Shown: one piece after another, positions 1 through 64,000 of the stretch
Numbering within the stretch: the first letter of the stretch is position 1
How the letters are laid out: each line of letters starts with the position of its first letter
Source of the DNA: Victivallis lenta
Lineage (GTDB): Bacteria > Verrucomicrobiota > Lentisphaeria > Victivallales > Victivallaceae
Assembly: GCF_009695545.1 (NCBI RefSeq)
Contig: NZ_VUNS01000012.1
Span: 1-64,000 of the forward strand
Direction of reading: 5' to 3'
DNA: 64,000 nucleotides
Position numbers and translations under genes: made by a program
The notes under the pieces: generated by a model
What the model saw: the letters and a program-made list of their open reading frames with translations, nothing else
Databases searched by the model: none
Told to the model about the DNA's origin: nothing

Positions 1-1468
1 TCTTGAAGTAGGCTTTGTCCTTGATCTGCGACAACGCAGTATCGTCATCGTCCAGCTTGAACTCAAACAGATAGATATGATCGTCCGTCTGGACAACCGC
101 ATCGATCCGACCGTCATTCGTGCAGGACTCCGCTTCGATATTGAATCCGAGCAACCGGAAAATCGCATAGAAGACGGTCTGGAATGTCGCTTCGCTCTTC
201 TTGTGGATCGTATAAGGCACCCCGGCGAAGAACGATTCGAGAACCTTCCTCGCCTGATTCAGATTGCCCTCCAGGAACGCGGTCGCCAGATCAGCGGAGA
301 AGCTGCTGACCTCCCGTTGTGTTCTGCCTACGTAGCTGTTCAGCAGATAGGTGCTGAAAGATTCGGCAACCTCCTCGTTCGGGAAGTCGAGCCAGAACCA
401 GCGTTTGTTGAAACGAATCTCGCTGGATTTGATCGTCAGATACCCTGTCTGCAACAGCAGCGTCACTGGGTCGATATTGGGAATCTCGAACGCATCGAAT
501 GTCACACCAGGAACCGCTCTCGATACCGCATCCTCAAAGTTGAAGTCGGTCTTCTTGGCAAGCTCCATCAGGAACGAAGGCGTTCCGGTAGCGAACCAGT
601 AGTTGTCGAACTTGCCGTCATTCTCAAAGAACTTCGCTATGGACACCGGGTTGTAGACCGTTTCCGAAGTCTCCTCGAAACAGTAGCCGTCATACCACGC
701 CTTGAGCTTCCGTTTCAGCTCCTCCACCGGGACATTCTGAGCCTGTGCAGTCGCTTCGATCCGATCACTGAAATAGTGTTCCAGTTCCGATTGCGTATAA
801 CCGAACATGGTCGCATAGTCGCGGTGCATCGTAATATCGGTTAAATTGTTGAGGTCCGAGAACAGCGATACGTGACAGAACTTGCTGACACCGGTAATAA
901 ACAGAAAGCGTTCTTTGGCATTGCGTTCTTTAAGAACGCTGAAGAATCCTTTTAAGATTCTCTGGACTTGTGTTATTTGAGAACTTGTTATATTATCCAG
1001 AATCGGCTTGTCGTATTCATCAATGAGAATTGCCACCTGGTCATTCTTTGCCAGTTCATCAATCAATTCCCCAAAGCAAAGTCCCGGAGTCGAGTTCGTC
1101 AACGTAATAGAATAAGCGGATGCGATCTCCTGAAGTTTGGTCTGCAAATACTCTGGCAATTCTTTCACAGGATCGGAGACAACGCTATAGTCGCCGAAAC
1201 TCAAATGAATGACCGGATACGGTTTCCAGTCGTATTCTTTCTTTGAGATCGCCAAGCCGTCGAACAGCTCCCTGCGTCCTTCAAAGATCGCTTTGAGAGT
1301 GGAGACCGTCAAGGACTTTCCGAAACGACGGGGACGTGACAGGAAGTATCCCTCCTGAGTTGGCTGAATCAACTTCCAGATGGACTCCGTCTTATCAACA
1401 TAGAGACATTCTCCATTACGGAGTTTCTCAAAAGAGTATGTAAAACTGGTCAATCTTTTCACTGTCAT
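1..1468 (-). CDS. AAA-ATPase-like protein with C-terminal PD-(D/E)XK nuclease domain (3' end outside window)
   Basis: The frame is open from the start at 1468 to the window edge, about 489 codons, so the C-terminus is missing. Seen: LYVDKT near residue 22, a Walker A-like FLSRPRRFGKS at 42-52, a Walker B-like ILIDEYDKP near 147-155, and YLFEFKLD near the window edge, which fits the nuclease core. This order is that of the AAA-ATPase_like (PF09820) plus PD-(D/E)XK_9 family, common in anaerobic gut bacteria; its role is unproven, though a mobile or toxin-like role is often suggested. GGAGG lies only 2 nt from the ATG at 1468; an in-frame GTG at 1462 has 8-nt spacing and may be the true start. 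Confidence 0.88.
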   Translation of the reverse strand, partial: MTVKRLTSFTYSFEKLRNGECLYVDKTESIWKLIQPTQEGYFLSRPRRFGKSLTVSTLKAIFEGRRELFDGLAISKKEYDWKPYPVIHLSFGDYSVVSDPVKELPEYLQTKLQEIASAYSITLTNSTPGLCFGELIDELAKNDQVAILIDEYDKPILDNITSSQITQVQRILKGFFSVLKERNAKERFLFITGVSKFCHVSLFSDLNNLTDITMHRDYATMFGYTQSELEHYFSDRIEATAQAQNVPVEELKRKLKAWYDGYCFEETSETVYNPVSIAKFFENDGKFDNYWFATGTPSFLMELAKKTDFNFEDAVSRAVPGVTFDAFEIPNIDPVTLLLQTGYLTIKSSEIRFNKRWFWLDFPNEEVAESFSTYLLNSYVGRTQREVSSFSADLATAFLEGNLNQARKVLESFFAGVPYTIHKKSEATFQTVFYAIFRLLGFNIEAESCTNDGRIDAVVQTDDHIYLFEFKLDDDDTALSQIKDKAYFK

Positions 1469-1987
1469 ATCCTCCAATATCTTACTATACAGCGAGTCCG
1501 GTGATTTTCAAGCATGGACGGCGAGATTGCTATGAGTTCAGCTCCTCCCTGAAGACCGGTTGTCTTCAGGGAGGAGCTGCCATCTGTCATGCTGAAGTCG
1601 AAAACGTCAACTTTTATTCCTGCTGGAACAGGGACTTTCGAGCTTCAAACCGCCTGTTTCGCGTCCCTCTGTTCTACTGTCTTCAGGTGGGGGGATTGAA
1701 GGCAGTTTAACACTGCCAAGGCGAACATTCTTTCAGTAATTGCAACGATGTGATTTGAAAAGTCGAAAAAGTCTTGACGGGACTTGAATTTGAAGAAGAA
1801 TCTGGTATTGACAGTTCCGCCTCCCAATAATCACGTCCTTCGCGTCCCATGCCGTTCTTCTCTGGCTCGGGTTCAGGGAAGAACATACCACGCGGCCTGC
1901 CTCAAATCCAGATGGGGTTGGCCAGAACGCATACATTGCAACGACAACAGTGACAGCAGGAAAACAATGCGATAAGCCGTTCCGATT
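1469..1987. other. Gene-free stretch with one strong hairpin
   Basis: About 520 bases with no convincing gene. Several short open frames exist on both strands, but none has a ribosome-binding site, a recognisable motif or the codon pattern of its neighbours. The only clear structure is the perfect inverted repeat at 1540-1578. Confidence 0.6.
1540..1578. repeat. Perfect 17-bp inverted repeat, 5-nt loop
   Basis: Bases 1540-1556 pair perfectly with 1562-1578 around the loop CGGTT. Neither strand has a T-run after the stem, so it is not a classical intrinsic terminator. It lies about 70 bp upstream of the ATPase start. A near copy of one arm core (TGTCTTCAGG) recurs near 1680. Confidence 0.8.
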
Positions 1988-2566
1988 TCATGGTTTCTCT
2001 GCCTGATAAAGGATATAACGAAAACCATTTGCGTTCATTTCAAGCAACTTACGCGTGTGCGGCGGTTTCGGTTCATTAGGACGCAAAATCCAAAAATCTG
2101 GAGCATCACAGAAGGGCGACGGCTCGGAACGTCCCCCGACAAAGAAAGCGACGGCGGGAAACTCGCTCCAGACCACTGGTCGCCGGTGCGAATGATAGAT
2201 CTGTCGATGAGCGGGGACCTGATCCGTCGCAGGTCCGATGTAGCTCGCTCGAATCGCCGGAACTGCCTGAGCGATCACTTCAAGTTCTCCGTGTTTTCGT
2301 TTGGAATAATAGTTTTTCAGCGATGGTGCTATTCCATCAAAAAACAGGACGGTCAGCACGAGGCAACCGGTACCCCACAAACACCATGCCGGAATGCGGG
2401 AACGATATTGCAGGTAGAGAATCAGAAGCCCGTATGCCGTCCAACCGAATAACAGCGGAGCTGCCGGCAGCAGATAACGGCGGTGTATGCCCAGTGAGCC
2501 CCATGGTAAAGGAAAATATCGGCGATAGAGTTTTGAAAAGATTAGAACAGGAAAAGGTGATGCCAT
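1988..2566 (-). pseudogene. C-terminal fragment of a multi-spanning membrane protein, glycosyltransferase-39-like
   Basis: The 192-residue frame starts with no hydrophilic N-terminus, has two hydrophobic segments (roughly residues 31-50 and 58-78), then a soluble tail of about 110 residues. The RRYLLPAAPLLFGW stretch looks like the last membrane segments of a PMT/ArnT-type (GT39) glycosyltransferase, whose full-length members usually exceed 450 residues. The first 30 codons lie in the fold-back repeat at 2483-2669, so the start at 2566 is probably accidental and the gene is probably a 5'-truncated remnant. Identification rests on a short hydrophobic pattern only. Confidence 0.4.
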
Positions 2567-2669
2567 CTGGCGTTTGACCGCCAGACGGCATCATTTTCTC
2601 CTAACTCTAATTTTTTTCCAAAGCTCTCCGCGATATCTCCCCTCACCATGGGGCTCACTGGGCATACAC
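2483..2669. repeat. Long imperfect fold-back repeat with near-identical ends
   Basis: The left arm (2483-2572) and right arm (2579-2669) are reverse complements with a 6-nt loop at 2573-2578. The outer 24-25 bp of each arm are identical, as are most of the inner 14 bp; the middle is more diverged with one indel. This matches a small non-autonomous element (MITE-like) or an inverted duplication. It lies between a truncated membrane-protein gene and an IS3 remnant. No target-site duplication is evident. Confidence 0.75.
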
Positions 2670-2763
2670 GCAAAAAGAATATAATGAGGATTATCCTCAC
2701 TCATCACTAGGCTACATGACGCCTTACGAATACGAAAGATGGTTTCAGGCGTCTGCTGCATAA
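2661..2763 (+). pseudogene. IS3-family transposase (OrfB) C-terminal remnant
   Basis: A plus-strand frame ending at the TAA at 2761-2763 encodes YNEDYPHSSLGYMTPYEYE. The PHSSLGY-TP-E core is the signature end of the integrase catalytic domain in IS3-family OrfB proteins. Only about 33 codons remain and no upstream DDE region is present, so it is a relic. Its 5' edge coincides with the end of the fold-back repeat. Confidence 0.75.
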
Positions 2764-2828
2764 AAGAAGAGCGGGTGGTATAAAAGAACTCTCAAAAAAT
2801 GAAATCTGCATTTTTTGACTGCTTCTAC

Positions 2829-2861
2829 GTAATGCAGCCCTTGAAAAAAGGGGTGCATTAC
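2829..2861. terminator. Hairpin downstream of the esterase gene
   Basis: A 14-bp stem with one mismatch (2829-2842 with 2848-2861) lies 26 bases past the stop of the minus-strand gene ending at 2887. It probably ends that operon. There is no good T-run after it on the minus strand, so it may be only a 3'-end stabiliser. Confidence 0.4.
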
Positions 2862-2886
2862 ATCATCTGGCACCCCGTCACCAGTT

Positions 2887-4470
2887 CTACGGCAAATCGG
2901 TGCAGAATGGAACTGCCGGCAGACCAGCGCCGTTGTAAAAGTTGAAGTTCGGCGGACAGGCGCAATGAGCGAAACGAACTTTGGTCGGAGCGGCGATTGC
3001 CGAAGATGAAACCACAACACTGTCACCTTCAATCCAGGCTTCCGCCCACGCCCAGTTCCCCTGATCGTCACCGATGGCAAAGTTATTCAATTTAGTCTCC
3101 GAGGAGAAAACAACCGGATTGATCCCGTCTTTTGTCCCGACTTTCAAGCCCCCGTCAGTATGGTCGAAGAAGATCCGGATCCGGTTCCCCTCAATGCGCA
3201 TCGATCGATAGTTCGGGCCGGAGTCCGCCATCGGGATGCCGTAGGTGCGATTTAACGCCGCCAGAGCCAGCCGTTTGCCGACGTCGTATTTATTCTTCGG
3301 ATGGATATCGTTCCACTGACCGATATCGATGGTAACAACCATCGCGGTATTGGGAATGCTCAACGCCTGCCGCTGCTGCCGCCGCATGTCAGCAAATCCC
3401 TCCCCGCCCGCCGGATCCGGCGGAGGACCTCCCAGAGACGCCAACTGCACGTAATAGAACGGCAGGTCGTCATTCCAGGCACGCCGCCAACCATTGATCA
3501 GCGCCCGCATTTTCTCTACGTAATCGGAGTCGCCGTTATTACTGCAGCCCTGATACCAGATCACCCCTTTAATCGGAAAGTTGGTCATGGGAGCGATCAT
3601 TGCGTTATACTGGGTCAGCGGTTGACGAAAACTGACATCCAGCAGCGTGGGAAAGTGTGGAGGTACGCCCGGGTGCGGATCGGCAGGAGTACTCTGCTGT
3701 GCCAGGTCATACCACTTCTTGATCTGTTCCATAACATCGGCAGCACGACGCTTGCCTTCCGGAGTACGCGTGTCACATTGGGCGATCTCCTGTTTGATAT
3801 ATTCCAAACCCGGTTCAGCATCTACTGCGCCGGGAGCAAAAAACGGTTCGATCCGGCAGCCGCTCCAACTGGCGTCGATCAAACCAATCGGAATATCGAG
3901 ATGTTTCGACAACTCCAACGCAAAAAAATACCCAACCCCGGAAAGTTCCTGAACGCTCGCCGGTGTACAAGCCTGCCATTCCCGGTCGATGTAAAGCGAA
4001 CGATCCGGCGTGTTGAGCTTGCGTTTTGTCAGCTTCAGGTGACGAATCAGCGGGTGGTTTGCCTCTTGCTGAAAGCGATTGCCATCCATGAGCCCCCACG
4101 CAAATGACATCTCCATATTGGATTGGCCGCTGCAGAGCCAGACATCACCGACGACGACATCGTGCCGCACGATGGTTTTTTTGGTTCCGACAATGGTCAA
4201 ATCTTCTCCGGTACGATTGATTTCCAACGGTGCAAGAGTTGCTGCCCAGTAGCCGTTTCCGTCGGTTACCGCGGTTTGTTCCTGACCGGCAAACTGAACC
4301 CTGACCGTTTCGCCCGGATCGGCAATGCCCCACACTTCGATCGCTTTGCCGTGCTGCAAAACCATGTGGTCGTTGAAGATGGAGCCGGCGAACAATTCCG
4401 CGGATACATCGATGGCGCCGAACAGCAGCAGAATCGTGACCAGACAGAAATGGATTTTTACATGTCGCAT
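2887..4470 (-). CDS. Secreted sialate O-acetylesterase-like (SASA family) protein
   Basis: This 527-residue protein has a signal peptide (about residues 1-24, ending VSA) and the domain order of sialate O-acetylesterases: an N-terminal beta domain with FNDHMVLQ, then an SGNH esterase core with CSGQSNMEM, which supplies the catalytic serine near residue 117. The family removes O-acetyl groups from sialic acids or, in many environmental relatives, from plant or host glycans. AGGAGG sits 7 nt before the ATG. It is the last gene of the minus-strand operon, 26 bp after the symporter, so it probably trims acetylated sugars for the co-encoded mannosidase. The exact substrate is not deducible. Confidence 0.9.
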   Translation of the reverse strand: MRHVKIHFCLVTILLLFGAIDVSAELFAGSIFNDHMVLQHGKAIEVWGIADPGETVRVQFAGQEQTAVTDGNGYWAATLAPLEINRTGEDLTIVGTKKTIVRHDVVVGDVWLCSGQSNMEMSFAWGLMDGNRFQQEANHPLIRHLKLTKRKLNTPDRSLYIDREWQACTPASVQELSGVGYFFALELSKHLDIPIGLIDASWSGCRIEPFFAPGAVDAEPGLEYIKQEIAQCDTRTPEGKRRAADVMEQIKKWYDLAQQSTPADPHPGVPPHFPTLLDVSFRQPLTQYNAMIAPMTNFPIKGVIWYQGCSNNGDSDYVEKMRALINGWRRAWNDDLPFYYVQLASLGGPPPDPAGGEGFADMRRQQRQALSIPNTAMVVTIDIGQWNDIHPKNKYDVGKRLALAALNRTYGIPMADSGPNYRSMRIEGNRIRIFFDHTDGGLKVGTKDGINPVVFSSETKLNNFAIGDDQGNWAWAEAWIEGDSVVVSSSAIAAPTKVRFAHCACPPNFNFYNGAGLPAVPFCTDLP

Positions 4471-4496
4471 GATAATTTCCTCCTGTTTTAGAAATT

Positions 4497-6806
4497 TCAG
4501 GATTGTTTTTTTTGTTCCAGACTTTCGAATTCCGCAATATCGGATAGTGAAACGTTATTGGCAACCATTCCGTTATCCAACGGATTCCGCCGCCGGACGG
4601 CGAGGTCGCAGAATAAACGGCGCAGATCTTTGATTCCACCGATCATGAACCAGACCGTCGTGATTATCCCGACGATGCAGGGATCAATCAGCGAATTGAT
4701 TAAAAAATAGATGCTCCACCACTGATCCGGCAAAGGATAAAACAAATTGACCACCACCACCGCCACAAACATAATCAGAAATTTGTAGATCAAAAAATAG
4801 CCGAAGACAAACCAGGTGATGACCTTGTCTCCGAAGGTGTAGTCCGGTGTGATCGACACCAGAAACTGAAACACGCCGTGCCAGGAGAACCGAGGCTTGA
4901 CATCCATTTTCTCAGGGTTCAGATTATAGATTCCCCGATGAAGCATCCGGTCGAGATTGAATGGTTGCCTGAAGGTCAACAGCGAAACCAGCCAGTAGGC
5001 GGCAATTGCCAGCAGCATCGCGAGAAAGGAGATTTCCATCGAATTGATCGGGAACTTCAACGGGTTCATTTCCCATACGACCCAGGGATTCAACGGGGAA
5101 GAAACCACCGTCAGCGCGTGGTCGAGCATCGGAATCATGCCCCAACCGGAAAGGGTCGGATAGACGGTGTCCGCCCAGTTGCGCTGCACTAGAATTCCAC
5201 CGCCGGAAACCAGGCCGCCAACCAGAATCGAAGCATAAGCCCCGGCTGTAGTGCCGCGGCGGCTGTACAGCCCGAACGTGACGACCCCTCCGGCTCCGGC
5301 GCCCCAGATCGAAATCGTGATCGTGATGAACAAGTTCAGAAAATCGAGCTGAGAAAGGTAGATCGACCCCCAGAAAAAGACTAGCGTCACCACGATGGTC
5401 ATCAGCTTCAACAATTTTACATGGGTTTCCGGCGGGAGCGGTTTTTTGCACAACGGCACCACCAGGTCCTGAATCAGCGCCGAAGCCGAATTGAACATCA
5501 ATGAATCATCCGTCGAAAGCATCAGCAAAATTCCCAGCAGCAGAAAAAGTGCCAGCAACGTCGGCGGCAGCATGGTTTTCAACGTAACTGGCAGCATCAT
5601 CTGATTGTACATGCTGCGGAAATTCTGAAACTGTTGATTGCCGTTTTCCTCGCTGACCCCTGGAGAAGCGTGCAATACCTCGGAAACCGTGGTCAGATAG
5701 GCAGTATCAAGGTTCCGTCGCCGGGAAAGTGGCTCCTCCTCGCCGATGCGGTGAATCGGAGGCGGCAGTTCCCCGATGCGACGGGCGAGCTCAACACGGG
5801 TTTCCTGCGACGGCACGATCTCTTCGGCTACCCGGTTGACCAATTCGGTACGTATCTGGTGCGCCTCGGAGGAGAATTTGGCATGATTCAGGAGCGTGAT
5901 GACCGAGATCACCAGAAGCAGTGACATCGTTGTGCTGTACCCTGCACGCCAGCGCCCGAGGATTCCTGCCATCTTCTGTTCATGGGGCGTCCGCGCTGCG
6001 CCGCTGGTATCGTTCCCCAGCCAGACTCCGTCGAAGAATCGGCCAAATACCAGAACGAACAGCGCGAACATATTGAAATCACGCAAATTATAAATATCGT
6101 ACGGATTCAGAAAACTTTCCCCCGCAATACGGTCTCCCATCACCGGCGCGATCTCATGAAACCACGAGAAATTTGTAAAAACAAATACCGCGATGATCAC
6201 AAAGATCGGATAGCTCATCAATCCCTGGAAGCAGTCGGTGATGATCAACGCTAGCCGTCCACCGGCGAGAATCACTCCGACCGCCAGCGACAGGCAGAGA
6301 ATTAGCAGCATGACGAAAGTCGAAACCGTGTGGCCGAAGAGTTGAAACTCCATCGGCAATCCCAACAGGTAGATGAAGAAACGCGCAGCCACCGCCGGAC
6401 CGATGCAGTTGGTGAGCATTTCAGCGAAACAGCGAACACACGTTGCGAAGATGCGTAAGGAACGGCTGTAACGCATTTCGAGAAACTGTCCCATCGACAT
6501 TGCGCAGGTTTCCCGGAACCGGTAATTGAGATAACCGGTCAGGCCGAGAAAAATCCCCAGCGGCAACAGAATGTTATTCCAGTAACTCATGGCAAATCCG
6601 GTCTGATAGTTGGCCTCGCACATGGCGACCAACGTAAAAACACTCAACCCATCTATCATTCCGGCAACGGAGAGTACGTAACGCCCGGCAACTCGCCCGG
6701 CAACCAGAAAATCCGCCACGCCGCGGATAAATCGCCGGGAATAGAGTGCCATGCCTGAGACAAGACACAGCGGGACAATGACGATCAAACATTGAATCAG
6801 ACTCAT
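4497..6806 (-). CDS. Sodium:solute symporter family transporter
   Basis: The 769-residue protein has a dozen or more hydrophobic segments and resembles the SSS family (TC 2.A.21, PF00474), which takes up sugars or other small solutes with Na+. It is longer than the usual 500-600 residues: a soluble loop of about 90 residues (near 295-390) is inserted mid-protein and the C-terminus has extra membrane segments. Its ATG overlaps the stop of the GH38 gene by 4 nt (ATGA), so translation is coupled. It probably imports sugar released by the neighbouring hydrolases; the substrate is inferred from context only. Confidence 0.88.
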   Translation of the reverse strand: MSLIQCLIVIVPLCLVSGMALYSRRFIRGVADFLVAGRVAGRYVLSVAGMIDGLSVFTLVAMCEANYQTGFAMSYWNNILLPLGIFLGLTGYLNYRFRETCAMSMGQFLEMRYSRSLRIFATCVRCFAEMLTNCIGPAVAARFFIYLLGLPMEFQLFGHTVSTFVMLLILCLSLAVGVILAGGRLALIITDCFQGLMSYPIFVIIAVFVFTNFSWFHEIAPVMGDRIAGESFLNPYDIYNLRDFNMFALFVLVFGRFFDGVWLGNDTSGAARTPHEQKMAGILGRWRAGYSTTMSLLLVISVITLLNHAKFSSEAHQIRTELVNRVAEEIVPSQETRVELARRIGELPPPIHRIGEEEPLSRRRNLDTAYLTTVSEVLHASPGVSEENGNQQFQNFRSMYNQMMLPVTLKTMLPPTLLALFLLLGILLMLSTDDSLMFNSASALIQDLVVPLCKKPLPPETHVKLLKLMTIVVTLVFFWGSIYLSQLDFLNLFITITISIWGAGAGGVVTFGLYSRRGTTAGAYASILVGGLVSGGGILVQRNWADTVYPTLSGWGMIPMLDHALTVVSSPLNPWVVWEMNPLKFPINSMEISFLAMLLAIAAYWLVSLLTFRQPFNLDRMLHRGIYNLNPEKMDVKPRFSWHGVFQFLVSITPDYTFGDKVITWFVFGYFLIYKFLIMFVAVVVVNLFYPLPDQWWSIYFLINSLIDPCIVGIITTVWFMIGGIKDLRRLFCDLAVRRRNPLDNGMVANNVSLSDIAEFESLEQKKQS

Positions 6807-9800
6807 GAGATCCTATCCTGTATCACCAAAAACGTTCTGATTTCAAAGGGGCGGAACAGCAACTCCAACTCCCCGTTTTCAAAGCGGAAAGACCGGCCGG
6901 TGTGCCATTCCAGAAGATCGCACTCGACCAGCCGAACCCCGGGAAGCTCCGTAGTCAGACGTGCTTTGCCGCTGCCGCCGGAAATTTCCACCAGCCGAAT
7001 GACCCGGTGATCAGATTTTTCCGCCCGCTTGAGCACTTCAAGCGCCACGCGGCCGGCAGTGACGCAAAACGGCGGACGGACGGTAAAACGCCGCCCCGGA
7101 AAAAGCAGCGGCGGCCGGTTTAACTGCGCCGCCTCGGCCATCACGGGCGCCTCGACCAGTTCGCCGCGGTGCGGCAGATAAGAGTAGGTAAATTCACGAT
7201 GACCGCGATCCGCCTCCCAATCCGGATACTTCGGAGAACGAAGCAGCGCGAGGTCGAGGTTTCCTCTATTCACCCGACAACCGTACTTGCAGTCACTCAG
7301 CAGAGCGACGCCCCGCCCAGGCTCCGACAGATCGACATAGCGATGAAACGAGACTTCGAACTTTGCCAGATCCCAGGAGTCGTTCTCCTGTGTCGGCCGC
7401 CGGAAATAACCGTATTGAATGTCACAGGCGGCAGAATCAGTGGCAATTGCCACTGGGAAGTTGACCCGCAGCATCTTACGTGTTTCAGCCCAATCGACGG
7501 CGGTTTCAAAATCGAGCCGTTTCGTATGCCGTTCCAGCCGGATGGTCTGACGAATCGTTGAGTGTTCCCCGATGGCCCAGGCGAACTGCAGGGTGCTTTC
7601 AACCGGACCGGATTCGCGCCGCGGTCGTGCCGTCAGTTCCGGCGCCACGACTTTTTCGTGGTCGTAAAACAGATCGATGTCCCACGCTTCATAGGCATTG
7701 GGACGATCAACGTAGAGGCGCAGAACGTTGCCGCATTCGCCGGGCCGGAGGGTTTCCAGACCGGTTTCCAAATCAACGGCACTGAGCAGTTCGCCCGCTG
7801 GGGTGAATTCATACCGGACCAGATCGTTCGCCAGAACCAGTCCCTCATCAACCGCGACCAGCGGCGCCGCGGAAACGGAACCACGTTTGTGCCAGATTGT
7901 GAAGCCGGAAGGCGGAACGATGGCGGTGGCACGCGTCCCCTGAACCGATACCGGGCGCCCCTGTTCATCGATGATCTCGCAGTTTTGCCACTCCGGCGGC
8001 AGTTCTACGGCGTGGTGGAAGGTGCAGGAGAGAGTGTTCAGCAGCGACAAGGTATCCGGCGCTTCCACAGAAATTTTCCCGGCGGCCTGATCAATCAGGT
8101 GATGGCAGGTGGCGAAAAGTTCAGCGTGTTCCCGCCGCGCATTCTCGTAAACTTGAGTGATGCTTGAACCGGGCAGAATATCATGAAACTGATTGATGAG
8201 CAGTTTCTTCCACGCCGCATCCAGAGCGGAAGACGGATAGTCGGACAACGGCCCGATTGCACAGAGGAACTCCGTCGCCGCCAACAACTGCTCCAACTTG
8301 CGGTTATCACGCTTGATCTGCGCCTGACTGGTCAAAGTACCGCGATGTAATTCAAGGTAAAGTTCACCGGACCAGACCGGCAGTTGCCGCCGGGTCACAG
8401 CTTCCGTGCCGGCGAGGCGTTCGAAGAATTCATCCGCCCGACCGAAACGAAACCGGGGAGTTCCCTCGAAGTTCTGCAACAGGCGGGCACGTTCGATGTG
8501 TGTTTCTTTTGGACCACCGCCACCATCACCGATGCCGTACAAACTGAGGAACTCCGGCAACAATTCGGACTCCTGGAAGCGATTTTGCGCCGGAATCAGT
8601 TCCAGCGGCGTCACAGAGGCGTTATAGGTGTTTTCCGGCGGAAAGTGGGTCAGCACTTCACTGCCGTCGATTCCTTTCCAGAAGAAGGTGGTGAAGGGAA
8701 ACGTATTGAACTGATTCCAGGAGATCTTCTGCGTCAGGAGAAAGTCGCAGCCGGATTTCTTCATGATCTGCGGCAGCGCCGGCGAATAACCGAACACATC
8801 CGGCAGCCACAAATTGTGTACCTCCATTCCGAATTCGTCACGGAAAAAGTTCTTGCCGTGGAGAAACTGGCGGATCATCGATTCGCCGGAAATCAAATTG
8901 CAGTCGGCTTCCACCCACATCCCGCCCTGCAGCTCCCAGCGGCCTTCCGACACCCGGCGGCGAATCTTCTCAAACAGCTCCGGATAATATTGCTTGACGA
9001 ATGCGTAATGCTGCGGCTGGGAGGCCCCGAACGTGTATTCCGGGTACTTGTCCATCATATCAAGCTGGTTGGCGAAGGTGCGGGCGCTTTTACGGATCGT
9101 CTCCGATACCGGCCAAAGCCAGCCGGTATCGATGTGCGCATGTCCTACTCCGCAGGCAATCGGCGCGGAATGCAACGCCGGGAGCGCCAGCACTGGCGCG
9201 AGTTCCTGACGGGCTCCAGCGGCGCCGTCAGGATCGTCGGCATACCGGTCGATTGCGCCGCTGAGGGCCGCCAGCACCCGCCGGCGGCGGTAATCATGCT
9301 CGGGCAACGCTTGATAATACTCCCAGAGTATGCTGAATTCGATGCGCAGGTGCCAGAGTTCACGGCGAAACAATCCGAGACGCATCCGTTCCACTCTGGC
9401 GGCAAAACATCCGCGGGTTTCGGTGGTCAGCCGATGCGGATCTTCGGCGAGATAGACGCCGAAGTTGGAGCTGGCGGCGGCTTCCAGCCAGAGATCGAAC
9501 GTTCCGTTGCGGCGAAAGGCATCAGGAAGCGGAAAATATTCCTTGGTGTATTCCGGGTTGAGTACACTGTAGGCGGTAAGTCCGGCGACCGGTACGCCGT
9601 CGGCGTCGAACAGCAGATTTTCCCCGGAAAGATTGAGGCGTAACGCCACGGGCTGATCGGCCCACTTTTCCGGCAGTTCAGCCTGGAGATGAAACCAGGC
9701 ACTCTGCCAGGCCTGTCCCCAGAACTCCCCTTCGGAAATCGGGCGGTAAGGCAATGAAAGACGTTCCCGCCACGGTACCATCCGGTCGCTGACGGCGAAC

Positions 9801-9901
9801 TCCGCCCGACAGGGGAATTCCGCTTGCAGAAGATCCGGTTCGGTACGCTGAAGAAAAAGGCGGCAGCGTTCAGCGAGAATTTTAATCTGTTCTTGTCGCA
9901 T
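6803..9901 (-). CDS. GH38 alpha-mannosidase
   Basis: This 1032-residue protein lacks a signal peptide and has the full GH38 layout: an N-terminal beta domain, the catalytic domain opening with GHAHIDTGWLWP (253-264, zinc ligands His and Asp), WVEADCN near residue 330 with the presumed nucleophile Asp, LPDVFGYS near 365, then the long C-terminal beta-sandwich region. The length fits the Man2C1-like type. It hydrolyses alpha-mannosides, probably in the cytoplasm. It is coupled to the downstream symporter by a 4-nt overlap, which suggests use of imported mannose-containing oligosaccharides. Confidence 0.93.
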   Translation of the reverse strand: MRQEQIKILAERCRLFLQRTEPDLLQAEFPCRAEFAVSDRMVPWRERLSLPYRPISEGEFWGQAWQSAWFHLQAELPEKWADQPVALRLNLSGENLLFDADGVPVAGLTAYSVLNPEYTKEYFPLPDAFRRNGTFDLWLEAAASSNFGVYLAEDPHRLTTETRGCFAARVERMRLGLFRRELWHLRIEFSILWEYYQALPEHDYRRRRVLAALSGAIDRYADDPDGAAGARQELAPVLALPALHSAPIACGVGHAHIDTGWLWPVSETIRKSARTFANQLDMMDKYPEYTFGASQPQHYAFVKQYYPELFEKIRRRVSEGRWELQGGMWVEADCNLISGESMIRQFLHGKNFFRDEFGMEVHNLWLPDVFGYSPALPQIMKKSGCDFLLTQKISWNQFNTFPFTTFFWKGIDGSEVLTHFPPENTYNASVTPLELIPAQNRFQESELLPEFLSLYGIGDGGGGPKETHIERARLLQNFEGTPRFRFGRADEFFERLAGTEAVTRRQLPVWSGELYLELHRGTLTSQAQIKRDNRKLEQLLAATEFLCAIGPLSDYPSSALDAAWKKLLINQFHDILPGSSITQVYENARREHAELFATCHHLIDQAAGKISVEAPDTLSLLNTLSCTFHHAVELPPEWQNCEIIDEQGRPVSVQGTRATAIVPPSGFTIWHKRGSVSAAPLVAVDEGLVLANDLVRYEFTPAGELLSAVDLETGLETLRPGECGNVLRLYVDRPNAYEAWDIDLFYDHEKVVAPELTARPRRESGPVESTLQFAWAIGEHSTIRQTIRLERHTKRLDFETAVDWAETRKMLRVNFPVAIATDSAACDIQYGYFRRPTQENDSWDLAKFEVSFHRYVDLSEPGRGVALLSDCKYGCRVNRGNLDLALLRSPKYPDWEADRGHREFTYSYLPHRGELVEAPVMAEAAQLNRPPLLFPGRRFTVRPPFCVTAGRVALEVLKRAEKSDHRVIRLVEISGGSGKARLTTELPGVRLVECDLLEWHTGRSFRFENGELELLFRPFEIRTFLVIQDRIS

Positions 9902-9951
9902 AAGCTCTCTGAAAAAAACGGCCCGGCTGAAAATTCACCGGGCCGGAACAG

Positions 9952-12753
9952 TTACCTGGTAAACTCCAACACACCCCAGTTGCCGGCATTGTGCCACTTG
10001 TCGTCTCCGGGGCTGTTCCAGATCCCGTTGGGAGAGATCAGGTCAAAGCGCCAGACATCCCCCGGTTCGGGAACCGTCCCGAAAGCGCTCCACGGAATTG
10101 CCACTTTCATCAACCAGCCGTCCTCGACGTTTTTCGCTTCAACCCGCGCCCCCGGAATCGCTTCTCCGACCGGGACGCGGTTGCCGTAACTGATGACGAA
10201 GGCGCCGGCCGGGCCGTGACCGGTCGTCTCCGGCGCAATGCCGATCTGATAGTGATCTCCGGTCAGATAGGACGTGGTGGCATCGGGACAGAGAAAAAGG
10301 CGGACTGAATCTTCCTCCCAGACATCCCAGCCGTTTTTTTGGTTGGAGAAGGGCTTATCCGATTTGATCCGGACGTTGAGCAGAAACTCCTGATCGTTCC
10401 AGCCGACGGAGAATGAGGTTTCACTGCCCGGCTTCTTCTGATCGATCATTTTTCCGTCGTTGTTCAATCCCGCATAACCGAGGGTCAGCGCTCCGAACGG
10501 ATAGTTGGTGGTATATGCCATATCCTCCCGTTTTTCCGGCAGGGTTTCGCATCGGGGCGCGGTGGCTCGTCGCGGAGTCCGACCGGGCCGGAGTGTCTTC
10601 GGCAACGGCTGCAACTTATTTTCAGGAAAATTTTTCACGTAGAGAAAAAGCGGATCGGCTCCGGGCTGTACGTGGATTTTTCCGTCTTTGACCCAGACGC
10701 GGTCGGCATCGGGCGCTCCGCCCCAGAGATCTTCGGCCTGGGCGAGTATTCCCGGCAATTCCAGAGGAACCACTCCTTCGGTGATCGCCTGCGTATCGGC
10801 CCATACGGTTAACAAAATTTCCTCCGGCTGCCACGGGTTTTTCCATGCCCAGACGAAGTAGGAGACCGGAGTCGGCAGCGTGCCGAGGAACCGTGCCGCC
10901 TCCAAGTGGCGCGCCGTGCCGCTGAGGGCCGACAACGACGGTTTGGGCGTCGAATCGTTCCGGACGATGCCGAAATTCTGTTCGGCGCTCGCCGGATCGG
11001 TGCCGAAGTCGGCGACGGTGTAGAAGTAGACCTGCCTGACACCACCGGCAAGACTGATCAACATCAGACGACTGTAGAAACACGCCTGCTCGAATTCGCT
11101 GACCCGTTCGTAACTGGAGATGTCAAACTGCTGGGTCGGCCAACCGATTTCACTGAAAATGATCTCCTGATTGCCGTTATATTTTTCGATCAAACGCTGC
11201 AAGGCATTGATGTTATTGAGCAGGAACAATTCCGGCGCCTGCCGGGTATGCGGGTATGGATGAATGTCGATGATTTGGTAATACGGCGAAAGGCCGGCCT
11301 TAAAACAGCGGGCAATATATCCGATGTCGGCGTCGGCGGTTGTACCGAGAATCATTTTCGCCTCAGGATCGACCGAATGAATCGCGTCGGCGGAAACCTT
11401 GCAGAGTTCAACGTATTCCTCAAAGGTTCCTTTCCACATGCCGCTGGGTTCGTTGTTCGGCTCGTTGCGGATTTCGTATTCACGCGCGCCGGCGGAACGG
11501 CGGACGGTTTCCCGGCAGAACTCTTCGTAGTCAGGCAGGAATTCGTCTTTCGGCGGATAGTGGCCGCTCCAGGTCCCGGGGCGTACCCGGGCGTGATCGA
11601 CAGCCCATTCCGGCGTCCAGGAGAGACTTTGGCGCGGTACGAGTTTATGGCTTTTCCAGTGATCAACCTTCTCCTGCCAGGCATTCCACCACTCCGGATC
11701 GTCCCAGGCAAACTTACCGGGAGCGAGAGCAGTGTTGCACCAGGCCCATTCCGCGCCGCGGATCTGATGGATGCCGATCATTTCACCAATCAGTGGACAA
11801 TCCAGCGACGGACCAATGTTATTCCAGCGTCCGTCCACCTCAATGCGCACCATGCCGAACGGAGAGTTAAGGAGCTGCGAGTTGGAAAGCTCACGGGGAC
11901 GCTGTACGAGCGCAATCCGGCGTTCGAGTTCCGGCAGTTCACCGTTGGAGTTCCACACTCGAAGCCGGAAGATCCCCGGACGCAGGCCGATCGGCAGCCG
12001 GGCGATTGTCTGTGTATCCTGAACTTCCATACGGCAGATTCCGGCTTCACGGTTGCGGGTTTCGTCGAACACCGTCACCCCCCGTACCGGAACCCGGATT
12101 ATCAGATGCGGCGGGGTGTCGATGTAGTAGGTGTTTCCGACGCGTGTCGCGTCCGGCAGCAACTCCAGAGGGATACGATTGTAAACGGTGTAGTTGATCA
12201 ACGCCCCCTGCTTGACCGGACCGGCGAACATCATATATTTGACATCGCCATCGATTCGGAAATGCAACGTAAGTTTACGCACGTCCTGAGCTTCCGAAAA
12301 GTTCACCTCGGGACAGTTGATCGCCGCCATCGTCGCGCCTTCGGTATACCCGGGAGTATTCCGGGTAATTCCGGCGAGCTCCTTTACCTCGGAATCATCG
12401 TTGATGCTGTAGCCGAAAACGATCTCTCCGGCGGTCAGATCGACGCCGCGGCACTCAGGAGTGACAAAGACGAAGCTCTTCAACGCCTGACTGAAATTGA
12501 ATTCCAACGTAAATCTGCCCGGTTTACCGTTACTTTTCTCCACATAGAATTGATTGCCCCGATCGGGAATAAACAGAAACGAAACGTTGTCATTGGTTTT
12601 CCACATCCAGTCAGGCTGTTCAGGGTGACCGATCTGAATTTCCCCTTGTTCTTTCGTGACCGTGACCGGATTACTCTGGTAGGGGACCCACCAGGCGTTG
12701 GCGCTCCAGGCAACGATGGAAAGCAGTACAGTAAAGCTACGTAACAATCGCAT
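9952..12753 (-). CDS. Secreted clan-A glycoside hydrolase with C-terminal CBM9-like domain
   Basis: This 933-residue protein starts with a signal peptide (about 1-20, ending ANA). An N-terminal beta-rich region is followed by a TIM barrel with YEIRNEPN near residue 430 (candidate acid/base Glu) and IIFSEIGWPT near 535 (candidate nucleophile Glu), the clan-A arrangement seen in GH39 and GH5-like enzymes. The last 190 residues resemble a CBM9/DOMON-like sugar-binding domain. GGAG lies 9 nt before the ATG. It follows a pseudopilin gene by 27 bp, an arrangement repeated at 25902-30147. The GH family is not certain and the substrate is unknown. Confidence 0.8.
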   Translation of the reverse strand: MRLLRSFTVLLSIVAWSANAWWVPYQSNPVTVTKEQGEIQIGHPEQPDWMWKTNDNVSFLFIPDRGNQFYVEKSNGKPGRFTLEFNFSQALKSFVFVTPECRGVDLTAGEIVFGYSINDDSEVKELAGITRNTPGYTEGATMAAINCPEVNFSEAQDVRKLTLHFRIDGDVKYMMFAGPVKQGALINYTVYNRIPLELLPDATRVGNTYYIDTPPHLIIRVPVRGVTVFDETRNREAGICRMEVQDTQTIARLPIGLRPGIFRLRVWNSNGELPELERRIALVQRPRELSNSQLLNSPFGMVRIEVDGRWNNIGPSLDCPLIGEMIGIHQIRGAEWAWCNTALAPGKFAWDDPEWWNAWQEKVDHWKSHKLVPRQSLSWTPEWAVDHARVRPGTWSGHYPPKDEFLPDYEEFCRETVRRSAGAREYEIRNEPNNEPSGMWKGTFEEYVELCKVSADAIHSVDPEAKMILGTTADADIGYIARCFKAGLSPYYQIIDIHPYPHTRQAPELFLLNNINALQRLIEKYNGNQEIIFSEIGWPTQQFDISSYERVSEFEQACFYSRLMLISLAGGVRQVYFYTVADFGTDPASAEQNFGIVRNDSTPKPSLSALSGTARHLEAARFLGTLPTPVSYFVWAWKNPWQPEEILLTVWADTQAITEGVVPLELPGILAQAEDLWGGAPDADRVWVKDGKIHVQPGADPLFLYVKNFPENKLQPLPKTLRPGRTPRRATAPRCETLPEKREDMAYTTNYPFGALTLGYAGLNNDGKMIDQKKPGSETSFSVGWNDQEFLLNVRIKSDKPFSNQKNGWDVWEEDSVRLFLCPDATTSYLTGDHYQIGIAPETTGHGPAGAFVISYGNRVPVGEAIPGARVEAKNVEDGWLMKVAIPWSAFGTVPEPGDVWRFDLISPNGIWNSPGDDKWHNAGNWGVLEFTR

Positions 12754-12780
12754 TCTAAGCTTCTCCAGGATTGCGTCAAA

Positions 12781-13515
12781 TTAATAATTCTTTGTAAAAT
12801 AAATATTACCGAAACCGGAGTTAACAAAGCGCTGAATGTTGCTTTCGGCGTAAAGTTCTTCCTTGCTCTTGCCCGCAGCATGGCCGTCGGCGTAGGCGAC
12901 ACAGGCCTGATTGTTGTGGACCAGGTAGATTCCGGTTGTACTCAGTGCAGTATTGAATACCCGCATACGGTACCAGCCTACAGTAGAGGTCGGGGTTCCC
13001 TGTGCGCTGTCCGCATACATGACCGTGATCGACGGCCGGCTCATTTTACCCAAACTGTAACCATTCCAACCATTGCTGGAGATGAAACAGGAACTGGCGT
13101 AGCTCGGGTGATTCTCATCGTTGTAGACTTCATCCAGCATCCCATAGACTGAACTGTTCAAGGTACCCTCAAACGGATTGGTGAAGTTAGCCGCCGGGTC
13201 ATTGGTCTCCGGACAGACGAACAACTTGCGCGCCAGAGCGTAGGAGGACAACTCGTTCGCGGCTCCGATCGTCATGAAGAAAGGATAGGAATTGTAGCCC
13301 CACGGTCTTGGATTCTCCACAAAAATTAAATTGTTGAAATCATTGGCGTAAATAATATTTTGCGCCATCACCTGTTTGAGTTGCGAAATACAGGAAGTTT
13401 TACGGGCCGCCTGACGGGCTTTGTTCAACGCCGGCAACAACATTCCGGCCAGAATGGCGATGATGGCGATAACAATGAGCAATTCAATCAATGTAAAGCT
13501 TTTTTTCTGTTTCAT
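12781..13515 (-). CDS. Type II pseudopilin-like protein (prepilin-type N-terminal signal)
   Basis: The 244-residue protein opens with [18 protein letters not shown], a type IV prepilin peptidase signal with cleavage before Phe and the conserved Glu at +5, followed by [16 protein letters not shown] and a variable beta-rich domain. Such stand-alone proteins are greatly expanded in Lentisphaerota and Planctomycetota; whether each joins a secretion pseudopilus is unknown. AGAGGG lies 4 nt before the chosen ATG at 13515. The frame extends upstream to 13782, but that part has no signal and is not conserved-looking. It lies directly ahead of the secreted hydrolase gene. Confidence 0.88.
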
Positions 13516-13797
13516 GGTACCCTCTCTGTGAATGGTGTTGAAATAATGACTCGGCTCACGGATCAAATTCAACCGGAAAATACGATCACTCATGACAAAC
13601 GTAGCGCCGCCTCCTTTCTCCGCGTTTTCTGCGGGGCGTGCCGGAGTATGGCGGCTGAATTCCGCCGGCGGCGCCGGACCGATGTTTTTGCTGCAGATTG
13701 CGGAAGATCGAAAAGTACGATTTCCCATCGCGGGAAAGAACCGGAGGCGCCTGACTTGGATAAGGTTATTCGGTTGTTTCATGTTCGTCGCTCCCAG

Positions 13798-14598
13798 TCA
13801 ATCCATAAGCTGAAACCGGTTACGCAGGTGTTGCCGCATCGCAGCGAAGGAACAGAACGACTCCCGCGTCGCATACGGCATGATACCGTTAGCCCGGAAA
13901 AATTCCGCGTTCTTGTGGTGAAAGAGGCCGCGCGCATCAATGAACTGCCCCCAGAACCCATAATGCCAGCGAATATCGGTCATTGCCGGACCGCGATCGG
14001 CGGCGAACTCGGCAGGGAAGTAGGTCAGCCACTTCGAAGAGGAGTTCAGCCACGAAAAAACCCGGAACCGGCGACAGCCGAACTTCCATTCCGCAGCCCG
14101 CATCAATTCAAGGAAACAGTGCCCGAGGTATTCCGGCTCCTCGAACATCGAGCCGGGCCGCCGGGCGTTGGCGATGTGAACATCGACGGTGTCTTTCTCC
14201 AGTTTTCCGTACTCGTAACGTAGACTGCCGCACTGATAACCGTCAATAAATGAAACATCAATCCAGTCACGAGCGGCACGGGCGTCGATCGCGTCGCGCA
14301 GAAGTTCGAATCCCTCATGTTCAAATCGCGCGACATCGTTTCCAGCGGCGCGGAAGCACACCTCCAATGCGGTTTCGAGCGCCTGCCAGCCCGGCGCCTG
14401 AAAATCGATCTCTTCGGCCGTCGGATTGAGCAGCCCCGGATTGAAGATGGTTTTGCGGTAAATATCCACCCGTTCACGCAACGCCTCCCGGAATGTCTCC
14501 CCGGGGTGGCGGAGCAGATAAGAATGAAGAAACCAAAGTTTCAAGCGGACAATTTCATGCAGATACTCGCGATGTTCCGCCAGTGTGGTCAGTTTCAT
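13798..14598 (-). CDS. Uncharacterised protein, first gene of the mannosidase operon
   Basis: No firm family was recognised for this soluble 266-residue protein. It has no signal peptide or membrane segment and contains a DTVDVHIANARRPG stretch followed by an FRVFSWLNSSSKWLTYFP stretch. That layout faintly resembles the DUF5596-type acyltransferase-associated region, where a similar HIP-then-SWLL pattern occurs; this is a weak, unverified likeness. The start at 14598 was chosen because AAAGG precedes it; a further 32 upstream codons are low-complexity. It is divergent from the AraC gene at 14709 and opens the cluster of hydrolases and transporter. Confidence 0.7.
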   Translation of the reverse strand: MKLTTLAEHREYLHEIVRLKLWFLHSYLLRHPGETFREALRERVDIYRKTIFNPGLLNPTAEEIDFQAPGWQALETALEVCFRAAGNDVARFEHEGFELLRDAIDARAARDWIDVSFIDGYQCGSLRYEYGKLEKDTVDVHIANARRPGSMFEEPEYLGHCFLELMRAAEWKFGCRRFRVFSWLNSSSKWLTYFPAEFAADRGPAMTDIRWHYGFWGQFIDARGLFHHKNAEFFRANGIMPYATRESFCSFAAMRQHLRNRFQLMD

Positions 14599-14708
14599 AA
14601 AAGAGCCTTTCTTCAATTGTTTTCTATTTAAAATTATACTGGATTTTTTTATTTTTGCCATTGCATTTTTCGGAAAAAGTAATACATTTTTCATAAAAAG
14701 GCGGAAAA

Positions 14709-15563
14709 ATGAAGGCTTCCTACGAAAAAATCATTTCAGTTGCGGTTCCGATATCCTCCTCTGTTATTTTAGACGGCGGCATAGGCTGGTATCATTTTCA
14801 CCCGGAATTGGAACTTTCGCTGGTGGAAGCCGGCCGGGGCGTCCGCTGTGTCGGCAGCAGCATAGAGAATTACGCGCCGCTGGATCTGACACTGGTCGGC
14901 GGCATGGTACCTCACAGCTACGCCGCCGTCGAACAACAGGAGATCTCCGATTTGAAGATACGGAACATCAAGTTTCTGCCCGATTTCGCCGGACCGGAAT
15001 TCTTTCGACAGCCCGTGTTTGTTGAAATTCAGCAGTTGCTGGACGATTCAAGCGCCGGCGTGGTCTTCCCCGCGAAATCGGTACGTGAACTGATTCCGCT
15101 TTTCGATCGTTTTTTTGAAGCGGATCAGGTGGGCCAGGTGTTCTGCCTGTGCAATATCCTCGATTTCCTGAGTCGAATTCCACGACGAAAACTTTCATCG
15201 GAGGCGTCGGTGGCCGAATCCGACGAACGCAGTCGCCAAGTGCTCCACTACATTCATGACAATATCGCCTCCCCCGAAAAGTTATCACTGGCACGGATGG
15301 CGAAAGTCGCTCACCTGTCGCCAGGGGCTTTCAGCAGTTATTTCAGCAAGCAGTTCTCACGCCGTTACCTTTCGTATGTCAACGAGTTGCGCGTAAACAT
15401 CGCCAGCAACAAGCTCAACAACCAGCGGTTGCCGATCACCGAGATCGCCTTTTCCGTCGGATTTGAGAATCTGTCAAACTTCAATCGGCAGTTTCTCCGC
15501 TACAAGGGCTGTACTCCGACCGAATACCGGGCCAAGTTGAAGACAATCACCACCACCAGTTGA
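14709..15563 (+). CDS. AraC-family transcriptional regulator
   Basis: The 284-residue protein has an N-terminal cupin-like sensor (GWYHFHPELELSLVEAGRG, about 26-44) and a C-terminal pair of helix-turn-helix motifs from about residue 180, including LARMAKVAHLSPGAFSSYF and ITEIAFSVGFENLSNFNRQF, the AraC/XylS signature. It is divergent from the operon starting at 14598, with 110 AT-rich bases between, and probably activates that operon in response to a released sugar. Its 3' end overlaps the convergent membrane-protein gene by 17 bp. Confidence 0.92.
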   Translation: MKASYEKIISVAVPISSSVILDGGIGWYHFHPELELSLVEAGRGVRCVGSSIENYAPLDLTLVGGMVPHSYAAVEQQEISDLKIRNIKFLPDFAGPEFFRQPVFVEIQQLLDDSSAGVVFPAKSVRELIPLFDRFFEADQVGQVFCLCNILDFLSRIPRRKLSSEASVAESDERSRQVLHYIHDNIASPEKLSLARMAKVAHLSPGAFSSYFSKQFSRRYLSYVNELRVNIASNKLNNQRLPITEIAFSVGFENLSNFNRQFLRYKGCTPTEYRAKLKTITTTS

Positions 15564-16467
15564 CCCGGCTCAGCAGAAAAAGTCCCACTACAATCGGAGG
15601 CAGAAAGAGCCAGGCATCTCGCGTCAGTTCCCGCCGGAAGAGTCCGAGGTAAAGCGCAACTCCGACGATTCCGATGCTTTGACAGATCGGATAGCCGATC
15701 GGCGCCATTCCAAACGCGGCGAGACGGTCAAGCGATGCGTAGAGCGTAGCTCGCCCGCCGTAGGTCAACAGAGCAAACAGTGCGGCAAACAACACGGTCC
15801 GTCGATCCCAGCGTTGAAAGAACACCCGCCCTTTCCAGCAGAAAAGTGCCGCCAGTCCGCCCAGCGCCTGCATCGGAATCCGGATCCGGGCCTCGTCGCT
15901 CCATTCCGTCCAGTAAGAGGGGATTGAAAAAAGAAACTGGCTCAGCCCGATGAAGAGAAACGCCCCCGCCGCCGGCAGAAACCAATGGGAAAGTCGATGC
16001 GGTTTCCGGAGATCCGTTCCGCTCCGCCGCTTTCGCTTCCGCCCGAGCAGCACGATACCGGCTCCGACACAAATCAGCCCCAGGTAATTACTCCAGTGCA
16101 TCACGTTGCCGAAACAGAGTACTCCGAGCAGAAACGGAATGACCATGGAACACTGACTGAACGTCCAGGCGAATTCAGGCTTTCCCCGCTTCATCGCGAC
16201 GATCAGCACAATCACCCCCACGCACATCAGACCGCCGGAGAGCACCATCGAACTCCATAGCAGTACCGCCCGTGCCCCCTCAAACAATTCCCCCGGATGC
16301 AACGCACCCCAGTTTATCCCCGCCAGTACCGCCGGCAGCAGAAAAAGCGCCCCGAAGAGATTGAATGCAACCGGATCGACACCGCGGCGATTGACCAGGT
16401 CGTATAAGATGCCGAGGAGAGCAATAAAACCTCCGGCAACGACACACCAGCACAAGGCGTTCAGCAT
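15547..16467 (-). CDS. Multi-spanning membrane protein, EamA/DMT-like transporter
   Basis: The 306-residue product has about ten hydrophobic helices with short loops, in two roughly equal halves split by a basic loop near 150-170 (RKRKRRSG). This is the layout of drug/metabolite (EamA-type) exporters and of rhamnose transporter RhaT. Given the upstream rhamnosidase, a rhamnose-type permease is attractive but unproven. The ATG at 16467 overlaps the end of the rhamnosidase gene (ATGCTGA), so translation is probably coupled; 19 upstream in-frame codons are disregarded. Confidence 0.7.
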   Translation of the reverse strand: MLNALCWCVVAGGFIALLGILYDLVNRRGVDPVAFNLFGALFLLPAVLAGINWGALHPGELFEGARAVLLWSSMVLSGGLMCVGVIVLIVAMKRGKPEFAWTFSQCSMVIPFLLGVLCFGNVMHWSNYLGLICVGAGIVLLGRKRKRRSGTDLRKPHRLSHWFLPAAGAFLFIGLSQFLFSIPSYWTEWSDEARIRIPMQALGGLAALFCWKGRVFFQRWDRRTVLFAALFALLTYGGRATLYASLDRLAAFGMAPIGYPICQSIGIVGVALYLGLFRRELTRDAWLFLPPIVVGLFLLSRVNWWW

Positions 16468-18953
16468 GATTTCACCAGCTTGCGCACCCCGGAACCGAAC
16501 CGTTTTTTCCCGGCGGTGTCGCACCAGCCGGCAGAGTCAACGACAGCATGAACGCCGGACGGAATCTCCACGGTCACATCGCGGCCGGTTCTTTGCAGGG
16601 CGGCCCTCCCCCACGGTGTTTCAAACGCGCAATCCACATCACAGTCGGTGGCATCCGGTATCAGGTGGATGACGCGATCACCGTGTTCCGGCATCGGCCA
16701 ACTGATCCCGGCGACGGTACGGTAGAGAAAATAGACGCATGCAGCCTGCGCGAACTGGTTGTGACCGTTCATCTCCGGTGACATCCGCCACTCCCAGCGT
16801 TCCCACAAAGTGGTTGCGCCATGTTCGAGCATATACCCCCATGAAGGGTATTCGCGGCGCCGGAAGATCGCCAGAACAAGGTCGCGACGGCCGAGCTGTT
16901 CGAGAGCGAGCAGAATGAACTGCATTCCGACATAGCCGCCGGTGGCCATGATCGAACCGCGCTCGTGTTCGACGTTCCAGAGCAGGAATGCCGCCACACT
17001 CGACCGCTTTTCCTCCGGCGCCAGTCCGAGAACCAGAGCCATTGCATTCAACGCCTGTGACGCGTGCGGGTTCTGGAGGTAATGTCCGGCTTCGGAGAGC
17101 CATTCACGGTTGAAGGTATCACGGACCTCCTCCGCTTCGGCAGCGAATTCGGCGGCATCGGTGCTCTTTCCCAGTTCTTCGGCGAAAAATTTCATCCGTT
17201 TGAGTGCGGCGAAATAGAGAGCGTGATCCACCGGTTCGTGCGGGGTAAATTCACTGGCCAGCCAATCGCCATAATTTAAATTCAGTTCATCGGTAAAAAG
17301 CCCGTCGTGTTTCCAGGTGCGCAGGTAGGAAAGGTTGCGCTTGAGCAGCGGGTAGGATTCCGCAATCACTTCCCGGTCATCATAATAGAGAAAAAGTTTC
17401 CAGGGGATGCTGTAGTGCGCATAATGCATCGGCATCCCGGTGCAGCGTGCCCAGACGTTCGGAGTTTGTCCGAACAAACTTTCCCCGGTCGTCGGATCAA
17501 TTCCGTCGAGGATATCGCGATACCACTTACGATAGAATGCGTGTACATCGAAGTTGTAGGCACAGCCGGGCAGAGAGGCGTGGCCGCCGCCGAGCCAGCC
17601 GAGGCGTTCATCGCGTTGAGGGCAGTCGGTCGGTTTGTCGTGGAAGTTGGCGGCCTGTGTCAACACCATGGCATCGAACACCTGCTGTACGGCGGCGTCG
17701 CCGCAATGGAAGTGCCCGCCGGCAGCCAGGTCGTTGTGCACCTCCTCCGCGACGATCTGATCGCGGGTTGGAACACCATCCCAGCCGATGACTTCAACGA
17801 AACGGAAACCATGGCTGGTGAAATGGGGACGCCAACTTTGTTTCCCCGGACGGGAGTGGTAGACGTCAGTGGAACGTGCAAGTCGCATGGTGCTCAAATC
17901 AACCGACCCATCCGCCTTGCGGAACTCGCCGAACCGCAGTTCGATCTCCCGGCCAGCAGGCACCGTTTCCGTGAAGGACAGACGGCACCATCCGGCGAGG
18001 TTTTTTCCGAAGTCAAGGACGTGAATCCCGGGGCGAATCGTTTCAACCGTTTGAAAGCGGTGCTCCCGCACGACTCGGATCGGTGGCGCAGCCGGTGGAG
18101 AAATCCGACGCGTTTCATCCGGTTCCAGGCGGCAGGGCTGCCAATGTGGTGCCGCCAATTCCCGACGAGCGTCGTAGTGTTCACCGTGGTAAAGGTGAGA
18201 AGTGCGGATCGGAGAATCGTCGGTTCCCTCCCAGGTTGCATCGCTGGAAAATTCCCGTGCCGAACCATCCGGAAAATCCAGAAAAATACGCGCGGCCAGC
18301 CGGAGATCGTACTCCTCGTCCGGTCGTCGCGGGAAACCGAGTACCTGCCACCCCGGAGCCAACAGAAATTCAAACTCCCGTATCCCTCCCTTCCTGCAGG
18401 CGCTGGTCACATCGTAAGTGGCGTAACCGATGCGGGCCGGATGGTTCGTGTCCGCCGGTTGGAGCAGTGGAGCATCCACCCGGTGGCTGTCCAAGTGAAA
18501 TTCGAACATCGCGGGAGAAGCGGCATAAACAGTGACACGTTCTGCCCCGGCAGGAAGAGAAAGACGACCGCGCAATCGGTGAAATCCACCGATCCAGCCG
18601 CCGTGCCAGGCGTCGGCGGCAATCCCGGCGGTGAAGCAGGCCGGGGCGGCTTCCGCGCTCCAATTGCCGTTACGATCGCGCACGGCAACGGTCCAGAACA
18701 CTCGACGGCGCGGAGAGAGTCCGAGACCGAGGTAACTGGTGTGAAGGGAACTGCTCTCCTGCACACCGGAATCCCAGAAATCACATTCTCCGTCCAGCAG
18801 TTTTTCTCGAGAAGAAGCGGCACGAATGCGAAAGGCACTCTGGCCGCGTTCGCACCCCGACTGGCGAAACATCCACGAGAGAATCGGCGTGGTCAGCTCT
18901 ATGGCAGCCGGTTCGGTTAAGAAATTGCAGCGCAATGTATCGACATACGGCAT
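16461..18953 (-). CDS. GH78 alpha-L-rhamnosidase-like protein with an altered active-site motif
   Basis: The 830-residue protein has no signal peptide. It follows the bacterial alpha-L-rhamnosidase plan: N-terminal beta domains, an (alpha/alpha)6 barrel carrying TDCPQRDERLGWLGG (around 445-460), then TTLWERWEWR and NGHNQFAQ, and a C-terminal beta sandwich. GH78 enzymes release terminal alpha-rhamnose. The usual sequence after GW is T/L-G-D; here it is LGGG, so the conserved Asp (D579 in Bacillus RhaB numbering) appears to be Gly. GGAGGA sits 8 nt before the chosen ATG. It lies between the SGNH remnant and the transporter in one operon. Confidence 0.88.
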   Translation of the reverse strand: MPYVDTLRCNFLTEPAAIELTTPILSWMFRQSGCERGQSAFRIRAASSREKLLDGECDFWDSGVQESSSLHTSYLGLGLSPRRRVFWTVAVRDRNGNWSAEAAPACFTAGIAADAWHGGWIGGFHRLRGRLSLPAGAERVTVYAASPAMFEFHLDSHRVDAPLLQPADTNHPARIGYATYDVTSACRKGGIREFEFLLAPGWQVLGFPRRPDEEYDLRLAARIFLDFPDGSAREFSSDATWEGTDDSPIRTSHLYHGEHYDARRELAAPHWQPCRLEPDETRRISPPAAPPIRVVREHRFQTVETIRPGIHVLDFGKNLAGWCRLSFTETVPAGREIELRFGEFRKADGSVDLSTMRLARSTDVYHSRPGKQSWRPHFTSHGFRFVEVIGWDGVPTRDQIVAEEVHNDLAAGGHFHCGDAAVQQVFDAMVLTQAANFHDKPTDCPQRDERLGWLGGGHASLPGCAYNFDVHAFYRKWYRDILDGIDPTTGESLFGQTPNVWARCTGMPMHYAHYSIPWKLFLYYDDREVIAESYPLLKRNLSYLRTWKHDGLFTDELNLNYGDWLASEFTPHEPVDHALYFAALKRMKFFAEELGKSTDAAEFAAEAEEVRDTFNREWLSEAGHYLQNPHASQALNAMALVLGLAPEEKRSSVAAFLLWNVEHERGSIMATGGYVGMQFILLALEQLGRRDLVLAIFRRREYPSWGYMLEHGATTLWERWEWRMSPEMNGHNQFAQAACVYFLYRTVAGISWPMPEHGDRVIHLIPDATDCDVDCAFETPWGRAALQRTGRDVTVEIPSGVHAVVDSAGWCDTAGKKRFGSGVRKLVKSC

Positions 18954-18976
18954 AAAAGAATCCTCCGTTTCATGAG

Positions 18977-19636
18977 TTAATGATTGAAACAAAAATCAAA
19001 CGCCTGCAAGAGAGCATGTGCTGTTGCCCCGCGACCGGGGGAATTCGGATGAACCCGTACCCATGCCGGACAGAAGCTGCGCTGAGGTTTCCGCAGACCG
19101 CAAAACACCGTCTGAGTGTCAATCAATATAATCTGATGTTTTACAGCCGGCCGCCGACCGATATCGCAGTATCGCGCCATTCGCCGCCGCATGCCTCCCT
19201 GCGGATTTCGTTCGATAAAGTGCGGTACCAACAGCAAAATTCCGTCATGAGCAATTCTTCGGACGGTAACGATCATCTGTTCGAAGTTCTCTTCGTATCC
19301 GGTGGGCTTCTCCTCCATTTCGGTCATTTGTGACACATCCAACCGCCATTGGCCGCCATTGGCGCCGCTCACGATTGAATTCCGCCCCGGTACCGATATG
19401 AGTACTTCGGGTTCCCGGCGAACGCATAGATCGCGTGAAGTGCCGCCGGCGGTTTCCCGCTTGGAGAAGCGGATATTCAACTCCGGATAATTTGCGGCAA
19501 CCGGCTCGGAAACAATCCTGGCGTATTCATGCCCGAGGGAGCCGAACAAGCCTCCCGCAATTGGGTTACCCCGACCGGAAGCGGCGCCGGAGCCGCCGGT
19601 AAATACAAACCGGCAACGAGCTTGTGATTTCATCAT
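18977..19636 (-). CDS. Degenerate SGNH/GDSL hydrolase-like protein
   Basis: The 219-residue frame follows the blocks of a single-domain SGNH esterase in order: FTGGSG (canonical GDS), HEYARIVSEPVAANYPELNIRF, TAGGTSRDL (canonical SGNT), SGANG (canonical GxND) and VRVHPN near the end (canonical DxVHPN). The Asp of each block is replaced by Gly or Val, although Ser, Asn and His remain. The catalytic Asp is therefore lost, and the protein is either inactive, repurposed or a decaying gene still open. AAGGGAAA precedes paired ATGs at 19636 and 19633. It is 23 bp upstream of the rhamnosidase gene. Confidence 0.6.
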   Translation of the reverse strand: MMKSQARCRFVFTGGSGAASGRGNPIAGGLFGSLGHEYARIVSEPVAANYPELNIRFSKRETAGGTSRDLCVRREPEVLISVPGRNSIVSGANGGQWRLDVSQMTEMEEKPTGYEENFEQMIVTVRRIAHDGILLLVPHFIERNPQGGMRRRMARYCDIGRRPAVKHQIILIDTQTVFCGLRKPQRSFCPAWVRVHPNSPGRGATAHALLQAFDFCFNH

Positions 19637-19790
19637 TTTCCCTTCTATGTTAGGTTTTGTCAAGTCTTTTTTGTAACTTTTCTCGTTTTTCTATGAAAAA
19701 TTTTACTTTCAGAGCAGATATTCCCTTACCCATGTATCCATAGGTTGTTGACTGCTATCAACTTTTCCTGCTTGATTATTATTGATTCTG

Positions 19791-20057
19791 TCAGTTCAAG
19801 AAACTCTTTTGCACTTCACTCCGGCAGCGGGTAAACAATCGTTCCCAACCTTCTATCGACCGCAGACGTTCCAGACATCCGCCGATAATATGCCACATAC
19901 GAAAAACGTGTGAATTCGAGGCCTCAGTCTTAAGGTGTCGGATGTCATCCGCAACCAAGAAGTTTGTCGAACAGCCTCTATGTTCAAAAATCTCTTTTCT
20001 TACTCTCCTTAAAGTGGTGGTGAATTTCTCAACCTTTTGATCGGCATCATTCGATAC
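19791..20057 (-). pseudogene. Coding-like remnant with no start codon
   Basis: This 88-codon minus-strand frame reads like real protein (for example FRMWHIIGGCLERLRSIEG) but its only Met is internal and no ribosome-binding site is seen. It ends beside the 3' end of the IS110 transposase gene, so it may be the tail of a gene broken by the insertion. No family recognised. Confidence 0.35.
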
Positions 20058-20090
20058 TCAGGAAAAAGAACGAGTCGATTCACCATATGC

Positions 20091-21263
20091 TTATACTTCA
20101 ATTGGTTTGTTTATAATAGCTCCCTCTATGGCTTCACCTTTTACCACATATCGCCACAAAGCAACCATCAACTGACGAGCGAGAGCGACAATTGCAGTTC
20201 TCCGAATGCGCCCTTTTTGTTCCAGGCGATCCGCCCATTTTTTCACCAGCCAACTATCCTTCTGCCAGCGATACCATAGCCAGGCGCATTCAACGGCCAT
20301 CTTTCGCAGACTCTTTCGACCGGCCTTGCTGATCCCCTGATCACGTCTCATTGTCCCGCTGGAATATGGGCATGGCGTCAAGCCGAAAAACGCAGCAAAT
20401 TGTTTCCCGGAACCAAATCGGCGAAAGTCTCCGATCTCCCAAGGCAAATGGCGGGATAAGCGATCACCGACACCTTTGAACTGTTGCAGTTTCCTGACTG
20501 TTGCAGAGGTAGAATCCTCATTGTTATTTGTTTGGGCTGCTTCTTCATCACGTTCCTGGAATTTCCGAATGATTTGTTTCCAACCGGCCAATTCTTTTTC
20601 GAACAATTCCAGTTCGGCAATCAGATTGGGAAAGCGAAGCAGCAACAGTTCGGGGCATCCCTTCCATTCCGGTAGTTTCGACCATCTTGAAACCGCTTTC
20701 CACCATTCGATTGAAGTTTGATGAGATTTAAAACCCGGTAACGGAGTTCGTTCGATCAAAGCAATCATCTGAGAGTTTACACGCTCTATTGACGTTTTGA
20801 TACGAGTCCATTCCCGTTCCGCATCCCGGCGCCCTTCCTCCTTCAACGTCGGAATGTAAACACTCGGAACATGATCGGACGGATGCAAACCTCCAAGAAA
20901 TTTCGCATCAAGTTTATCCGTTTTGATCGTCTTGCCACTCATCACCACTTTCAGTTTGTTGATCGGGAGGATATGAACGGTGGCCCCAAGAGCGATCAGT
21001 TTACGAGCCGGCCAGTATCCATAGCGGCCCGCTTCGTAGAAAACATCTACACGTTTGCCGCTCTGAAGCAATTTCGAAACCAGTTCAAACGCACGCTCCT
21101 CTTTGCTCTGATTATCCTTGTCTTTCAGCCCGTAATAGCTCATTTTTCCTGCTCCCCAGTCTTGAACGGCCGTCGCCCACAGACTGCCTCCCATATCAAT
21201 GCCGACACTTATCTGATTTACGACTTGACTATCGCGATTGATCGTGTTACCTTTTCTTTGCAT
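20091..21263 (-). CDS. IS110-family transposase (RuvC-like DEDD recombinase)
   Basis: The 390-residue protein has the two IS110 domains. The N-terminal RuvC-like DEDD domain shows VGIDMGG near residue 20, FYEAGRYGYW, and KTDKLDAKFL; the C-terminal Transposase_20 domain shows FKGVGDRLSRHLPWEIGDF, then YSSGTMRRDQGISKAGRKSLR, which contains the family's candidate catalytic serine. AAGGAG lies 8 nt before the ATG at 21263; 31 upstream in-frame codons are disregarded. It is full-length and probably active. IS110 elements use an RNA from a non-coding end to choose targets; the element ends are not defined here. The SD lies inside a 10-bp stem. Confidence 0.92.
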   Translation of the reverse strand: MQRKGNTINRDSQVVNQISVGIDMGGSLWATAVQDWGAGKMSYYGLKDKDNQSKEERAFELVSKLLQSGKRVDVFYEAGRYGYWPARKLIALGATVHILPINKLKVVMSGKTIKTDKLDAKFLGGLHPSDHVPSVYIPTLKEEGRRDAEREWTRIKTSIERVNSQMIALIERTPLPGFKSHQTSIEWWKAVSRWSKLPEWKGCPELLLLRFPNLIAELELFEKELAGWKQIIRKFQERDEEAAQTNNNEDSTSATVRKLQQFKGVGDRLSRHLPWEIGDFRRFGSGKQFAAFFGLTPCPYSSGTMRRDQGISKAGRKSLRKMAVECAWLWYRWQKDSWLVKKWADRLEQKGRIRRTAIVALARQLMVALWRYVVKGEAIEGAIINKPIEV

Positions 21264-21268
21264 TTTTT

Positions 21269-21329
21269 GAACTCCTTTTTCTGTACTTTGGAAGGTTTGG
21301 TTATTCAAAGTTACTTGACAAAGGAGTTC
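21269..21329 (-). promoter_or_regulatory. Stem hiding the transposase ribosome-binding site
   Basis: On the minus strand GAACTCCTTT (21329-21320) pairs perfectly with AAAGGAGTTC (21278-21269), which contains the transposase Shine-Dalgarno; 41 nt lie between. Folding would block translation, a device known in several insertion sequences against read-through expression. It could instead be part of the element's guide RNA. Confidence 0.55.
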
Positions 21330-22332
21330 TTTTCTACTCCGACAATTGCTTGTCACCTATACATGGTATCTTTTGGTTCAATATATCACCAAAACTTAAA
21401 ATGGTGCTGTGTTAAATATGATATTTCAAAAAAATCGCATTTCATCCGACGATTCAGCATCGAACGGTCACGGTCGATACTATTATTGTACTGCATAAAA
21501 ATTTTCCTGCTATGATAATTTTCACCGGATTTGATACAATTTATCGAATCATCTCCATTTATATGAAGCTCTCGGGGGGAACTCAAAAAATTTGACTTGC
21601 ATATTTCGTTAGATGATCGGGGGATTAAAACCATTCGTAATCGCTTCGATCCACCGGACATGCGTTCGGGACGGAAGCGGAGATCCCCCCGGCGTTCCGC
21701 TCCGGGCGATGCGGACCGTTACGTCAGGATGTCGTCCTCACGACGGGGGAGTGCGTTGAAGTGTTGAAGGAGCGCCGAACTGTGCGGTAAACTCCAATTG
21801 CCGTTCGACGAAACCGGCGCATGGACAGACAAGATTCCCCCCAGACCGAGCCCGGCTAGAACCGGAAGAAACGGCACATCCACCCTGTCAAACGTGCCAC
21901 TGGACGGATCAAGATGGCGATTCAGCCGTTCTGCCGACTTTGTTTCCGGCCCTCCGGAAACAAAGTCGGCAGAAGGTCACATTTTTTACAGTTCGTTTTC
22001 AGACCGATAAAGACTTCCGTTACGGCTTCCTGGGTTTGATATGCCGCTTTCTCCGGCCATTGTTATCGGAGAAGCATTCTATCGTATCAAATATCATAAT
22101 GATAAATGTATTCAAAATTTATTCTCTTTGAAATTGCCCATGATGATAAACATTTATTTACGAAGGCGAAGATTTCATTTTTGAGGGAGTCTGTGCTGAA
22201 AGTCGCGGGAAAACGGGTTGAATAAATTGTAAAACCTACTAATACTTTTCTCTTCGGTTAATTAAATCCGTCATTCAAATATTATGATTTTCAATCGAAA
22301 TGTTCCATGCTATCTTATTTGGAGAACAGAAC
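21330..22332. other. About 1 kb without a convincing gene
   Basis: Mixed composition: AT-rich next to the IS110 element, GC-rich from 21640 to 21960, then AT-rich again. No frame has a start, ribosome-binding site and protein-like pattern together. The only clear structure is the perfect hairpin at 21931-21972. Confidence 0.55.
21931..21972 (+). terminator. Perfect 19-bp hairpin, 4-nt loop
   Basis: Bases 21931-21949 pair perfectly with 21954-21972 around loop CCCT. A run of six T lies 9-15 bases downstream on the plus strand, farther than in a typical intrinsic terminator. No intact gene precedes it, so it may belong to a decayed gene or be a mobile palindrome. Confidence 0.5.
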
Positions 22333-22455
22333 ATGGAATATTTTTTCAAGTTTGAATTGCTTGAGCAGGCCGGAGAAGACAAAAAGCCGACGCTTGATGT
22401 TCTGATCAGAACGCTGGACCGGTTCAACCGAGAGTTTGACAGGAGGAATTGGTAA
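22333..22455 (+). CDS. Small protein of 40 residues upstream of the Sel1-repeat gene
   Basis: The frame starts MEYFFKFELLEQAGEDKK and ends in RRNW. It is mostly charged and amphipathic with no membrane segment. GGAG lies 8 nt before the ATG, a better site than that of the next gene. It ends 12 bp before the first possible start of the Sel1 gene, so the two are likely co-transcribed. No family recognised; it could be a leader peptide or a partner of the downstream protein. Confidence 0.55.
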   Translation: MEYFFKFELLEQAGEDKKPTLDVLIRTLDRFNREFDRRNW

Positions 22456-22467
22456 CAAGCGAAAATC

Positions 22468-23070
22468 ATGCCCGTTATAACTGGGAATGCAGTCGCCGCA
22501 CGGAATTTGAGCCGGGGGGAAATGTCGCTTATGGGAGGAGCCGTGAACAGCAAAATAAAGAACATGATTCAGGAAGCCCGGGACGGGGACAGTGAAATCC
22601 AGGTGGCATTGGGGTGGCTGTATCACGAAGGCAGAGAAGTCAAAAAATCATTTCGGAAATCATTTTATTGGACGGCGGCGGCGGCTCTTTCCGGCATAAA
22701 TCGGATTGTGTATTACAATTTAAGCATCGCGTACAGTCTGGGACGAGGAGTAAAAAGAAATGATTATAAAGCTTTTTTATGGGCAAAACGCGCAGCGGAA
22801 ATGGAATACGAAGATGCGATGTTGGCCGTGGCATGGTTTTATTTCAATGGAATGGGAACAGTTCAGAATTCCTGCAAAGCGCAGGAATGGTATGAAAAAA
22901 TTCTTGCAATCAATCCCCGGAATGTTTCGGCATTGTTCAGTCTCGGGCAGATATATTTTTTCAGGCGGGAGTACGATGACGTCCGGGAATATTTTCATAA
23001 AGCATACAAAATCAATCAACATGTAAGGGCTTGTTATTATCTGGGAAGGTTATTCCTGGAAAAACAGTGA
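22468..23070 (+). CDS. Sel1-like repeat (tetratricopeptide-type) protein
   Basis: This protein of up to 200 residues contains about four Sel1/TPR-like repeats: AQVALGWLYHEG-like (here IQVALGWLYHEGREVKKSF), YYNLSIAYSLGRGVKRNDYKA, AMLAVAWFYFNGMGTVQNSCKA and ALFSLGQIYFFRREYDD. Such proteins are helical solenoids that mediate protein contacts. No signal peptide is visible. The start is uncertain: ATG 22468 lacks a clear site; ATG 22522 follows GGGGGGAA and GTG 22543 follows GGGAGGA. It sits in an insertion-rich zone with only a 40-residue companion. Confidence 0.75.
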   Translation: MPVITGNAVAARNLSRGEMSLMGGAVNSKIKNMIQEARDGDSEIQVALGWLYHEGREVKKSFRKSFYWTAAAALSGINRIVYYNLSIAYSLGRGVKRNDYKAFLWAKRAAEMEYEDAMLAVAWFYFNGMGTVQNSCKAQEWYEKILAINPRNVSALFSLGQIYFFRREYDDVREYFHKAYKINQHVRACYYLGRLFLEKQ

Positions 23071-23249
23071 GGCGGGCATGATCTTTCGCAGGCGTTTTTT
23101 TCTGAAAATTGTCGCTCGTAAACATATTTATGAAGCAAAGAGAGTGTTGAGAAGCGGTAAAATGAAAACATTGATGCGTCAAAACAACTCCTGCTGTTTG
23201 CAGAAAAAAAGAGCCTCTTCACCACACCTGTCCTAACAATTTTCAAAAT

Positions 23250-23271
23250 GGCGTAATTTTCTGATTACGCC
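23250..23271. terminator. Short hairpin after the Sel1 gene
   Basis: GGCGTAAT pairs with ATTACGCC with a 6-nt loop, about 180 bases past the Sel1 stop and just before the IS4 remnant. No perfect T-run follows. It could end either gene, or mark the end of the insertion remnant. Confidence 0.3.
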
Positions 23272-23337
23272 CCCTCATTTTCATCTATTTCACACCAATT
23301 CTCAAAAGTAGCCCCCCTTTGTTGTAAATCAGCTGTC

Positions 23338-23628
23338 CTAAAAAGCGAACTCTGGTTGAAATGATTCCGGCTCCGGTGGTTTGGTAAATGGTTGATCCAG
23401 CCATTGGCGCAAGTCGCGGTAAACAAATAGATTCCATTTCAGGAAAGTGACCAGGGTTGAAAAATGCCATTGCGCTTTCGACAAAAACTTCAGGTACTTG
23501 GTCAGCAAAATAGCGATAAGCGCTGTCCAAACTTGAATCCGAACCGCATTTTCGCTGGTGCCGATAAACGTTTTGATCTTGAAACCCAAAACATCTTCAG
23601 CCGGGTTTCCGAAGCAGTCAAGCCGCAA
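23338..23628 (-). pseudogene. IS4-type DDE transposase C-terminal remnant
   Basis: The frame encodes KIKTFIGTSENAVRIQVW, then a hydrophobic segment ALIAILLTKYLKFLSKAQW, then RDLRQWLDQPF. This is the conserved C-terminal end of IS4/ISL-type DDE transposases that follows the catalytic Glu region. The remaining 300 or so residues of a complete transposase are absent. The 5' break falls in the branched palindrome at 23599-23713. Confidence 0.8.
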
Positions 23629-23713
23629 ACGGAATAAAGTCCGTCCAAAGGACGGCGGGAGTAGCGCTCCCGTTTATGCCGGATTGCAGCTTGACTGCGC
23701 AGGGGTTCCGGCT
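23599..23713. repeat. Branched palindrome (outer stem enclosing two hairpins)
   Basis: An outer stem joins 23614-23638 to 23673-23698 with few mismatches. Inside it are two adjacent perfect hairpins: 23641-23655 (CCGTCC/GGACGG, 3-nt loop) and 23656-23672 (CGGGAG/CTCCCG, 5-nt loop). Outermost AGCCGG (23599-23604) pairs with CCGGCT (23708-23713). The shape is a three-way junction in DNA or RNA. Confidence 0.8.
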
Positions 23714-23780
23714 ATGCAGCGACTGTTTTTTCACAAAGTGCAGAAGAATCAGTATTTTGCGTTTTACTATTTCCCAGGAC

Positions 23781-24629
23781 TCAGAATCCGTTGCGCTTAA
23801 AAAGCCGATTGCGGTGAGTCTGAGGAGAATATCCCATGATTTGTTTGAACCTGCGGCTGAAATGGAATTCATCCTGATACCCCAGTTTGCGGGCGACATC
23901 ATGAATGGTCAGTTGAGGTTTGCCCAGTAATTCTGCGGCGTGATTGATCTTCATCCGGTCGATATACGTCTTGGGCAACATACCTGTCGCTTTTTTAAAT
24001 GCACGGCGGAAATAATCAATATTCAAGTGACACATGTCCGCCATTTCCTCCACCGTCCACCAGTGTCCGACATCAGCCGCAACAGCAGAGAGCAACTTCT
24101 TTATTGAGCGCAACGTGCCTGTCGGCTGGTGACGGCGGGCAAAAAAAATTTCTCCCAGCAAATCGATCAGCGCAATATGCACTTTGATCTGCTGATCCGG
24201 AGCAGGATCTTTTCCTTGCGTGATGAGAGGCAGCAGTCTCCGGTGCGGTCCGAGATGGAAAATTCCCGGCTCCAGCATCCCCGCGTCCGCGAATCCGTCT
24301 GCAATCGTTCCTCGAAAACAGATGGTATCTTCCATCCAGCAATGCCCCCGTGCGGCACAATACCAGTGAATCATCCCGGGGGGAGTCAGAACGGCATCAC
24401 CGGGCTCCACGTTTTGTGTTCTGCCGTCGGGGAAATACAGTTTGCCCCGCCCCTCATACATATGCACCAAACTGTAAAATTCAAAATATCGGAATTTTCC
24501 GCAAAATGTTTCTTTGCAGATATTGCCCGCAGCCGTTTCGCAAATATGCAAACCTAATTGTTCTTGAAGCGGAGACGGTGCAAATAAAGGGGGGTATACC
24601 CATATATCTTCTGAAAAATTATTTGTCAT
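23781..24629 (-). CDS. AraC-family transcriptional regulator
   Basis: The 282-residue protein has an N-terminal cupin-type sensor (LVHMYEGRGKLYFPDGRTQNV... with PPGMIHWY near 85) and C-terminal double helix-turn-helix with VEEMADMCHLNIDYFRRAFK and IHDVARKLGYQDEFHFSRRF, ending in the usual GYSPQTHRNR. It is divergent from the oxidoreductase operon at 24733, separated by about 100 AT-rich bases containing an inverted repeat (24690-24712), its probable operator. The likely inducer is a sugar processed by that operon. Confidence 0.92.
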   Translation of the reverse strand: MTNNFSEDIWVYPPLFAPSPLQEQLGLHICETAAGNICKETFCGKFRYFEFYSLVHMYEGRGKLYFPDGRTQNVEPGDAVLTPPGMIHWYCAARGHCWMEDTICFRGTIADGFADAGMLEPGIFHLGPHRRLLPLITQGKDPAPDQQIKVHIALIDLLGEIFFARRHQPTGTLRSIKKLLSAVAADVGHWWTVEEMADMCHLNIDYFRRAFKKATGMLPKTYIDRMKINHAAELLGKPQLTIHDVARKLGYQDEFHFSRRFKQIMGYSPQTHRNRLFKRNGF

Positions 24630-24689
24630 GGTAAAAGTCGTTTTTATCCATTCTTTTTTCTCTTTTTTTAGAGTAAAATATAGATAAGC

Positions 24690-24712
24690 AACGAACGGTA
24701 TGCAAGTTCGTT
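24690..24712. promoter_or_regulatory. Operator-like inverted repeat before the oxidoreductase operon
   Basis: AACGAAC pairs with GTTCGTT around a 9-nt spacer. It lies between a plausible -10 region (TATAGAT, about 24680) and the ribosome-binding site of the gene at 24733, in the divergent promoter region. Candidate site for the adjacent AraC protein; it could also be a small leader hairpin. Confidence 0.45.
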
Positions 24713-24732
24713 TATAAGAAAAAGGAAAAAAT

Positions 24733-25881
24733 ATGCAGAAAAATAAATTACGCGTTGCACTGGTAGGGGCAGGAATGCGTCCCCATCAAATCTTTCATGG
24801 ATTACTCAAAATTCCAGGAGTGGAATTGACCGCTATTTATGACGCCAATCCGAAAGCAGTTGCATCACGCTTGGCAGAATGGAACGTTCACCCGGAAATC
24901 TGCACTTCCGCCGAGGCTGCCATCGAACGCCCTGAAACGGATCTGGTAGCCGTTTTCTCGCCCAATGCCTGTCATGCGGATCACATCATTCGGGCGTTTG
25001 CCGCTGGGAAAAATGTTTTCAGTGAAAAACCGCTGGTCACTTCGCTGGAGGATTGCAGCCGGGTATTGGAAGCACACCGGGCTTCCGGGAAATTTTTCGC
25101 AACCGGATTCGTATTGCGTTACACACCGATTTATCGGAAGGTCAAAGAGTTGCTGGATCAAGGGAAGATCGGGCGGATCATCAGCGTGGATGCCAATGAA
25201 AATCTCAATCCAAGACACGGTTCCTACATCATGTGCAACTGGCGCCGTTTTTCCCAAATCGCAGGTCCGCACATTCTGGAAAAATGCTGTCACGATCTGG
25301 ATCTCTTAGGCTGGTTTATCGGCGATGTACCAAGCAAAGTAGCTTCTTTCGGCGGATGTGATTTCTTCCGACCGGAAAATGCGGAGCAATACGGAAAATA
25401 CCTCGATCCCGTCGACGGGATCGAGGTATTCCGTTCCACGTGGGAGGAAACCGATGACTCCGATAATCCGTTTCTGACCGAGAAAAATATTTTTGACAAT
25501 CAGGTCGCCATTCTCGAATACCGCAACAACGTCCGGGTACAGTTTCAGGCAACGATTTCCAATGCTCTCCCGGAGCGGCGCATGTATATTTCGGGAACGG
25601 TGGGGACGTTGATCGTCGAGCTTTTCTCCGGCATCGTTCGCTTGAAACGGATTGATGAACCGATAGAACATTCGTGGAAATATGAAACTTCCATCGGGCA
25701 TGCGGGCGGCGATCTGGTCATCATGCGCGATGCATATGACATGTGCATTTCCGGCAAACTTCCCGCATGCGGTGGACGCGAGGGAATGCTCAGTACGGCA
25801 ACGGCACTGGCGATCCAGCAGGCAGCGGAACAAAAATCCGTGGTCGATCTGGAACCGGTATGGAAATCCTTTGGCATTTAA
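24733..25881 (+). CDS. Gfo/Idh/MocA-family NAD(P)-dependent oxidoreductase
   Basis: The 382-residue protein begins with a Rossmann fold, RVALVGAGMRPHQIF, followed by VFSPNACHADHIIRAFAAGK and the family motif EKPLVTS near residue 98. The C-terminal half is the usual alpha/beta sugar-binding domain. Members oxidise or epimerise sugars, inositols or related compounds. AAGGAAAAAAT precedes the ATG. It opens a five-gene operon for carbohydrate use under the divergent AraC regulator. A perfect 34-bp palindrome lies inside the gene at 25397-25430. Confidence 0.92.
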   Translation: MQKNKLRVALVGAGMRPHQIFHGLLKIPGVELTAIYDANPKAVASRLAEWNVHPEICTSAEAAIERPETDLVAVFSPNACHADHIIRAFAAGKNVFSEKPLVTSLEDCSRVLEAHRASGKFFATGFVLRYTPIYRKVKELLDQGKIGRIISVDANENLNPRHGSYIMCNWRRFSQIAGPHILEKCCHDLDLLGWFIGDVPSKVASFGGCDFFRPENAEQYGKYLDPVDGIEVFRSTWEETDDSDNPFLTEKNIFDNQVAILEYRNNVRVQFQATISNALPERRMYISGTVGTLIVELFSGIVRLKRIDEPIEHSWKYETSIGHAGGDLVIMRDAYDMCISGKLPACGGREGMLSTATALAIQQAAEQKSVVDLEPVWKSFGI

Positions 25882-25901
25882 CCATAACAGGGAGGAGTGT
25901 T

Positions 25902-28900
25902 TTGAAACAATATTTTCAAATTCTTTTCATGCTTCTGGTTTTCCGGGCTGATTTTCCGGTATCCGCCGAAACGCTCCGGTCTTTCCGGTTTGAAGCGGAA
26001 GGTGTGCGCGGCTGGAACAGTCAACCGGGAATGGCGGTAGAATCCGTACCGGGAGCTATGCAACTGAAGCTGACTTCCGCCGCTGCCGCAGGAAAAATGG
26101 CAATTTCTCCGCCAGTGGGACTGCCCAAACTCTCCGGCAAAGCCGTTTTACGGGTTTCCGGCAAAATTCAAGCGGAAAAACTTCAGGCTTCCCGGTTGGA
26201 TTTGAAGGTTCTGCTGGGGCGTTCTGGCGGTCAGATTTTCAGCGAAGTTGCTCTGCAGCTTCCACGAAAAACCGACGGTATGACCTATTTCACCAAAGCA
26301 TGGCCGATCGGTGCAGAGGATTTAAGCGCAACACTTTATTTTGTCTGTGACGGCAATGCCGAGGGATGTTTGATGCTGGACGATATTGTGCTGGAAATTC
26401 TGCCTTTTTCGGAAGATGCTATGGCTGAAGTGGTTCCCGAGAACGGTCAGCTAATCTACCAAAGCGAATTTGACAAAAACAATTCCGGTTGGAGCGCGAA
26501 TTCCGCTGTCGTCAAACTTGGCAAATCGAACAGCAAAGCAATGACCATCGATTTCGGTGAAGTGCAACCCAAAGGAAAAAGCGTTTTTTTCCGTAATCTT
26601 CCGCTGCCGCGTCTGGCAGCCGGAGAACGTGCAAGACTTCGGGTTGAGGTTCGTTCAAAGGCAGTGGATTTCAAAGGAAGAAGACTTCAGCTCAAACCTT
26701 TGTTTTCCGCAGGAAGCCAGCTTGAATTTCCGCCGCCTTATCCGGAACTTGCCCGGGAGAAACAATTTGAAACCGTTGCCGGGGAGTGGACTTTCGATTC
26801 CCGCCAGACCGGTATCCAGCTTTATCTGGCAACCGACGGCGATGCGACCGGAGTAATGGAGATCAGTGAGGTCATTATTACGGTACTGCCGTCGGCCGAA
26901 GCTAAAATCACCACTGGTTTTGAGAATAATATTGTTCCGGAAAACAACGCTGTAATTTCAGTAGTTCCGTTCCGTCCGCAGGAGGTTACTGGCGGAACCA
27001 TTGAATTGAGCGATGAATATGGTCGGAACATCTGTTCTTCGTTGCTGAACGGTCCGACACAAATCCGGCTGGATACGCCTGGTTTCTACCGAATCCGGGT
27101 CACGGCCCGTTATGGCGTGGAAAGCATCGTTACACACGGGAGCGTCGCAGTCGTCGGCCCGGTTCTCCCGGAAACGCTTCGTAACAGATCCCGTTACGGC
27201 GTTGTTTCCATCAATGCCGGAGACGGACTGAAGCGCGCCGTTTCCGGGCGGTGGGGGTGGTTTTTTACGGGATTTTCCGGCATGCGCAAACAAACTGACG
27301 GAACCTTGGTCATGGCTCCGGAATGGCGGTATTTCCCCGTTGCACCGGAATCGGAAAATGAAATTTACACGGTTGGCGATCTCCCCGGCTTTCTCCAGCC
27401 TGTTTCGGCGGAAAAAAATGCGATCTGGATGCCGACTGACCGGGAAGAATACCGGCGTGTCATTCGTTTTTTTGCCGATCGGGAAAATTTCCCCGCCTAT
27501 TACACTGTATTCAATGAACCTGAAGGAAAATGGCGCGGCTCATGGAGTGACTTCGTGCAGTGGCACGCAGACACGCGAAATGCCGTAAAATCCGTCAAGC
27601 CGGAGACGGTTGTATTGGGGCCGGCATTTTGTAATGTCAATCTGCATTTGCTTCGCAAACTTGGCGCGCTCGGTTTGTTTGAAGCGGTCGACGGCCTGAA
27701 TATCCATCCCTATGTAGATGGGACCGCCCCGGAACGTGAATTTATCGGGCGCATCGACGAACTGGAACAATATCTTGACTCTATCGGCAAACAGAAAATG
27801 CCGCTTTTTTATACGGAATTCGGCTGGACAACGAACATCGGTGGCTGGCAGAAACCGGTCAGTGAAAATCTCCAAAAACAATATGTTGCCCGTTCTCTTG
27901 CGTTGATGGGAACCACCCGGATGACCGGATGTGTTTACTTCACGCTGTTTTACCGCAACATCAACCCCGGCGAGGAGGGGTTCAGTCTGATCGATCCCCG
28001 CGGCTTTCCCCGTCCCGGCGCGGCGGCACTGGCGACGGCATTCCGGCATTTGGGCGGAGTTACCGGACGCGGGGTGCGGCTGGCGTTTTCCCCGGAAATC
28101 TATCTGTGTGTTTTCGACGCGGGAAACGACGAAATCATGGCGACGGTCTGGAGCACGGAAAAACAGCAGAAGTTTCCTGTTCCATTTCCGGTGGAACGGA
28201 TTTATGACGTGGTCGGCCGCCCGCAGATCGTACCTGCCGGAAACGTGCTGGAAATTGGTCCCGATCTTCTGTATCTCTACGGCAAAAAATCTTCCGGCAT
28301 GCTCGATATTCATTTTCTCCCGGAACAGAAATTGCTGACCGGAAATCAACTGGAACATCATCTGGAACAGCCTTTGGTCTTTCCTCCGTTAAGCGAGAAA
28401 GACGGATTTTTGTTCTGCGATTCGGAAAATGTTACCGGCCGTTTTCTGGTGCTGGGGCGGCAGAATGGCCGCTGGGTGGGATGTCCCGTCAAAATCCCCG
28501 GTGCGCTGGAACTCTCCGATCTCCGGTTAATCTGGCAGTCTGGCGAAGCACCGGAAGTTCAGTTTTCCTGCCGTTCCAATCTGGATGTGTCTGTCGAGAT
28601 TACCATTCACGGCGAACTTAACGGTTGTCAGCTCGCGGGAGATCTGCAGACCGCCGTTCCGGACGAATCAATTCCCTGCCGTTTGACCATTCCCGAACAT
28701 ATTGCCGCCAACGGCGGAACTTTGAAGCTTTTTGTCGAGAGTGCGACGCGGCGGAGATCCGCAGTGGAAACATTGGATATCGCTCTGCTTGCGGCGTTAC
28801 GGCAATCAGGGGAAACTGTGGACTGGAGTTCGGTTCCGATATTTTCATGGAATAAATTTCCGGGTTTCACGGAGAAAGAAAATGAAGTTGCCGCCTTCGA

Positions 28901-29447
28901 TGCAAACGAGTGTTCCGGCACGCTGCAAACGACATATTCTCCGGTCGGACTCTGTTTCAGGGTCGTCATCCGGGATGACCAGCATTGCAATGATAAATCG
29001 GAATCGGAGATCTGGCAACAGGATTCATTGCAGTTCGCCTTCGATCCCGATTCCGCGAAACCGTGGGAACCCAATGCGCAATTCGGGCTGAATGGACACC
29101 GAGTGCTGGAATACGCCGTTTCGTCCGGCAAAGACAAAAAAATTACCGTTTGGCGGCACACCTCTTATGATCCGCTTTTGCTGGATAATGTGAGCGAAGA
29201 ACGCGTTCAGGTGAATTTCAGCAGGGAACAAGGATGCAGTATTTACGAACTGATCTTTCCCTGGGAGTGTCTCGGCTTGAATACAATGCCTGCTCCGGGA
29301 AGCGAAATCGGGTTTTCCGCGCTGCTGAACGATGTCGATCCCGAACCGGCCCCCGGTGCCCCACGGGGACGTCACGGATTGCGTATTTTCAAAGGTATTC
29401 ATCCGGATAAAACCCCGGAAAAATATGGAAAGCTGTATTTAAGATGA
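25902..29447 (+). CDS. Large secreted clan-A glycoside hydrolase with sugar-binding domains
   Basis: The chosen TTG start at 25902 follows GGAGG by 6 nt and gives a signal peptide (KQYFQILFMLLVF... ending VSA), 1181 residues in all. Two related beta-sandwich modules (about 30-170 and 180-330) precede a TIM barrel with YTVFNEPEG near 537 (candidate acid/base) and FYTEFGWTT near 637 (candidate nucleophile), the clan-A pattern also seen in the gene at 9952. The last 200 residues resemble a CBM9-like domain. It is followed at once by a pseudopilin gene. GH family and substrate are not certain. Confidence 0.78.
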   Translation: MKQYFQILFMLLVFRADFPVSAETLRSFRFEAEGVRGWNSQPGMAVESVPGAMQLKLTSAAAAGKMAISPPVGLPKLSGKAVLRVSGKIQAEKLQASRLDLKVLLGRSGGQIFSEVALQLPRKTDGMTYFTKAWPIGAEDLSATLYFVCDGNAEGCLMLDDIVLEILPFSEDAMAEVVPENGQLIYQSEFDKNNSGWSANSAVVKLGKSNSKAMTIDFGEVQPKGKSVFFRNLPLPRLAAGERARLRVEVRSKAVDFKGRRLQLKPLFSAGSQLEFPPPYPELAREKQFETVAGEWTFDSRQTGIQLYLATDGDATGVMEISEVIITVLPSAEAKITTGFENNIVPENNAVISVVPFRPQEVTGGTIELSDEYGRNICSSLLNGPTQIRLDTPGFYRIRVTARYGVESIVTHGSVAVVGPVLPETLRNRSRYGVVSINAGDGLKRAVSGRWGWFFTGFSGMRKQTDGTLVMAPEWRYFPVAPESENEIYTVGDLPGFLQPVSAEKNAIWMPTDREEYRRVIRFFADRENFPAYYTVFNEPEGKWRGSWSDFVQWHADTRNAVKSVKPETVVLGPAFCNVNLHLLRKLGALGLFEAVDGLNIHPYVDGTAPEREFIGRIDELEQYLDSIGKQKMPLFYTEFGWTTNIGGWQKPVSENLQKQYVARSLALMGTTRMTGCVYFTLFYRNINPGEEGFSLIDPRGFPRPGAAALATAFRHLGGVTGRGVRLAFSPEIYLCVFDAGNDEIMATVWSTEKQQKFPVPFPVERIYDVVGRPQIVPAGNVLEIGPDLLYLYGKKSSGMLDIHFLPEQKLLTGNQLEHHLEQPLVFPPLSEKDGFLFCDSENVTGRFLVLGRQNGRWVGCPVKIPGALELSDLRLIWQSGEAPEVQFSCRSNLDVSVEITIHGELNGCQLAGDLQTAVPDESIPCRLTIPEHIAANGGTLKLFVESATRRRSAVETLDIALLAALRQSGETVDWSSVPIFSWNKFPGFTEKENEVAAFDANECSGTLQTTYSPVGLCFRVVIRDDQHCNDKSESEIWQQDSLQFAFDPDSAKPWEPNAQFGLNGHRVLEYAVSSGKDKKITVWRHTSYDPLLLDNVSEERVQVNFSREQGCSIYELIFPWECLGLNTMPAPGSEIGFSALLNDVDPEPAPGAPRGRHGLRIFKGIHPDKTPEKYGKLYLR

Positions 29448-29481
29448 TCTTCAATACCCCCATTAAAAAAGGAGTAAAAAA

Positions 29482-30147
29482 ATGAAAAAATGTTCCGCAT
29501 CCCAATTTACGCTGATTGAGTTGTTGGTGGTGATTGCCATCATCGCGATTCTGGCCGCCATGCTGCTGCCGGCATTGAACAAAGCCCGGAACCGGGCCAA
29601 TGCCATTTCCTGCGTCAATAATCTGAAACAGGTCGGTACCGCGACACTGCTCTATGCGGACGATTACAAGGGCTATGCGCCGCCGCGTTGGCAGGGCGGC
29701 GACACCTACAAAATGTGGGGCTGGACTTTACGGGAAGGAAAATATTTACGTCACACTCCCTTCAAACTCGTCAATTGTCCATCCTTGCCGCTTCCCGCCA
29801 ATGATTGGACCTATTCCTACGGAATGCGTGAAACCAATGTGCTGCAGTCCGAGCGTTTCAAGCGCGTTTACCGGATTGCCAATATTGAACAATCCACTCA
29901 GATAATCGAAGGGAAAAAACGTTCTCCGGGAGAATTCATTTTGTATACGGACTCGATCGATGTCAGTCAACTGCCGCAGACACTTCCGCATGCGCTGTTC
30001 AGTTTTGATGGCCAATGGGCAAATTACAAAGCGCATATCCGGCACGACAGGCGAACCAACAATTGGTTCGGCGACGGCAGTGTCAGGACGCTCAATAAAA
30101 CCGAGCTGGAACAGCTTGACTGCACCAATGTTTACGATCAGCTCTGA
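29482..30147 (+). CDS. Type II pseudopilin-like protein
   Basis: The 221-residue protein has [20 protein letters not shown] near its N-terminus, a prepilin peptidase site with Glu at +5, then [20 protein letters not shown] and a beta-rich domain ending with an FGDGSVRTL motif typical of the DUF1559-like/Lentisphaerota pseudopilins. AAAGGAGTAAAAAA precedes the ATG. It lies between two secreted or sugar-active hydrolase genes and overlaps the next gene by 20 nt. Its role is unknown; a surface anchor or secretion helper is possible. Confidence 0.88.
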
Positions 30148-31909
30148 TATCTCGCGCAAAGCGGAGCGTACCGCTCTTTTCCGGCGGGGACAATGGGGCG
30201 TGTTTCTGCATTTTCTGTCACGAGAAAACGCGCACGCCCCCGTTACGGTATCGAGCTGGAATGCCAGAGTGGAACGGTTTGATGTCGAAGCTCTTGCCAC
30301 GCAACTTTCCGAACTTGAAGCTGGCTATTGCGGCATAACGCTCGGGCAGAATTCCGGCTGGTATTGTTCGCCCAACGCATCGTTGGATCGCTGGACGGGA
30401 CGCACCGGGCAGGATTCGCATTGTTCGCACCGGGATCTGGTTGCGGAGTTCTCTGCGGCCTTGCGTTTTTACGAAATCCCGCTTATGGTCTATTTGCCGA
30501 CGCATGCACCGGCATGGGACGATCAGGCGATGAAATCGCTTCAGTGCATTCCCGAATGGGATTTCCATTTGTGGTCGCCCGCCCGTCAGAATGCTTTGAG
30601 TCCGTTTGCAGATCCGGACAGCCGACTTGGTACGTTTCAGCGCAGATGGGAGGAAGTCATTGCCGAATGGTCCTGCCGCTGGGGGAGTCAAGTCTCCGGC
30701 TGGTGGCTGGACGGCTGTTTTTACCGGGATAAAATGTATGATTTTCCGGAAGAACCTAATTTTCACTCGTTGGCGGCCGCAGTTCGGCGCGGCAATCCGG
30801 AAGCATGTTTTTGCGTCAATCCCGGCGTTTTTCCGGAACCGATATCCATTACCGCAGAAGAAGACTTTACTTCCGGCGAAACCGATTTTCCGGTCTGGCG
30901 GAGTTGTTTTGAGCCCTGTCAAGCCGGAGCGTTCTATCATGTCCTTGCACACTTGGGGGCGGATTGGGGATACGGTCCGCTTCAGTATACGGCACAGGAG
31001 ATTTTTTCGATGACCGCCAACGTTGTCGATGGCGGCGGCATGATAACATGGGATGTGCCGTTCAATCAAACCAATGGCACGCTGCCGAAAACGGTGATGA
31101 ACCGCTTGAAGAATCTCAGGAAAAAATTGAATTTCCCCCGTCCCCGTCTGGTCGCTCAATTCACGCCAAGACAGCTGCCGGAAATTCGGGCGAATGGAAC
31201 CGAACTCCCAGGGGATGGCATTCTGACTTTGAAAAATTGCGGTCAGAAAACCTGGAGCAACACTTTGACTCTTTCCGGCAATCCGGATTGCCGTCTTGTG
31301 TTGCAACCGGAGGAAATTCGTACGATTCCCGCAGTTCTGCCGGCGGAGTTGTCCGCATTCAAAGTCCGTTGCCGCAACTGGCGCCGCAGTTGGCCGTATG
31401 ATTGTAAGAGAACGGTGGATTTGACACATTCTCCGGTATTTCAATTCGTCAGCAGCGGCAGAAAAATTGCCGAAATAACAGCAACTTCCACAGCAAAATT
31501 TTTCCGGCTTGACGGAATCGTTTATGAAACGGAAAGCCAAATCCATCCGGATTTGTGGAGAGGCTCCTGTTTTGAAATATTTCTTTCCAATCAAGGCCGG
31601 ATCACTCAATATTTTTTTCCGCCGTCTCAGGCGGCGCGACACGGTTTCCGGTTGTTGTCGCACACTTATTGCGAAGCGCCGGAAAGCCGCTACCGGATGG
31701 AACGGCTTGATAAGGAATACCGTTTTTCTCTGGAAGTCCCATTCCCGGATTTACCGGAAAACGTTTCGTTTGAGTGCAAATGCACAATATTCCGAGACGG
31801 ATCTTTCCAACACGTATTCCTGTTTGGTTCCGAACACCCGGAATGCAGTGATGAAAAATTTGCACACATTCAACCCAAAGGATATATAACCAATGATTAC
31901 CGATCTTGA
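30128..31909 (+). CDS. GH29 (alpha-L-fucosidase)-like hydrolase with C-terminal carbohydrate-binding-like domain
   Basis: The start at 30128 gives 593 residues, beginning [18 protein letters not shown] and then WGVFLHFL. The TIM barrel carries [11 protein letters not shown] near residue 190; the Asp of W-x-DG is where GH29 enzymes keep their nucleophile. A small beta domain and a C-terminal CBM9/DOMON-like region (about 430-590) follow. It has no clear signal peptide. It overlaps the pseudopilin gene by 20 nt and the FAD gene by 17 nt, so translation is coupled. Loops usual in GH29 (HxxH-like block) are not obvious, so the substrate may differ. Confidence 0.65.
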
Positions 31910-33200
31910 TCTTCCCGTTCTCGCGAAAGCGGAAGTCGTCGTTTGCGGAGCCGGTCCCGCCGGAGTCGCTGCGGCCTTGGCGGCGGCCCGAAGCGGCGCC
32001 CGGGTCATTTTACTGGAACAAACCGGATGCTGCGGCGGAATGAGCACAGCCGGACTGGTACCGGTTTTCATTCACATGAGTGATCGCAAAAATTTAGTTG
32101 CCGCCGGAATCTGCCATGAAATCATCAGCGAAATGTGCCGCCGCATGGGGCAAAGCAAGATCAATTTCATCTGGCAACATATTCATCCGGAAATTCTGAA
32201 ACAAGTTTACGATGAGAAACTTTCCGAGGCCGGAGTGACGACATTCTTCGATGTAAAAGTCGCTGATACCATTATGAATGGGGACACTCTGAATGCCGTC
32301 GCGGTGGCAACCGTGCAGGGGTTGAAGAAGATTTGCGGCAAAGTATGGGTCGATGCGACCGGCGACGGAATCGTTGCTGCTGCTGCAGGAGTGCCGTTTG
32401 AGCTTGGCGACGCGCAGGGAAAAACCATGAGTCCCACGCTGTGCGTTCAATATTCCAATATCGATCTCGAAGCCATGCGGGAGGCCGAACAGCGCGGCGA
32501 AGGAGCAATCCCCCTCTGGAAAAAACATAAGCAGCAAATTCCGCTGGCAGAACATCATATCATCGGGATTTCCGAATACGGCAACGGTTCCGGTTCCGGC
32601 AATCTCGGGCATATTTACGATGTCAACACTCTTGATGAAGCGGAACGTTCCCATTGCTATACGGAAGGTCGCCGGGTTGCCAATATCATTCACGATTTTT
32701 ATGTCAAATATGTTCCCGGTTATGAAAAATCCGATTTGACGGCGACCGCTTCATTGCTGGGGATTCGTGAAAGCCGCCGCATTCTGGGGGAATATCAGCT
32801 GACGTTGAGTGATTATTTGGAAAAACGTCATTTCTCGGATGACATCGGCTGTTTTTATTACGGGATCGACATTCACGCATCCAGCACGAATCCCGAGGAA
32901 CAACTGAATGTCGGCAAACGTATGGATGAATGCAATTCAAGCTATGAGCCCGGAGATAATTACGGCATCCCATACCGGGCATTGATCGCCCGGAAGGTAC
33001 GCAATCTTCTGGTCGCCGGACGTTGTATTTCCGCAGAACGTCCCGTGCAGGCCAGTTTGCGGGTCATGCCCTGCTGCATGATTACCGGAGTTGCTGCCGG
33101 ATGTGCCGCTGCTCTCGCAAAAGACGATGGAGAGATTCGGGCACTCCCTGCCGAATCGCTTCAACGTGAAATCCGTACAACCGGAGCTTATTTACCTTAA
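31893..33200 (+). CDS. FAD-dependent oxidoreductase (FAD_oxidored family)
   Basis: This 435-residue protein has an FAD-binding Rossmann motif, VVVCGAGPAGVAAALAAARS at about 16-35, then LLEQTGCCGGMSTAG. DATGDGIVAAAAG near 150 and a late GRCISAERPVQASLR segment complete the PF12831 pattern. Relatives oxidise small substrates, often in sugar or alcohol pathways, but the substrate cannot be told. It is the last gene of the operon and overlaps its predecessor by 17 nt. Confidence 0.88.
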   Translation: MITDLDLPVLAKAEVVVCGAGPAGVAAALAAARSGARVILLEQTGCCGGMSTAGLVPVFIHMSDRKNLVAAGICHEIISEMCRRMGQSKINFIWQHIHPEILKQVYDEKLSEAGVTTFFDVKVADTIMNGDTLNAVAVATVQGLKKICGKVWVDATGDGIVAAAAGVPFELGDAQGKTMSPTLCVQYSNIDLEAMREAEQRGEGAIPLWKKHKQQIPLAEHHIIGISEYGNGSGSGNLGHIYDVNTLDEAERSHCYTEGRRVANIIHDFYVKYVPGYEKSDLTATASLLGIRESRRILGEYQLTLSDYLEKRHFSDDIGCFYYGIDIHASSTNPEEQLNVGKRMDECNSSYEPGDNYGIPYRALIARKVRNLLVAGRCISAERPVQASLRVMPCCMITGVAAGCAAALAKDDGEIRALPAESLQREIRTTGAYLP

Positions 33201-33623
33201 AAATCATAAAAATTCAACTTCAGAAGATCACCTTGAATATGTCCACAATATAATCTCGCTATCGGGGTATTACGTTCGACCTTACACGACTCGTGAACGA
33301 GCCGAATGTGAAAATTGGAAAAACAAAGAACATGAAACCGCCCCAGAGGAGCGGACTGGTTGCATGGCGCATAAGCGCCTTCATTGAACCGGGAGGTTTT
33401 CCATACGAGGGAATATCAGAGACTTTTATGTTCGAGATTTGCATTTTTTGTTTTTTCTGCAGAGCCAATACTTTTGAAATTGGCTCAAGAGTCAATTGAA
33501 ACCTGAAACACTGGATAAATTACGGACATTCATTAGGCGATGAACTCAGTAGAAATAATTTGAGTTTCGGTGAAAGGATGAACCGCATTGGATCAAAACA
33601 ACATAACTGAAGCATGGTGGTAT
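33201..33623. other. Gene-free stretch at the presumed left edge of the integrative element
   Basis: About 420 bases with no supported gene. It contains a 7-bp hairpin at about 33463-33485 (AGCCAAT/ATTGGCT) and an AT-rich tail. The far attachment site of the element is expected around here, but no copy of the tRNA-Ala 3' end was found by eye. Confidence 0.45.
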
Positions 33624-34052
33624 ATGAGCAAGAGAGTTACCATAGCACTCACGACAATTGCAATCTTCTTGGGCTGCATCTCGCCTGTAATGGCGGGACG
33701 GGAAATCGTTCCTGCGGATGTCACGGTCAAGGTACAGTATCAACTGAAGATGGACGGTTACAATTCATGGACGACAACGAACGCTTCCTTGAGAGGAGCG
33801 GTCACTGAATCCATGATGGTCGGCCAGCTTGCAGCCAGACATCCCAACGGACAGATTCGCATTCTGTCGGCATCCTATGGCAAGACTGTTGCCCATACTG
33901 TCCGCTACCAGATGAAGAGGGGAAAGTCTGCCTGGACGAATGGCACCGTAACGTTGAACAATGCCTTGACCGAATCCATGGCAAGGAATCAGCTCAAAGC
34001 AAAGTTTCCCGGTGCAACCATCCGAATCCTGAGCTTCGTAATAAAGAAATGA
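33624..34052 (+). CDS. Small secreted protein with two tandem 50-residue repeats
   Basis: From ATG 33624 the protein is 142 residues: a signal peptide (about 1-24, ending VMA) and two homologous units of about 52 residues. The units share VQYQLK/VRYQMK, SWTTTNASL/AWTNGTVTL, ALTES or AVTES, QL and IRILS in register. GGTGG lies 3-4 nt before the ATG; an upstream TTG at 33588 in frame is less likely. No family recognised. The repeat is basic and may bind nucleic acid, cell wall or another protein outside the cytoplasm. It is at the left end of the element, next to another small unknown gene. Confidence 0.7.
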   Translation: MSKRVTIALTTIAIFLGCISPVMAGREIVPADVTVKVQYQLKMDGYNSWTTTNASLRGAVTESMMVGQLAARHPNGQIRILSASYGKTVAHTVRYQMKRGKSAWTNGTVTLNNALTESMARNQLKAKFPGATIRILSFVIKK

Positions 34053-34067
34053 CAGAGGAGAGTTCCC

Positions 34068-34346
34068 ATGCGATTACCCGTAGCGGAAGACAGGAATTGT
34101 TTTACGACAAGACTCAAGTACAGACTCGAACCGAAGAAGCTGGCTCAACTGCGGTTTGACTCCTGGTGGAAAAGTGAGGAACCATATCGAATGCAGAGAA
34201 GTGTAATTACCAGTATCAATGGCTTTTATCTGATCCACCGCATGGTAATGATTCCTTACCCGCCTCCGATATGGTTTGCCAAGTCGAAACTGCGTCCCGA
34301 TCAGATCGCCTACCTTGAGAAACGCAGAACGGAAGATACTGAATGA
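34068..34346 (+). CDS. Uncharacterised 92-residue protein
   Basis: The protein is basic, with no signal peptide or membrane helix, and contains a hydrophobic patch INGFYLIHRMVMIPYPPPIWF. GGAGAG lies 6 nt before the ATG and the gene follows the repeat protein by 15 bp, so they form one transcript. It ends before a shared hairpin facing the zinc-ribbon gene. No family recognised. Confidence 0.6.
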   Translation: MRLPVAEDRNCFTTRLKYRLEPKKLAQLRFDSWWKSEEPYRMQRSVITSINGFYLIHRMVMIPYPPPIWFAKSKLRPDQIAYLEKRRTEDTE

Positions 34347-34370
34347 ATCAAAAAAAGAACACTCTGTCAA

Positions 34371-34397
34371 CCGGGACACTCATAGCGAGTGCCCCGG
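34371..34397. terminator. Hairpin between convergent genes
   Basis: An 11-bp stem with one mismatch (CCGGGACACTC with GAGTGCCCCGG, 5-nt loop) lies between the stops at 34346 and 34404, so it can serve both strands. The T-run is short. Confidence 0.55.
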
Positions 34398-34403
34398 TCA
34401 GGT

Positions 34404-34715
34404 TTATGCCTTGAATCGCAGATGACACTTGGGACAGTGATACAATCCGATTACATTTTCATCGATCAGTTTGCCAGCCTGAGCGCCGAGCAGACCTCCG
34501 GAGGTGACACCCCAGAGGAGATTCAAGATACCTCCCGCGACAGCTCCGATGGTCGTACCGACAACTCCCAACGCGCTTCCGGCACGGGCACCGCGAACCA
34601 TGCCGACAATCACAACGGCCCCTCCTGCGGTAATCCCGGTTGCGGTTCCAACCGTACTGGCGCGATGAAGCGGGTTCGCAATCGAGGCACATTTCGGACA
34701 AAAGACTTTCGCCAT
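34404..34715 (-). CDS. Small membrane protein with N- and C-terminal zinc-ribbon knuckles
   Basis: The 103-residue protein has CPKC at residues 6-9 and CPKCHLRF near its end, which could together bind one zinc ion, and a central Gly/Ala-rich region (about 23-85) with GxxxG-type zippers that can span or insert in a membrane. AAGGAG sits 8 nt before the ATG. Function unknown; glycine-zipper proteins include pore formers and membrane-stress proteins. It is last in the minus-strand gene group of the element. Confidence 0.7.
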   Translation of the reverse strand: MAKVFCPKCASIANPLHRASTVGTATGITAGGAVVIVGMVRGARAGSALGVVGTTIGAVAGGILNLLWGVTSGGLLGAQAGKLIDENVIGLYHCPKCHLRFKA

Positions 34716-34831
34716 AGTAACGACTCCTTCTTTCAGTTGATAAAACCGGCGACCGAAGCCGCCGGGGTGCGAGGTACTCTGTCGTTTGCACCACTTCCGA
34801 CAGAGGGCGTGCCAGGGAGAATACCCGTGGA

Positions 34832-35563
34832 CTATCTTTTCCAGAGTTCCGCCGGTTTACCGTCCAGTCCGAACAGTCGGGTCAGGCTGCGGTAGCACTG
34901 GTCGGCACGGGCAGGACTGTACTTCTTGGCTGTTTCGGTGAAGGCGTTCAACAAACTCCACCGGGTCGGCTCGGCGAACTCCTCATGCCGGGGATGTTTG
35001 AACTCCTTCCAGACACTCAGAATATCGCACGACGGAATCGCCTGACGTTCCGCCGCCACCACCAGCGAAGCACGAACTTCATCATCATTGAGTTCATCGA
35101 TCTTCAACTCCTCTGCTACATTTTCCAAAGTCAAAAACTCCAGTTCCAGAGCGTTCACGGCTTCCAGAACCAGACCGTTCAGTTCGATCCGGGAGGTATG
35201 CCGACGCTTCAGAACCGTACTTCCTCCGAAGCACAAATTACTGCACACGTGGACATTGATCCCCGCTGACAGACCAACCGCAATTGTGCGGTCATGACTG
35301 TTGCGGATACCGATGCAGCGGCTCCACTCCATGCTCGAACTTTTGTTGATCCGGATCATGCCGAACATCCGCTGTCCGTCACGGGCCAAACCATACTGTT
35401 CCTCAAGGATCGTCCAGCGATGCGCCTTTACGACATCCGTTACAGCGTCGATCACCTCGCTGTGCGGAACAGGCTTCCAGCTCGCGGTAGCGGTCGGAGT
35501 CGGAACCATTGCGATCTCGTCACGTCCGACGAACTTCCCTTCACACATCGTCAATCCCATCAT
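34832..35563 (-). CDS. DUF932-family phage/plasmid protein
   Basis: The 243-residue protein shows the DUF932 (PF06067) pattern: VPHSEVIDAVTDVV, then IGIRNSHDRTIAVGLSAGINVHVCSNLCF, a hallmark block near 83-111. Such proteins are common on plasmids and phages and are of unknown function. The ATG starts 1 nt after the stop of the nuclease gene; GGAGG precedes it, and the second ATG at 35560 has better spacing. Confidence 0.85.
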   Translation of the reverse strand: MMGLTMCEGKFVGRDEIAMVPTPTATASWKPVPHSEVIDAVTDVVKAHRWTILEEQYGLARDGQRMFGMIRINKSSSMEWSRCIGIRNSHDRTIAVGLSAGINVHVCSNLCFGGSTVLKRRHTSRIELNGLVLEAVNALELEFLTLENVAEELKIDELNDDEVRASLVVAAERQAIPSCDILSVWKEFKHPRHEEFAEPTRWSLLNAFTETAKKYSPARADQCYRSLTRLFGLDGKPAELWKR

Positions 35564-35564
35564 C

Positions 35565-36368
35565 TCACCTCCATTTCTTCAGATGCCACTGTCTGCAACG
35601 ATCCCGATACGGACACTCGCTACAGGCGTAACTTGTTTCATTGGGCAGGAACACGCCTTTGTTGATCGCATCCTGCGCCCGGTTCGCCAATGCCTCGAAA
35701 CGCCGGAAGTCGTGAAAACCGCGACTGGTGTAGTGCGATTCACAACCCGGATTCTTGGTCTTGGTGATCACATCGAACCGGAAGAGCGGAGCCGTGCCGT
35801 TCTGCTTCTCGTAGGCATAGCTGAACACGGTCGCCTGTAAATCACGGTCAGCTTTCCCGGCAGACCAGCGACTCGCCGAGGTTTTCCAGTCCACGATGCA
35901 GACATCCCGTCCATCCTGAACGATGAGGTCGTATTCGCCGATCAGGGGCTTGTCCAGACCGGGAACATCAACCTTGAATGCCTGCGCGACTCCCTTGATC
36001 GTGTAGTAGTCCGTCCAGTTCGCCAACGCCGCATCCAGCATTTTCGTTGCAAGATCGATTATTGTATCGAAGTTCTCACCCTCCTTGTAGATCAGGTTCG
36101 GGGTAGCTTCGGCTTCGATCCTGAACGCCTCCGAGAAACGCTCCACAAGCTCATCCTGCCGCAGAGAGTTTCCCATCATACATTCCCATGCCTGAGCGGT
36201 CAAGGCCGCATGAAACGCTTTGCCGAACGGAAAGCAGACCGAAGTCCGCTCGACCTCGGCCTGTTCCACATAACGGTAGAAGTATTGCGCCTGACAGATG
36301 TTGAGGTACGTATTCAATGCTGAATACGACCAGTGCGGTTCCTTCCGCAGTTCGTCAATGGTCGCCAT
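35565..36368 (-). CDS. Cas4/RecB-like PD-(D/E)XK nuclease with probable iron-sulfur cluster
   Basis: The 267-residue protein has the PDDEXK_1 layout: WSYSALNTYLNICQAQYFYRY near the N-terminus, IGEYDLIV and then VCIVDWKTSASRW (the D...D-K core) near 150-170, and YACSECPYRDRC near the C-terminus. Cys25 plus C-x2-C-x5-C can bind a 4Fe-4S cluster as in Cas4 and AddB. It likely processes DNA ends during replication or recombination of the element. Its ATG overlaps the upstream stop by one base (TGATG). No cas1 or cas2 is nearby, so it is not CRISPR-linked here. Confidence 0.9.
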   Translation of the reverse strand: MATIDELRKEPHWSYSALNTYLNICQAQYFYRYVEQAEVERTSVCFPFGKAFHAALTAQAWECMMGNSLRQDELVERFSEAFRIEAEATPNLIYKEGENFDTIIDLATKMLDAALANWTDYYTIKGVAQAFKVDVPGLDKPLIGEYDLIVQDGRDVCIVDWKTSASRWSAGKADRDLQATVFSYAYEKQNGTAPLFRFDVITKTKNPGCESHYTSRGFHDFRRFEALANRAQDAINKGVFLPNETSYACSECPYRDRCRQWHLKKWR

Positions 36369-36799
36369 CACGCAGCCCTCCATTCGTTGATCTGATTGGA
36401 ACACTGCTGACGGGACAACTGACGCACATCCGGAACCTGGAATCGGGCTGCGATCTGCTGCGGAGTCACGCCACGCTGACGGGCAAGATCAAGCAGATAC
36501 GAGAGTTGTTTCGGGCTCGCCGGACCATCGTTCTGACGGTCTCCTGCCCTCCTGCCTTGAGGAGCGTTTTTCGGCCCGTTTGAAGCCGGATAAGTGCCGT
36601 AATTACGGGGATCGTTTCCGTGCAGTTCCGCTTCAACCGAGTTCCGTACCAGATCGAACGTTTCGTGAATCCGAGCCTGCAACTGATCCTGTGTCAACCC
36701 GTCCGGAAGTTCGACCTCGACCGACGCATGATAGCTCTGGCTCGAATACTCTTCCCCGGCAGGAACCTTCTTGGAATACGACGCATTGAGTTTCAACAT
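36368..36799 (-). CDS. Uncharacterised plasmid/phage-type protein coupled to the nuclease
   Basis: The 143-residue protein has an N-terminal beta-rich part (KLNASYSKKVPAGEEYSSQS), a linker rich in N, G and R, and a C-terminal helical unit SPKQLSYLLDLARQRGVTPQ with LSRQQCSNQINEW. The helical unit resembles a small domain seen at the end of many phage and plasmid DNA-metabolism proteins. AAAGGAG lies before the ATG. Translational coupling to the nuclease suggests they work on the same DNA. Possible single-strand-binding or recombinase helper; this is an inference. Confidence 0.65.
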   Translation of the reverse strand: MLKLNASYSKKVPAGEEYSSQSYHASVEVELPDGLTQDQLQARIHETFDLVRNSVEAELHGNDPRNYGTYPASNGPKNAPQGRRAGDRQNDGPASPKQLSYLLDLARQRGVTPQQIAARFQVPDVRQLSRQQCSNQINEWRAA

Positions 36800-36820
36800 T
36801 TTGACTTCTCCTTTCCGGGA

Positions 36821-37492
36821 TCATTCCCAGTTGTTGATATAGCTGTTATAGTTCTGTACTGCATTCCGGTAATTTTCATCGCTGGATACATCCATACTGG
36901 CATCGGTCAGCAATTCCTTCCCATCATCGCCATAATGGATGTAGTAGGCCAGAGCAATAGCCTCCGCCTCATGTTCAGGCATTTCAATTTCAATCTCTCC
37001 GCGGAGAGCATTGACACGTCCGCAGTTGTGCCCCATATCCTCATCCGCGTAAAGCAGAATGAAATCCACATGTTCCGCCAAAGCTCTCAGCCAGCCTTCA
37101 GGCATACTCCATGCGGTTTGGAACTCTGGCAAGCAGTCCCCTGCCTCTTCCCCGTTGTCCGCATTCCATTTTGTTCCCCAATGGCTGACCCGCCAATCAT
37201 ACCAGTCCGGGAAACCGAACTTCTGGCGATTATAGTGAGCCAAAGCCATTGACACAGAAATGCCCTTATCCAGACATTGCTGCAAGAATGTATCCAAAGT
37301 CGAATTTACAATCTCCGGGAAAACAAATCCCGAAGGCAGCTTGTCATGCTGCGGTGATGAGATATTCAGCGTTTCAGGCATCGGCAGCAGAATATTGAAG
37401 TCGATACGGTTTGTCTTTGGATTGACGGCAACGTTTCTGAACTTGTTCATGTCGCTGATATGCTGAAATTTGCATGTTACCCAATTCGGCAT
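36821..37492 (-). CDS. YubB/DUF1281-type protein with ferredoxin-like fold
   Basis: The 223-residue protein starts MPNWVTCKFQHISD and contains FPDWYDWRVSHWGTKWNA near 109-126, the signature of the DUF1281/Api92-like ferredoxin-fold family found on plasmids and phages. Function unknown. It is 21 bp upstream of the next gene in the same transcript. Confidence 0.8.
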   Translation of the reverse strand: MPNWVTCKFQHISDMNKFRNVAVNPKTNRIDFNILLPMPETLNISSPQHDKLPSGFVFPEIVNSTLDTFLQQCLDKGISVSMALAHYNRQKFGFPDWYDWRVSHWGTKWNADNGEEAGDCLPEFQTAWSMPEGWLRALAEHVDFILLYADEDMGHNCGRVNALRGEIEIEMPEHEAEAIALAYYIHYGDDGKELLTDASMDVSSDENYRNAVQNYNSYINNWE

Positions 37493-37515
37493 TTTTCTCT
37501 CGCTTTCTTTATAAT

Positions 37516-37560
37516 GCAGAACGCTCCGGACAGGGAATTGCCTTGTCCGGAGCGTTCTGC
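37516..37560. terminator. Perfect 17-bp hairpin between the clamp and YubB-like genes
   Basis: Bases 37516-37532 pair with 37544-37560 around an 11-nt loop, just after the clamp-like gene ends on the minus strand. No long T-run follows. It may partly stop or protect transcripts inside the operon. Confidence 0.6.
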
Positions 37561-37580
37561 TGTTGCTGGTCTATTGACTG

Positions 37581-38930
37581 TCAGATCGCCATTTTGATCC
37601 GTTCGATGGCGCGTTTGGCGAGGATAAAATCCCGTTCCTTCTGTTTCTGTTTGAGCACTGCCTCCTTGACCTTGCGGGTCAGGACGCCTGTTTCATCGAG
37701 CAGCAGCTTGAGCCTGCCGCGCAGTTCGTCGATTCCGTGATTCAGCTCCTCCATCGGATCGACCGCTTCGGAAACAGGTTCCGGGTTACGAACGACCGTC
37801 TGCACAGGGGCGGACACGACTCTCATTTCATTGTTTTCCATCTTGGGTTCCTCCGTTTGAGTTTGAATGGGTTTGGGTTCTTGAGTTTTCGGCTGATATA
37901 ACGGTATCGTGATATAATGTCCCGTGCCTCCGGTTGCAAGGATCGGGAAATGTCCGTCACATGCCTCTATCTTCGTATGCCCCTCCGACAGCAGCCGAAG
38001 AAGCGCGTGCTTGTTGAGTTTGATCGAAACATCGTTCCAGTTGCCGATGAACTCCGCCGCAATGCTGGTGTGCATCTCGCCAGCGAGAATGTTCAAATAC
38101 CCCGGTTTGCTCTGGTACAGCTCCACAGGATTATGCGGAGGCAGATCGGGAACGTTTTTGAGGAAGATTTCAAGCTGCTGCCCTCGCTCCGGCAGAAACG
38201 ATACCGAACGGACCAATGCCTTCTGCGAGGGGATGACCTGTTTCCAGTTCGGATAGTTCCCCTCCAACCCCTCCGCATACCAGACCCAGTGTTCCGTTTC
38301 GATGCGACACATCTTCCCGGTTCTGTCCGTCCACGTGCAGAGCGTACCGGCTTCCGTTGTCTTGGTCTGCATCAGAGCCAACGGAAGCGGTATCGTGAAG
38401 TCATCCACATTCAGCGGAACGTAGATGTTCAGCAGCTCCCTGCCGTTGGTCGTAGTGATTCCCTCCCGGCAGAGATTGATCCCCTGCAAGACCTTGCGAG
38501 GGTTGTTCCGGTCAACAAGCGGAGATGCCGCAGCAAACAGAGCGACAAACTCCTTCGGCAGCTCGCTGATAGAGCAGTGTTCATCCTCATCGGGAACCCG
38601 CCATTCCACACCGGACTTCGGAAACAGAGTTCTTTCCCCGATTCGCAGAATTCCTTCGTTGTCCTCGATCTCCAGCACCTTGTTCCGGTATCCGCGAACC
38701 GCATCCCGGAACTCATCGAATCCCACGATACAGCGAAACTCGACTTCACCTGCACACGCCGTTCGGAACGTCATCTGTTCAGCTGGAGAACGGGTGCTGA
38801 AACAGACCTTGCCATCCTTGCATTCAACCAGCAGGGATTTATGCTCCGGAATCGGAGACATCCGGCTGATCAGTTTTCCGAGCGCGATCAACGCTCTTTC
38901 CAATTCATTTTTGTTCACTTCAATCTTCAT
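37581..38930 (-). CDS. DNA polymerase III beta (sliding clamp) homologue with C-terminal coiled coil
   Basis: The first 360 or so of 449 residues follow the three-domain clamp: MKIEVNKNELERALIALGKL, FVALFAAASPLVDRNNPRKV with TTNGRELLNIYVPL (domain 2), and GNYPNWKQVIPSQ with IKLNKHALLRLL (domain 3). The chromosomal clamp is usually about 365-380 residues; this one carries a charged linker and a coiled coil (about 395-449) beyond it. The usual C-terminal MPM(R/K)L-like clamp end is thus buried or lost. GGAGG precedes the ATG at 38930. It probably tethers the element's DNA enzymes or redirects the host polymerase. Element-borne clamps of this kind are uncommon. Confidence 0.75.
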   Translation of the reverse strand: MKIEVNKNELERALIALGKLISRMSPIPEHKSLLVECKDGKVCFSTRSPAEQMTFRTACAGEVEFRCIVGFDEFRDAVRGYRNKVLEIEDNEGILRIGERTLFPKSGVEWRVPDEDEHCSISELPKEFVALFAAASPLVDRNNPRKVLQGINLCREGITTTNGRELLNIYVPLNVDDFTIPLPLALMQTKTTEAGTLCTWTDRTGKMCRIETEHWVWYAEGLEGNYPNWKQVIPSQKALVRSVSFLPERGQQLEIFLKNVPDLPPHNPVELYQSKPGYLNILAGEMHTSIAAEFIGNWNDVSIKLNKHALLRLLSEGHTKIEACDGHFPILATGGTGHYITIPLYQPKTQEPKPIQTQTEEPKMENNEMRVVSAPVQTVVRNPEPVSEAVDPMEELNHGIDELRGRLKLLLDETGVLTRKVKEAVLKQKQKERDFILAKRAIERIKMAI

Positions 38931-39154
38931 ACACAACCTCCGTGATGTTGAAAATAACAAGCCCCTCCGATCCCGAAAGACCGGAAGGGCCGTTGATAAG
39001 GTTCAGACCGATCTCTTCAGCCTGCTGTCACGTGGTTATATATACGTGAAACTGGAATGAAATACACGATTTCTCTGTCTTCATCATACACGCTTTTCAT
39101 AAGGAAAGTCGGGGGTGGATTTGTAAACGTTGTCTTGAGTGATATATTTTATCA

Positions 39155-39172
39155 TGAAACGGTTCCGTTTCA
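39155..39172. promoter_or_regulatory. Operator-like palindrome upstream of rhuM
   Basis: TGAAACGG and CCGTTTCA are perfect arms separated by TT. The site lies just after AT-rich promoter-like DNA (TATATTTTAT at about 39143) and 35 bases before the RhuM start, in the divergent region shared with the clamp operon. Candidate binding site for an element regulator. Confidence 0.5.
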
Positions 39173-39207
39173 AGTAATTAGCTTGAATCTTCGTGTGAGA
39201 CAACGTA

Positions 39208-40287
39208 ATGAAAAATTGTAAGAAACAAACTCAGCCGCCGACAGTAAGAAGTGCGGCAGCGGAATATTTGACGTATATCGCTTCTGTTGGAAATGAACCG
39301 CAGAATATTGAAATTCGATATGAGGATGAAAATATCTGGCTCACACAGCGTATGATGGCTCTCCTTTACGATGTGGAAACGAATACCATCAATTACCACA
39401 TCAAGAAAGTCTTCGAGGACAGCGAACTCCAGGAAGAAGCAACTATTCGAAAATTTCGAATAGTTCAGTCTGAAGGCGGGAGAACCATTGAACGGGACGT
39501 CAAGCACTATAGCCTTCAAATGATTATTGCCGTCGGTTTCAAAGTCAATTCTGAGCGTGCGGTTCAATTCAGAAAATGGGTTAATGGAATTGCCTCGACT
39601 TACACGATCAAAGGTTGGGTCATGGATGACGAACGCCTCAAAAGAGGGACTTTTCTGACTGACAAGTATTTTGATGAACAGTTGGAACGGATTCGTGAAA
39701 TCCGTGCCAGCGAGCGTAAATTCTATCAGAAAATCACCGATCTTTATGCAACTGCCATTGATTACGACCGCACCGCGCTTGCAACGAAACGCTTCTATGC
39801 AACCGTTCAGAATAAAATGCACTTTGCTGTTCACGGTCATACCGCAGCGGAATTGATTGTTTCACGCGCCAATGCCGACAAGACTCATATGGGCTTGACA
39901 ACATGGCAGGATGCTCCGGACGGCAAGATACGGAAGTCGGATGTCGTAATCGCCAAAAACTATCTCACCGAACAGGAACTGGCTCAACTGAACCGGATGG
40001 TAACCGCTTATCTGGATTTCGCTGAAAACATGGCGATCCGTAAGATTCCGCTTACCATGGCCGATTGGGAACAACGTCTGAACGCATTTATTGAGATGTT
40101 TGAATACGGTCTTCTGAAAGATGCCGGAAAGGTTACAGCGGAAATCGCCAAACTTCATGCTGAAACCGAATTCGAAAAATACCGCATCATTCAAGATCGT
40201 CAATTTCTTTCCGACTATGACAAATTCCTTCTGGAACTGGAGGAGCAGACAAGGAAAAACAGCAAGTTTACAGAAGGGAAAGAGTGA
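39208..40287 (+). CDS. rhuM: RhuM-family (virulence-associated) protein
   Basis: The 359-residue protein has the RhuM signature: IEIRYEDENIWLTQRMMALLYDVETNTINYHIKKVFED, then TIRKFRIVQSEGGRTIERDVKHYSLQMIIAVGFKVNSERAVQFRKW (about 65-115), a KilA-N-like antirepressor region, followed by a Fic-neighbouring-type DUF with YATVQNKMHFAVHGHTAAELI. RhuM was named in a Salmonella pathogenicity island and is common on mobile elements and beside restriction genes; its biochemical role is unclear. Monocistronic, divergent from the clamp operon. Confidence 0.88.
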   Translation: MKNCKKQTQPPTVRSAAAEYLTYIASVGNEPQNIEIRYEDENIWLTQRMMALLYDVETNTINYHIKKVFEDSELQEEATIRKFRIVQSEGGRTIERDVKHYSLQMIIAVGFKVNSERAVQFRKWVNGIASTYTIKGWVMDDERLKRGTFLTDKYFDEQLERIREIRASERKFYQKITDLYATAIDYDRTALATKRFYATVQNKMHFAVHGHTAAELIVSRANADKTHMGLTTWQDAPDGKIRKSDVVIAKNYLTEQELAQLNRMVTAYLDFAENMAIRKIPLTMADWEQRLNAFIEMFEYGLLKDAGKVTAEIAKLHAETEFEKYRIIQDRQFLSDYDKFLLELEEQTRKNSKFTEGKE

Positions 40288-40439
40288 CAGTCAACTCGTG
40301 AAATACATTTGTTGACGCAGGGAATCAACGAACAATTCACACCCTTTTCATAGAAGATTCGGATGTGGCAATCCTATGCAGAGAATAACTCTGACACCGT
40401 GTTTTTGAGCTCAACGAACCACGATCAAGGAGAAATGCC

Positions 40440-40904
40440 ATGACTGAATCTCATCCATTGCAAAGCGTCATCCACAACATCATCGAACGTTATCTTGCCA
40501 AGTACGAATCCGCATCTGTTGGAATCTATCGGTTCCATGCGATAGACGGAGGTGAGTTCTCCAAATATCTGAACTCTCTTAAGATCACGTTGAATCGGAA
40601 AGCATTCATCCCGACTTACTGCTGGCATTATGATCCATATGGAAAACACTATATCCTCTTCCTCTTCATCTGCGATGGATACGGACGATACGACCTTGCC
40701 GATCTCCTGTCTGTAATCAGGCGACTTTGGACATCTCATTCCATGTCACCTGTCGAACAGATTGACAACATCCGTATCACAGTAAACAATTCAACAGAAA
40801 TGCTGGAACATCTGGATCAATGGATTCTGAATCTGACAGAACCACAGTTCTGTAATGAACGAATACCACATCAGCGGAGCTATGGAGTTTCTCAAAAGAT
40901 ATAA
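40440..40904 (+). CDS. Inovirus Gp2/YagK-like protein (replication-associated), distant
   Basis: The 154-residue protein has FIPTYCWHYDPYGKHYILFLFICDGYGRYDLADLL, which resembles the core of the inovirus Gp2/YfjJ-YagK family, where a similar Trp...His-Y-Hxx block is followed by a nucleic-acid-binding helix. The likeness is distant and the usual HYH is reduced to KHY, so activity is doubtful. AAGGAG precedes the ATG. It lies after rhuM in the element and ends in a hairpin shared with the convergent gene. Confidence 0.5.
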   Translation: MTESHPLQSVIHNIIERYLAKYESASVGIYRFHAIDGGEFSKYLNSLKITLNRKAFIPTYCWHYDPYGKHYILFLFICDGYGRYDLADLLSVIRRLWTSHSMSPVEQIDNIRITVNNSTEMLEHLDQWILNLTEPQFCNERIPHQRSYGVSQKI

Positions 40905-40907
40905 ATT

Positions 40908-40936
40908 ATCCCCGGCTACCATACGTAACCGGGGAT
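40908..40936. terminator. Bidirectional terminator hairpin
   Basis: ATCCCCGG and CCGGGGAT form an 8-bp perfect stem with a 13-nt loop between the stops at 40904 and 40960. It fits a shared 3' end for two convergent transcripts. Confidence 0.6.
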
Positions 40937-40959
40937 GAAACGATATTTCGACAGAAATT

Positions 40960-42567
40960 TTATTCAACCATATCTTCTTCTGTTCCGGGCTCTATGCGCA
41001 CATCGCCATTAGGCTCAAAAAGATATTTTTTGATTTCGCCCGTTTCCATATTCTCCACACGAAATCCTGTTGCAGGGTTATTGCCCTCCACAATATAGGT
41101 GTGATCTGCCACTTCACACAGAGGGCTATTGCCTTCTTTCGAAAACGAGAAAATCGCTATCGGAAGCTCGGTTTGTATTGCCAAGCCAATCCCGCGCTCA
41201 AACTCTTTGTTGAAGTCATCATTGACTGCGTAGAAAAAAACGACATCCGCATTTTTTTCACGCAGCTTCATCTCGAACTCCAAGTCATCCTTCAAAATTT
41301 CTGTATTGACAATCGTGATCGCCGTATTTTTTTCCAGACAACGGAGAAACTTCTGAATATATCCATCTTGACCATTGGGAATTACAACAACAATATTCCG
41401 ATTCTCTTTTGTTTTTTCTGAAAGATATTTTAACAATTCTCTCATGAAAAGATCAGCTCTATTCGACTCAAACAATGCGATAGAACCAGCCGGCCAGAAA
41501 TACGGAAGATTTCCGTTATATTTTTTTTGCTTCAAGGTAACTTCGTAGGGCTTCGGAAACCAGATCGGATCAAGCTTGATCCCCTGTTCCCATGCACGTT
41601 TTTTCAGCTCTGATTCTTCAAGAATGGTGGTCTCATTATCATCCACCCATTCACCCCTGTAAAAATCCATAGGATTCATTTCTCGAACTTTGACTTGGCG
41701 TACTCGCATTTTTATGTTATGCCGCTTTGCTTCGGTAAGAATTGGCAATATTTCAGACAAAGCAGTTCGATTAAAAAGGGGGTCTGATTGATAGTGTGGA
41801 AAAATGATTTCAGAATGCATGTGGCGAAGTATTTCCCAATCCAATTTATCGGCTCCATCCGCAGTACAAAACCACCCCATACCAGGATTGGCTTGTGCGA
41901 TGTAAATTGATGTGGAAAATTGCCATGGATTGGAGGAGAAGTTGCAGTATTTGGAAAACCAAACACCGGATTGGCGTGGTTTGAACAAAAATGGATATTC
42001 GCCAGGAAGGTCATTGTATTTGAAGCATTTTACTTCAAAAACCCCGTTCCCCGCGTGACAGTATAGGGCTTTGAGATTTCCATTTGCATTATAGAGGGGT
42101 AATGGAGTTTCCGCCACAATCCATGTCTGTAGGGTGGATGATTCTGCATGAGAACGGATTAGTTTGCCTGAAATGGTATCCATATCAATTTGATTGAGAC
42201 CGAGCTTCTGTGCTAAAGCAATGTAATCAATATTTCCGAGTATTTCTTGAAGAATGGATTGAAATTCCCAAGAAGTGATGTTGTATAACGATGGAACCGG
42301 AAGCATGGGGGAGGCCGATTGCATTACAGGATAGTTACAACTCAATGTTTTTTTCTGTCTAGAAACCGTTATTCCCGATGTGCTTGTATCCACAAGAATC
42401 GTACCGTCAGAATTGGAAAAACCTTGAAAGAAGGGGATATGTGTCAGATTTCCCAATCTTGAAATCTCAGGTGAATCAGCATGATTGATCGCCCAAATAA
42501 TAACTTTTGAAGTAGCATCCGTCAACTTGATCTGTTCTGCATTTTCTGTCTGTTTGGTAATCCACAT
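40960..42567 (-). CDS. Uncharacterised 535-residue protein of the D5-helicase operon
   Basis: No family recognised. The middle region (about 225-300: ANPGMGWFCTADGADKLDWEI... HYQSDPLFNRTALSEILPIL) looks like a Toprim-type alpha/beta fold, and the C-terminal region (about 370-490) alternates hydrophobic strands and helices (IVVVIPNGQDG, ADVVFFYAV) like a RecA-type ATPase without a Walker A motif. That order, Toprim then RecA-like, is typical of element primase-helicases; here the ATPase would be inactive. This is inference from pattern only. It starts 1 nt after the stop of the 42569 gene. Likely partner of the D5-type helicase. Confidence 0.65.
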   Translation of the reverse strand: MWITKQTENAEQIKLTDATSKVIIWAINHADSPEISRLGNLTHIPFFQGFSNSDGTILVDTSTSGITVSRQKKTLSCNYPVMQSASPMLPVPSLYNITSWEFQSILQEILGNIDYIALAQKLGLNQIDMDTISGKLIRSHAESSTLQTWIVAETPLPLYNANGNLKALYCHAGNGVFEVKCFKYNDLPGEYPFLFKPRQSGVWFSKYCNFSSNPWQFSTSIYIAQANPGMGWFCTADGADKLDWEILRHMHSEIIFPHYQSDPLFNRTALSEILPILTEAKRHNIKMRVRQVKVREMNPMDFYRGEWVDDNETTILEESELKKRAWEQGIKLDPIWFPKPYEVTLKQKKYNGNLPYFWPAGSIALFESNRADLFMRELLKYLSEKTKENRNIVVVIPNGQDGYIQKFLRCLEKNTAITIVNTEILKDDLEFEMKLREKNADVVFFYAVNDDFNKEFERGIGLAIQTELPIAIFSFSKEGNSPLCEVADHTYIVEGNNPATGFRVENMETGEIKKYLFEPNGDVRIEPGTEEDMVE

Positions 42568-42568
42568 T

Positions 42569-43027
42569 TTATTTTCTCCCGTTGGATTGCAGATAATAAT
42601 AGAAGTTCAAAACGGTCCCGATTGCCTGGCATTTGAAAAAACAGGAATTGCAATTCCACGTGGCAAGCATCCTTTGAAATCCGACATCGGAAAAATGCAG
42701 GATCGGGTATGGGATCAGTATTCCACATTCTTTACGTAATTCAACCGGGTAAAAGAAACCCAGGTGTTGCGGTCCTTCCCAGTCGATGGCCCTGACGATG
42801 ATTTCAAGTTTTTCCGCAGTCAACGGAAATGGCGAAACATGGAATCGTTGCTGAAAGCTTAAGATGAGAGAGTCGTTTTTCTGCTCAGAAGAACTTGCAG
42901 ATGGTATAGGAACGGCATCGACAATCTCCGGTTCAATAATTTCCTCTTTTGGATCATTGCCTGTTCGGGCAAAACTCATTTTTTCAAAACGATCTGTGAA
43001 GAATTTTTCTTCTGTTTCTGTTAGCAT
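42569..43027 (-). CDS. Uncharacterised 152-residue protein of the D5-helicase operon
   Basis: The start at 43027 was chosen for a strong GGAGGAAACC; the longer frame to 43108 adds 27 unlikely residues. The protein has an acidic, Pro/Ser-rich N-terminal half and a C-terminal domain with CGILIPYPILHFSDVGFQRM and WNCNSCFFKCQ, a Cys cluster (C-x2-C-x3-C) that may bind metal. No family recognised. It sits between the helicase and the 535-residue protein, so a role in starting or regulating element replication is likely. Confidence 0.65.
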   Translation of the reverse strand: MLTETEEKFFTDRFEKMSFARTGNDPKEEIIEPEIVDAVPIPSASSSEQKNDSLILSFQQRFHVSPFPLTAEKLEIIVRAIDWEGPQHLGFFYPVELRKECGILIPYPILHFSDVGFQRMLATWNCNSCFFKCQAIGTVLNFYYYLQSNGRK

Positions 43028-43113
43028 GGTTTCCTCCATTTTGTTTGAGTTTATCCGCCGTTGCCATCGAAAAACGACGGCAACGACGGGAAATACACGT
43101 TTTTGCAATTTTT

Positions 43114-43129
43114 ATATACGCGCGTATAT
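43114..43129. promoter_or_regulatory. 16-bp perfect palindrome upstream of the 43027 gene
   Basis: ATATACGCGCGTATAT reads the same on both strands. It lies in the 113-bp gap between the helicase gene and the next gene. A similar TATATATACGTG stretch occurs in the divergent rhuM/clamp promoter region near 39030. Candidate operator or promoter core for an element regulator. Confidence 0.5.
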
Positions 43130-43140
43130 GTACCTTTTTT

Positions 43141-44517
43141 TCAGTCAAGTAACTCGAAGCCCTTGTAGCCACGAATCTTTTGTCCATGGATGGAATTAGA
43201 GCCGATGGCATCGTATTCCGTCCCCATGGACTTTGCAAAACGCTTGTAAAAAGCAGCTTCTTCAAGGAACTCAAGTCCCAGGTCTCTCTGGTGTCTGATA
43301 TAGGTGGCATAAGCCGACCTTGAAGAGAATTCATTGCCTGCTGAACGTCTGATATAGTTACAGACAAACATGTCCATCGACCGAATCTCATCCACCAGCT
43401 TGTCGCGACGAACCTTCTGCGTTGTGGTCAGCTCAATCCGCCAATTGTTGCTCCGTACATGCCTTGCTCCATCAAGAATCCAGTTTAAAATACCGCTGCC
43501 TTCTTCCGCCAGCAGGCGATCGACAAGAGTTCGATCCTGTTTTTCTTCAGGAATATGGTGATGGAACAAAATCGGCAGCATTCGGTCTTTCCATTCTTGC
43601 CCCTTGCCTTCAAATTTTACCGACATTTTGTGGTTAGTAACTATAATCAACGAGAAGGTCCCATGATGTTTCTTCTTAAGGTTTTCGAATTTCTGGGCCG
43701 TCTGAAAATAGTCTCCGCCAACAGCTTTCTTGACGAATTCGCCTCTAGAAGAACACAAGGCTCCACTGATGGCTTCCGAGGCCGTCAACAGGGTCTGAGT
43801 CGTCAAGTCTGAAAAACCAAAAGGGCTGGAAATAGTTCTGAAATTTAGATCGAATACCCGTTTAGGGTCAAGTATTTTCGATATCAGTAGAACCAGTAAA
43901 CTCTTCCCACACCCTCCTTCGCCTTGGAACAGCAGGAACTTTCTGGTCCGGTTGGCAGGAAAGAGCGAGGCCCCTAGGTAGTCCTGAATAACTCGTCGGT
44001 CATCCGCATCCGGAATAATCTCCCGGATTTTTTCCTCAAACAATGGCGCTTTTGCATTCGGGACATAGGGAACGGTTAGGGAATCAAGAATCATGTCTTC
44101 TTGATTATAATCTCGAAATTTCAACTCTTGGCTTACAGATTCCCAGTAAAGAATCCCGTTCGTAACTGGAATGATATCTGGATCAAGTGGCGGGAATCTC
44201 TCGGCCCCATTCTCAAGTTGAACCATCTGCATAATTTCATGCAGCAAGCCAGGCGTTATCTGTGAAAAACATGATTTAGAGGTTGATCGCATCAGCCGTA
44301 GAATTAGATCGCGAATCGCAATCTTGATGGCGGCCGAAGATGTGCTATGCCATCGACCATTTTTCATTTTTAACCAGCCAACATCATGGAAATATTTTAC
44401 CTGAGTGTCTTGCTGGAAGGCTGCTGCGAAGAAAATAGGATTGACGCGGGGATTTCTCCGTCCCTCCGTGGGGAATGGTTCTCCAAATTTCTCGATGATG
44501 GGTTGATACTCTTGCAT
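43141..44517 (-). CDS. P4/D5-type superfamily 3 replication helicase
   Basis: The 458-residue protein has a D5_N-like front part and an SF3 helicase core: Walker A GEGGCGKS at about 199-206, followed by an AAA-like region ending in LIIVTNHKM (sensor-like Asn, near 300). This is the phage/plasmid primase family C-terminal half (TIGR01613, as in P4 alpha), but the N-terminal primase module is missing, so a partner is needed. It likely unwinds the element's origin. It starts 2 nt after the HTH gene ends. Confidence 0.88.
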   Translation of the reverse strand: MQEYQPIIEKFGEPFPTEGRRNPRVNPIFFAAAFQQDTQVKYFHDVGWLKMKNGRWHSTSSAAIKIAIRDLILRLMRSTSKSCFSQITPGLLHEIMQMVQLENGAERFPPLDPDIIPVTNGILYWESVSQELKFRDYNQEDMILDSLTVPYVPNAKAPLFEEKIREIIPDADDRRVIQDYLGASLFPANRTRKFLLFQGEGGCGKSLLVLLISKILDPKRVFDLNFRTISSPFGFSDLTTQTLLTASEAISGALCSSRGEFVKKAVGGDYFQTAQKFENLKKKHHGTFSLIIVTNHKMSVKFEGKGQEWKDRMLPILFHHHIPEEKQDRTLVDRLLAEEGSGILNWILDGARHVRSNNWRIELTTTQKVRRDKLVDEIRSMDMFVCNYIRRSAGNEFSSRSAYATYIRHQRDLGLEFLEEAAFYKRFAKSMGTEYDAIGSNSIHGQKIRGYKGFELLD

Positions 44518-44519
44518 GA

Positions 44520-44888
44520 TTACTGTTCTCCTTCTGTTTGTTTTTCTTTTGTATCCGAAGCATTTATGTAATCATAAATGTCAGTGTTTCTATAGCGTAC
44601 CGTCTTATTCCCAACCAATTTCCGACTAAATGGAAAAGTCCCCTCCTTCTCAAGCGAGCGCAGCTGCGAATAGCTAATAGAAAGTAGCTCAGCAACCTCT
44701 TGGGGAGTTAGTAGTTTCGGGGCTATCGCAGGAGCTAACTCCCCTGTTTTCGCAAGAGCGTGGAGATTTCTTGAAATAATATTGTATTCTTCCCCCGTAA
44801 TCGTTCCTGAATCAAGCAGTACGCTCGCCAGACGGCACACTAAGCGTGCCGTCTGCGGTCGTAATACTTGATTCTGAAATTCTTTCAT
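44520..44888 (-). CDS. Excisionase-like helix-turn-helix (HTH_17/MerR-type) protein
   Basis: From ATG 44888 the product has 122 residues. Its C-terminal half carries LLTPQEVAELLSISYSQLRSLEKEG and KTVRYRNTDIYDYI, the winged helix of the excisionase family (PF12728). AAAGG precedes the start. It begins the minus-strand operon with the helicase and probably controls both excision and operon expression. Directly between integrase cargo and replication genes, where xis usually lies. Confidence 0.85.
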   Translation of the reverse strand: MKEFQNQVLRPQTARLVCRLASVLLDSGTITGEEYNIISRNLHALAKTGELAPAIAPKLLTPQEVAELLSISYSQLRSLEKEGTFPFSRKLVGNKTVRYRNTDIYDYINASDTKEKQTEGEQ

Positions 44889-44978
44889 CTTTGTGCCTTT
44901 CCTGGTTTGCAATAATTATACCACAAATCCGGAGAATGACAATAGTGTCATAAATCGATATAAAATAAGATTTTCTAC

Positions 44979-45006
44979 TTGCTTTTAAGCATGAATACAT
45001 TATATT
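44979..45006 (+). promoter_or_regulatory. Sigma-70-type promoter for the DUF4357 gene
   Basis: TTGCTT and TATATT are separated by 16 bases. The start codon is 48 bases downstream. It fits the strand and AT-rich setting of the gene at 45055. Confidence 0.5.
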
Positions 45007-45054
45007 ACAAGCAATAAGAATTACTCTGAATAATACTCTAAAAATTTAAAAAAA

Positions 45055-46536
45055 ATGAAACAAGAAGAATTAAATGAGATTCGCAGTCTGATCTCCAATG
45101 TAGAATATATTTCGTATCAGCATGGGATCTATCCTGCACTTTTTCGTTTGGTCTTACAGTGTATGTGCAGAGCCCCATTTGCGTCATATAGCACAATCAT
45201 TGAATTTATCAAAATGATTAGACTCCTTGCGGAAGCAGATAAAGACTATAACTTGTTATTAAAAGCTAGTATATTGACTGGGCAATTTCCGGATTATCGT
45301 TTATATAAGCATAAAAAACAAAAAAAACTCAAAAAAGCAAAGGATTCAGCTCGCATCCAACAGGAACTTGAAGAATTCAAAAAGAGGTTAAATTGCCCAG
45401 ATGCCAGAGTGGCTTCCAACATGTTGATTATTCCCGTTGATACCCGCTGGGTGAACCGTATGGATACAAATTTTCATTTTGCCAAACGCTATGCAGAAAA
45501 ACGTGCAGATTATCATATTTTTTGGAAGCACTTATCTTCTTGGCAAAAAAAGATTGCAGAAAAATATTCCCCTGAACATTTTGATAACAGTGGAGATTAT
45601 GTATTATATCGCGATCAGGTCAGATGTAAAGTTGTAAACAGGCGTGAAGAAGAAATACAAGAAAGATTAGCCTTAAATCCCAACGACTGGGATATCAGTT
45701 CAAATATTTCAGTTTATTCAGATAGTATCGCAACAATAAGCAGCAAACACTATCATGATTTTAATATAGAATCAACCAAAAATAAGAATCCATACGATAC
45801 AGACAGTGAAGCAGAGGCCATATTTTCATCTGGCTTTGTTATTTATGATCATCCAGAAACAGAAGAGTTCAAATTTATCTCAATATATCAAAACCATCTT
45901 TTTTCAAAAACAGACAAAATTGTTCCAGTAAAAAAAGCCTTAGAGAGCTACTTTATTGCAACTCACAACGGGCGGCAACCGAATAATTTAGAGTTGAGTG
46001 CATTATGTCAGCGATACTACCGTTTTATTAGAAAATCCTATATGTCGGAAGATATGTGTCATGATGAAAACCTAATTGACAATCGCGAAATGAAAACGGT
46101 ATGTCTAGATACCATGTATTTGCTAGGATGTAAGAACGTTTTTTACCTTTACCACGGCAAGAAAAAAGAGGGGAACTCAGCAACCCTTATTTGGAATATC
46201 AAAAAAAATTGCTGTTACCTTATGAAGGGATCAAAATTGGCAAATACAGTTGATGCCATTGAGGATTGGGCCATTTCAAATTTTATTCAAAAGAAGCTCC
46301 GAGAAAAGCGGCTCCGAAAATCTGCCGATGGCTGTTATCGTGTCCTAAAGACAACAGAAGTCCATTCTCCTTCTTTGGCGGCCTGGTTAGTCTGCGGATA
46401 TAAACGTAACGGCTTGAGTTGTTGGAAAAACAGTCAAGGAAAAACGTTGCGGGATTTTTTGAAATCACGCAACGTTGGTTCTGCATCTAAACTTAACTCA
46501 AAATCTGGATTAGTTTCTCTCGATACTCAGGAGTGA
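45055..46536 (+). CDS. DUF4357 C-terminal protein of unknown function, AT-rich; candidate defence cargo
   Basis: The 493-residue protein has a helical N-terminus with a Lys-rich patch (HKKQKKLKKAKDSAR), a long central part with no recognised fold, and a C-terminal DUF4357-like domain from about 400 (YLMKGSKLANTV..., then SPSLAAWLVCGYKRNGLSCW and GKTLRDFL). DUF4357 is usually found at the ends of restriction-type or GIY-YIG nucleases and methylases. The gene is far more AT-rich than its neighbours and lacks an SD, which points to recent transfer. It lies between integrase and excisionase, a common place for element-borne defence genes, and overlaps the integrase tail by 44 bp. Confidence 0.7.
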   Translation: MKQEELNEIRSLISNVEYISYQHGIYPALFRLVLQCMCRAPFASYSTIIEFIKMIRLLAEADKDYNLLLKASILTGQFPDYRLYKHKKQKKLKKAKDSARIQQELEEFKKRLNCPDARVASNMLIIPVDTRWVNRMDTNFHFAKRYAEKRADYHIFWKHLSSWQKKIAEKYSPEHFDNSGDYVLYRDQVRCKVVNRREEEIQERLALNPNDWDISSNISVYSDSIATISSKHYHDFNIESTKNKNPYDTDSEAEAIFSSGFVIYDHPETEEFKFISIYQNHLFSKTDKIVPVKKALESYFIATHNGRQPNNLELSALCQRYYRFIRKSYMSEDMCHDENLIDNREMKTVCLDTMYLLGCKNVFYLYHGKKKEGNSATLIWNIKKNCCYLMKGSKLANTVDAIEDWAISNFIQKKLREKRLRKSADGCYRVLKTTEVHSPSLAAWLVCGYKRNGLSCWKNSQGKTLRDFLKSRNVGSASKLNSKSGLVSLDTQE

Positions 46537-47830
46537 TATCAAAGTTATTTTTTAAAACAGCTAAAGCTTCGTTGATTTTATCTCGGTCGCTTTTGCCGTT
46601 CATGGTTCCGCTGACCGCATCAATCGCCTGCTGTTGGGCAGCATCTCCGACGTGGGTGTAATATTTGTCTGCGATTTCAGAGTCGGTCCCGAGAATGGAA
46701 AGCAGAACCGCCTTGGGAACTCCAGCCTCAGCACAGAAACTCGCGAATGCATGACGGAGAGAATGAAACCCATATACCGTCATCTTTTTACTGCGTCCGG
46801 GAACAGCAACCGACGGTTCCAAGCCGATCCAGCGGATCACACGTAAAACATCGATATTGATAAGATTGACTCCTACGCTCTTTCCGTTTCGATCCACCTT
46901 ATTATACCGTGCAGCGGATTTCGGACAGACATATTGACCCTCTTTCCAGGCCTGCGCTTCCTTGAGTACAGCATGGAGTTCGGCGGCCATCGGAATGGTC
47001 ACCTCTTTACCGGTTTTAAATTGCTTTACCCAGATTCGCCTGCGTTCCATATCGACGTTCTGCCATTGCAGCAGCACACAGTCTTTCAGACGTTGCCCGG
47101 TGAACATGCCGATGTAGTAGATGACACGGATTTCCGGTTTGTTCATGACATGGTACTGGTCGTCAGCAAGAACCTCGCGGAGCTGCTGCTCCTGTTCCTT
47201 GCTGAACGCCTGTCGCCTTACAATGGTGGCCTGTTCCTCTCTGGCATTGCGTAACAATGTTTTAGATCGAAACGGATTTTCTCCGGAGTAATAGTCTTTG
47301 AGACAGTCGAATATCTTCCGCAAACGCTTGATTTTACGATTATGGGTATCAACAGCTTGTGCTTGGGATTTCAGGAAGCTCGCGTATTCCTCTGCGACTT
47401 TGCTGTTCAATTCTGCTACAGAGGTAATGACTGTATGATGCTTTCCTGGAGTTGTAACAAATGCAACAAAATCTTCATACGTTGTCTTGTAAGAGAGTTG
47501 TTCGCTGACGGTATGCGGAGTTGCACGTTCCGGATGAATTTCATATTTGGCCCATCCTTCTGAAAGCGGCAACATTTGAGCTTGTCGGGAAAAACCTTTC
47601 ATGGCGTTGATTTGAGCGGCAGCCACATCCATTGTTGGTGCAGCCCAGATGGAATCCAGCTCTTCTGCACGTTGAAGTGCTTCGAGTTCATCGGTTGTCT
47701 TCAACGCAAATTCTTTTCGTACACCATTGGCTACTGTGAGTCGATAGTAGAAAGAGCCTTTGGCATTTTTTCTTCTAAGTGTTCCGCGAAGTTTCTGCAT
47801 TCGGTTTTTGATCCTGCTTCCTGCGTTCAT
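46493..47830 (-). CDS. int: Tyrosine recombinase (phage-type integrase)
   Basis: From ATG 47830 the product has 445 residues: an N-terminal Arm/SAM-like region, then the catalytic domain with TGQRLKDCVLLQW (Arg I, near 246), HSLRHAFASF (His-x-x-Arg, near 352) and KYYTHVG (catalytic Tyr, near 390). All conserved residues are present. It lies beside the 3' end of tRNA-Ala, as expected for insertion at that tRNA. An upstream in-frame ATG at 47875 is possible but less likely; the chosen start is preceded by CAGG. Confidence 0.92.
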   Translation of the reverse strand: MNAGSRIKNRMQKLRGTLRRKNAKGSFYYRLTVANGVRKEFALKTTDELEALQRAEELDSIWAAPTMDVAAAQINAMKGFSRQAQMLPLSEGWAKYEIHPERATPHTVSEQLSYKTTYEDFVAFVTTPGKHHTVITSVAELNSKVAEEYASFLKSQAQAVDTHNRKIKRLRKIFDCLKDYYSGENPFRSKTLLRNAREEQATIVRRQAFSKEQEQQLREVLADDQYHVMNKPEIRVIYYIGMFTGQRLKDCVLLQWQNVDMERRRIWVKQFKTGKEVTIPMAAELHAVLKEAQAWKEGQYVCPKSAARYNKVDRNGKSVGVNLINIDVLRVIRWIGLEPSVAVPGRSKKMTVYGFHSLRHAFASFCAEAGVPKAVLLSILGTDSEIADKYYTHVGDAAQQQAIDAVSGTMNGKSDRDKINEALAVLKNNFDITPEYREKLIQILS

Positions 47831-47905
47831 TCTGATAACCTGTTTTGGCAGATTATGGCGCAATATAGCACACAAAAGTCCGATGCGCGAACTTTATGGG
47901 GAAGA

Positions 47906-47928
47906 AACGGGGAAAAATCCCCGTTTTT
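47906..47928. terminator. Intrinsic terminator by the tRNA
   Basis: AACGGGGA and TCCCCGTT form an 8-bp stem with a 4-nt A loop, followed by T residues on both sides. It is 12 bases past the encoded CCA of the tRNA and can end the tRNA transcript. Confidence 0.7.
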
Positions 47929-47939
47929 GAGCTTAAAAA

Positions 47940-48016
47940 TGGTGGAGCTGGTGGGAGTCGAACCCATGACCTATACGATGCGAACGTATCGCTCTAGCCA
48001 ACTGAGCTACAGCCCC
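47940..48016 (-). tRNA. tRNA-Ala (CGC anticodon)
   Basis: On the minus strand the 77-nt cloverleaf begins GGGGCTG and ends with CAGCTCC, A and an encoded CCA. The acceptor stem pairs with one G-T; the D arm has TAGCTCAGTTGGCTAGAGC, the anticodon stem ATACG/CGTAT holds the loop TTCGCAT with anticodon CGC, and the T arm has GGTTCGACTCCC. It is the probable attachment site of the integrative element on its 3' side. Confidence 0.95.
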
Positions 48017-48273
48017 ATTTTAGCATCATCCCCGGGGTCACCGGAGCTGACAGTTTATAATATAGTAATCATCGGAGAAATTGCAAGGCGCGGAAAAGAA
48101 AAAAACGTGATTTTTAACGGAGTTTCCGAAAATTCCGCTTCCGGCAGGTGACTGGCTGGAGCGTTTCCAACGGTTTCCGGGACCGCTCCGGGCCTTTGGG
48201 CCGGTTTCGTCGGGCTTGCCCGGTGCAAACCGTCAAAATGAGAGCAAAATCAGCCGGGAGGACATCGGAAAAG

Positions 48274-48301
48274 TTGAAGTTTTTTTTTTCTGCATTATAG
48301 T
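48274..48301 (+). promoter_or_regulatory. Sigma-70-type promoter of the sigma-factor gene
   Basis: TTGAAG and TATAGT are separated by 16 bases, ten of them T. The start codon chosen for the sigma gene is about 100 bases downstream, which leaves a leader of that length. Confidence 0.55.
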
Positions 48302-48407
48302 AACAATGTACGGATTGAATTCTGTGCCGGAATTTCGGCGCGGACAGAACAAAGGACTGGCCTGGAGCGGATCGTTCATCCGATTCAAGCCCGGATATTT
48401 CTGGATT

Positions 48408-49829
48408 ATGAGCAATATGAATTCAGCTGACAGGGGAGAGAAGCCGCCGGTTCCGGAACCTTCGGTCAACGCGCATTCGCTGCCCGAAATGGGCTCCGAT
48501 GATTTCGCGGACTCCCTTTCCAGTTATCTCCGGCAGATCGGCAAGCTGCCGCCCCTGCCGCCGGAACAGCAGGAGGAGCTCGGCAATCAGATCGACGCCG
48601 TGACCCGGACCATGCGCAAACAGCTGCACGCATTCGGGTTTGTGACGCAGGAGCATCTCCGGCTGCTTGACGAATGCCTCAACTCGAATTCCGACCCGGC
48701 CGACTATTTTCAGCCGTCGTCGCTGCGTAAAGAGGAGATCTCTTCCGGGGAGCTGCTTTCCCAGCTCTCCATCTGGCGCGAAGAGCTCAAGCGCAGCCAC
48801 GGAGAGCTGGCGGCCGCCTTCAAATCCAGGAGCAAGGATTATCCGGCGCGCCGCGAAGCACTTGCCGGCATCCTCTCCAAATTCGATGTCTCCGGCGACC
48901 AGCTCGGCGAATATTTTCAGATCATCATCGACTGGGTCAAGGTGCTCCAGCCCAGCATCAACCTCGACAGCCGGATCAAATTCACGCCGGGACCGGTCAA
49001 CCGCCAGCGGCTCCAGATGCTTGAGGACCGGTTCCTGATGACCCTCACCGAATTCACCGGGTACATCCGGGAGCTGCTCGATACCCACGAGCAACTGCAG
49101 GAGCTGCGCCAGAAAATGATCGAGGCCAATCTCCGGCTTGTCATCAGCATCGCGCAGAAATACCGCAACCGCGGGCTGCCGTTCAACGACCTGATTCAGG
49201 AAGGCAATCTCGGGCTCCTCCGCGCGCTCGAAAAATTCGACTTCCGGCTCGGCAACAAGTTCTCCACCTATGCAAGCTGGTGGATCAAGCACAATATTTC
49301 GCGTTCGATCGCCGAACAGTCGCGCGTAATCCGCATTCCGGCCCATATGGTGCATGCGATCAATTCCATGACCTGGGCGGAGCAGCGGTTCATTCAGACC
49401 AACGGCCGCGAACCCGAAGTGGAGGAGCTGGCCGCCATGCTTGAAATGCCGGTCGCGCGCGTGAGCGCGATCAAGAAAATGTCCTGCCAGACCATTTCGC
49501 TGCAGGCTCCGATCGCCAACAGCGAGGACGGCGCCATGCTTGAGGATCTCATCGCTGACGACAGTTCCGCCAATCCCGTGCGCGAGTTCGCCCGGAATCT
49601 GCTCTATGAGAAACTGTACGAAATGCTGCGGACTTTGCCGGAGCGCGACCAGCAGATCATCATTCTGCGCTTCGGGCTTTTCGGACAGCCGTGTCTGCCG
49701 CTCGTCGAAATCAGCAAACGGTTCAATCTGACCCGGGAGCGCATCCGGCAGATCGAGGCGAAAATCATCGAGAACCTCCGTTCCCCCGCCAAGCTGAAGT
49801 ATCTGGACGGCTGCGTCCAGACCGAATAG
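48408..49829 (+). CDS. rpoD: RNA polymerase sigma-70 factor, primary (RpoD) type
   Basis: From ATG 48408 the product has 473 residues. Region 1.2 ([20 protein letters not shown]), a non-conserved insert, region 2 ([38 protein letters not shown] and [20 protein letters not shown]), region 3 ([13 protein letters not shown]) and region 4.2 ([20 protein letters not shown]) are all present. It directs RNA polymerase to -35/-10 promoters. The frame extends upstream to 48216, but a promoter lies inside that extension. The weak ribosome-binding region leaves 48408 or 48417 as options. Confidence 0.92.
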
Positions 49830-49977
49830 CAGCTGCGCGGGAAAATCCGAAGTTGTCCGGTTTGGACGTCCAGATTTTACTGACCGGGTAGAATTTACCT
49901 TTTTTATTTTACTATTTATCAAATTTTATTTTGTATTTTGATTTCAAATCAATATATTATCAGAAACGGAGACGGTT

Positions 49978-50553
49978 ATGCGGGAACAGCTGATTGTGCT
50001 CGGCACTAGAATCAAGAAAATCCGGAAAGAGCGTAAAATGACGCTGCAGGCCCTGGCCGACCGGACCGGGCTGACGGCCGGGCTGCTGTCGAAAATCGAA
50101 AATTTCCGGACGATTCCTTCGCTTCCGGTCCTGGTCGGCATCGCCGCCGCTTTGCAGATCGACCTTGCGGCGCTTTTCGAAGGGATGACCGCCGGAAAAA
50201 AATCGGAATGGCTGCTGGTCCGGCCGGCCGACCGCAGCCCGGTTGAACGGGAGGAAGGGCGGAACCTCACCTACGAGATGATTCTGGAAGCCCCTCTTTC
50301 GGCCGTCAATATGCAACTTTTATTCGTCACGATTCCACCCGGTCCGGTCCGTGAGATGGTATCGACCGAGGCCGACGAGCTGCTGTACGTCCAGAGCGGC
50401 AGTTTCGCCTACCGGATCGGGGGCGACCGGATCGAACTGACTGCCGGAGACTGCCTGTTCTTCAACGGCGCTCTCCCCCACGCACCCGAGAATGACTCCG
50501 GCGAAACGGCCGCGTTGCTGGCTTTCTATTTCATCCGCGAAACGGGCAGCTGA
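49978..50553 (+). CDS. XRE-family regulator with C-terminal cupin domain
   Basis: The 191-residue protein has an N-terminal HTH (LGTRIKKIRKERKMTLQALADRTGLTAGLLSKIEN, about 8-42) and a C-terminal cupin (ELLYVQSGSFAYRIGGDRIELTAGDCLFF, about 138-166). Such proteins sense a small metabolite and repress neighbouring genes. CGGAGACGG precedes the ATG. It is 41 bp upstream of the broken PHP gene and probably in one operon with it. Confidence 0.9.
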   Translation: MREQLIVLGTRIKKIRKERKMTLQALADRTGLTAGLLSKIENFRTIPSLPVLVGIAAALQIDLAALFEGMTAGKKSEWLLVRPADRSPVEREEGRNLTYEMILEAPLSAVNMQLLFVTIPPGPVREMVSTEADELLYVQSGSFAYRIGGDRIELTAGDCLFFNGALPHAPENDSGETAALLAFYFIRETGS

Positions 50554-50594
50554 ACGGGGAACTTCCTCCTCAATTTACAGGAAAGGTGCTGAAC

Positions 50595-51485
50595 ATGATC
50601 GAATTTCACGGGAAGACGCTCGAAACGTTCAAGGCCGGTCTGCACACGCATTCGACTGTTTCGGATGGGCAGTTTCCGCCGCAGGAGGTTATCCGGCGCT
50701 ACGCGGATCACGGTTACCGGGCTCTGGCCCTGACCGATCACCGCAAAACCCACCCGGTCGGATGTTACGACAGCTGCGGCATGACTCTGATTCCCGGCAT
50801 CGAAATTCATCCGCAGGGACCGCGCGGGATTCCGTGGCATCTGCTTTCACTCGGTGTGCCGGAGGAGTTTCCGGCCGAATACGCCTCCGGCTAGGAGGCG
50901 GTCGACGCAGTCAACGCCGCCGGCGGCATCGTTTTCGAAGCGCATCCGTACTGGTGCGGCTTCACAGCGGCCGAGCTTATGACGCTCAAGGGCGTCTGCG
51001 GCATCGAGGTTTACAATACAAGCACGCGCTATATCGGCAAGGCGTACAACATGCAGATCTGGGACGAACTTCTTGATGCCGGGTGCCGTTGTTCCGCGCT
51101 CGCGGTCGACGATATGCACCGCTCCTGCGACCTGTTCCGGGGATGGACCGTCATCTGCGCCGAAAACTCGGAGCCGGATTCACTGCTTGACGCGCTGCGA
51201 ACCGGTTCGTTCTACTCCTCGCAGGGGCCGGAACTATACCGCATCCGCTGCGAAGGCGGCATCTTCGAAGCTGCATTCTCCCCCTGCGTCGAAGCGATCC
51301 TGATGACTTCGAAGTCAAACGGCTTTTGCGGCTGTGTGCCGGATGAAGCAGGACCCGGATCTCCGGCAAGGGAGGTCACCGAGGTTCATTTCGATCTTCG
51401 CGGCTGCAATCCGCAAAACTATCTGCGGCTTCAGCTGCGGGACCGCAACGGCTGCTGCGCCTGGAGCATGCCGCTCTATCTTTAG
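50595..51485 (+). pseudogene. PHP-domain metal-dependent phosphoesterase with in-frame amber stop
   Basis: The first 99 codons (ATG 50595) contain LHTHSTVSDGQFP and LTDHRKTH, metal-binding motifs of the PHP family. A TAG at 50892-50894 interrupts the frame, which then continues in the same frame with EAVDAVNAAGGIVFEAHPYW, GIEVYNTSTRY and ALAVDDMHR for 197 more residues to 51485. All PHP motifs are present across the break and no frameshift is needed, so it is one point mutation (probably CAG to TAG), readthrough, or a sequencing error. AAAGGTG precedes the ATG. Confidence 0.8.
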
Positions 51486-51498
51486 CCGCGGTGCCGGA

Positions 51499-51517
51499 GG
51501 AGGACGGAGCGTCCTCC
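51499..51517. terminator. Hairpin between convergent PHP and antiporter genes
   Basis: GGAGGACG and CGTCCTCC form an 8-bp perfect stem with a 3-nt loop, between stops at 51485 and 51556. No long T-run follows. Confidence 0.4.
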
Positions 51518-51555
51518 TTCGACTTCCGCGATTCGGCAGGCAGTATCGCGGGCGG

Positions 51556-52917
51556 TCAGAGCAGTTCGTCCTGCAGCTTTTCATCCGGCACGGGATAGGC
51601 TTCTTCGGTTTCTTCGGTGAATTTCATCTTCGTCCTGGCGATGATGAACCGGACCAGCGTCGGCACCGGCAGCGTGGTCACGATGGACAGGATGATGATC
51701 GCATTGAAAAAGTTGTTGTCAATCATGCCGAGGTCCTTGCCGATTGCTGCGGCGGCCAGCGTGGCCGACAGCTGCGGAACGGTCATGAGTCCGGCGCAGA
51801 GCCCCTGGGTTCCGCTGAACCCCGAAACGCGCATCGCCAGCCAGCCGGAAAATACTTTACTGCCGACAAGCCCGATCACCGTGAACAGGATGATGAGCCA
51901 GTTTCCGGCGTCGCCGAAGGCCCGGAAATCGGTCTGCATGCCGATCGAGATGAAGAGGAACGGGATCAGCAGTCCGTAGCCGATGCTTTCGAACCGCTCC
52001 ATCAGCGGCCCGTTTGAACCGCGGTGTTCCTTTACGAGCCGCGACAGCGCGAGCCCGGCGATGAATGCGCCGACCACGAGATTCACTCCGAGGAATTCCC
52101 CGAAGAGCACGGTTCCGAGAATGACCAGCAGCAGGATCGTGATCAGCATGTCCTCGCCCGGCTTGAAGAGCCGGAGCAGGAATTTGCCGAGCTTGTAGAC
52201 CGCGTAGACCGAGACGGCCAGGTAGGCCAGCACGATGATGAGGAAGAGCGGCGTGAACCAGTTCCCGAACATGGCCGGATCGACGTAGTCGAAGAGCGAC
52301 AGCGTCCGGTTCCCGTTTGCGGCGGCGACGCCGAGCGACTGCCGCTTCATCTGGACGCTGACCGCCAGCAGGATGATGCTTGCGATATCGGTGATCACGG
52401 TCGAAATCAGCACCGACGCGCCGAAACGGGTTTTCGTGAGCTTGAGTTCGCGGATGACCGGGAAGACGATGCCGACCGAGTGCGACGCGAAGAGACTCGC
52501 ATAGAGCAGCTTTCCCGGGAAATCGTCCGGACGGAAATAGCTGTAGACATAATATCCGGCGACGGCCGGTAGCAGGAAGGTCAGAATGCTGAGTGCGGCA
52601 ACCGGTTTTCGCGCCGAGTTGATGAGCTTGAAATCCGCCTCCATTCCGGCCAGCGCCATGAGAAAGACGAGCCCGAGCGAACCGAATGAGCTGATCAGCG
52701 AGTCGAAGTTCTGGACGACCACATCGGTCTTGCCGCCGAGAAAGCTGAAGGTGTCGGCCAGCATCCGCACGAGATCGAGGCAGTTCGGCCCGATCAGCAT
52801 GCCCGCGATCAGCAGCGCGATGACGCCCGGTATCTGGAAACGGCGCAGCAGAAGCGGCCAGAGGGTCATGATGGCGATGAAGACAATGAACAGGATCAGG
52901 AACGTATCACTTCTCAA
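51556..52917 (-). CDS. Cation:proton antiporter (CPA2/KefB-type Na+ or K+/H+ exchanger)
   Basis: The 453-residue membrane protein has about 12 helices and the CPA2 (Na+/H+ exchanger, PF00999) layout: IPGVIALLIAGMLIGP near residue 30, LMALAGMEADFKLI near 85, and LFGEFLGVNLVVGAFIAGLA in the second half. It exchanges H+ for Na+ or K+ across the inner membrane and helps keep internal pH and ion balance. It starts with TTG at 52917, 6 nt after GGAGG. The SD lies in a 12-bp stem. Monocistronic. Confidence 0.9.
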   Translation of the reverse strand: MRSDTFLILFIVFIAIMTLWPLLLRRFQIPGVIALLIAGMLIGPNCLDLVRMLADTFSFLGGKTDVVVQNFDSLISSFGSLGLVFLMALAGMEADFKLINSARKPVAALSILTFLLPAVAGYYVYSYFRPDDFPGKLLYASLFASHSVGIVFPVIRELKLTKTRFGASVLISTVITDIASIILLAVSVQMKRQSLGVAAANGNRTLSLFDYVDPAMFGNWFTPLFLIIVLAYLAVSVYAVYKLGKFLLRLFKPGEDMLITILLLVILGTVLFGEFLGVNLVVGAFIAGLALSRLVKEHRGSNGPLMERFESIGYGLLIPFLFISIGMQTDFRAFGDAGNWLIILFTVIGLVGSKVFSGWLAMRVSGFSGTQGLCAGLMTVPQLSATLAAAAIGKDLGMIDNNFFNAIIILSIVTTLPVPTLVRFIIARTKMKFTEETEEAYPVPDEKLQDELL

Positions 52918-52920
52918 AAG

Positions 52921-52971
52921 GCACCTCCGGCAATGATGAATCGATCGAAAATAAACTAGTGCCGGAGGTGC
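52921..52971 (-). promoter_or_regulatory. Stem in the antiporter leader that covers the ribosome-binding site
   Basis: GCACCTCCGGCA (52932-52921 region on the minus strand's complement) pairs perfectly with TGCCGGAGGTGC, 12 bp, with 27 nt between. The downstream arm on the minus strand holds the GGAGG of the antiporter. Folding would hide it. On the plus strand the same stem is followed by seven T, so it could also act as a terminator against antisense transcription, and on the minus strand as the end of the upstream gene. Confidence 0.6.
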
Positions 52972-53031
52972 TTTTTTTCAAGTGGCCGCACCGGATTTTC
53001 GGGAAAAACGGTTGCGGCGCTCGATCCGGGA

Positions 53032-54168
53032 TCAGCGCACACGGTCGAATACACGCTTGACCGCTTCGAGATAGGCGTAGCCGTATTCGGCTTCAGGCTC
53101 GAGCATGCTGCCTTCGGTCCACTCGTTCCAGCAGTTGATGTTGAAGGTCGATACGCCGGTCCGGGCGACGCCGTCGCGGATTTCACGCAGGGCGGTTTCG
53201 AAGGCTTCCGGCGTATTGCCGGAGAGGACGGGGGTGTACGGATAGCCGCTCGGCGTCCACTTTTCGCTCAGGATCGTGCGCGGGCTCGGGTCCCAGCCGA
53301 CGGTCGCGTTCGGGTAGTACGGCAGATCATACGAGGCGCACATGTTTTTCCAGTGTTCGAGATAGAGCTCCATTGCCTTGCGGTACGGGAATTCCGGCCG
53401 GTCGCCGAGCCGCATATGGTGAATCCAGACATAGCTGGTGACCGAATCGAAGCCGAGCTTCCTGACGACTTTCGGCTGGTCGGCCAGTTCGCGTTCTCCC
53501 GGCAGGACCGGCTGGCCCCAGACGACCATGTTCAGATGCAGGTCCGGAAAGCCGGCCGCTTTCGTCATGTCGCGGAATTCCCGCAGCGCGGCGGCCGTCG
53601 CCTCGACGCTGCCGAACGAGGCGAGCAGGCATTCGAGGTGATAGATCGAAAAATACGGCGCGCCGTCGATTTTATAGTAGGACGGATGCCGGAAATAGGT
53701 GTCGACGGTCCGGCGGCAGAGACGGCGGAATGTCTCCGGCGTCACCTTGCCGGGCCAGAGCAGCGGGCGGCTCCGGCGCAGGCTCGGGTGGATGTCGAGC
53801 CAGTCATGGTTGGCCCACATGAAGCAGAATTTGAGCTTGTCGACGTTCGGGGATCTCAGGAAGCCGTCATTCAGGCAGTTTTCGAGAAACGGGCCGTCGT
53901 CGTAGTAATAATAGTCGAAGATGAAGTAATCGATGCCGTGCGAGGAGGCGTCTTCGATCTTCTTCGCCATAACGGCGGGGTCCGCTTCGTCGGTGTAGCC
54001 GAGGACGGGCACTTTGGGCTGGCGGTGGCCCGGGAAACGCGGCGTCATCGCCTTGACCAGCTCCCATTCGCACCAGCCTTCGCCGTGGACGGCCGCGTTG
54101 CGCGGTTCGCTGCGGTGATAGTTCGGAAAATAGTAACAGCCGACATCGGGACGTTTCGGACTCATCAA
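53032..54168 (-). CDS. GH99/WbsX-type protein
   Basis: The 378-residue protein has no signal peptide. It begins VGCYYFPNYHRSEPRN, then EGWCEWELVKAMTPRFPGH, IDYFIFDYYYYDDGPF near 80-95, MWANHDWLD, and ends with NCWNEWTEGSMLEPEAEYG, the hallmark order of the Glyco_tran_WbsX/GH99-like family. Members include endo-mannan-type hydrolases and LPS-side-chain enzymes; the true substrate is uncertain. It may start at TTG 54168 or at the next ATG at 54165. A larger relative lies at 59379-61964. Confidence 0.85.
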   Translation of the reverse strand: MMSPKRPDVGCYYFPNYHRSEPRNAAVHGEGWCEWELVKAMTPRFPGHRQPKVPVLGYTDEADPAVMAKKIEDASSHGIDYFIFDYYYYDDGPFLENCLNDGFLRSPNVDKLKFCFMWANHDWLDIHPSLRRSRPLLWPGKVTPETFRRLCRRTVDTYFRHPSYYKIDGAPYFSIYHLECLLASFGSVEATAAALREFRDMTKAAGFPDLHLNMVVWGQPVLPGERELADQPKVVRKLGFDSVTSYVWIHHMRLGDRPEFPYRKAMELYLEHWKNMCASYDLPYYPNATVGWDPSPRTILSEKWTPSGYPYTPVLSGNTPEAFETALREIRDGVARTGVSTFNINCWNEWTEGSMLEPEAEYGYAYLEAVKRVFDRVR

Positions 54169-54273
54169 TGCAGTACTCCATATTGGTTGAGGTTCACCGA
54201 ATTAACATAAAACCGGCCTGCGGGGAAAACAACCGGTTTGCGGGAATTTGCGGGAACGGGCAACCGGGCCGGA

Positions 54274-54987
54274 TCAGCCCGCAATGCGTTTCCGATACTC
54301 GGCGCGGAGTGCGACGGCGTGGTTGCAGGTCATTGCGTCGACTCCGATGCGGGCCATGGCGAGGCCGAGTTCGTCCGACCTGACGCCCCAGCAGACGACG
54401 CGCATCCCGGCCCTGTGCAGCGCTTCGACGAAGGCGGCGTCCGCCTCGGCCGTCGCCAGGAAACTTATGCCGGTGCAGCGCAGGGAATGCAGGCAGGCGA
54501 CGACCTGTTCCGGGGCCGGAAATCGGCCGAAGCGGCGTGTGAGATCGGTGAGCAGCAGCCGCGGCAGCTCCGGGAAGACGTCTGCGGCCGCGCGAATGGT
54601 TTCCTCATCGAACGAGCTCAGCGCGAGCCCCTTGCGGTCGCCGCCCCGGCGGTCGAGGACCGCTTTGACCGGTTGCAGCTGCGGCCAGGGACCCTTGAGT
54701 TCGATCTGCATCTGCTTGCCGGGTTTCAGGACGGCGAGCGCTTCGGAAAGCAACGGAACCGGATGGTATTGCCGCAATGCGGCCAGCGTGGCATCGGAAA
54801 CCGCAAGTCTCACGCCGGAAACGCGTTCGATGGTCTCGTCATGAACACATGCAGCTTCGCCGTCGGCGGTGAGCCGGATATCGAGTTCGATGCCGTCAGA
54901 ATCGCGCTCCATGGCGAGTTTGTAAGCGGACAGCGTGTTTTCGGGGGCATCGTCGGATTCCCCCCGGTGAGAAAGAAATCTGGTCAT
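54274..54987 (-). CDS. Glycerophosphodiester phosphodiesterase
   Basis: The 237-residue protein opens FLSHRGESDDAPENTLSAYK and then DGIELDIRLTADGEAACVHDETIERV, carrying the catalytic His and metal-binding Glu and Asp residues of the GDPD family. It splits glycerophosphodiesters to glycerol-3-phosphate and an alcohol. No signal peptide, so it is cytoplasmic. AGGAG precedes the ATG. It stands about 105 bp upstream of the WbsX-like gene. Confidence 0.9.
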   Translation of the reverse strand: MTRFLSHRGESDDAPENTLSAYKLAMERDSDGIELDIRLTADGEAACVHDETIERVSGVRLAVSDATLAALRQYHPVPLLSEALAVLKPGKQMQIELKGPWPQLQPVKAVLDRRGGDRKGLALSSFDEETIRAAADVFPELPRLLLTDLTRRFGRFPAPEQVVACLHSLRCTGISFLATAEADAAFVEALHRAGMRVVCWGVRSDELGLAMARIGVDAMTCNHAVALRAEYRKRIAG

Positions 54988-55096
54988 CGTAAAAAACTCC
55001 TGTGTGTGAGGTTCATTGTAACATATCCCGGACGAAGGGGAAAAGCAACGGCCGTCCGGAAATAATCGAATTTCTCATGTGATTTCCCTGATCCGG

Positions 55097-58000
55097 TCAG
55101 GAGCCGGGATATTGCATCAGGAGCATCGGGGGCGTGAATAGTCCGTACGGGGTCAGGTTCCGGTATTCAGGGTGGGCGTATTCGCGGAACTCGTTTGCGC
55201 CGAAGCGCAAAGGGTGCGGATTCGAAAGAAAGAACGGTCCGAGCGCATTCCGGCGCGAACCGACAAGTTCGATGCCGAGTTCGTTTTCTCCCGTCCGCAG
55301 GTCCTCCAATTCGAGTTCGTAAGGTTCCCAGCCGAGGACGCCTGCTTCTTCGCCGTTGAGCAGGATGCGCAGTGCGGTCGACGCGTGTTCCCCGAGCAGC
55401 AGCCGCACACGGCCTTTCCCGTTGTGGCGAAAGGAGGTGCGGTATGTCATATTTCCGGCGTAGTACGGAAATCCCAGTCCGCACCAGTCCCCGGCCGGAA
55501 GAGTATGGCGCACGGCGCTGACGGCGTCGTTTTCGACGCAGAACTCTCCGAGCAGGTAGATCGACTCAAGTCCGGCGCTGTCGGAGCGGTACTCCCGACG
55601 GAGTTTCAGATTATTGCGTCCGGCATGAAGTTTGTCTTTCGGAATCAAGCGCTTGCGGATTGATTCATCGATCCAGAATCCGCAGTCGGTCTGGGGGCGC
55701 AGCGGAGAACCGTTGAGTTCAAGCTCCCAACTCTCCGCTTCTTCGATGGCGAGATGCAAGTCGTTCCCCGGAAGTTGGTTGACTTGAATCTCGTATTCGA
55801 GCTCGAGCGGGGCTCCGAGCGGCTTTTCCGGGCGGCGCGCCCAGGGTTGAACCATTCGTCCGCCGCGTATCGGGATGTCGAGCTCGCGTCGGATGGCGTC
55901 GTCGATGCGCAGAATGAAATCGCGTTCGTGCCGCGTGCCGTTCCCGAGCTGCCAGGTTGCATGGTCGAGTACGAGAACGTTCGGTTCGTCGCGTGTGATC
56001 CGCCATTCGGCGGGTTCCAGCTTCACGGAGGCCGCGATAGAGAAGGGGGCGGCTGCCACCGCTCCCGGAATGGCGGATTTGGAGAGGCGGAATATTTTGC
56101 TTTGCAATGCTTTGAATGATGTTGTGAACCGATGGGTGCCGGCAACCTTTTCCGCCGTGAGCTTGCGGATCGCACCTGTTTCGGGGATCAGCTCGTACCA
56201 GAATCCGCTCCTGGAGGTAACTACTTCAATCGCAGCGAAATCAATCTCCCGCTTCCGTTCGGAGCAGCGGATGTGGTGCTCGTCCGGTACCTCTGCGGAG
56301 AAGCCGGTGTTGCAGAGAAAGAGGTCGATGGATTCATCCGACTCGCGGAGCTGGTAAAGTACGCCCTTCAAACGTTTTCCGTCTCTCGACCGGATGCTGA
56401 TCCGGCGTGTCGCCGGTTCGATGGGTGCGATGCCGCCCGGCAGTTCGCGCCAGAACGCCCCGGCCTCTGAGCCGGGGACGCCGTCGATGAGCTTCGGAGC
56501 TGCGCCGCAGGAACTTACGATTCCTCCGGCGGCGATGAAGCGTTTCAGGATATCGATCGTGCTCCGCCGGATCGTCGTCATTTCCGGCAGCAGTACGGCT
56601 TTGTAAACGCCGCTGCCGAGCCTGAGGCGGCTGCCGTCGATGGAGCCGTGTGCGGCAAGGTGCTCTTCATCGCCGTAGTCGAAATCCAGCGAGAGGTCGA
56701 GCAGCCGGTTGCGGAGCTGTGCCAGCTTCCGGTCGAACGCGGCGGCGGCGGTGAAATCGCGGTTCATGAGCGTCCATGCCGATTCGACCGGGTGGATGAC
56801 GAGCAGGTCGCGCACTTCGCTGCCGCGGTTCAGGATCACGCCGAGCCGGGCGAAGTAATCTTCGAGATGCCGCAGCACCTTCGCAAAGCTCGAATGCCGG
56901 GAGAAGGAGGCCGGATAATCCCGTTTCGCTTCTCCGGCCATCGTATAGAACGAAAGATGCAGACAGCGCATGTTGACGCCGAGCGCATACTGCCAGTCTC
57001 CCATCGCCTTGTAGCCGGCGAAGCTCATGTCCCAGCCGGTGCAGCCGTAAATTTCGCTGATGCGGCGCGGGCGGTTGAACTGCCGGGCCGCGCTCGACAG
57101 CTGCTTGCAGGCGTCATACAGCTGCGCATATTCGGTCAGCTGGTCGATGCCCGGAATCTGCATGTGCGGGTAGTGGCGCATCGAAGCGCCGACACAGCGG
57201 GTCTGGGTCGACGGCGCATCCTCCCAGAGCAGATGTCCGGTCAGCGCGATGTTGTGCCGGCCGCACCATGCGCCGACCTGCTTTGAGAACGAATCGACGA
57301 AGAGTTCGGTCAACAGCCGCCAGTAGTGGTAGCGGGCCGGCGACTGCGGCCGGTCCGGGCAGTCGTAGAAGAGCTCCGGCAGGTGGTCGGCCAGTTCGTA
57401 GCCGAACCGTTCGCGGAAGAGTTCCGGCAGGCGCGGAGTCCATGCCGCGGTCGTGCTGTCCGGGTACGGCAGCTGCACGCCGTTGCCGTAGCGCCAATAG
57501 TGCGGTTCGTCGGTGAAAACGGCCGGGACGGTGCTGCCGAAATCCGCTCCGAGTTCGCGGTAATAACGTTCGTAGGTGACTTCGATGAAACGCTTTACGG
57601 CTTCCGGATTCAGCATGTCAAGATAGGTGAAGCCGTTGAACCAGTCTGAACACGGCTCCTCCTCGGCGAACAGCTCGAATCCGGTTTCGCCGGGGGCCGG
57701 CGCGCCGCGGTGCAGGCCGTATGCCGCGGAGCCGTTGAGCCGCGCGCTCCAGAAGCCGAAGCTGTTCGGGTGTGCCGTTCCGGAGTGGATGCGCAAGTAG
57801 AGAATCCAGGCCCGGTACCGCGGGTCGCGGGTTACGAAACCGCCCGCCGCTCCGGAGGCCCATCGGTCCTCGTCATAGAGGTATGGAGTCAGCGACTGCT
57901 TTTTCGCCTCGTCGATCGAAGCGCGGATGCAGTCGAACCACTCTTTTCCGAGATACGGGGTTTTGAGGCCGACCCGGGAGTGCATGAAAAATCCTCCGAA

Positions 58001-58132
58001 TCCGAGTTCCCGGAAGCTGCGGATCTGCCGGCGCAGCTTCTCCGGTTCGAGTTTCCCGTTCCAGCTCCAGAACGGGATCCCGCGGTATTCGGTGCCCGGC
58101 GCGGCGAATTGTTCGGCAAAATTTTCCGTCAT
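55097..58132 (-). CDS. GH106-like alpha-L-rhamnosidase-type large glycoside hydrolase
   Basis: The 1011-residue protein has no signal peptide. The start FRGIPFWSWNGKLEPEKLRRQI and GFGGFFMHSRVGLKTPYLG, then LTPYLYDEDRWASGAAG, match the N-terminal TIM-barrel of a large family related to GH106 alpha-rhamnosidases and GH2 enzymes; C-terminal beta domains with a galactose-binding-like fold follow (from about 780). Catalytic residues are not certain. GGAGAC precedes the chosen ATG at 58132; 84 upstream in-frame codons are disregarded. The AraC gene on the other strand starts 145 bp away and probably controls it. Confidence 0.75.
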   Translation of the reverse strand: MTENFAEQFAAPGTEYRGIPFWSWNGKLEPEKLRRQIRSFRELGFGGFFMHSRVGLKTPYLGKEWFDCIRASIDEAKKQSLTPYLYDEDRWASGAAGGFVTRDPRYRAWILYLRIHSGTAHPNSFGFWSARLNGSAAYGLHRGAPAPGETGFELFAEEEPCSDWFNGFTYLDMLNPEAVKRFIEVTYERYYRELGADFGSTVPAVFTDEPHYWRYGNGVQLPYPDSTTAAWTPRLPELFRERFGYELADHLPELFYDCPDRPQSPARYHYWRLLTELFVDSFSKQVGAWCGRHNIALTGHLLWEDAPSTQTRCVGASMRHYPHMQIPGIDQLTEYAQLYDACKQLSSAARQFNRPRRISEIYGCTGWDMSFAGYKAMGDWQYALGVNMRCLHLSFYTMAGEAKRDYPASFSRHSSFAKVLRHLEDYFARLGVILNRGSEVRDLLVIHPVESAWTLMNRDFTAAAAFDRKLAQLRNRLLDLSLDFDYGDEEHLAAHGSIDGSRLRLGSGVYKAVLLPEMTTIRRSTIDILKRFIAAGGIVSSCGAAPKLIDGVPGSEAGAFWRELPGGIAPIEPATRRISIRSRDGKRLKGVLYQLRESDESIDLFLCNTGFSAEVPDEHHIRCSERKREIDFAAIEVVTSRSGFWYELIPETGAIRKLTAEKVAGTHRFTTSFKALQSKIFRLSKSAIPGAVAAAPFSIAASVKLEPAEWRITRDEPNVLVLDHATWQLGNGTRHERDFILRIDDAIRRELDIPIRGGRMVQPWARRPEKPLGAPLELEYEIQVNQLPGNDLHLAIEEAESWELELNGSPLRPQTDCGFWIDESIRKRLIPKDKLHAGRNNLKLRREYRSDSAGLESIYLLGEFCVENDAVSAVRHTLPAGDWCGLGFPYYAGNMTYRTSFRHNGKGRVRLLLGEHASTALRILLNGEEAGVLGWEPYELELEDLRTGENELGIELVGSRRNALGPFFLSNPHPLRFGANEFREYAHPEYRNLTPYGLFTPPMLLMQYPGS

Positions 58133-58190
58133 CGAGGAGTCTCCTGTGATTGTTTTGCTGATCAATATAGCCGGAACGGGAGGAATCTCC

Positions 58191-58219
58191 TTGAATTTTC
58201 TTTCAAAAAGGAGTACAAT
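58191..58219 (+). promoter_or_regulatory. Promoter of the AraC-family gene at 58278
   Basis: TTGAAT and TACAAT are 17 bases apart, 60 bases before the start of the regulator gene. Confidence 0.55.
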
Positions 58220-58277
58220 TATTTCAAACCGCGAAAACGAATGGTTTCCGGAAATGTGCATGGGAGTGGATAGGCAG

Positions 58278-59216
58278 ATGGATTGCGCCGAACATAAAAC
58301 GGTTGCCGCTTCGGGAGCCGGTGCGGAAATTCCGTGTCGAACCGGGCGCTCGCTCTGGACAGACGGCTTTCCGCTGCGGGTCATCCGCTACGATCACCGC
58401 CGGAGCCGCGGCATGCACAAGCATGATTTTTTCGAGCTGGTGATCGTGACTTCCGGCTCCTGCATGCACGTGACTCCGGCCGGGAGTTGCGGGATTGCGG
58501 CCGGCGACGTTTTCCTGATCCGTCCCGGCACGGCCCACTCCTACGAGGCGGTCGCCGATTTTTCGCTCGTGAATCTCGTGTACGCGCCGGAACTGCTGCC
58601 GCTCTGCGACCTTGAGAGATCTCCCGGCTACCAGGCGCTGTTTGTCCTTGAACCGGAACATGTCCTGCCCGGGGGCGCTTACCGCCATCTGAAGCTTGAC
58701 CGGGAGACCCTCGACCGGGTCAGAGGCGAGATCGACCGGCTGGAAAACGCGCTGGCGGAGGCAAAGCCGGGACACCGCTTCCGGGCGCTCGGGATTTTCA
58801 TGGGGATCGTCAGTCTGCTGGCCGATTACTTTTCCGGGGTTTCCGTGGGGGAAGCGTGTTCGGATCTGTTCCGGCTCGGACGGCTGCTCGGTTTTCTCGA
58901 GCAGAATTACATGCGGCCGCTGACGCTGCCGGAGATGGCGAAACAGGCCGCGGTCTCCGAAGTTACGCTCTACCGCCTGTTTCGGAAGGGAACCGGCGAA
59001 TCGCCGGTCAACTGCCTGAACCGGGTCCGGCTCAGGCATGCGCGGGCGCTTCTGCTGAACACCCGGCTGCCGATTTCGGAGGTCGCAGCAGCGACCGGTT
59101 TTGCAGACAGCAACTATTTCTCCCGCCGTTTCCGGAATTTCGCCGGAATGTCTCCGCGCGAATTCCGGGAAAGCGGCGGAAAAGCAGCCGCAGCCGTTGC
59201 TTGGGGCAAAAAATGA
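58278..59216 (+). CDS. AraC-family transcriptional regulator
   Basis: From ATG 58278 the product has 312 residues: a cupin-type sensor (MHKHDFFELVIVTSGSCMHV, then IRPGTAHSY) and a C-terminal AraC double HTH (LPEMAKQAAVSEVTLYRLFRK; ISEVAAATGFADSNYFSRRFR; MSPREFRESG). GGAGTGGATAGG precedes the ATG; in-frame ATG 58255 is possible but the upstream part is not protein-like. It is divergent from the GH106-like gene, which it probably regulates. Confidence 0.9.
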   Translation: MDCAEHKTVAASGAGAEIPCRTGRSLWTDGFPLRVIRYDHRRSRGMHKHDFFELVIVTSGSCMHVTPAGSCGIAAGDVFLIRPGTAHSYEAVADFSLVNLVYAPELLPLCDLERSPGYQALFVLEPEHVLPGGAYRHLKLDRETLDRVRGEIDRLENALAEAKPGHRFRALGIFMGIVSLLADYFSGVSVGEACSDLFRLGRLLGFLEQNYMRPLTLPEMAKQAAVSEVTLYRLFRKGTGESPVNCLNRVRLRHARALLLNTRLPISEVAAATGFADSNYFSRRFRNFAGMSPREFRESGGKAAAAVAWGKK

Positions 59217-59378
59217 CTTGATCTGTTTGATTATCATATATTTGTTGATTGTGAACAACGTATTTCGCAGGAGTTGTTTGCCGGAAAACGTGATGAGGAC
59301 CGCACTCTCCGGCGAATTGAACCGGGGCGGGATTTGTCGTTCCCGCTTCGGTTCGCGGTTCGAAGTCAGACCTAACCG

Positions 59379-61964
59379 TCATTTGCGCGGGAGTACGACG
59401 AAATTGTTCAACAGTTGGGTGTCGTTTCCGCGGACATATATTTTCGAGAGCGTTCCGAGCGGCTCTTTCAGTGTGGTTTCGGCAACTTTCCTGCCGTCAA
59501 CCGTCAGGACGGCGCGATGTGTGGCCTCATCGTAGCTCAGTACGAACTTCGCCATTTTTTTCGTGCCGACGGCTGGACGTCCGGCATTGTTCTGGTCGAG
59601 GATGACACCGGTTTTTCCCCAAGTGACGGGGGCTTCCTCGCGCATAAGGCGGATTCCAGCCAGGCCGTTTCCGTCGAGAGCGTCCGCTGCGGCGGAATCC
59701 CAAGCCGTGATGAGTCCGTTTCGGGAGTCGTTATCGAGTAATCCGATGAGAAGCAGCCGCTGATACTCCAGATGGAGTGCCTCGAACGAGAGTTCGAAAC
59801 TTCCAGTGAGCGGACGGGAGAGATTCTTTTCGGCCATGCCGTTGCCGATCAGGAAGATCGTACCGAATGATGTATCTTGATCAACTTTCAGATCCCCTTT
59901 CCAACCCTCGGATGAGGCTGGATTAGAGGCGAGAAGTGCGCCGGGAATTTTCAGCGGTTTCAATTCCTCGTCCGGGGTGTTTCGAACGAACACCTCATAG
60001 TTCGGAAACGCATACAGCACGGGGCTGCCCCAGTTTCCAGCCGCATCAAGGGCCCGAAGCCAGACGAAGCTTGCGCCCGGCTGGTCGAGAATCTCATCCG
60101 GGACGACGATGTGGAATCTCTTGTGTCTCCCGTCAGAACCGGGAACTGGAACTCCATCATGCAGAATTCGTTCCTCCTTCGGCTCTCCGAGAATGGAGAT
60201 TTGTCCGAGGTATTGTCCCGGCGCCTTCAGTATCAATGCTCCCTTGTTGAAATCGACGGGGCGGGGATTCGCGCCGACGACGGTTCGCCAGCCGTCCCAG
60301 AGTTCTTTCGGGAACTGATCGCTCCGGGCGTGTGCGGTAAAGTTGAGGATGTAGTTTTCTTCCGTGGCTCCCTTCGGTTCGAGCCGCTTCACGGCGGTTT
60401 TGTTCGGGAGGGTCACGAGGAGCTTTCCGAACGGCTGTTCGGGCCGGAACGCCATTGCGACGCCGAGGTGGAAGTTATCCTCGAGCGTTTTCAGTTCCGG
60501 CGCGTGGAACGTGAGGGCCGTATTACCGGCGTCTACGGCTCGTCCAGGCGTAAAATTGAATACGTTGCGTAACTGTCTGGATTTTCCGGGACGGCCTGAG
60601 GCGATGGTCAGATTTCCTGTGGCGCGGGCGTTTTCGGTTTGCGGTGCTTTCCAGTAGAGATCGCCTTCCCAGACAACTTCCAGCCCGGTCACTTCCGAGA
60701 CCGTATCACGGACGGTGACAGTCAGCGTGCCGCCGCGGGTGTGTCCGCGATCGACCGCCTCGATGAGAGGGCCGGCGCCGTCGCCATAGCCAAGTTTTTC
60801 GTGGATTGTCGGGTGGACGCTCGTCTTCGGCGGAGGCGGCGGCGGTGTGAAATCCCTTCCTTTCAGATGGGCGATGACCCGGCAGTAGAGATAGGGATCG
60901 TTCGTGAAGCCGTCGAAATCCCAGCCGGGTTCCATGGTGGTTCCTTCCTCCCAGTCGTTCCACGAACTCACCATCAGGAAGTCCGGGTTGAATCGGAACG
61001 ATTGGAGCATTGTTTTTTCGAGTCGCCTGCCACCGAGTCCATAGGCAAGTACTCCGGGTTGACGCAGTGGCTGGCTGGTGCCGTCGAACTTCACGTACTG
61101 CATATCGGCGATTTTTTTGCCGAATTTCCGGGCGGCAGCGAAGATCGGGGCAGGATCCTGATAATCCAGTTGCCACTTCCGGGTTGTGACGTTCTTTCGG
61201 TGCAGACTCGCGCCGCAGACGATACTTCGGAGTTTGGCCAGATGGCCGAATCGGGCAACGTCGCCGAAGATCATCCAGTGAACAGGGCCGGCCTGTTCCT
61301 CCACTCGGTCGAACACTTTTTCAAGCTCTTCCGGTGTGATATCCATGCCGAAGGTCTGGAAGTAGATGACCGGCATTCCGTCGATCCGGTAAAATCCGGG
61401 ATGTTTCCCGTAAAGTTTCAGAAAGCGGACGAAGCGTTGAACCATCACCTCCGGTTTCTGGGCCGGAGAACCGTTGCGGAAGGCGACTTCATCCATGAAG
61501 AAGATCGGGAACTTTTCTTCTGCCGCGATATCGAGAGCAGTCCGGACCAGATTCGAATTCTCTTCCTGGATATAGTCAATTCCGACACTCCATTCCGGGT
61601 GGAGCATCGCGGCGACGGTCTCGAAGCCGGCGGCCTTCATGCAACGGATCTGCCAGCGCATGATGTCGGGATTCGCGGAGTCGTAAGGACCGGGGAACGG
61701 ATAGCCGTTGCGGTTCCAGAATAGCCGCCACGGCTCCTTTTCCGATGTCAGAGTACTGTCCATGTGGGAGAAAGTCTGTTGCCGGTCAGGATAGGGGAAT
61801 CCCCACCAGAAGTGCCACTCCTGAATGAACACCGGGATATCTTTCAACGCGCCGTAGGATTTCTTGGATAACCCCGGCAACGGGGCGGCATCGGTATGCG
61901 GCAGCCAGAGAGTGAGGGCGGCCGTCAGGCAGACGGCGGTTCGGAATGCGGAAATTCGATTCAT
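59379..61964 (-). CDS. Secreted GH99/WbsX-like hydrolase with C-terminal beta domains
   Basis: From ATG 61964 the product has 861 residues, with a signal peptide (about 1-27, ending DAA). The catalytic part shares features with the gene at 53032: VFIQEWHFWWGFPYPD, FPIFFMDEVAFRNG and SSWNDWEEGTTMEPGWDFD, where Glu and Asp residues occupy the family's active site. A proline-rich linker (TPPPPPPKTS) near residue 394 leads to three or so beta-sandwich domains. AAAGG lies 10 nt before the ATG. It is last in the pectate-lyase-type operon and 4 nt after the preceding gene's stop. Confidence 0.8.
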   Translation of the reverse strand: MNRISAFRTAVCLTAALTLWLPHTDAAPLPGLSKKSYGALKDIPVFIQEWHFWWGFPYPDRQQTFSHMDSTLTSEKEPWRLFWNRNGYPFPGPYDSANPDIMRWQIRCMKAAGFETVAAMLHPEWSVGIDYIQEENSNLVRTALDIAAEEKFPIFFMDEVAFRNGSPAQKPEVMVQRFVRFLKLYGKHPGFYRIDGMPVIYFQTFGMDITPEELEKVFDRVEEQAGPVHWMIFGDVARFGHLAKLRSIVCGASLHRKNVTTRKWQLDYQDPAPIFAAARKFGKKIADMQYVKFDGTSQPLRQPGVLAYGLGGRRLEKTMLQSFRFNPDFLMVSSWNDWEEGTTMEPGWDFDGFTNDPYLYCRVIAHLKGRDFTPPPPPPKTSVHPTIHEKLGYGDGAGPLIEAVDRGHTRGGTLTVTVRDTVSEVTGLEVVWEGDLYWKAPQTENARATGNLTIASGRPGKSRQLRNVFNFTPGRAVDAGNTALTFHAPELKTLEDNFHLGVAMAFRPEQPFGKLLVTLPNKTAVKRLEPKGATEENYILNFTAHARSDQFPKELWDGWRTVVGANPRPVDFNKGALILKAPGQYLGQISILGEPKEERILHDGVPVPGSDGRHKRFHIVVPDEILDQPGASFVWLRALDAAGNWGSPVLYAFPNYEVFVRNTPDEELKPLKIPGALLASNPASSEGWKGDLKVDQDTSFGTIFLIGNGMAEKNLSRPLTGSFELSFEALHLEYQRLLLIGLLDNDSRNGLITAWDSAAADALDGNGLAGIRLMREEAPVTWGKTGVILDQNNAGRPAVGTKKMAKFVLSYDEATHRAVLTVDGRKVAETTLKEPLGTLSKIYVRGNDTQLLNNFVVLPRK

Positions 61965-61968
61965 GAAT

Positions 61969-62628
61969 TCATAACCTTTCTTTAAAGAAAAACTGATCAT
62001 TGTTTATGGTCGTGTCCTGGGTGGAAGTGAGCCGTTCGGGCCCGTAGGGATAGGCTGGGAACGCGGTGGCCGTCTGTTTGATTGTTTCGTCTGAGCAGGC
62101 GCCGTGCTCAATGGGGCGCCCGTTTCCGTGTTCGATGGAAATTAAGAGTCTGCCGGCGGGAAACCGCCGGTGCGGTTGGTTATCGTTGCAATGTGTTCTG
62201 CCGTCCGGAGAGATTGGGCCGTTCCGCAGTTGCTCCACTTCGCTGGGGAGGCGGATTCCGGCATTTCCTTCAGTGCGGCGTTCGCCGAGGAATTTTATAC
62301 CGTTCCCGCTCATTGTTCCACCGGATACGGGAGGTTCGGAGCCGAGCAGACTCTGCAATGATTTCTGCAACTGGCTGTCCAGGTTTCGGACGCGATACGC
62401 TGGCGTATTGACGAGATTCAGGTTTTCGCCTGTGGTTTCCGGATAGATCGTCGGTTTTCCTGCGGCGGGTGCATGCAGCCCGAGGAGAACATTGCCATGG
62501 AATATACGGCACCGGATCGGATGGAATGGAGCGCAGCTTTCCTGGGCCCAAGGTCTGAGTCTGGGGAAGTTGAAAGATTCGCGGGTCAGCTGTCCCGCGC
62601 GGTTGCGGTTATCCATAGGATGTCTCAC
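61969..62628 (-). CDS. Uncharacterised 219-residue protein between two polysaccharide enzymes
   Basis: No family recognised. The frame begins with a GTG that overlaps the previous stop by 4 nt (GTGA), or with ATG at 62616, and ends 4 nt before the next start, so its position argues for a real gene. The sequence is rich in R, P and N, with CRIFHGNVLLGLHAP and PAYRVRNLDSQLQKSLQSLLG stretches. No signal peptide is seen. It might be the remains of a longer enzyme or a chaperone for its neighbours. Confidence 0.5.
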   Translation of the reverse strand: MRHPMDNRNRAGQLTRESFNFPRLRPWAQESCAPFHPIRCRIFHGNVLLGLHAPAAGKPTIYPETTGENLNLVNTPAYRVRNLDSQLQKSLQSLLGSEPPVSGGTMSGNGIKFLGERRTEGNAGIRLPSEVEQLRNGPISPDGRTHCNDNQPHRRFPAGRLLISIEHGNGRPIEHGACSDETIKQTATAFPAYPYGPERLTSTQDTTINNDQFFFKERL

Positions 62629-64000
62629 TTCCGGTTTTGGATTTGAAACGTTTGAGGAGAACGCTGACGCAGCGGCGCACCTCCCTTTAACTCGAAGGAA
62701 CAGTTTTCCAGCAGGATTTCGCCGACAGCCTGTGGAAATACGTCTATACCAAAGTCGCCGACACCATCAAACTGGACATTCCGCAGTATGATGTTCTGAA
62801 GACGGCTTTCGCCATTGCTGATGGAGATTCCGGCCGCCGAACTGTCCCGTACAGTGACATCCTCGAGGAGGATCGTACCGGAGATGTCCCGTTTGGCCGC
62901 CTGAAAGAAAATTCCACCGTAGGGGCGATTGCCCCAGAACCAGCCGCCGCACCGCTCAAGAAGCAGGTTTTTCACAACGGTTGTTCCACCAAAAGGCCAG
63001 GCATCGAACTGTGAAGAGAGATTGAGGCCGCTGTCAGTCAGAGTGTCGCGTCCGAGGCAGTTTTCGATCCGGTTATCGACACCTCCGAAGATCGCGAAGC
63101 AGCGGGCGCGCCACGGCGCTTCCGCCATACAGTTGCGGTAGACGTTTCCAGTGCAGGGGCCGAGACCGTGCGGTGCGGACCAGATTGCAAAGGCATCGTC
63201 TCCGGTTCCCCGAGCATGACAATTTTCGACCACGGCATTCCGAGTTCCGGCACAGAGATTCACCGCGTCTGCGAATACGTTACGGAATCGACAGTTGCGT
63301 ACGGTTAGATTCTCCGAGACCGGCTCGTTGTCACGTCCGGACCAGAGGCCGACCTGAGTTTTCTCGATCCAGAGATTTTCGACGAGAGATCCGTTCCCCC
63401 AGGTTCCCCAGAGCGCAAACTCTTCATCTTTTCGGCAGGTGCCGTCGCCGAAAATCGAAAAATCCCGCAAAACGCTCGTTCCGAGCACACCGAATCCGAT
63501 GCCGGGACTCCTGACGGTAAGGTCGCTGCGGCGGTTGAGGATGGTTGAATACCACATCCCGGCTCCTTGAATCATGACGGATCTGACCCGAAACCCCCGG
63601 CTTGTCCGAAACTCGCCCGGCGGCAGATAAAGAGTTTTTCCCGTCGTTTCCGCCTGGGTCAGCGCGCGCTGGAATGCTTCCGTATCGTCCTGTATGCCAT
63701 CTCCTATTGCACCGAAGTCGTGAACTGAGAGTGATCCTGCGGGCTGAGGAAGCGGGGGGGGGACTTGTTCCAATTCAATCAGATCGATGATGTAGAAGAG
63801 CGCCGTGTCTTCTGAATCCTTCTGGAGCCGTATCTTTGCTCCGGCCGGAATTTCGCCGACCAGGGCGCGGGTTTCGTCGAAGAAGTGAAACGAAGTTCCG
63901 CCGGGGAATTTGAGTGCGGCCGGGTCGTTGACTGGTTCGGACTCCCTGCCGTAGAGCCAGGCATGGCGACTGGTCAACGAAAGATCCCGGCGGTGTTTGC
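62625..64000 (-). CDS. Right-handed beta-helix protein, pectate-lyase-3 type (5' end outside window)
   Basis: The frame is open from the window edge to the stop at 62625, 458 codons. SVHDFGAIGDGIQDDTEAFQRAL marks the start of a Pectate_lyase_3 (PF12708) domain about 100 residues in, followed by beta-helix coils with repeated N-x-x-VENCHARGTGDDAFAIW-type turns. Such proteins cleave acidic or other polysaccharides. The ORF's apparent TTG at 63977 is not the true start because the frame stays open through the edge, so the signal peptide, if any, is outside. It heads the operon with the genes at 62628 and 61964. Confidence 0.85.
   Translation of the reverse strand, partial: KHRRDLSLTSRHAWLYGRESEPVNDPAALKFPGGTSFHFFDETRALVGEIPAGAKIRLQKDSEDTALFYIIDLIELEQVPPPLPQPAGSLSVHDFGAIGDGIQDDTEAFQRALTQAETTGKTLYLPPGEFRTSRGFRVRSVMIQGAGMWYSTILNRRSDLTVRSPGIGFGVLGTSVLRDFSIFGDGTCRKDEEFALWGTWGNGSLVENLWIEKTQVGLWSGRDNEPVSENLTVRNCRFRNVFADAVNLCAGTRNAVVENCHARGTGDDAFAIWSAPHGLGPCTGNVYRNCMAEAPWRARCFAIFGGVDNRIENCLGRDTLTDSGLNLSSQFDAWPFGGTTVVKNLLLERCGGWFWGNRPYGGIFFQAAKRDISGTILLEDVTVRDSSAAGISISNGESRLQNIILRNVQFDGVGDFGIDVFPQAVGEILLENCSFELKGGAPLRQRSPQTFQIQNRK

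Follow-up and report, generated by a model that had tools for sequence, protein, structure and literature searches.

An element-borne sliding clamp of Victivallis lenta with a coiled-coil tail that is probably also made as a separate protein

What role can be played by a sliding clamp that is carried by an integrative element and continues past its ring into a tail? Bacterial sliding clamps are known as bare rings, and their partners dock onto them via short peptides. The question is raised by a gene on the minus strand (37581..38930) of the window, i.e., the whole 64,000-nucleotide stretch of Victivallis lenta DNA analysed here. Read from its ATG, with a TTG at 38960 as an alternative start, this gene encodes a full-length tailed clamp of 449 residues (about 50.8 kDa). 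A first reading, made from the sequence without database searches (hereafter the sequence-only reading), had recognised the layout of DnaN outside a chromosomal dnaN locus, followed by some 90 residues of charged linker and coiled coil. For the tail, it suggested dimerisation of the clamp, recruitment of element enzymes, or blocking of the host clamp. Overall, that interpretation is partly supported: the clamp fold, the element setting, and the conserved coiled-coil tail hold, and the three roles of the tail are candidate functions. The internal start, the swapping of rings and tails between copies, and the identity of the constant neighbours had escaped it.

The three-domain layout was confirmed by profile comparison and structure prediction. 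In a single-sequence search, the N-terminal domain of Pfam DNA_pol3_beta is matched weakly (E 0.16), and the best library match of the ORF is PHROG_947 over residues 1-238 (E 2e-14). A family profile of residues 1-345 aligns end to end with residues 2-359 of the Deinococcus beta clamp (4trt; E 1.8e-25) and matches residues 1-365 of the Enterobacter one (6amq; E 6e-20). The AlphaFold model, a single-chain prediction made from an input alignment of 31 sequences (pLDDT 82.5), displays the clamp fold, with three domains up to residue 346 (37893..38930, minus strand). Its residues 1-346 superpose on residues 1-366 of E. coli beta (3pwe_A) with a Z score of 27.7 and an rmsd of 3.5 over 333 aligned residues (Foldseek, VIA-align). 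Residues 1-346 are thus a true three-domain beta clamp. The residues making up the client-binding pocket of the beta clamp have been described (PMC11139829), and the counterparts of R152, L155, T172, G174, L177, P242, V247, and P363 are retained, in the window as R145, L148, T161, G163, L166, P227, V232, and P343, whereas that of R176 is E or Q instead.

The element clamp is a sliding clamp by fold, yet it is no DnaN orthologue, as it scores 30.5 bits against the NCBIfam DnaN equivalog (TIGR00663), below the cut-off of 137.65, and its chain runs 103 residues past the ring. The chromosomal dnaN of the host is found on another contig (C3) and encodes a tail-less protein of 364 residues that stops at the ring and shares 27% identity with the element clamp. 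With the host dnaN on C3 and an integrase-bearing element here, the gene indeed lies outside the chromosomal dnaN locus.

The C-terminal extension of 103 residues, slightly longer than first proposed, comprises the expected linker and coiled coil. The linker (residues 347-391; 37758..37892, minus strand) is disordered and poorly conserved, with AlphaFold pLDDT values below 50 (about 28-34). It is followed by a single helix of 57 residues (392-448; 37587..37757, minus strand) made of eight heptads. Over the whole helix, hydrophobic residues keep to the heptad pattern, with a mean of 0.71 at positions a and d versus 0.13 at the other positions (permutation p = 0.0002), and a conserved polar stretch, QKQKER, stands mid-helix. 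The tail is present in every intact homologue aligned, so that it is a shared feature of essentially all intact homologues and not a peculiarity of this copy, and its mean pairwise identity at 40 loci amounts to 57% versus 39% for the ring. Matches of the tail to PI3K, YscO, and scaffold families, with weak E-values scattered over different members, were rejected because such scatter is typical of any coiled coil. With a wider alignment of 28 rows, one collection yielded no usable pattern, and no relative was confirmed in the second.

Within the otherwise variable linker, two residues are exceptions, E360 and M364, which are invariant or more than 90% conserved. M364 corresponds to an in-frame ATG (37839-37841) located 8 bases downstream of the Shine-Dalgarno (SD) sequence GGAGG (37850..37854, minus strand), the whole start signal of the window being ACGGAGGAACCCAAG-ATG. 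Translation from this codon would give a predicted free tail of 86 residues (37581..37841, minus strand; 9.9 kDa, pI 8.1). Of 55 homologues, 51 have a Met at this column of the alignment. The SD-ATG pair stands a few codons off the aligned site in L063, L073, and L075; in L069 and L070, the stronger SD belongs to the following Met, five codons further, and L072 has no clear internal SD-ATG. The signal is also retained by distant members within the class (L150, L153, L154) and, despite diverged tails, by L143, L145, L147, and L149 outside it, and it is weaker in L146. The tail is present and the signal not clear in L144, L148, and L152; L151 is devoid of a tail.

Taking the best Met per linker, the mean energy of the internal SD is -8.5 kcal/mol, versus -7.5 kcal/mol for the gene's own start and -2.6 kcal/mol for 282 other in-frame Mets. 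Synonymous shuffles were performed with the amino acids and the codon pool of each gene kept fixed. For the aligned Met only, none of 5,000 was as low as the observed -7.8 (shuffle mean -5.2; z -5.2), and for the best Met none of 2,000 reached the observed mean. An energy of -8 or lower is displayed at one aligned site by 19 of 31 representative clamps, and anywhere in a matching 70-codon stretch by 7 of 181 comparison ORFs from the same loci. For E360, GAG is used in 23 of 34 cases, compared with 500 of 1,242 for the remaining Glu codons (p = 0.002), and a G immediately precedes this codon in 29 of 34 (p = 0.0002). Besides, in 29 of 35 cases the mRNA around the internal start ranks within the tenth of the gene that has the least structure, partly because the G+C content of the linker is lower.

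Could the full-length tailed clamp nevertheless be the sole product, with the tail as a fixed domain recruiting element proteins and the SD-like sequence as a by-product of an E/K-rich linker? Chance alone does produce GGAG rather frequently from codons for E and K (shuffle mean 20.8 of 35), and in none of the aligned homologues is the frame between ring and tail interrupted by a stop, from which it follows that the ring-tail fusion itself is kept. However, every shuffle comparison shows that synonymous codons favour the SD, the residues ahead of M364 differ (TEE, KEE, QEK, KET, KEN) while the purine-rich DNA is constant, and M364 is nearly invariant within a disordered linker, which makes this explanation unlikely. 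The conserved internal SD and ATG are under selection at the DNA level. Given the conservation of the site, the bias of synonymous codons towards the SD, and the unstructured mRNA, the gene probably encodes two proteins, namely the clamp-plus-tail and the 86-residue free tail, and the use of the start at M364 can be predicted with good confidence.

The tailed clamp is a multi-copy protein. Ten full-length copies are found on different contigs of the host genome beside the ordinary tail-less dnaN. Related genomes, some of them outside the host's class, contain dozens more; the named relatives are Victivallis and Lentisphaeria assemblies, and Victivallis vadensis has a homologue (L118). The search for the same tail in other elements, proposed with the sequence-only reading, was thus successful both within the genome and in its relatives. 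A tblastn search against 50,697 phage genomes gave no match to the tailed clamp. Candidate tailed clamps of phages were discarded, L004 being a tail-less clamp and L003, L005, and L006 encoding only short clamp-like proteins. The latter viral contigs carry proteins of 177-182 residues with the clamp motif YPNWKQV and without tail.

Ring and tail are exchanged independently between copies. Thus, the window and L047, from the same genome, have tails that are 98% identical and rings that are 34% identical, and BLASTN aligns tail DNA (67-88%) to copies in which the ring DNA does not align. Among the copies of this genome, the tails are 60-98% alike. The identity of the DUF932 protein encoded downstream correlates with tail identity (Spearman 0.80) more than with ring identity (0.66), of which the physical closeness of tail and cassette may be a partial cause.

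Shortened clamp genes, in which much of the ring is gone and the tail and internal start are kept, were observed in L155 (5656-6165), L157 (135-806), and L112 (6995-7333); they may be deletion remnants, decaying genes, or assembly joins. Candidate stand-alone tail genes in L065, L067, L112, L120, and L123 proved to be decayed or truncated remnants, none of them intact. The tail has to be considered as an autonomous small cassette gene fused by chance to a clamp, in which case the free tail would be the active product and the fusion secondary. Its evolution does follow that of the cassette more closely than the evolution of the ring, and the truncated L112, L155, and L157 retain the tail and the internal start, yet these loci may be decaying or result from assembly joins, and no intact locus was found to carry the tail as a gene of its own. 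Moreover, the frame is open from ring to tail in 55 of 55 aligned homologues, which would be needless for a separate gene, and such an origin appears quite improbable.

The setting of the gene agrees with an integrative element, an assignment upheld by an integrase, an excisionase-like HTH protein, and the ten dispersed copies. The tyrosine integrase (46493..47830, minus strand; Pfam E 3e-16, phrog_1 E 8e-34), the HTH_17/AlpA excisionase-like protein identified by library matches (44520..44888, minus strand), and a tRNA-Ala (CGC) gene (47940..48016, minus strand), whose place next to the integrase designates it as the probable attachment site, are grouped at 44.5-48.0 kb. No direct repeat of the tRNA-Ala end was found in the window, and the left end of the element is therefore placed by homology only, near 33.6 kb, where DNA homology to copies L055 and L084 starts. 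Close to this edge, a 25-bp near-palindrome, GAGCCAATACTTTTGAAATTGGCTC, is located at 33462-33486. Identical or near-identical matches of 23-28 bp are found in many family genomes, often at a fixed distance from contig ends, as if the near-palindrome marked the end of a dispersed repeat.

The element includes further genes that vary between loci. An Api92/DUF1281-like protein (36821..37492, minus strand) is inserted between the clamp and g143, the next cassette gene, and is absent at most relatives. A RhuM-like protein encoded in the opposite direction within the element (39208-40287, plus strand) matches the PADLOC candidate defence family PDC-S05 (E 2e-149), and a 535-residue protein (40960-42567, minus strand) has no significant library match and a close copy in L054. 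None of these three genes is recurrent at most loci. The C-terminus of a 493-residue protein (45055-46536, plus strand) matches the PADLOC candidate families PDC-S14 and PDC-S57. The neighbour families listed include restriction-modification, HipA, reverse transcriptase, transposases, AAA, and DUF3150; the capsid, portal, and terminase genes expected near the cassette in a tailed-phage prophage were missing from the 25 families most often met in scans of 93 neighbouring ORFs.

The clamp had been described as sitting with a Cas4-like nuclease, a DUF932 protein, and an HTH-controlled SF3 helicase. All of them are present in the window, but the helicase and the HTH protein are not constant neighbours. 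The constant ones are g143, the nuclease, and the DUF932 protein, which recur at most loci examined, the cassette being present in about 40; outside the class, it is found in part and in rearranged order. The protein g143 (36368..36799, minus strand; 143 residues) belongs to no known family, with a strictly conserved N-terminal half (LKLNASYSKKVPA), a C-terminal helical domain, and no clear match in Pfam, NCBIfam, PHROGs, or PDB. The PD-(D/E)XK nuclease (35565..36374, minus strand) is a RecB/Cas4-like member of PDDEXK_1 (Pfam E 6e-25) that also matches phage exonuclease PHROGs, and it can be regarded as a putative RecB/lambda-type exonuclease. The DUF932 gene (34832..35563, minus strand; Pfam E 1e-14) is followed by that of a small protein (34404..34715, minus strand), recurrent at relatives and often last in the cassette.

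The DUF932 model (pLDDT 80.8) gave no significant structural match in the PDB with Foldseek, and PDB profile searches with DUF932 and g143 gave no match either. DUF932 may be a Rad52/RecT-type annealing protein, a possibility on which Foldseek gave no significant hit and for which the top VIA rows, Mediator (8.6), CapZ, and the TnsE C-terminal domain (6.7), lie within noise. In Salinibacter phages such as M8CRM-1, DUF932 relatives adjoin a nuclease, an SSB, and an ERF annealing gene. As DUF932 has no significant structural match, the role in recombination rests on the nuclease and the gene context, and it is somewhat favoured that the cassette serves recombination or repair. In E. coli, a beta clamp is reported to bind the RecBCD nuclease (PMC13254535). 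Candidate clamp-binding motifs in the cassette proteins are scattered matches among which no canonical motif stands out, and the one in the nuclease, QATVFSY, is consistent with the QxxxY motif that RecB-type nucleases carry. A link of the cassette to the clamp through its pocket is therefore not supported.

The element clamp could instead be a replication processivity factor, with the D5/SF3 helicase as an initiator bound by the tail. Phage clamps act in this way (PHROG_947), and the C-terminal part of a D5/P4-type SF3 helicase-primase is encoded upstream of the clamp in the window (43141..44517, minus strand), directly downstream of the excisionase-like gene. However, the helicase is found at few relatives (5 of 41 related loci), no element polymerase was found, and the clamp is constantly accompanied by g143, the nuclease, and DUF932 instead, so that a replicative role of this kind has a low probability.

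An even chance is given to a mechanism in which an element-specific beta clamp and a free tail act together in recombination or repair, a tail bundle tethering the cassette proteins. The same gene would yield the full-length clamp and, from the in-frame internal start, the 86-residue coiled-coil tail, and clamp tails and free tails would associate as a coiled coil. The linker exits the ring just past the equivalents of E. coli M362-P363-M364, part of the client pocket, which puts tail and pocket on the same face. Projecting from this client-binding face, the bundle would tether the cassette proteins to clamp-bound DNA. The free tail would set the number of rings per bundle or cap unpaired tails, and such tuning of coiled-coil tethering is proposed tentatively. 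The clamp would act in recombination, in repair, or in a copying of the element that is linked to recombination; with no polymerase found in the element, polymerase and clamp loader are assumed to be supplied by the host. If so, elements could swap ring alleles and keep a cassette-matched tail, while the free tail adjusts the clustering or activity of clamps.

The tailed clamp, or the free tail, might also act as a decoy that poisons the clamp of the host or those of other elements competing in the same cell. Ten copies in one genome, whose tails are so alike that they could mix, and a ring more variable than the tail, would suit such an inhibitor, but the client pocket is preserved and the genes are retained beside a constant DNA-processing cassette, which renders this role very improbable.

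A literature search returned nothing on what DUF932 does, on tailed clamps carried by elements, or on clamp genes with an internal start; most subscription papers lay outside this search, and the two-product tailed clamp is thus only provisionally new. It might represent, on a still more tentative level than the tuning by the free tail, an undescribed clamp type that recruits clients via a modular coiled-coil tail, both in cis (fused) and in trans (free). A clamp equipped with its own coiled-coil arm, which is probably also made alone, would offer a second means of arranging enzymes on DNA. The integrative elements that carry it form a widespread family, present in multiple copies in gut bacteria similar to Victivallis and in relatives of these, and the tailed clamp therefore offers a handle on how these elements recombine or repair their DNA.

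Several known systems share part of these features. In phage lambda C/Nu3, a protease carries a scaffold part at its C-terminus, and an internal start allows this scaffold to be produced on its own as well; unlike the tailed clamp, this system serves capsid assembly, with no homology to the clamp, and no capsid genes were noticed in the neighbourhood of the clamps. In Cas8b/Cas11b, an internal in-frame start gives a second subunit (PMC11899642). There too, one gene gives two proteins, the short C-terminal product being initiated at an internal ATG that possibly has an SD, but the sequences are unrelated and the short subunit was shown experimentally, whereas the free tail of the clamp is predicted. 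The exonuclease and annealing modules of phages and ICEs resemble the cassette by its RecB/Cas4-like nuclease and by the DUF932 relative in the recombination gene group of M8CRM-1; in the elements described here, no annealing protein was identified and the clamp belongs to the module. The match to the phage processivity factors of PHROG_947 spans just the first two thirds of the ring. With bacterial DnaN, the element clamp shares the three-domain fold over the full ring and the client pocket residues, and it differs from it by the C-terminal extension, the location in an integrative element, and a probable second product.
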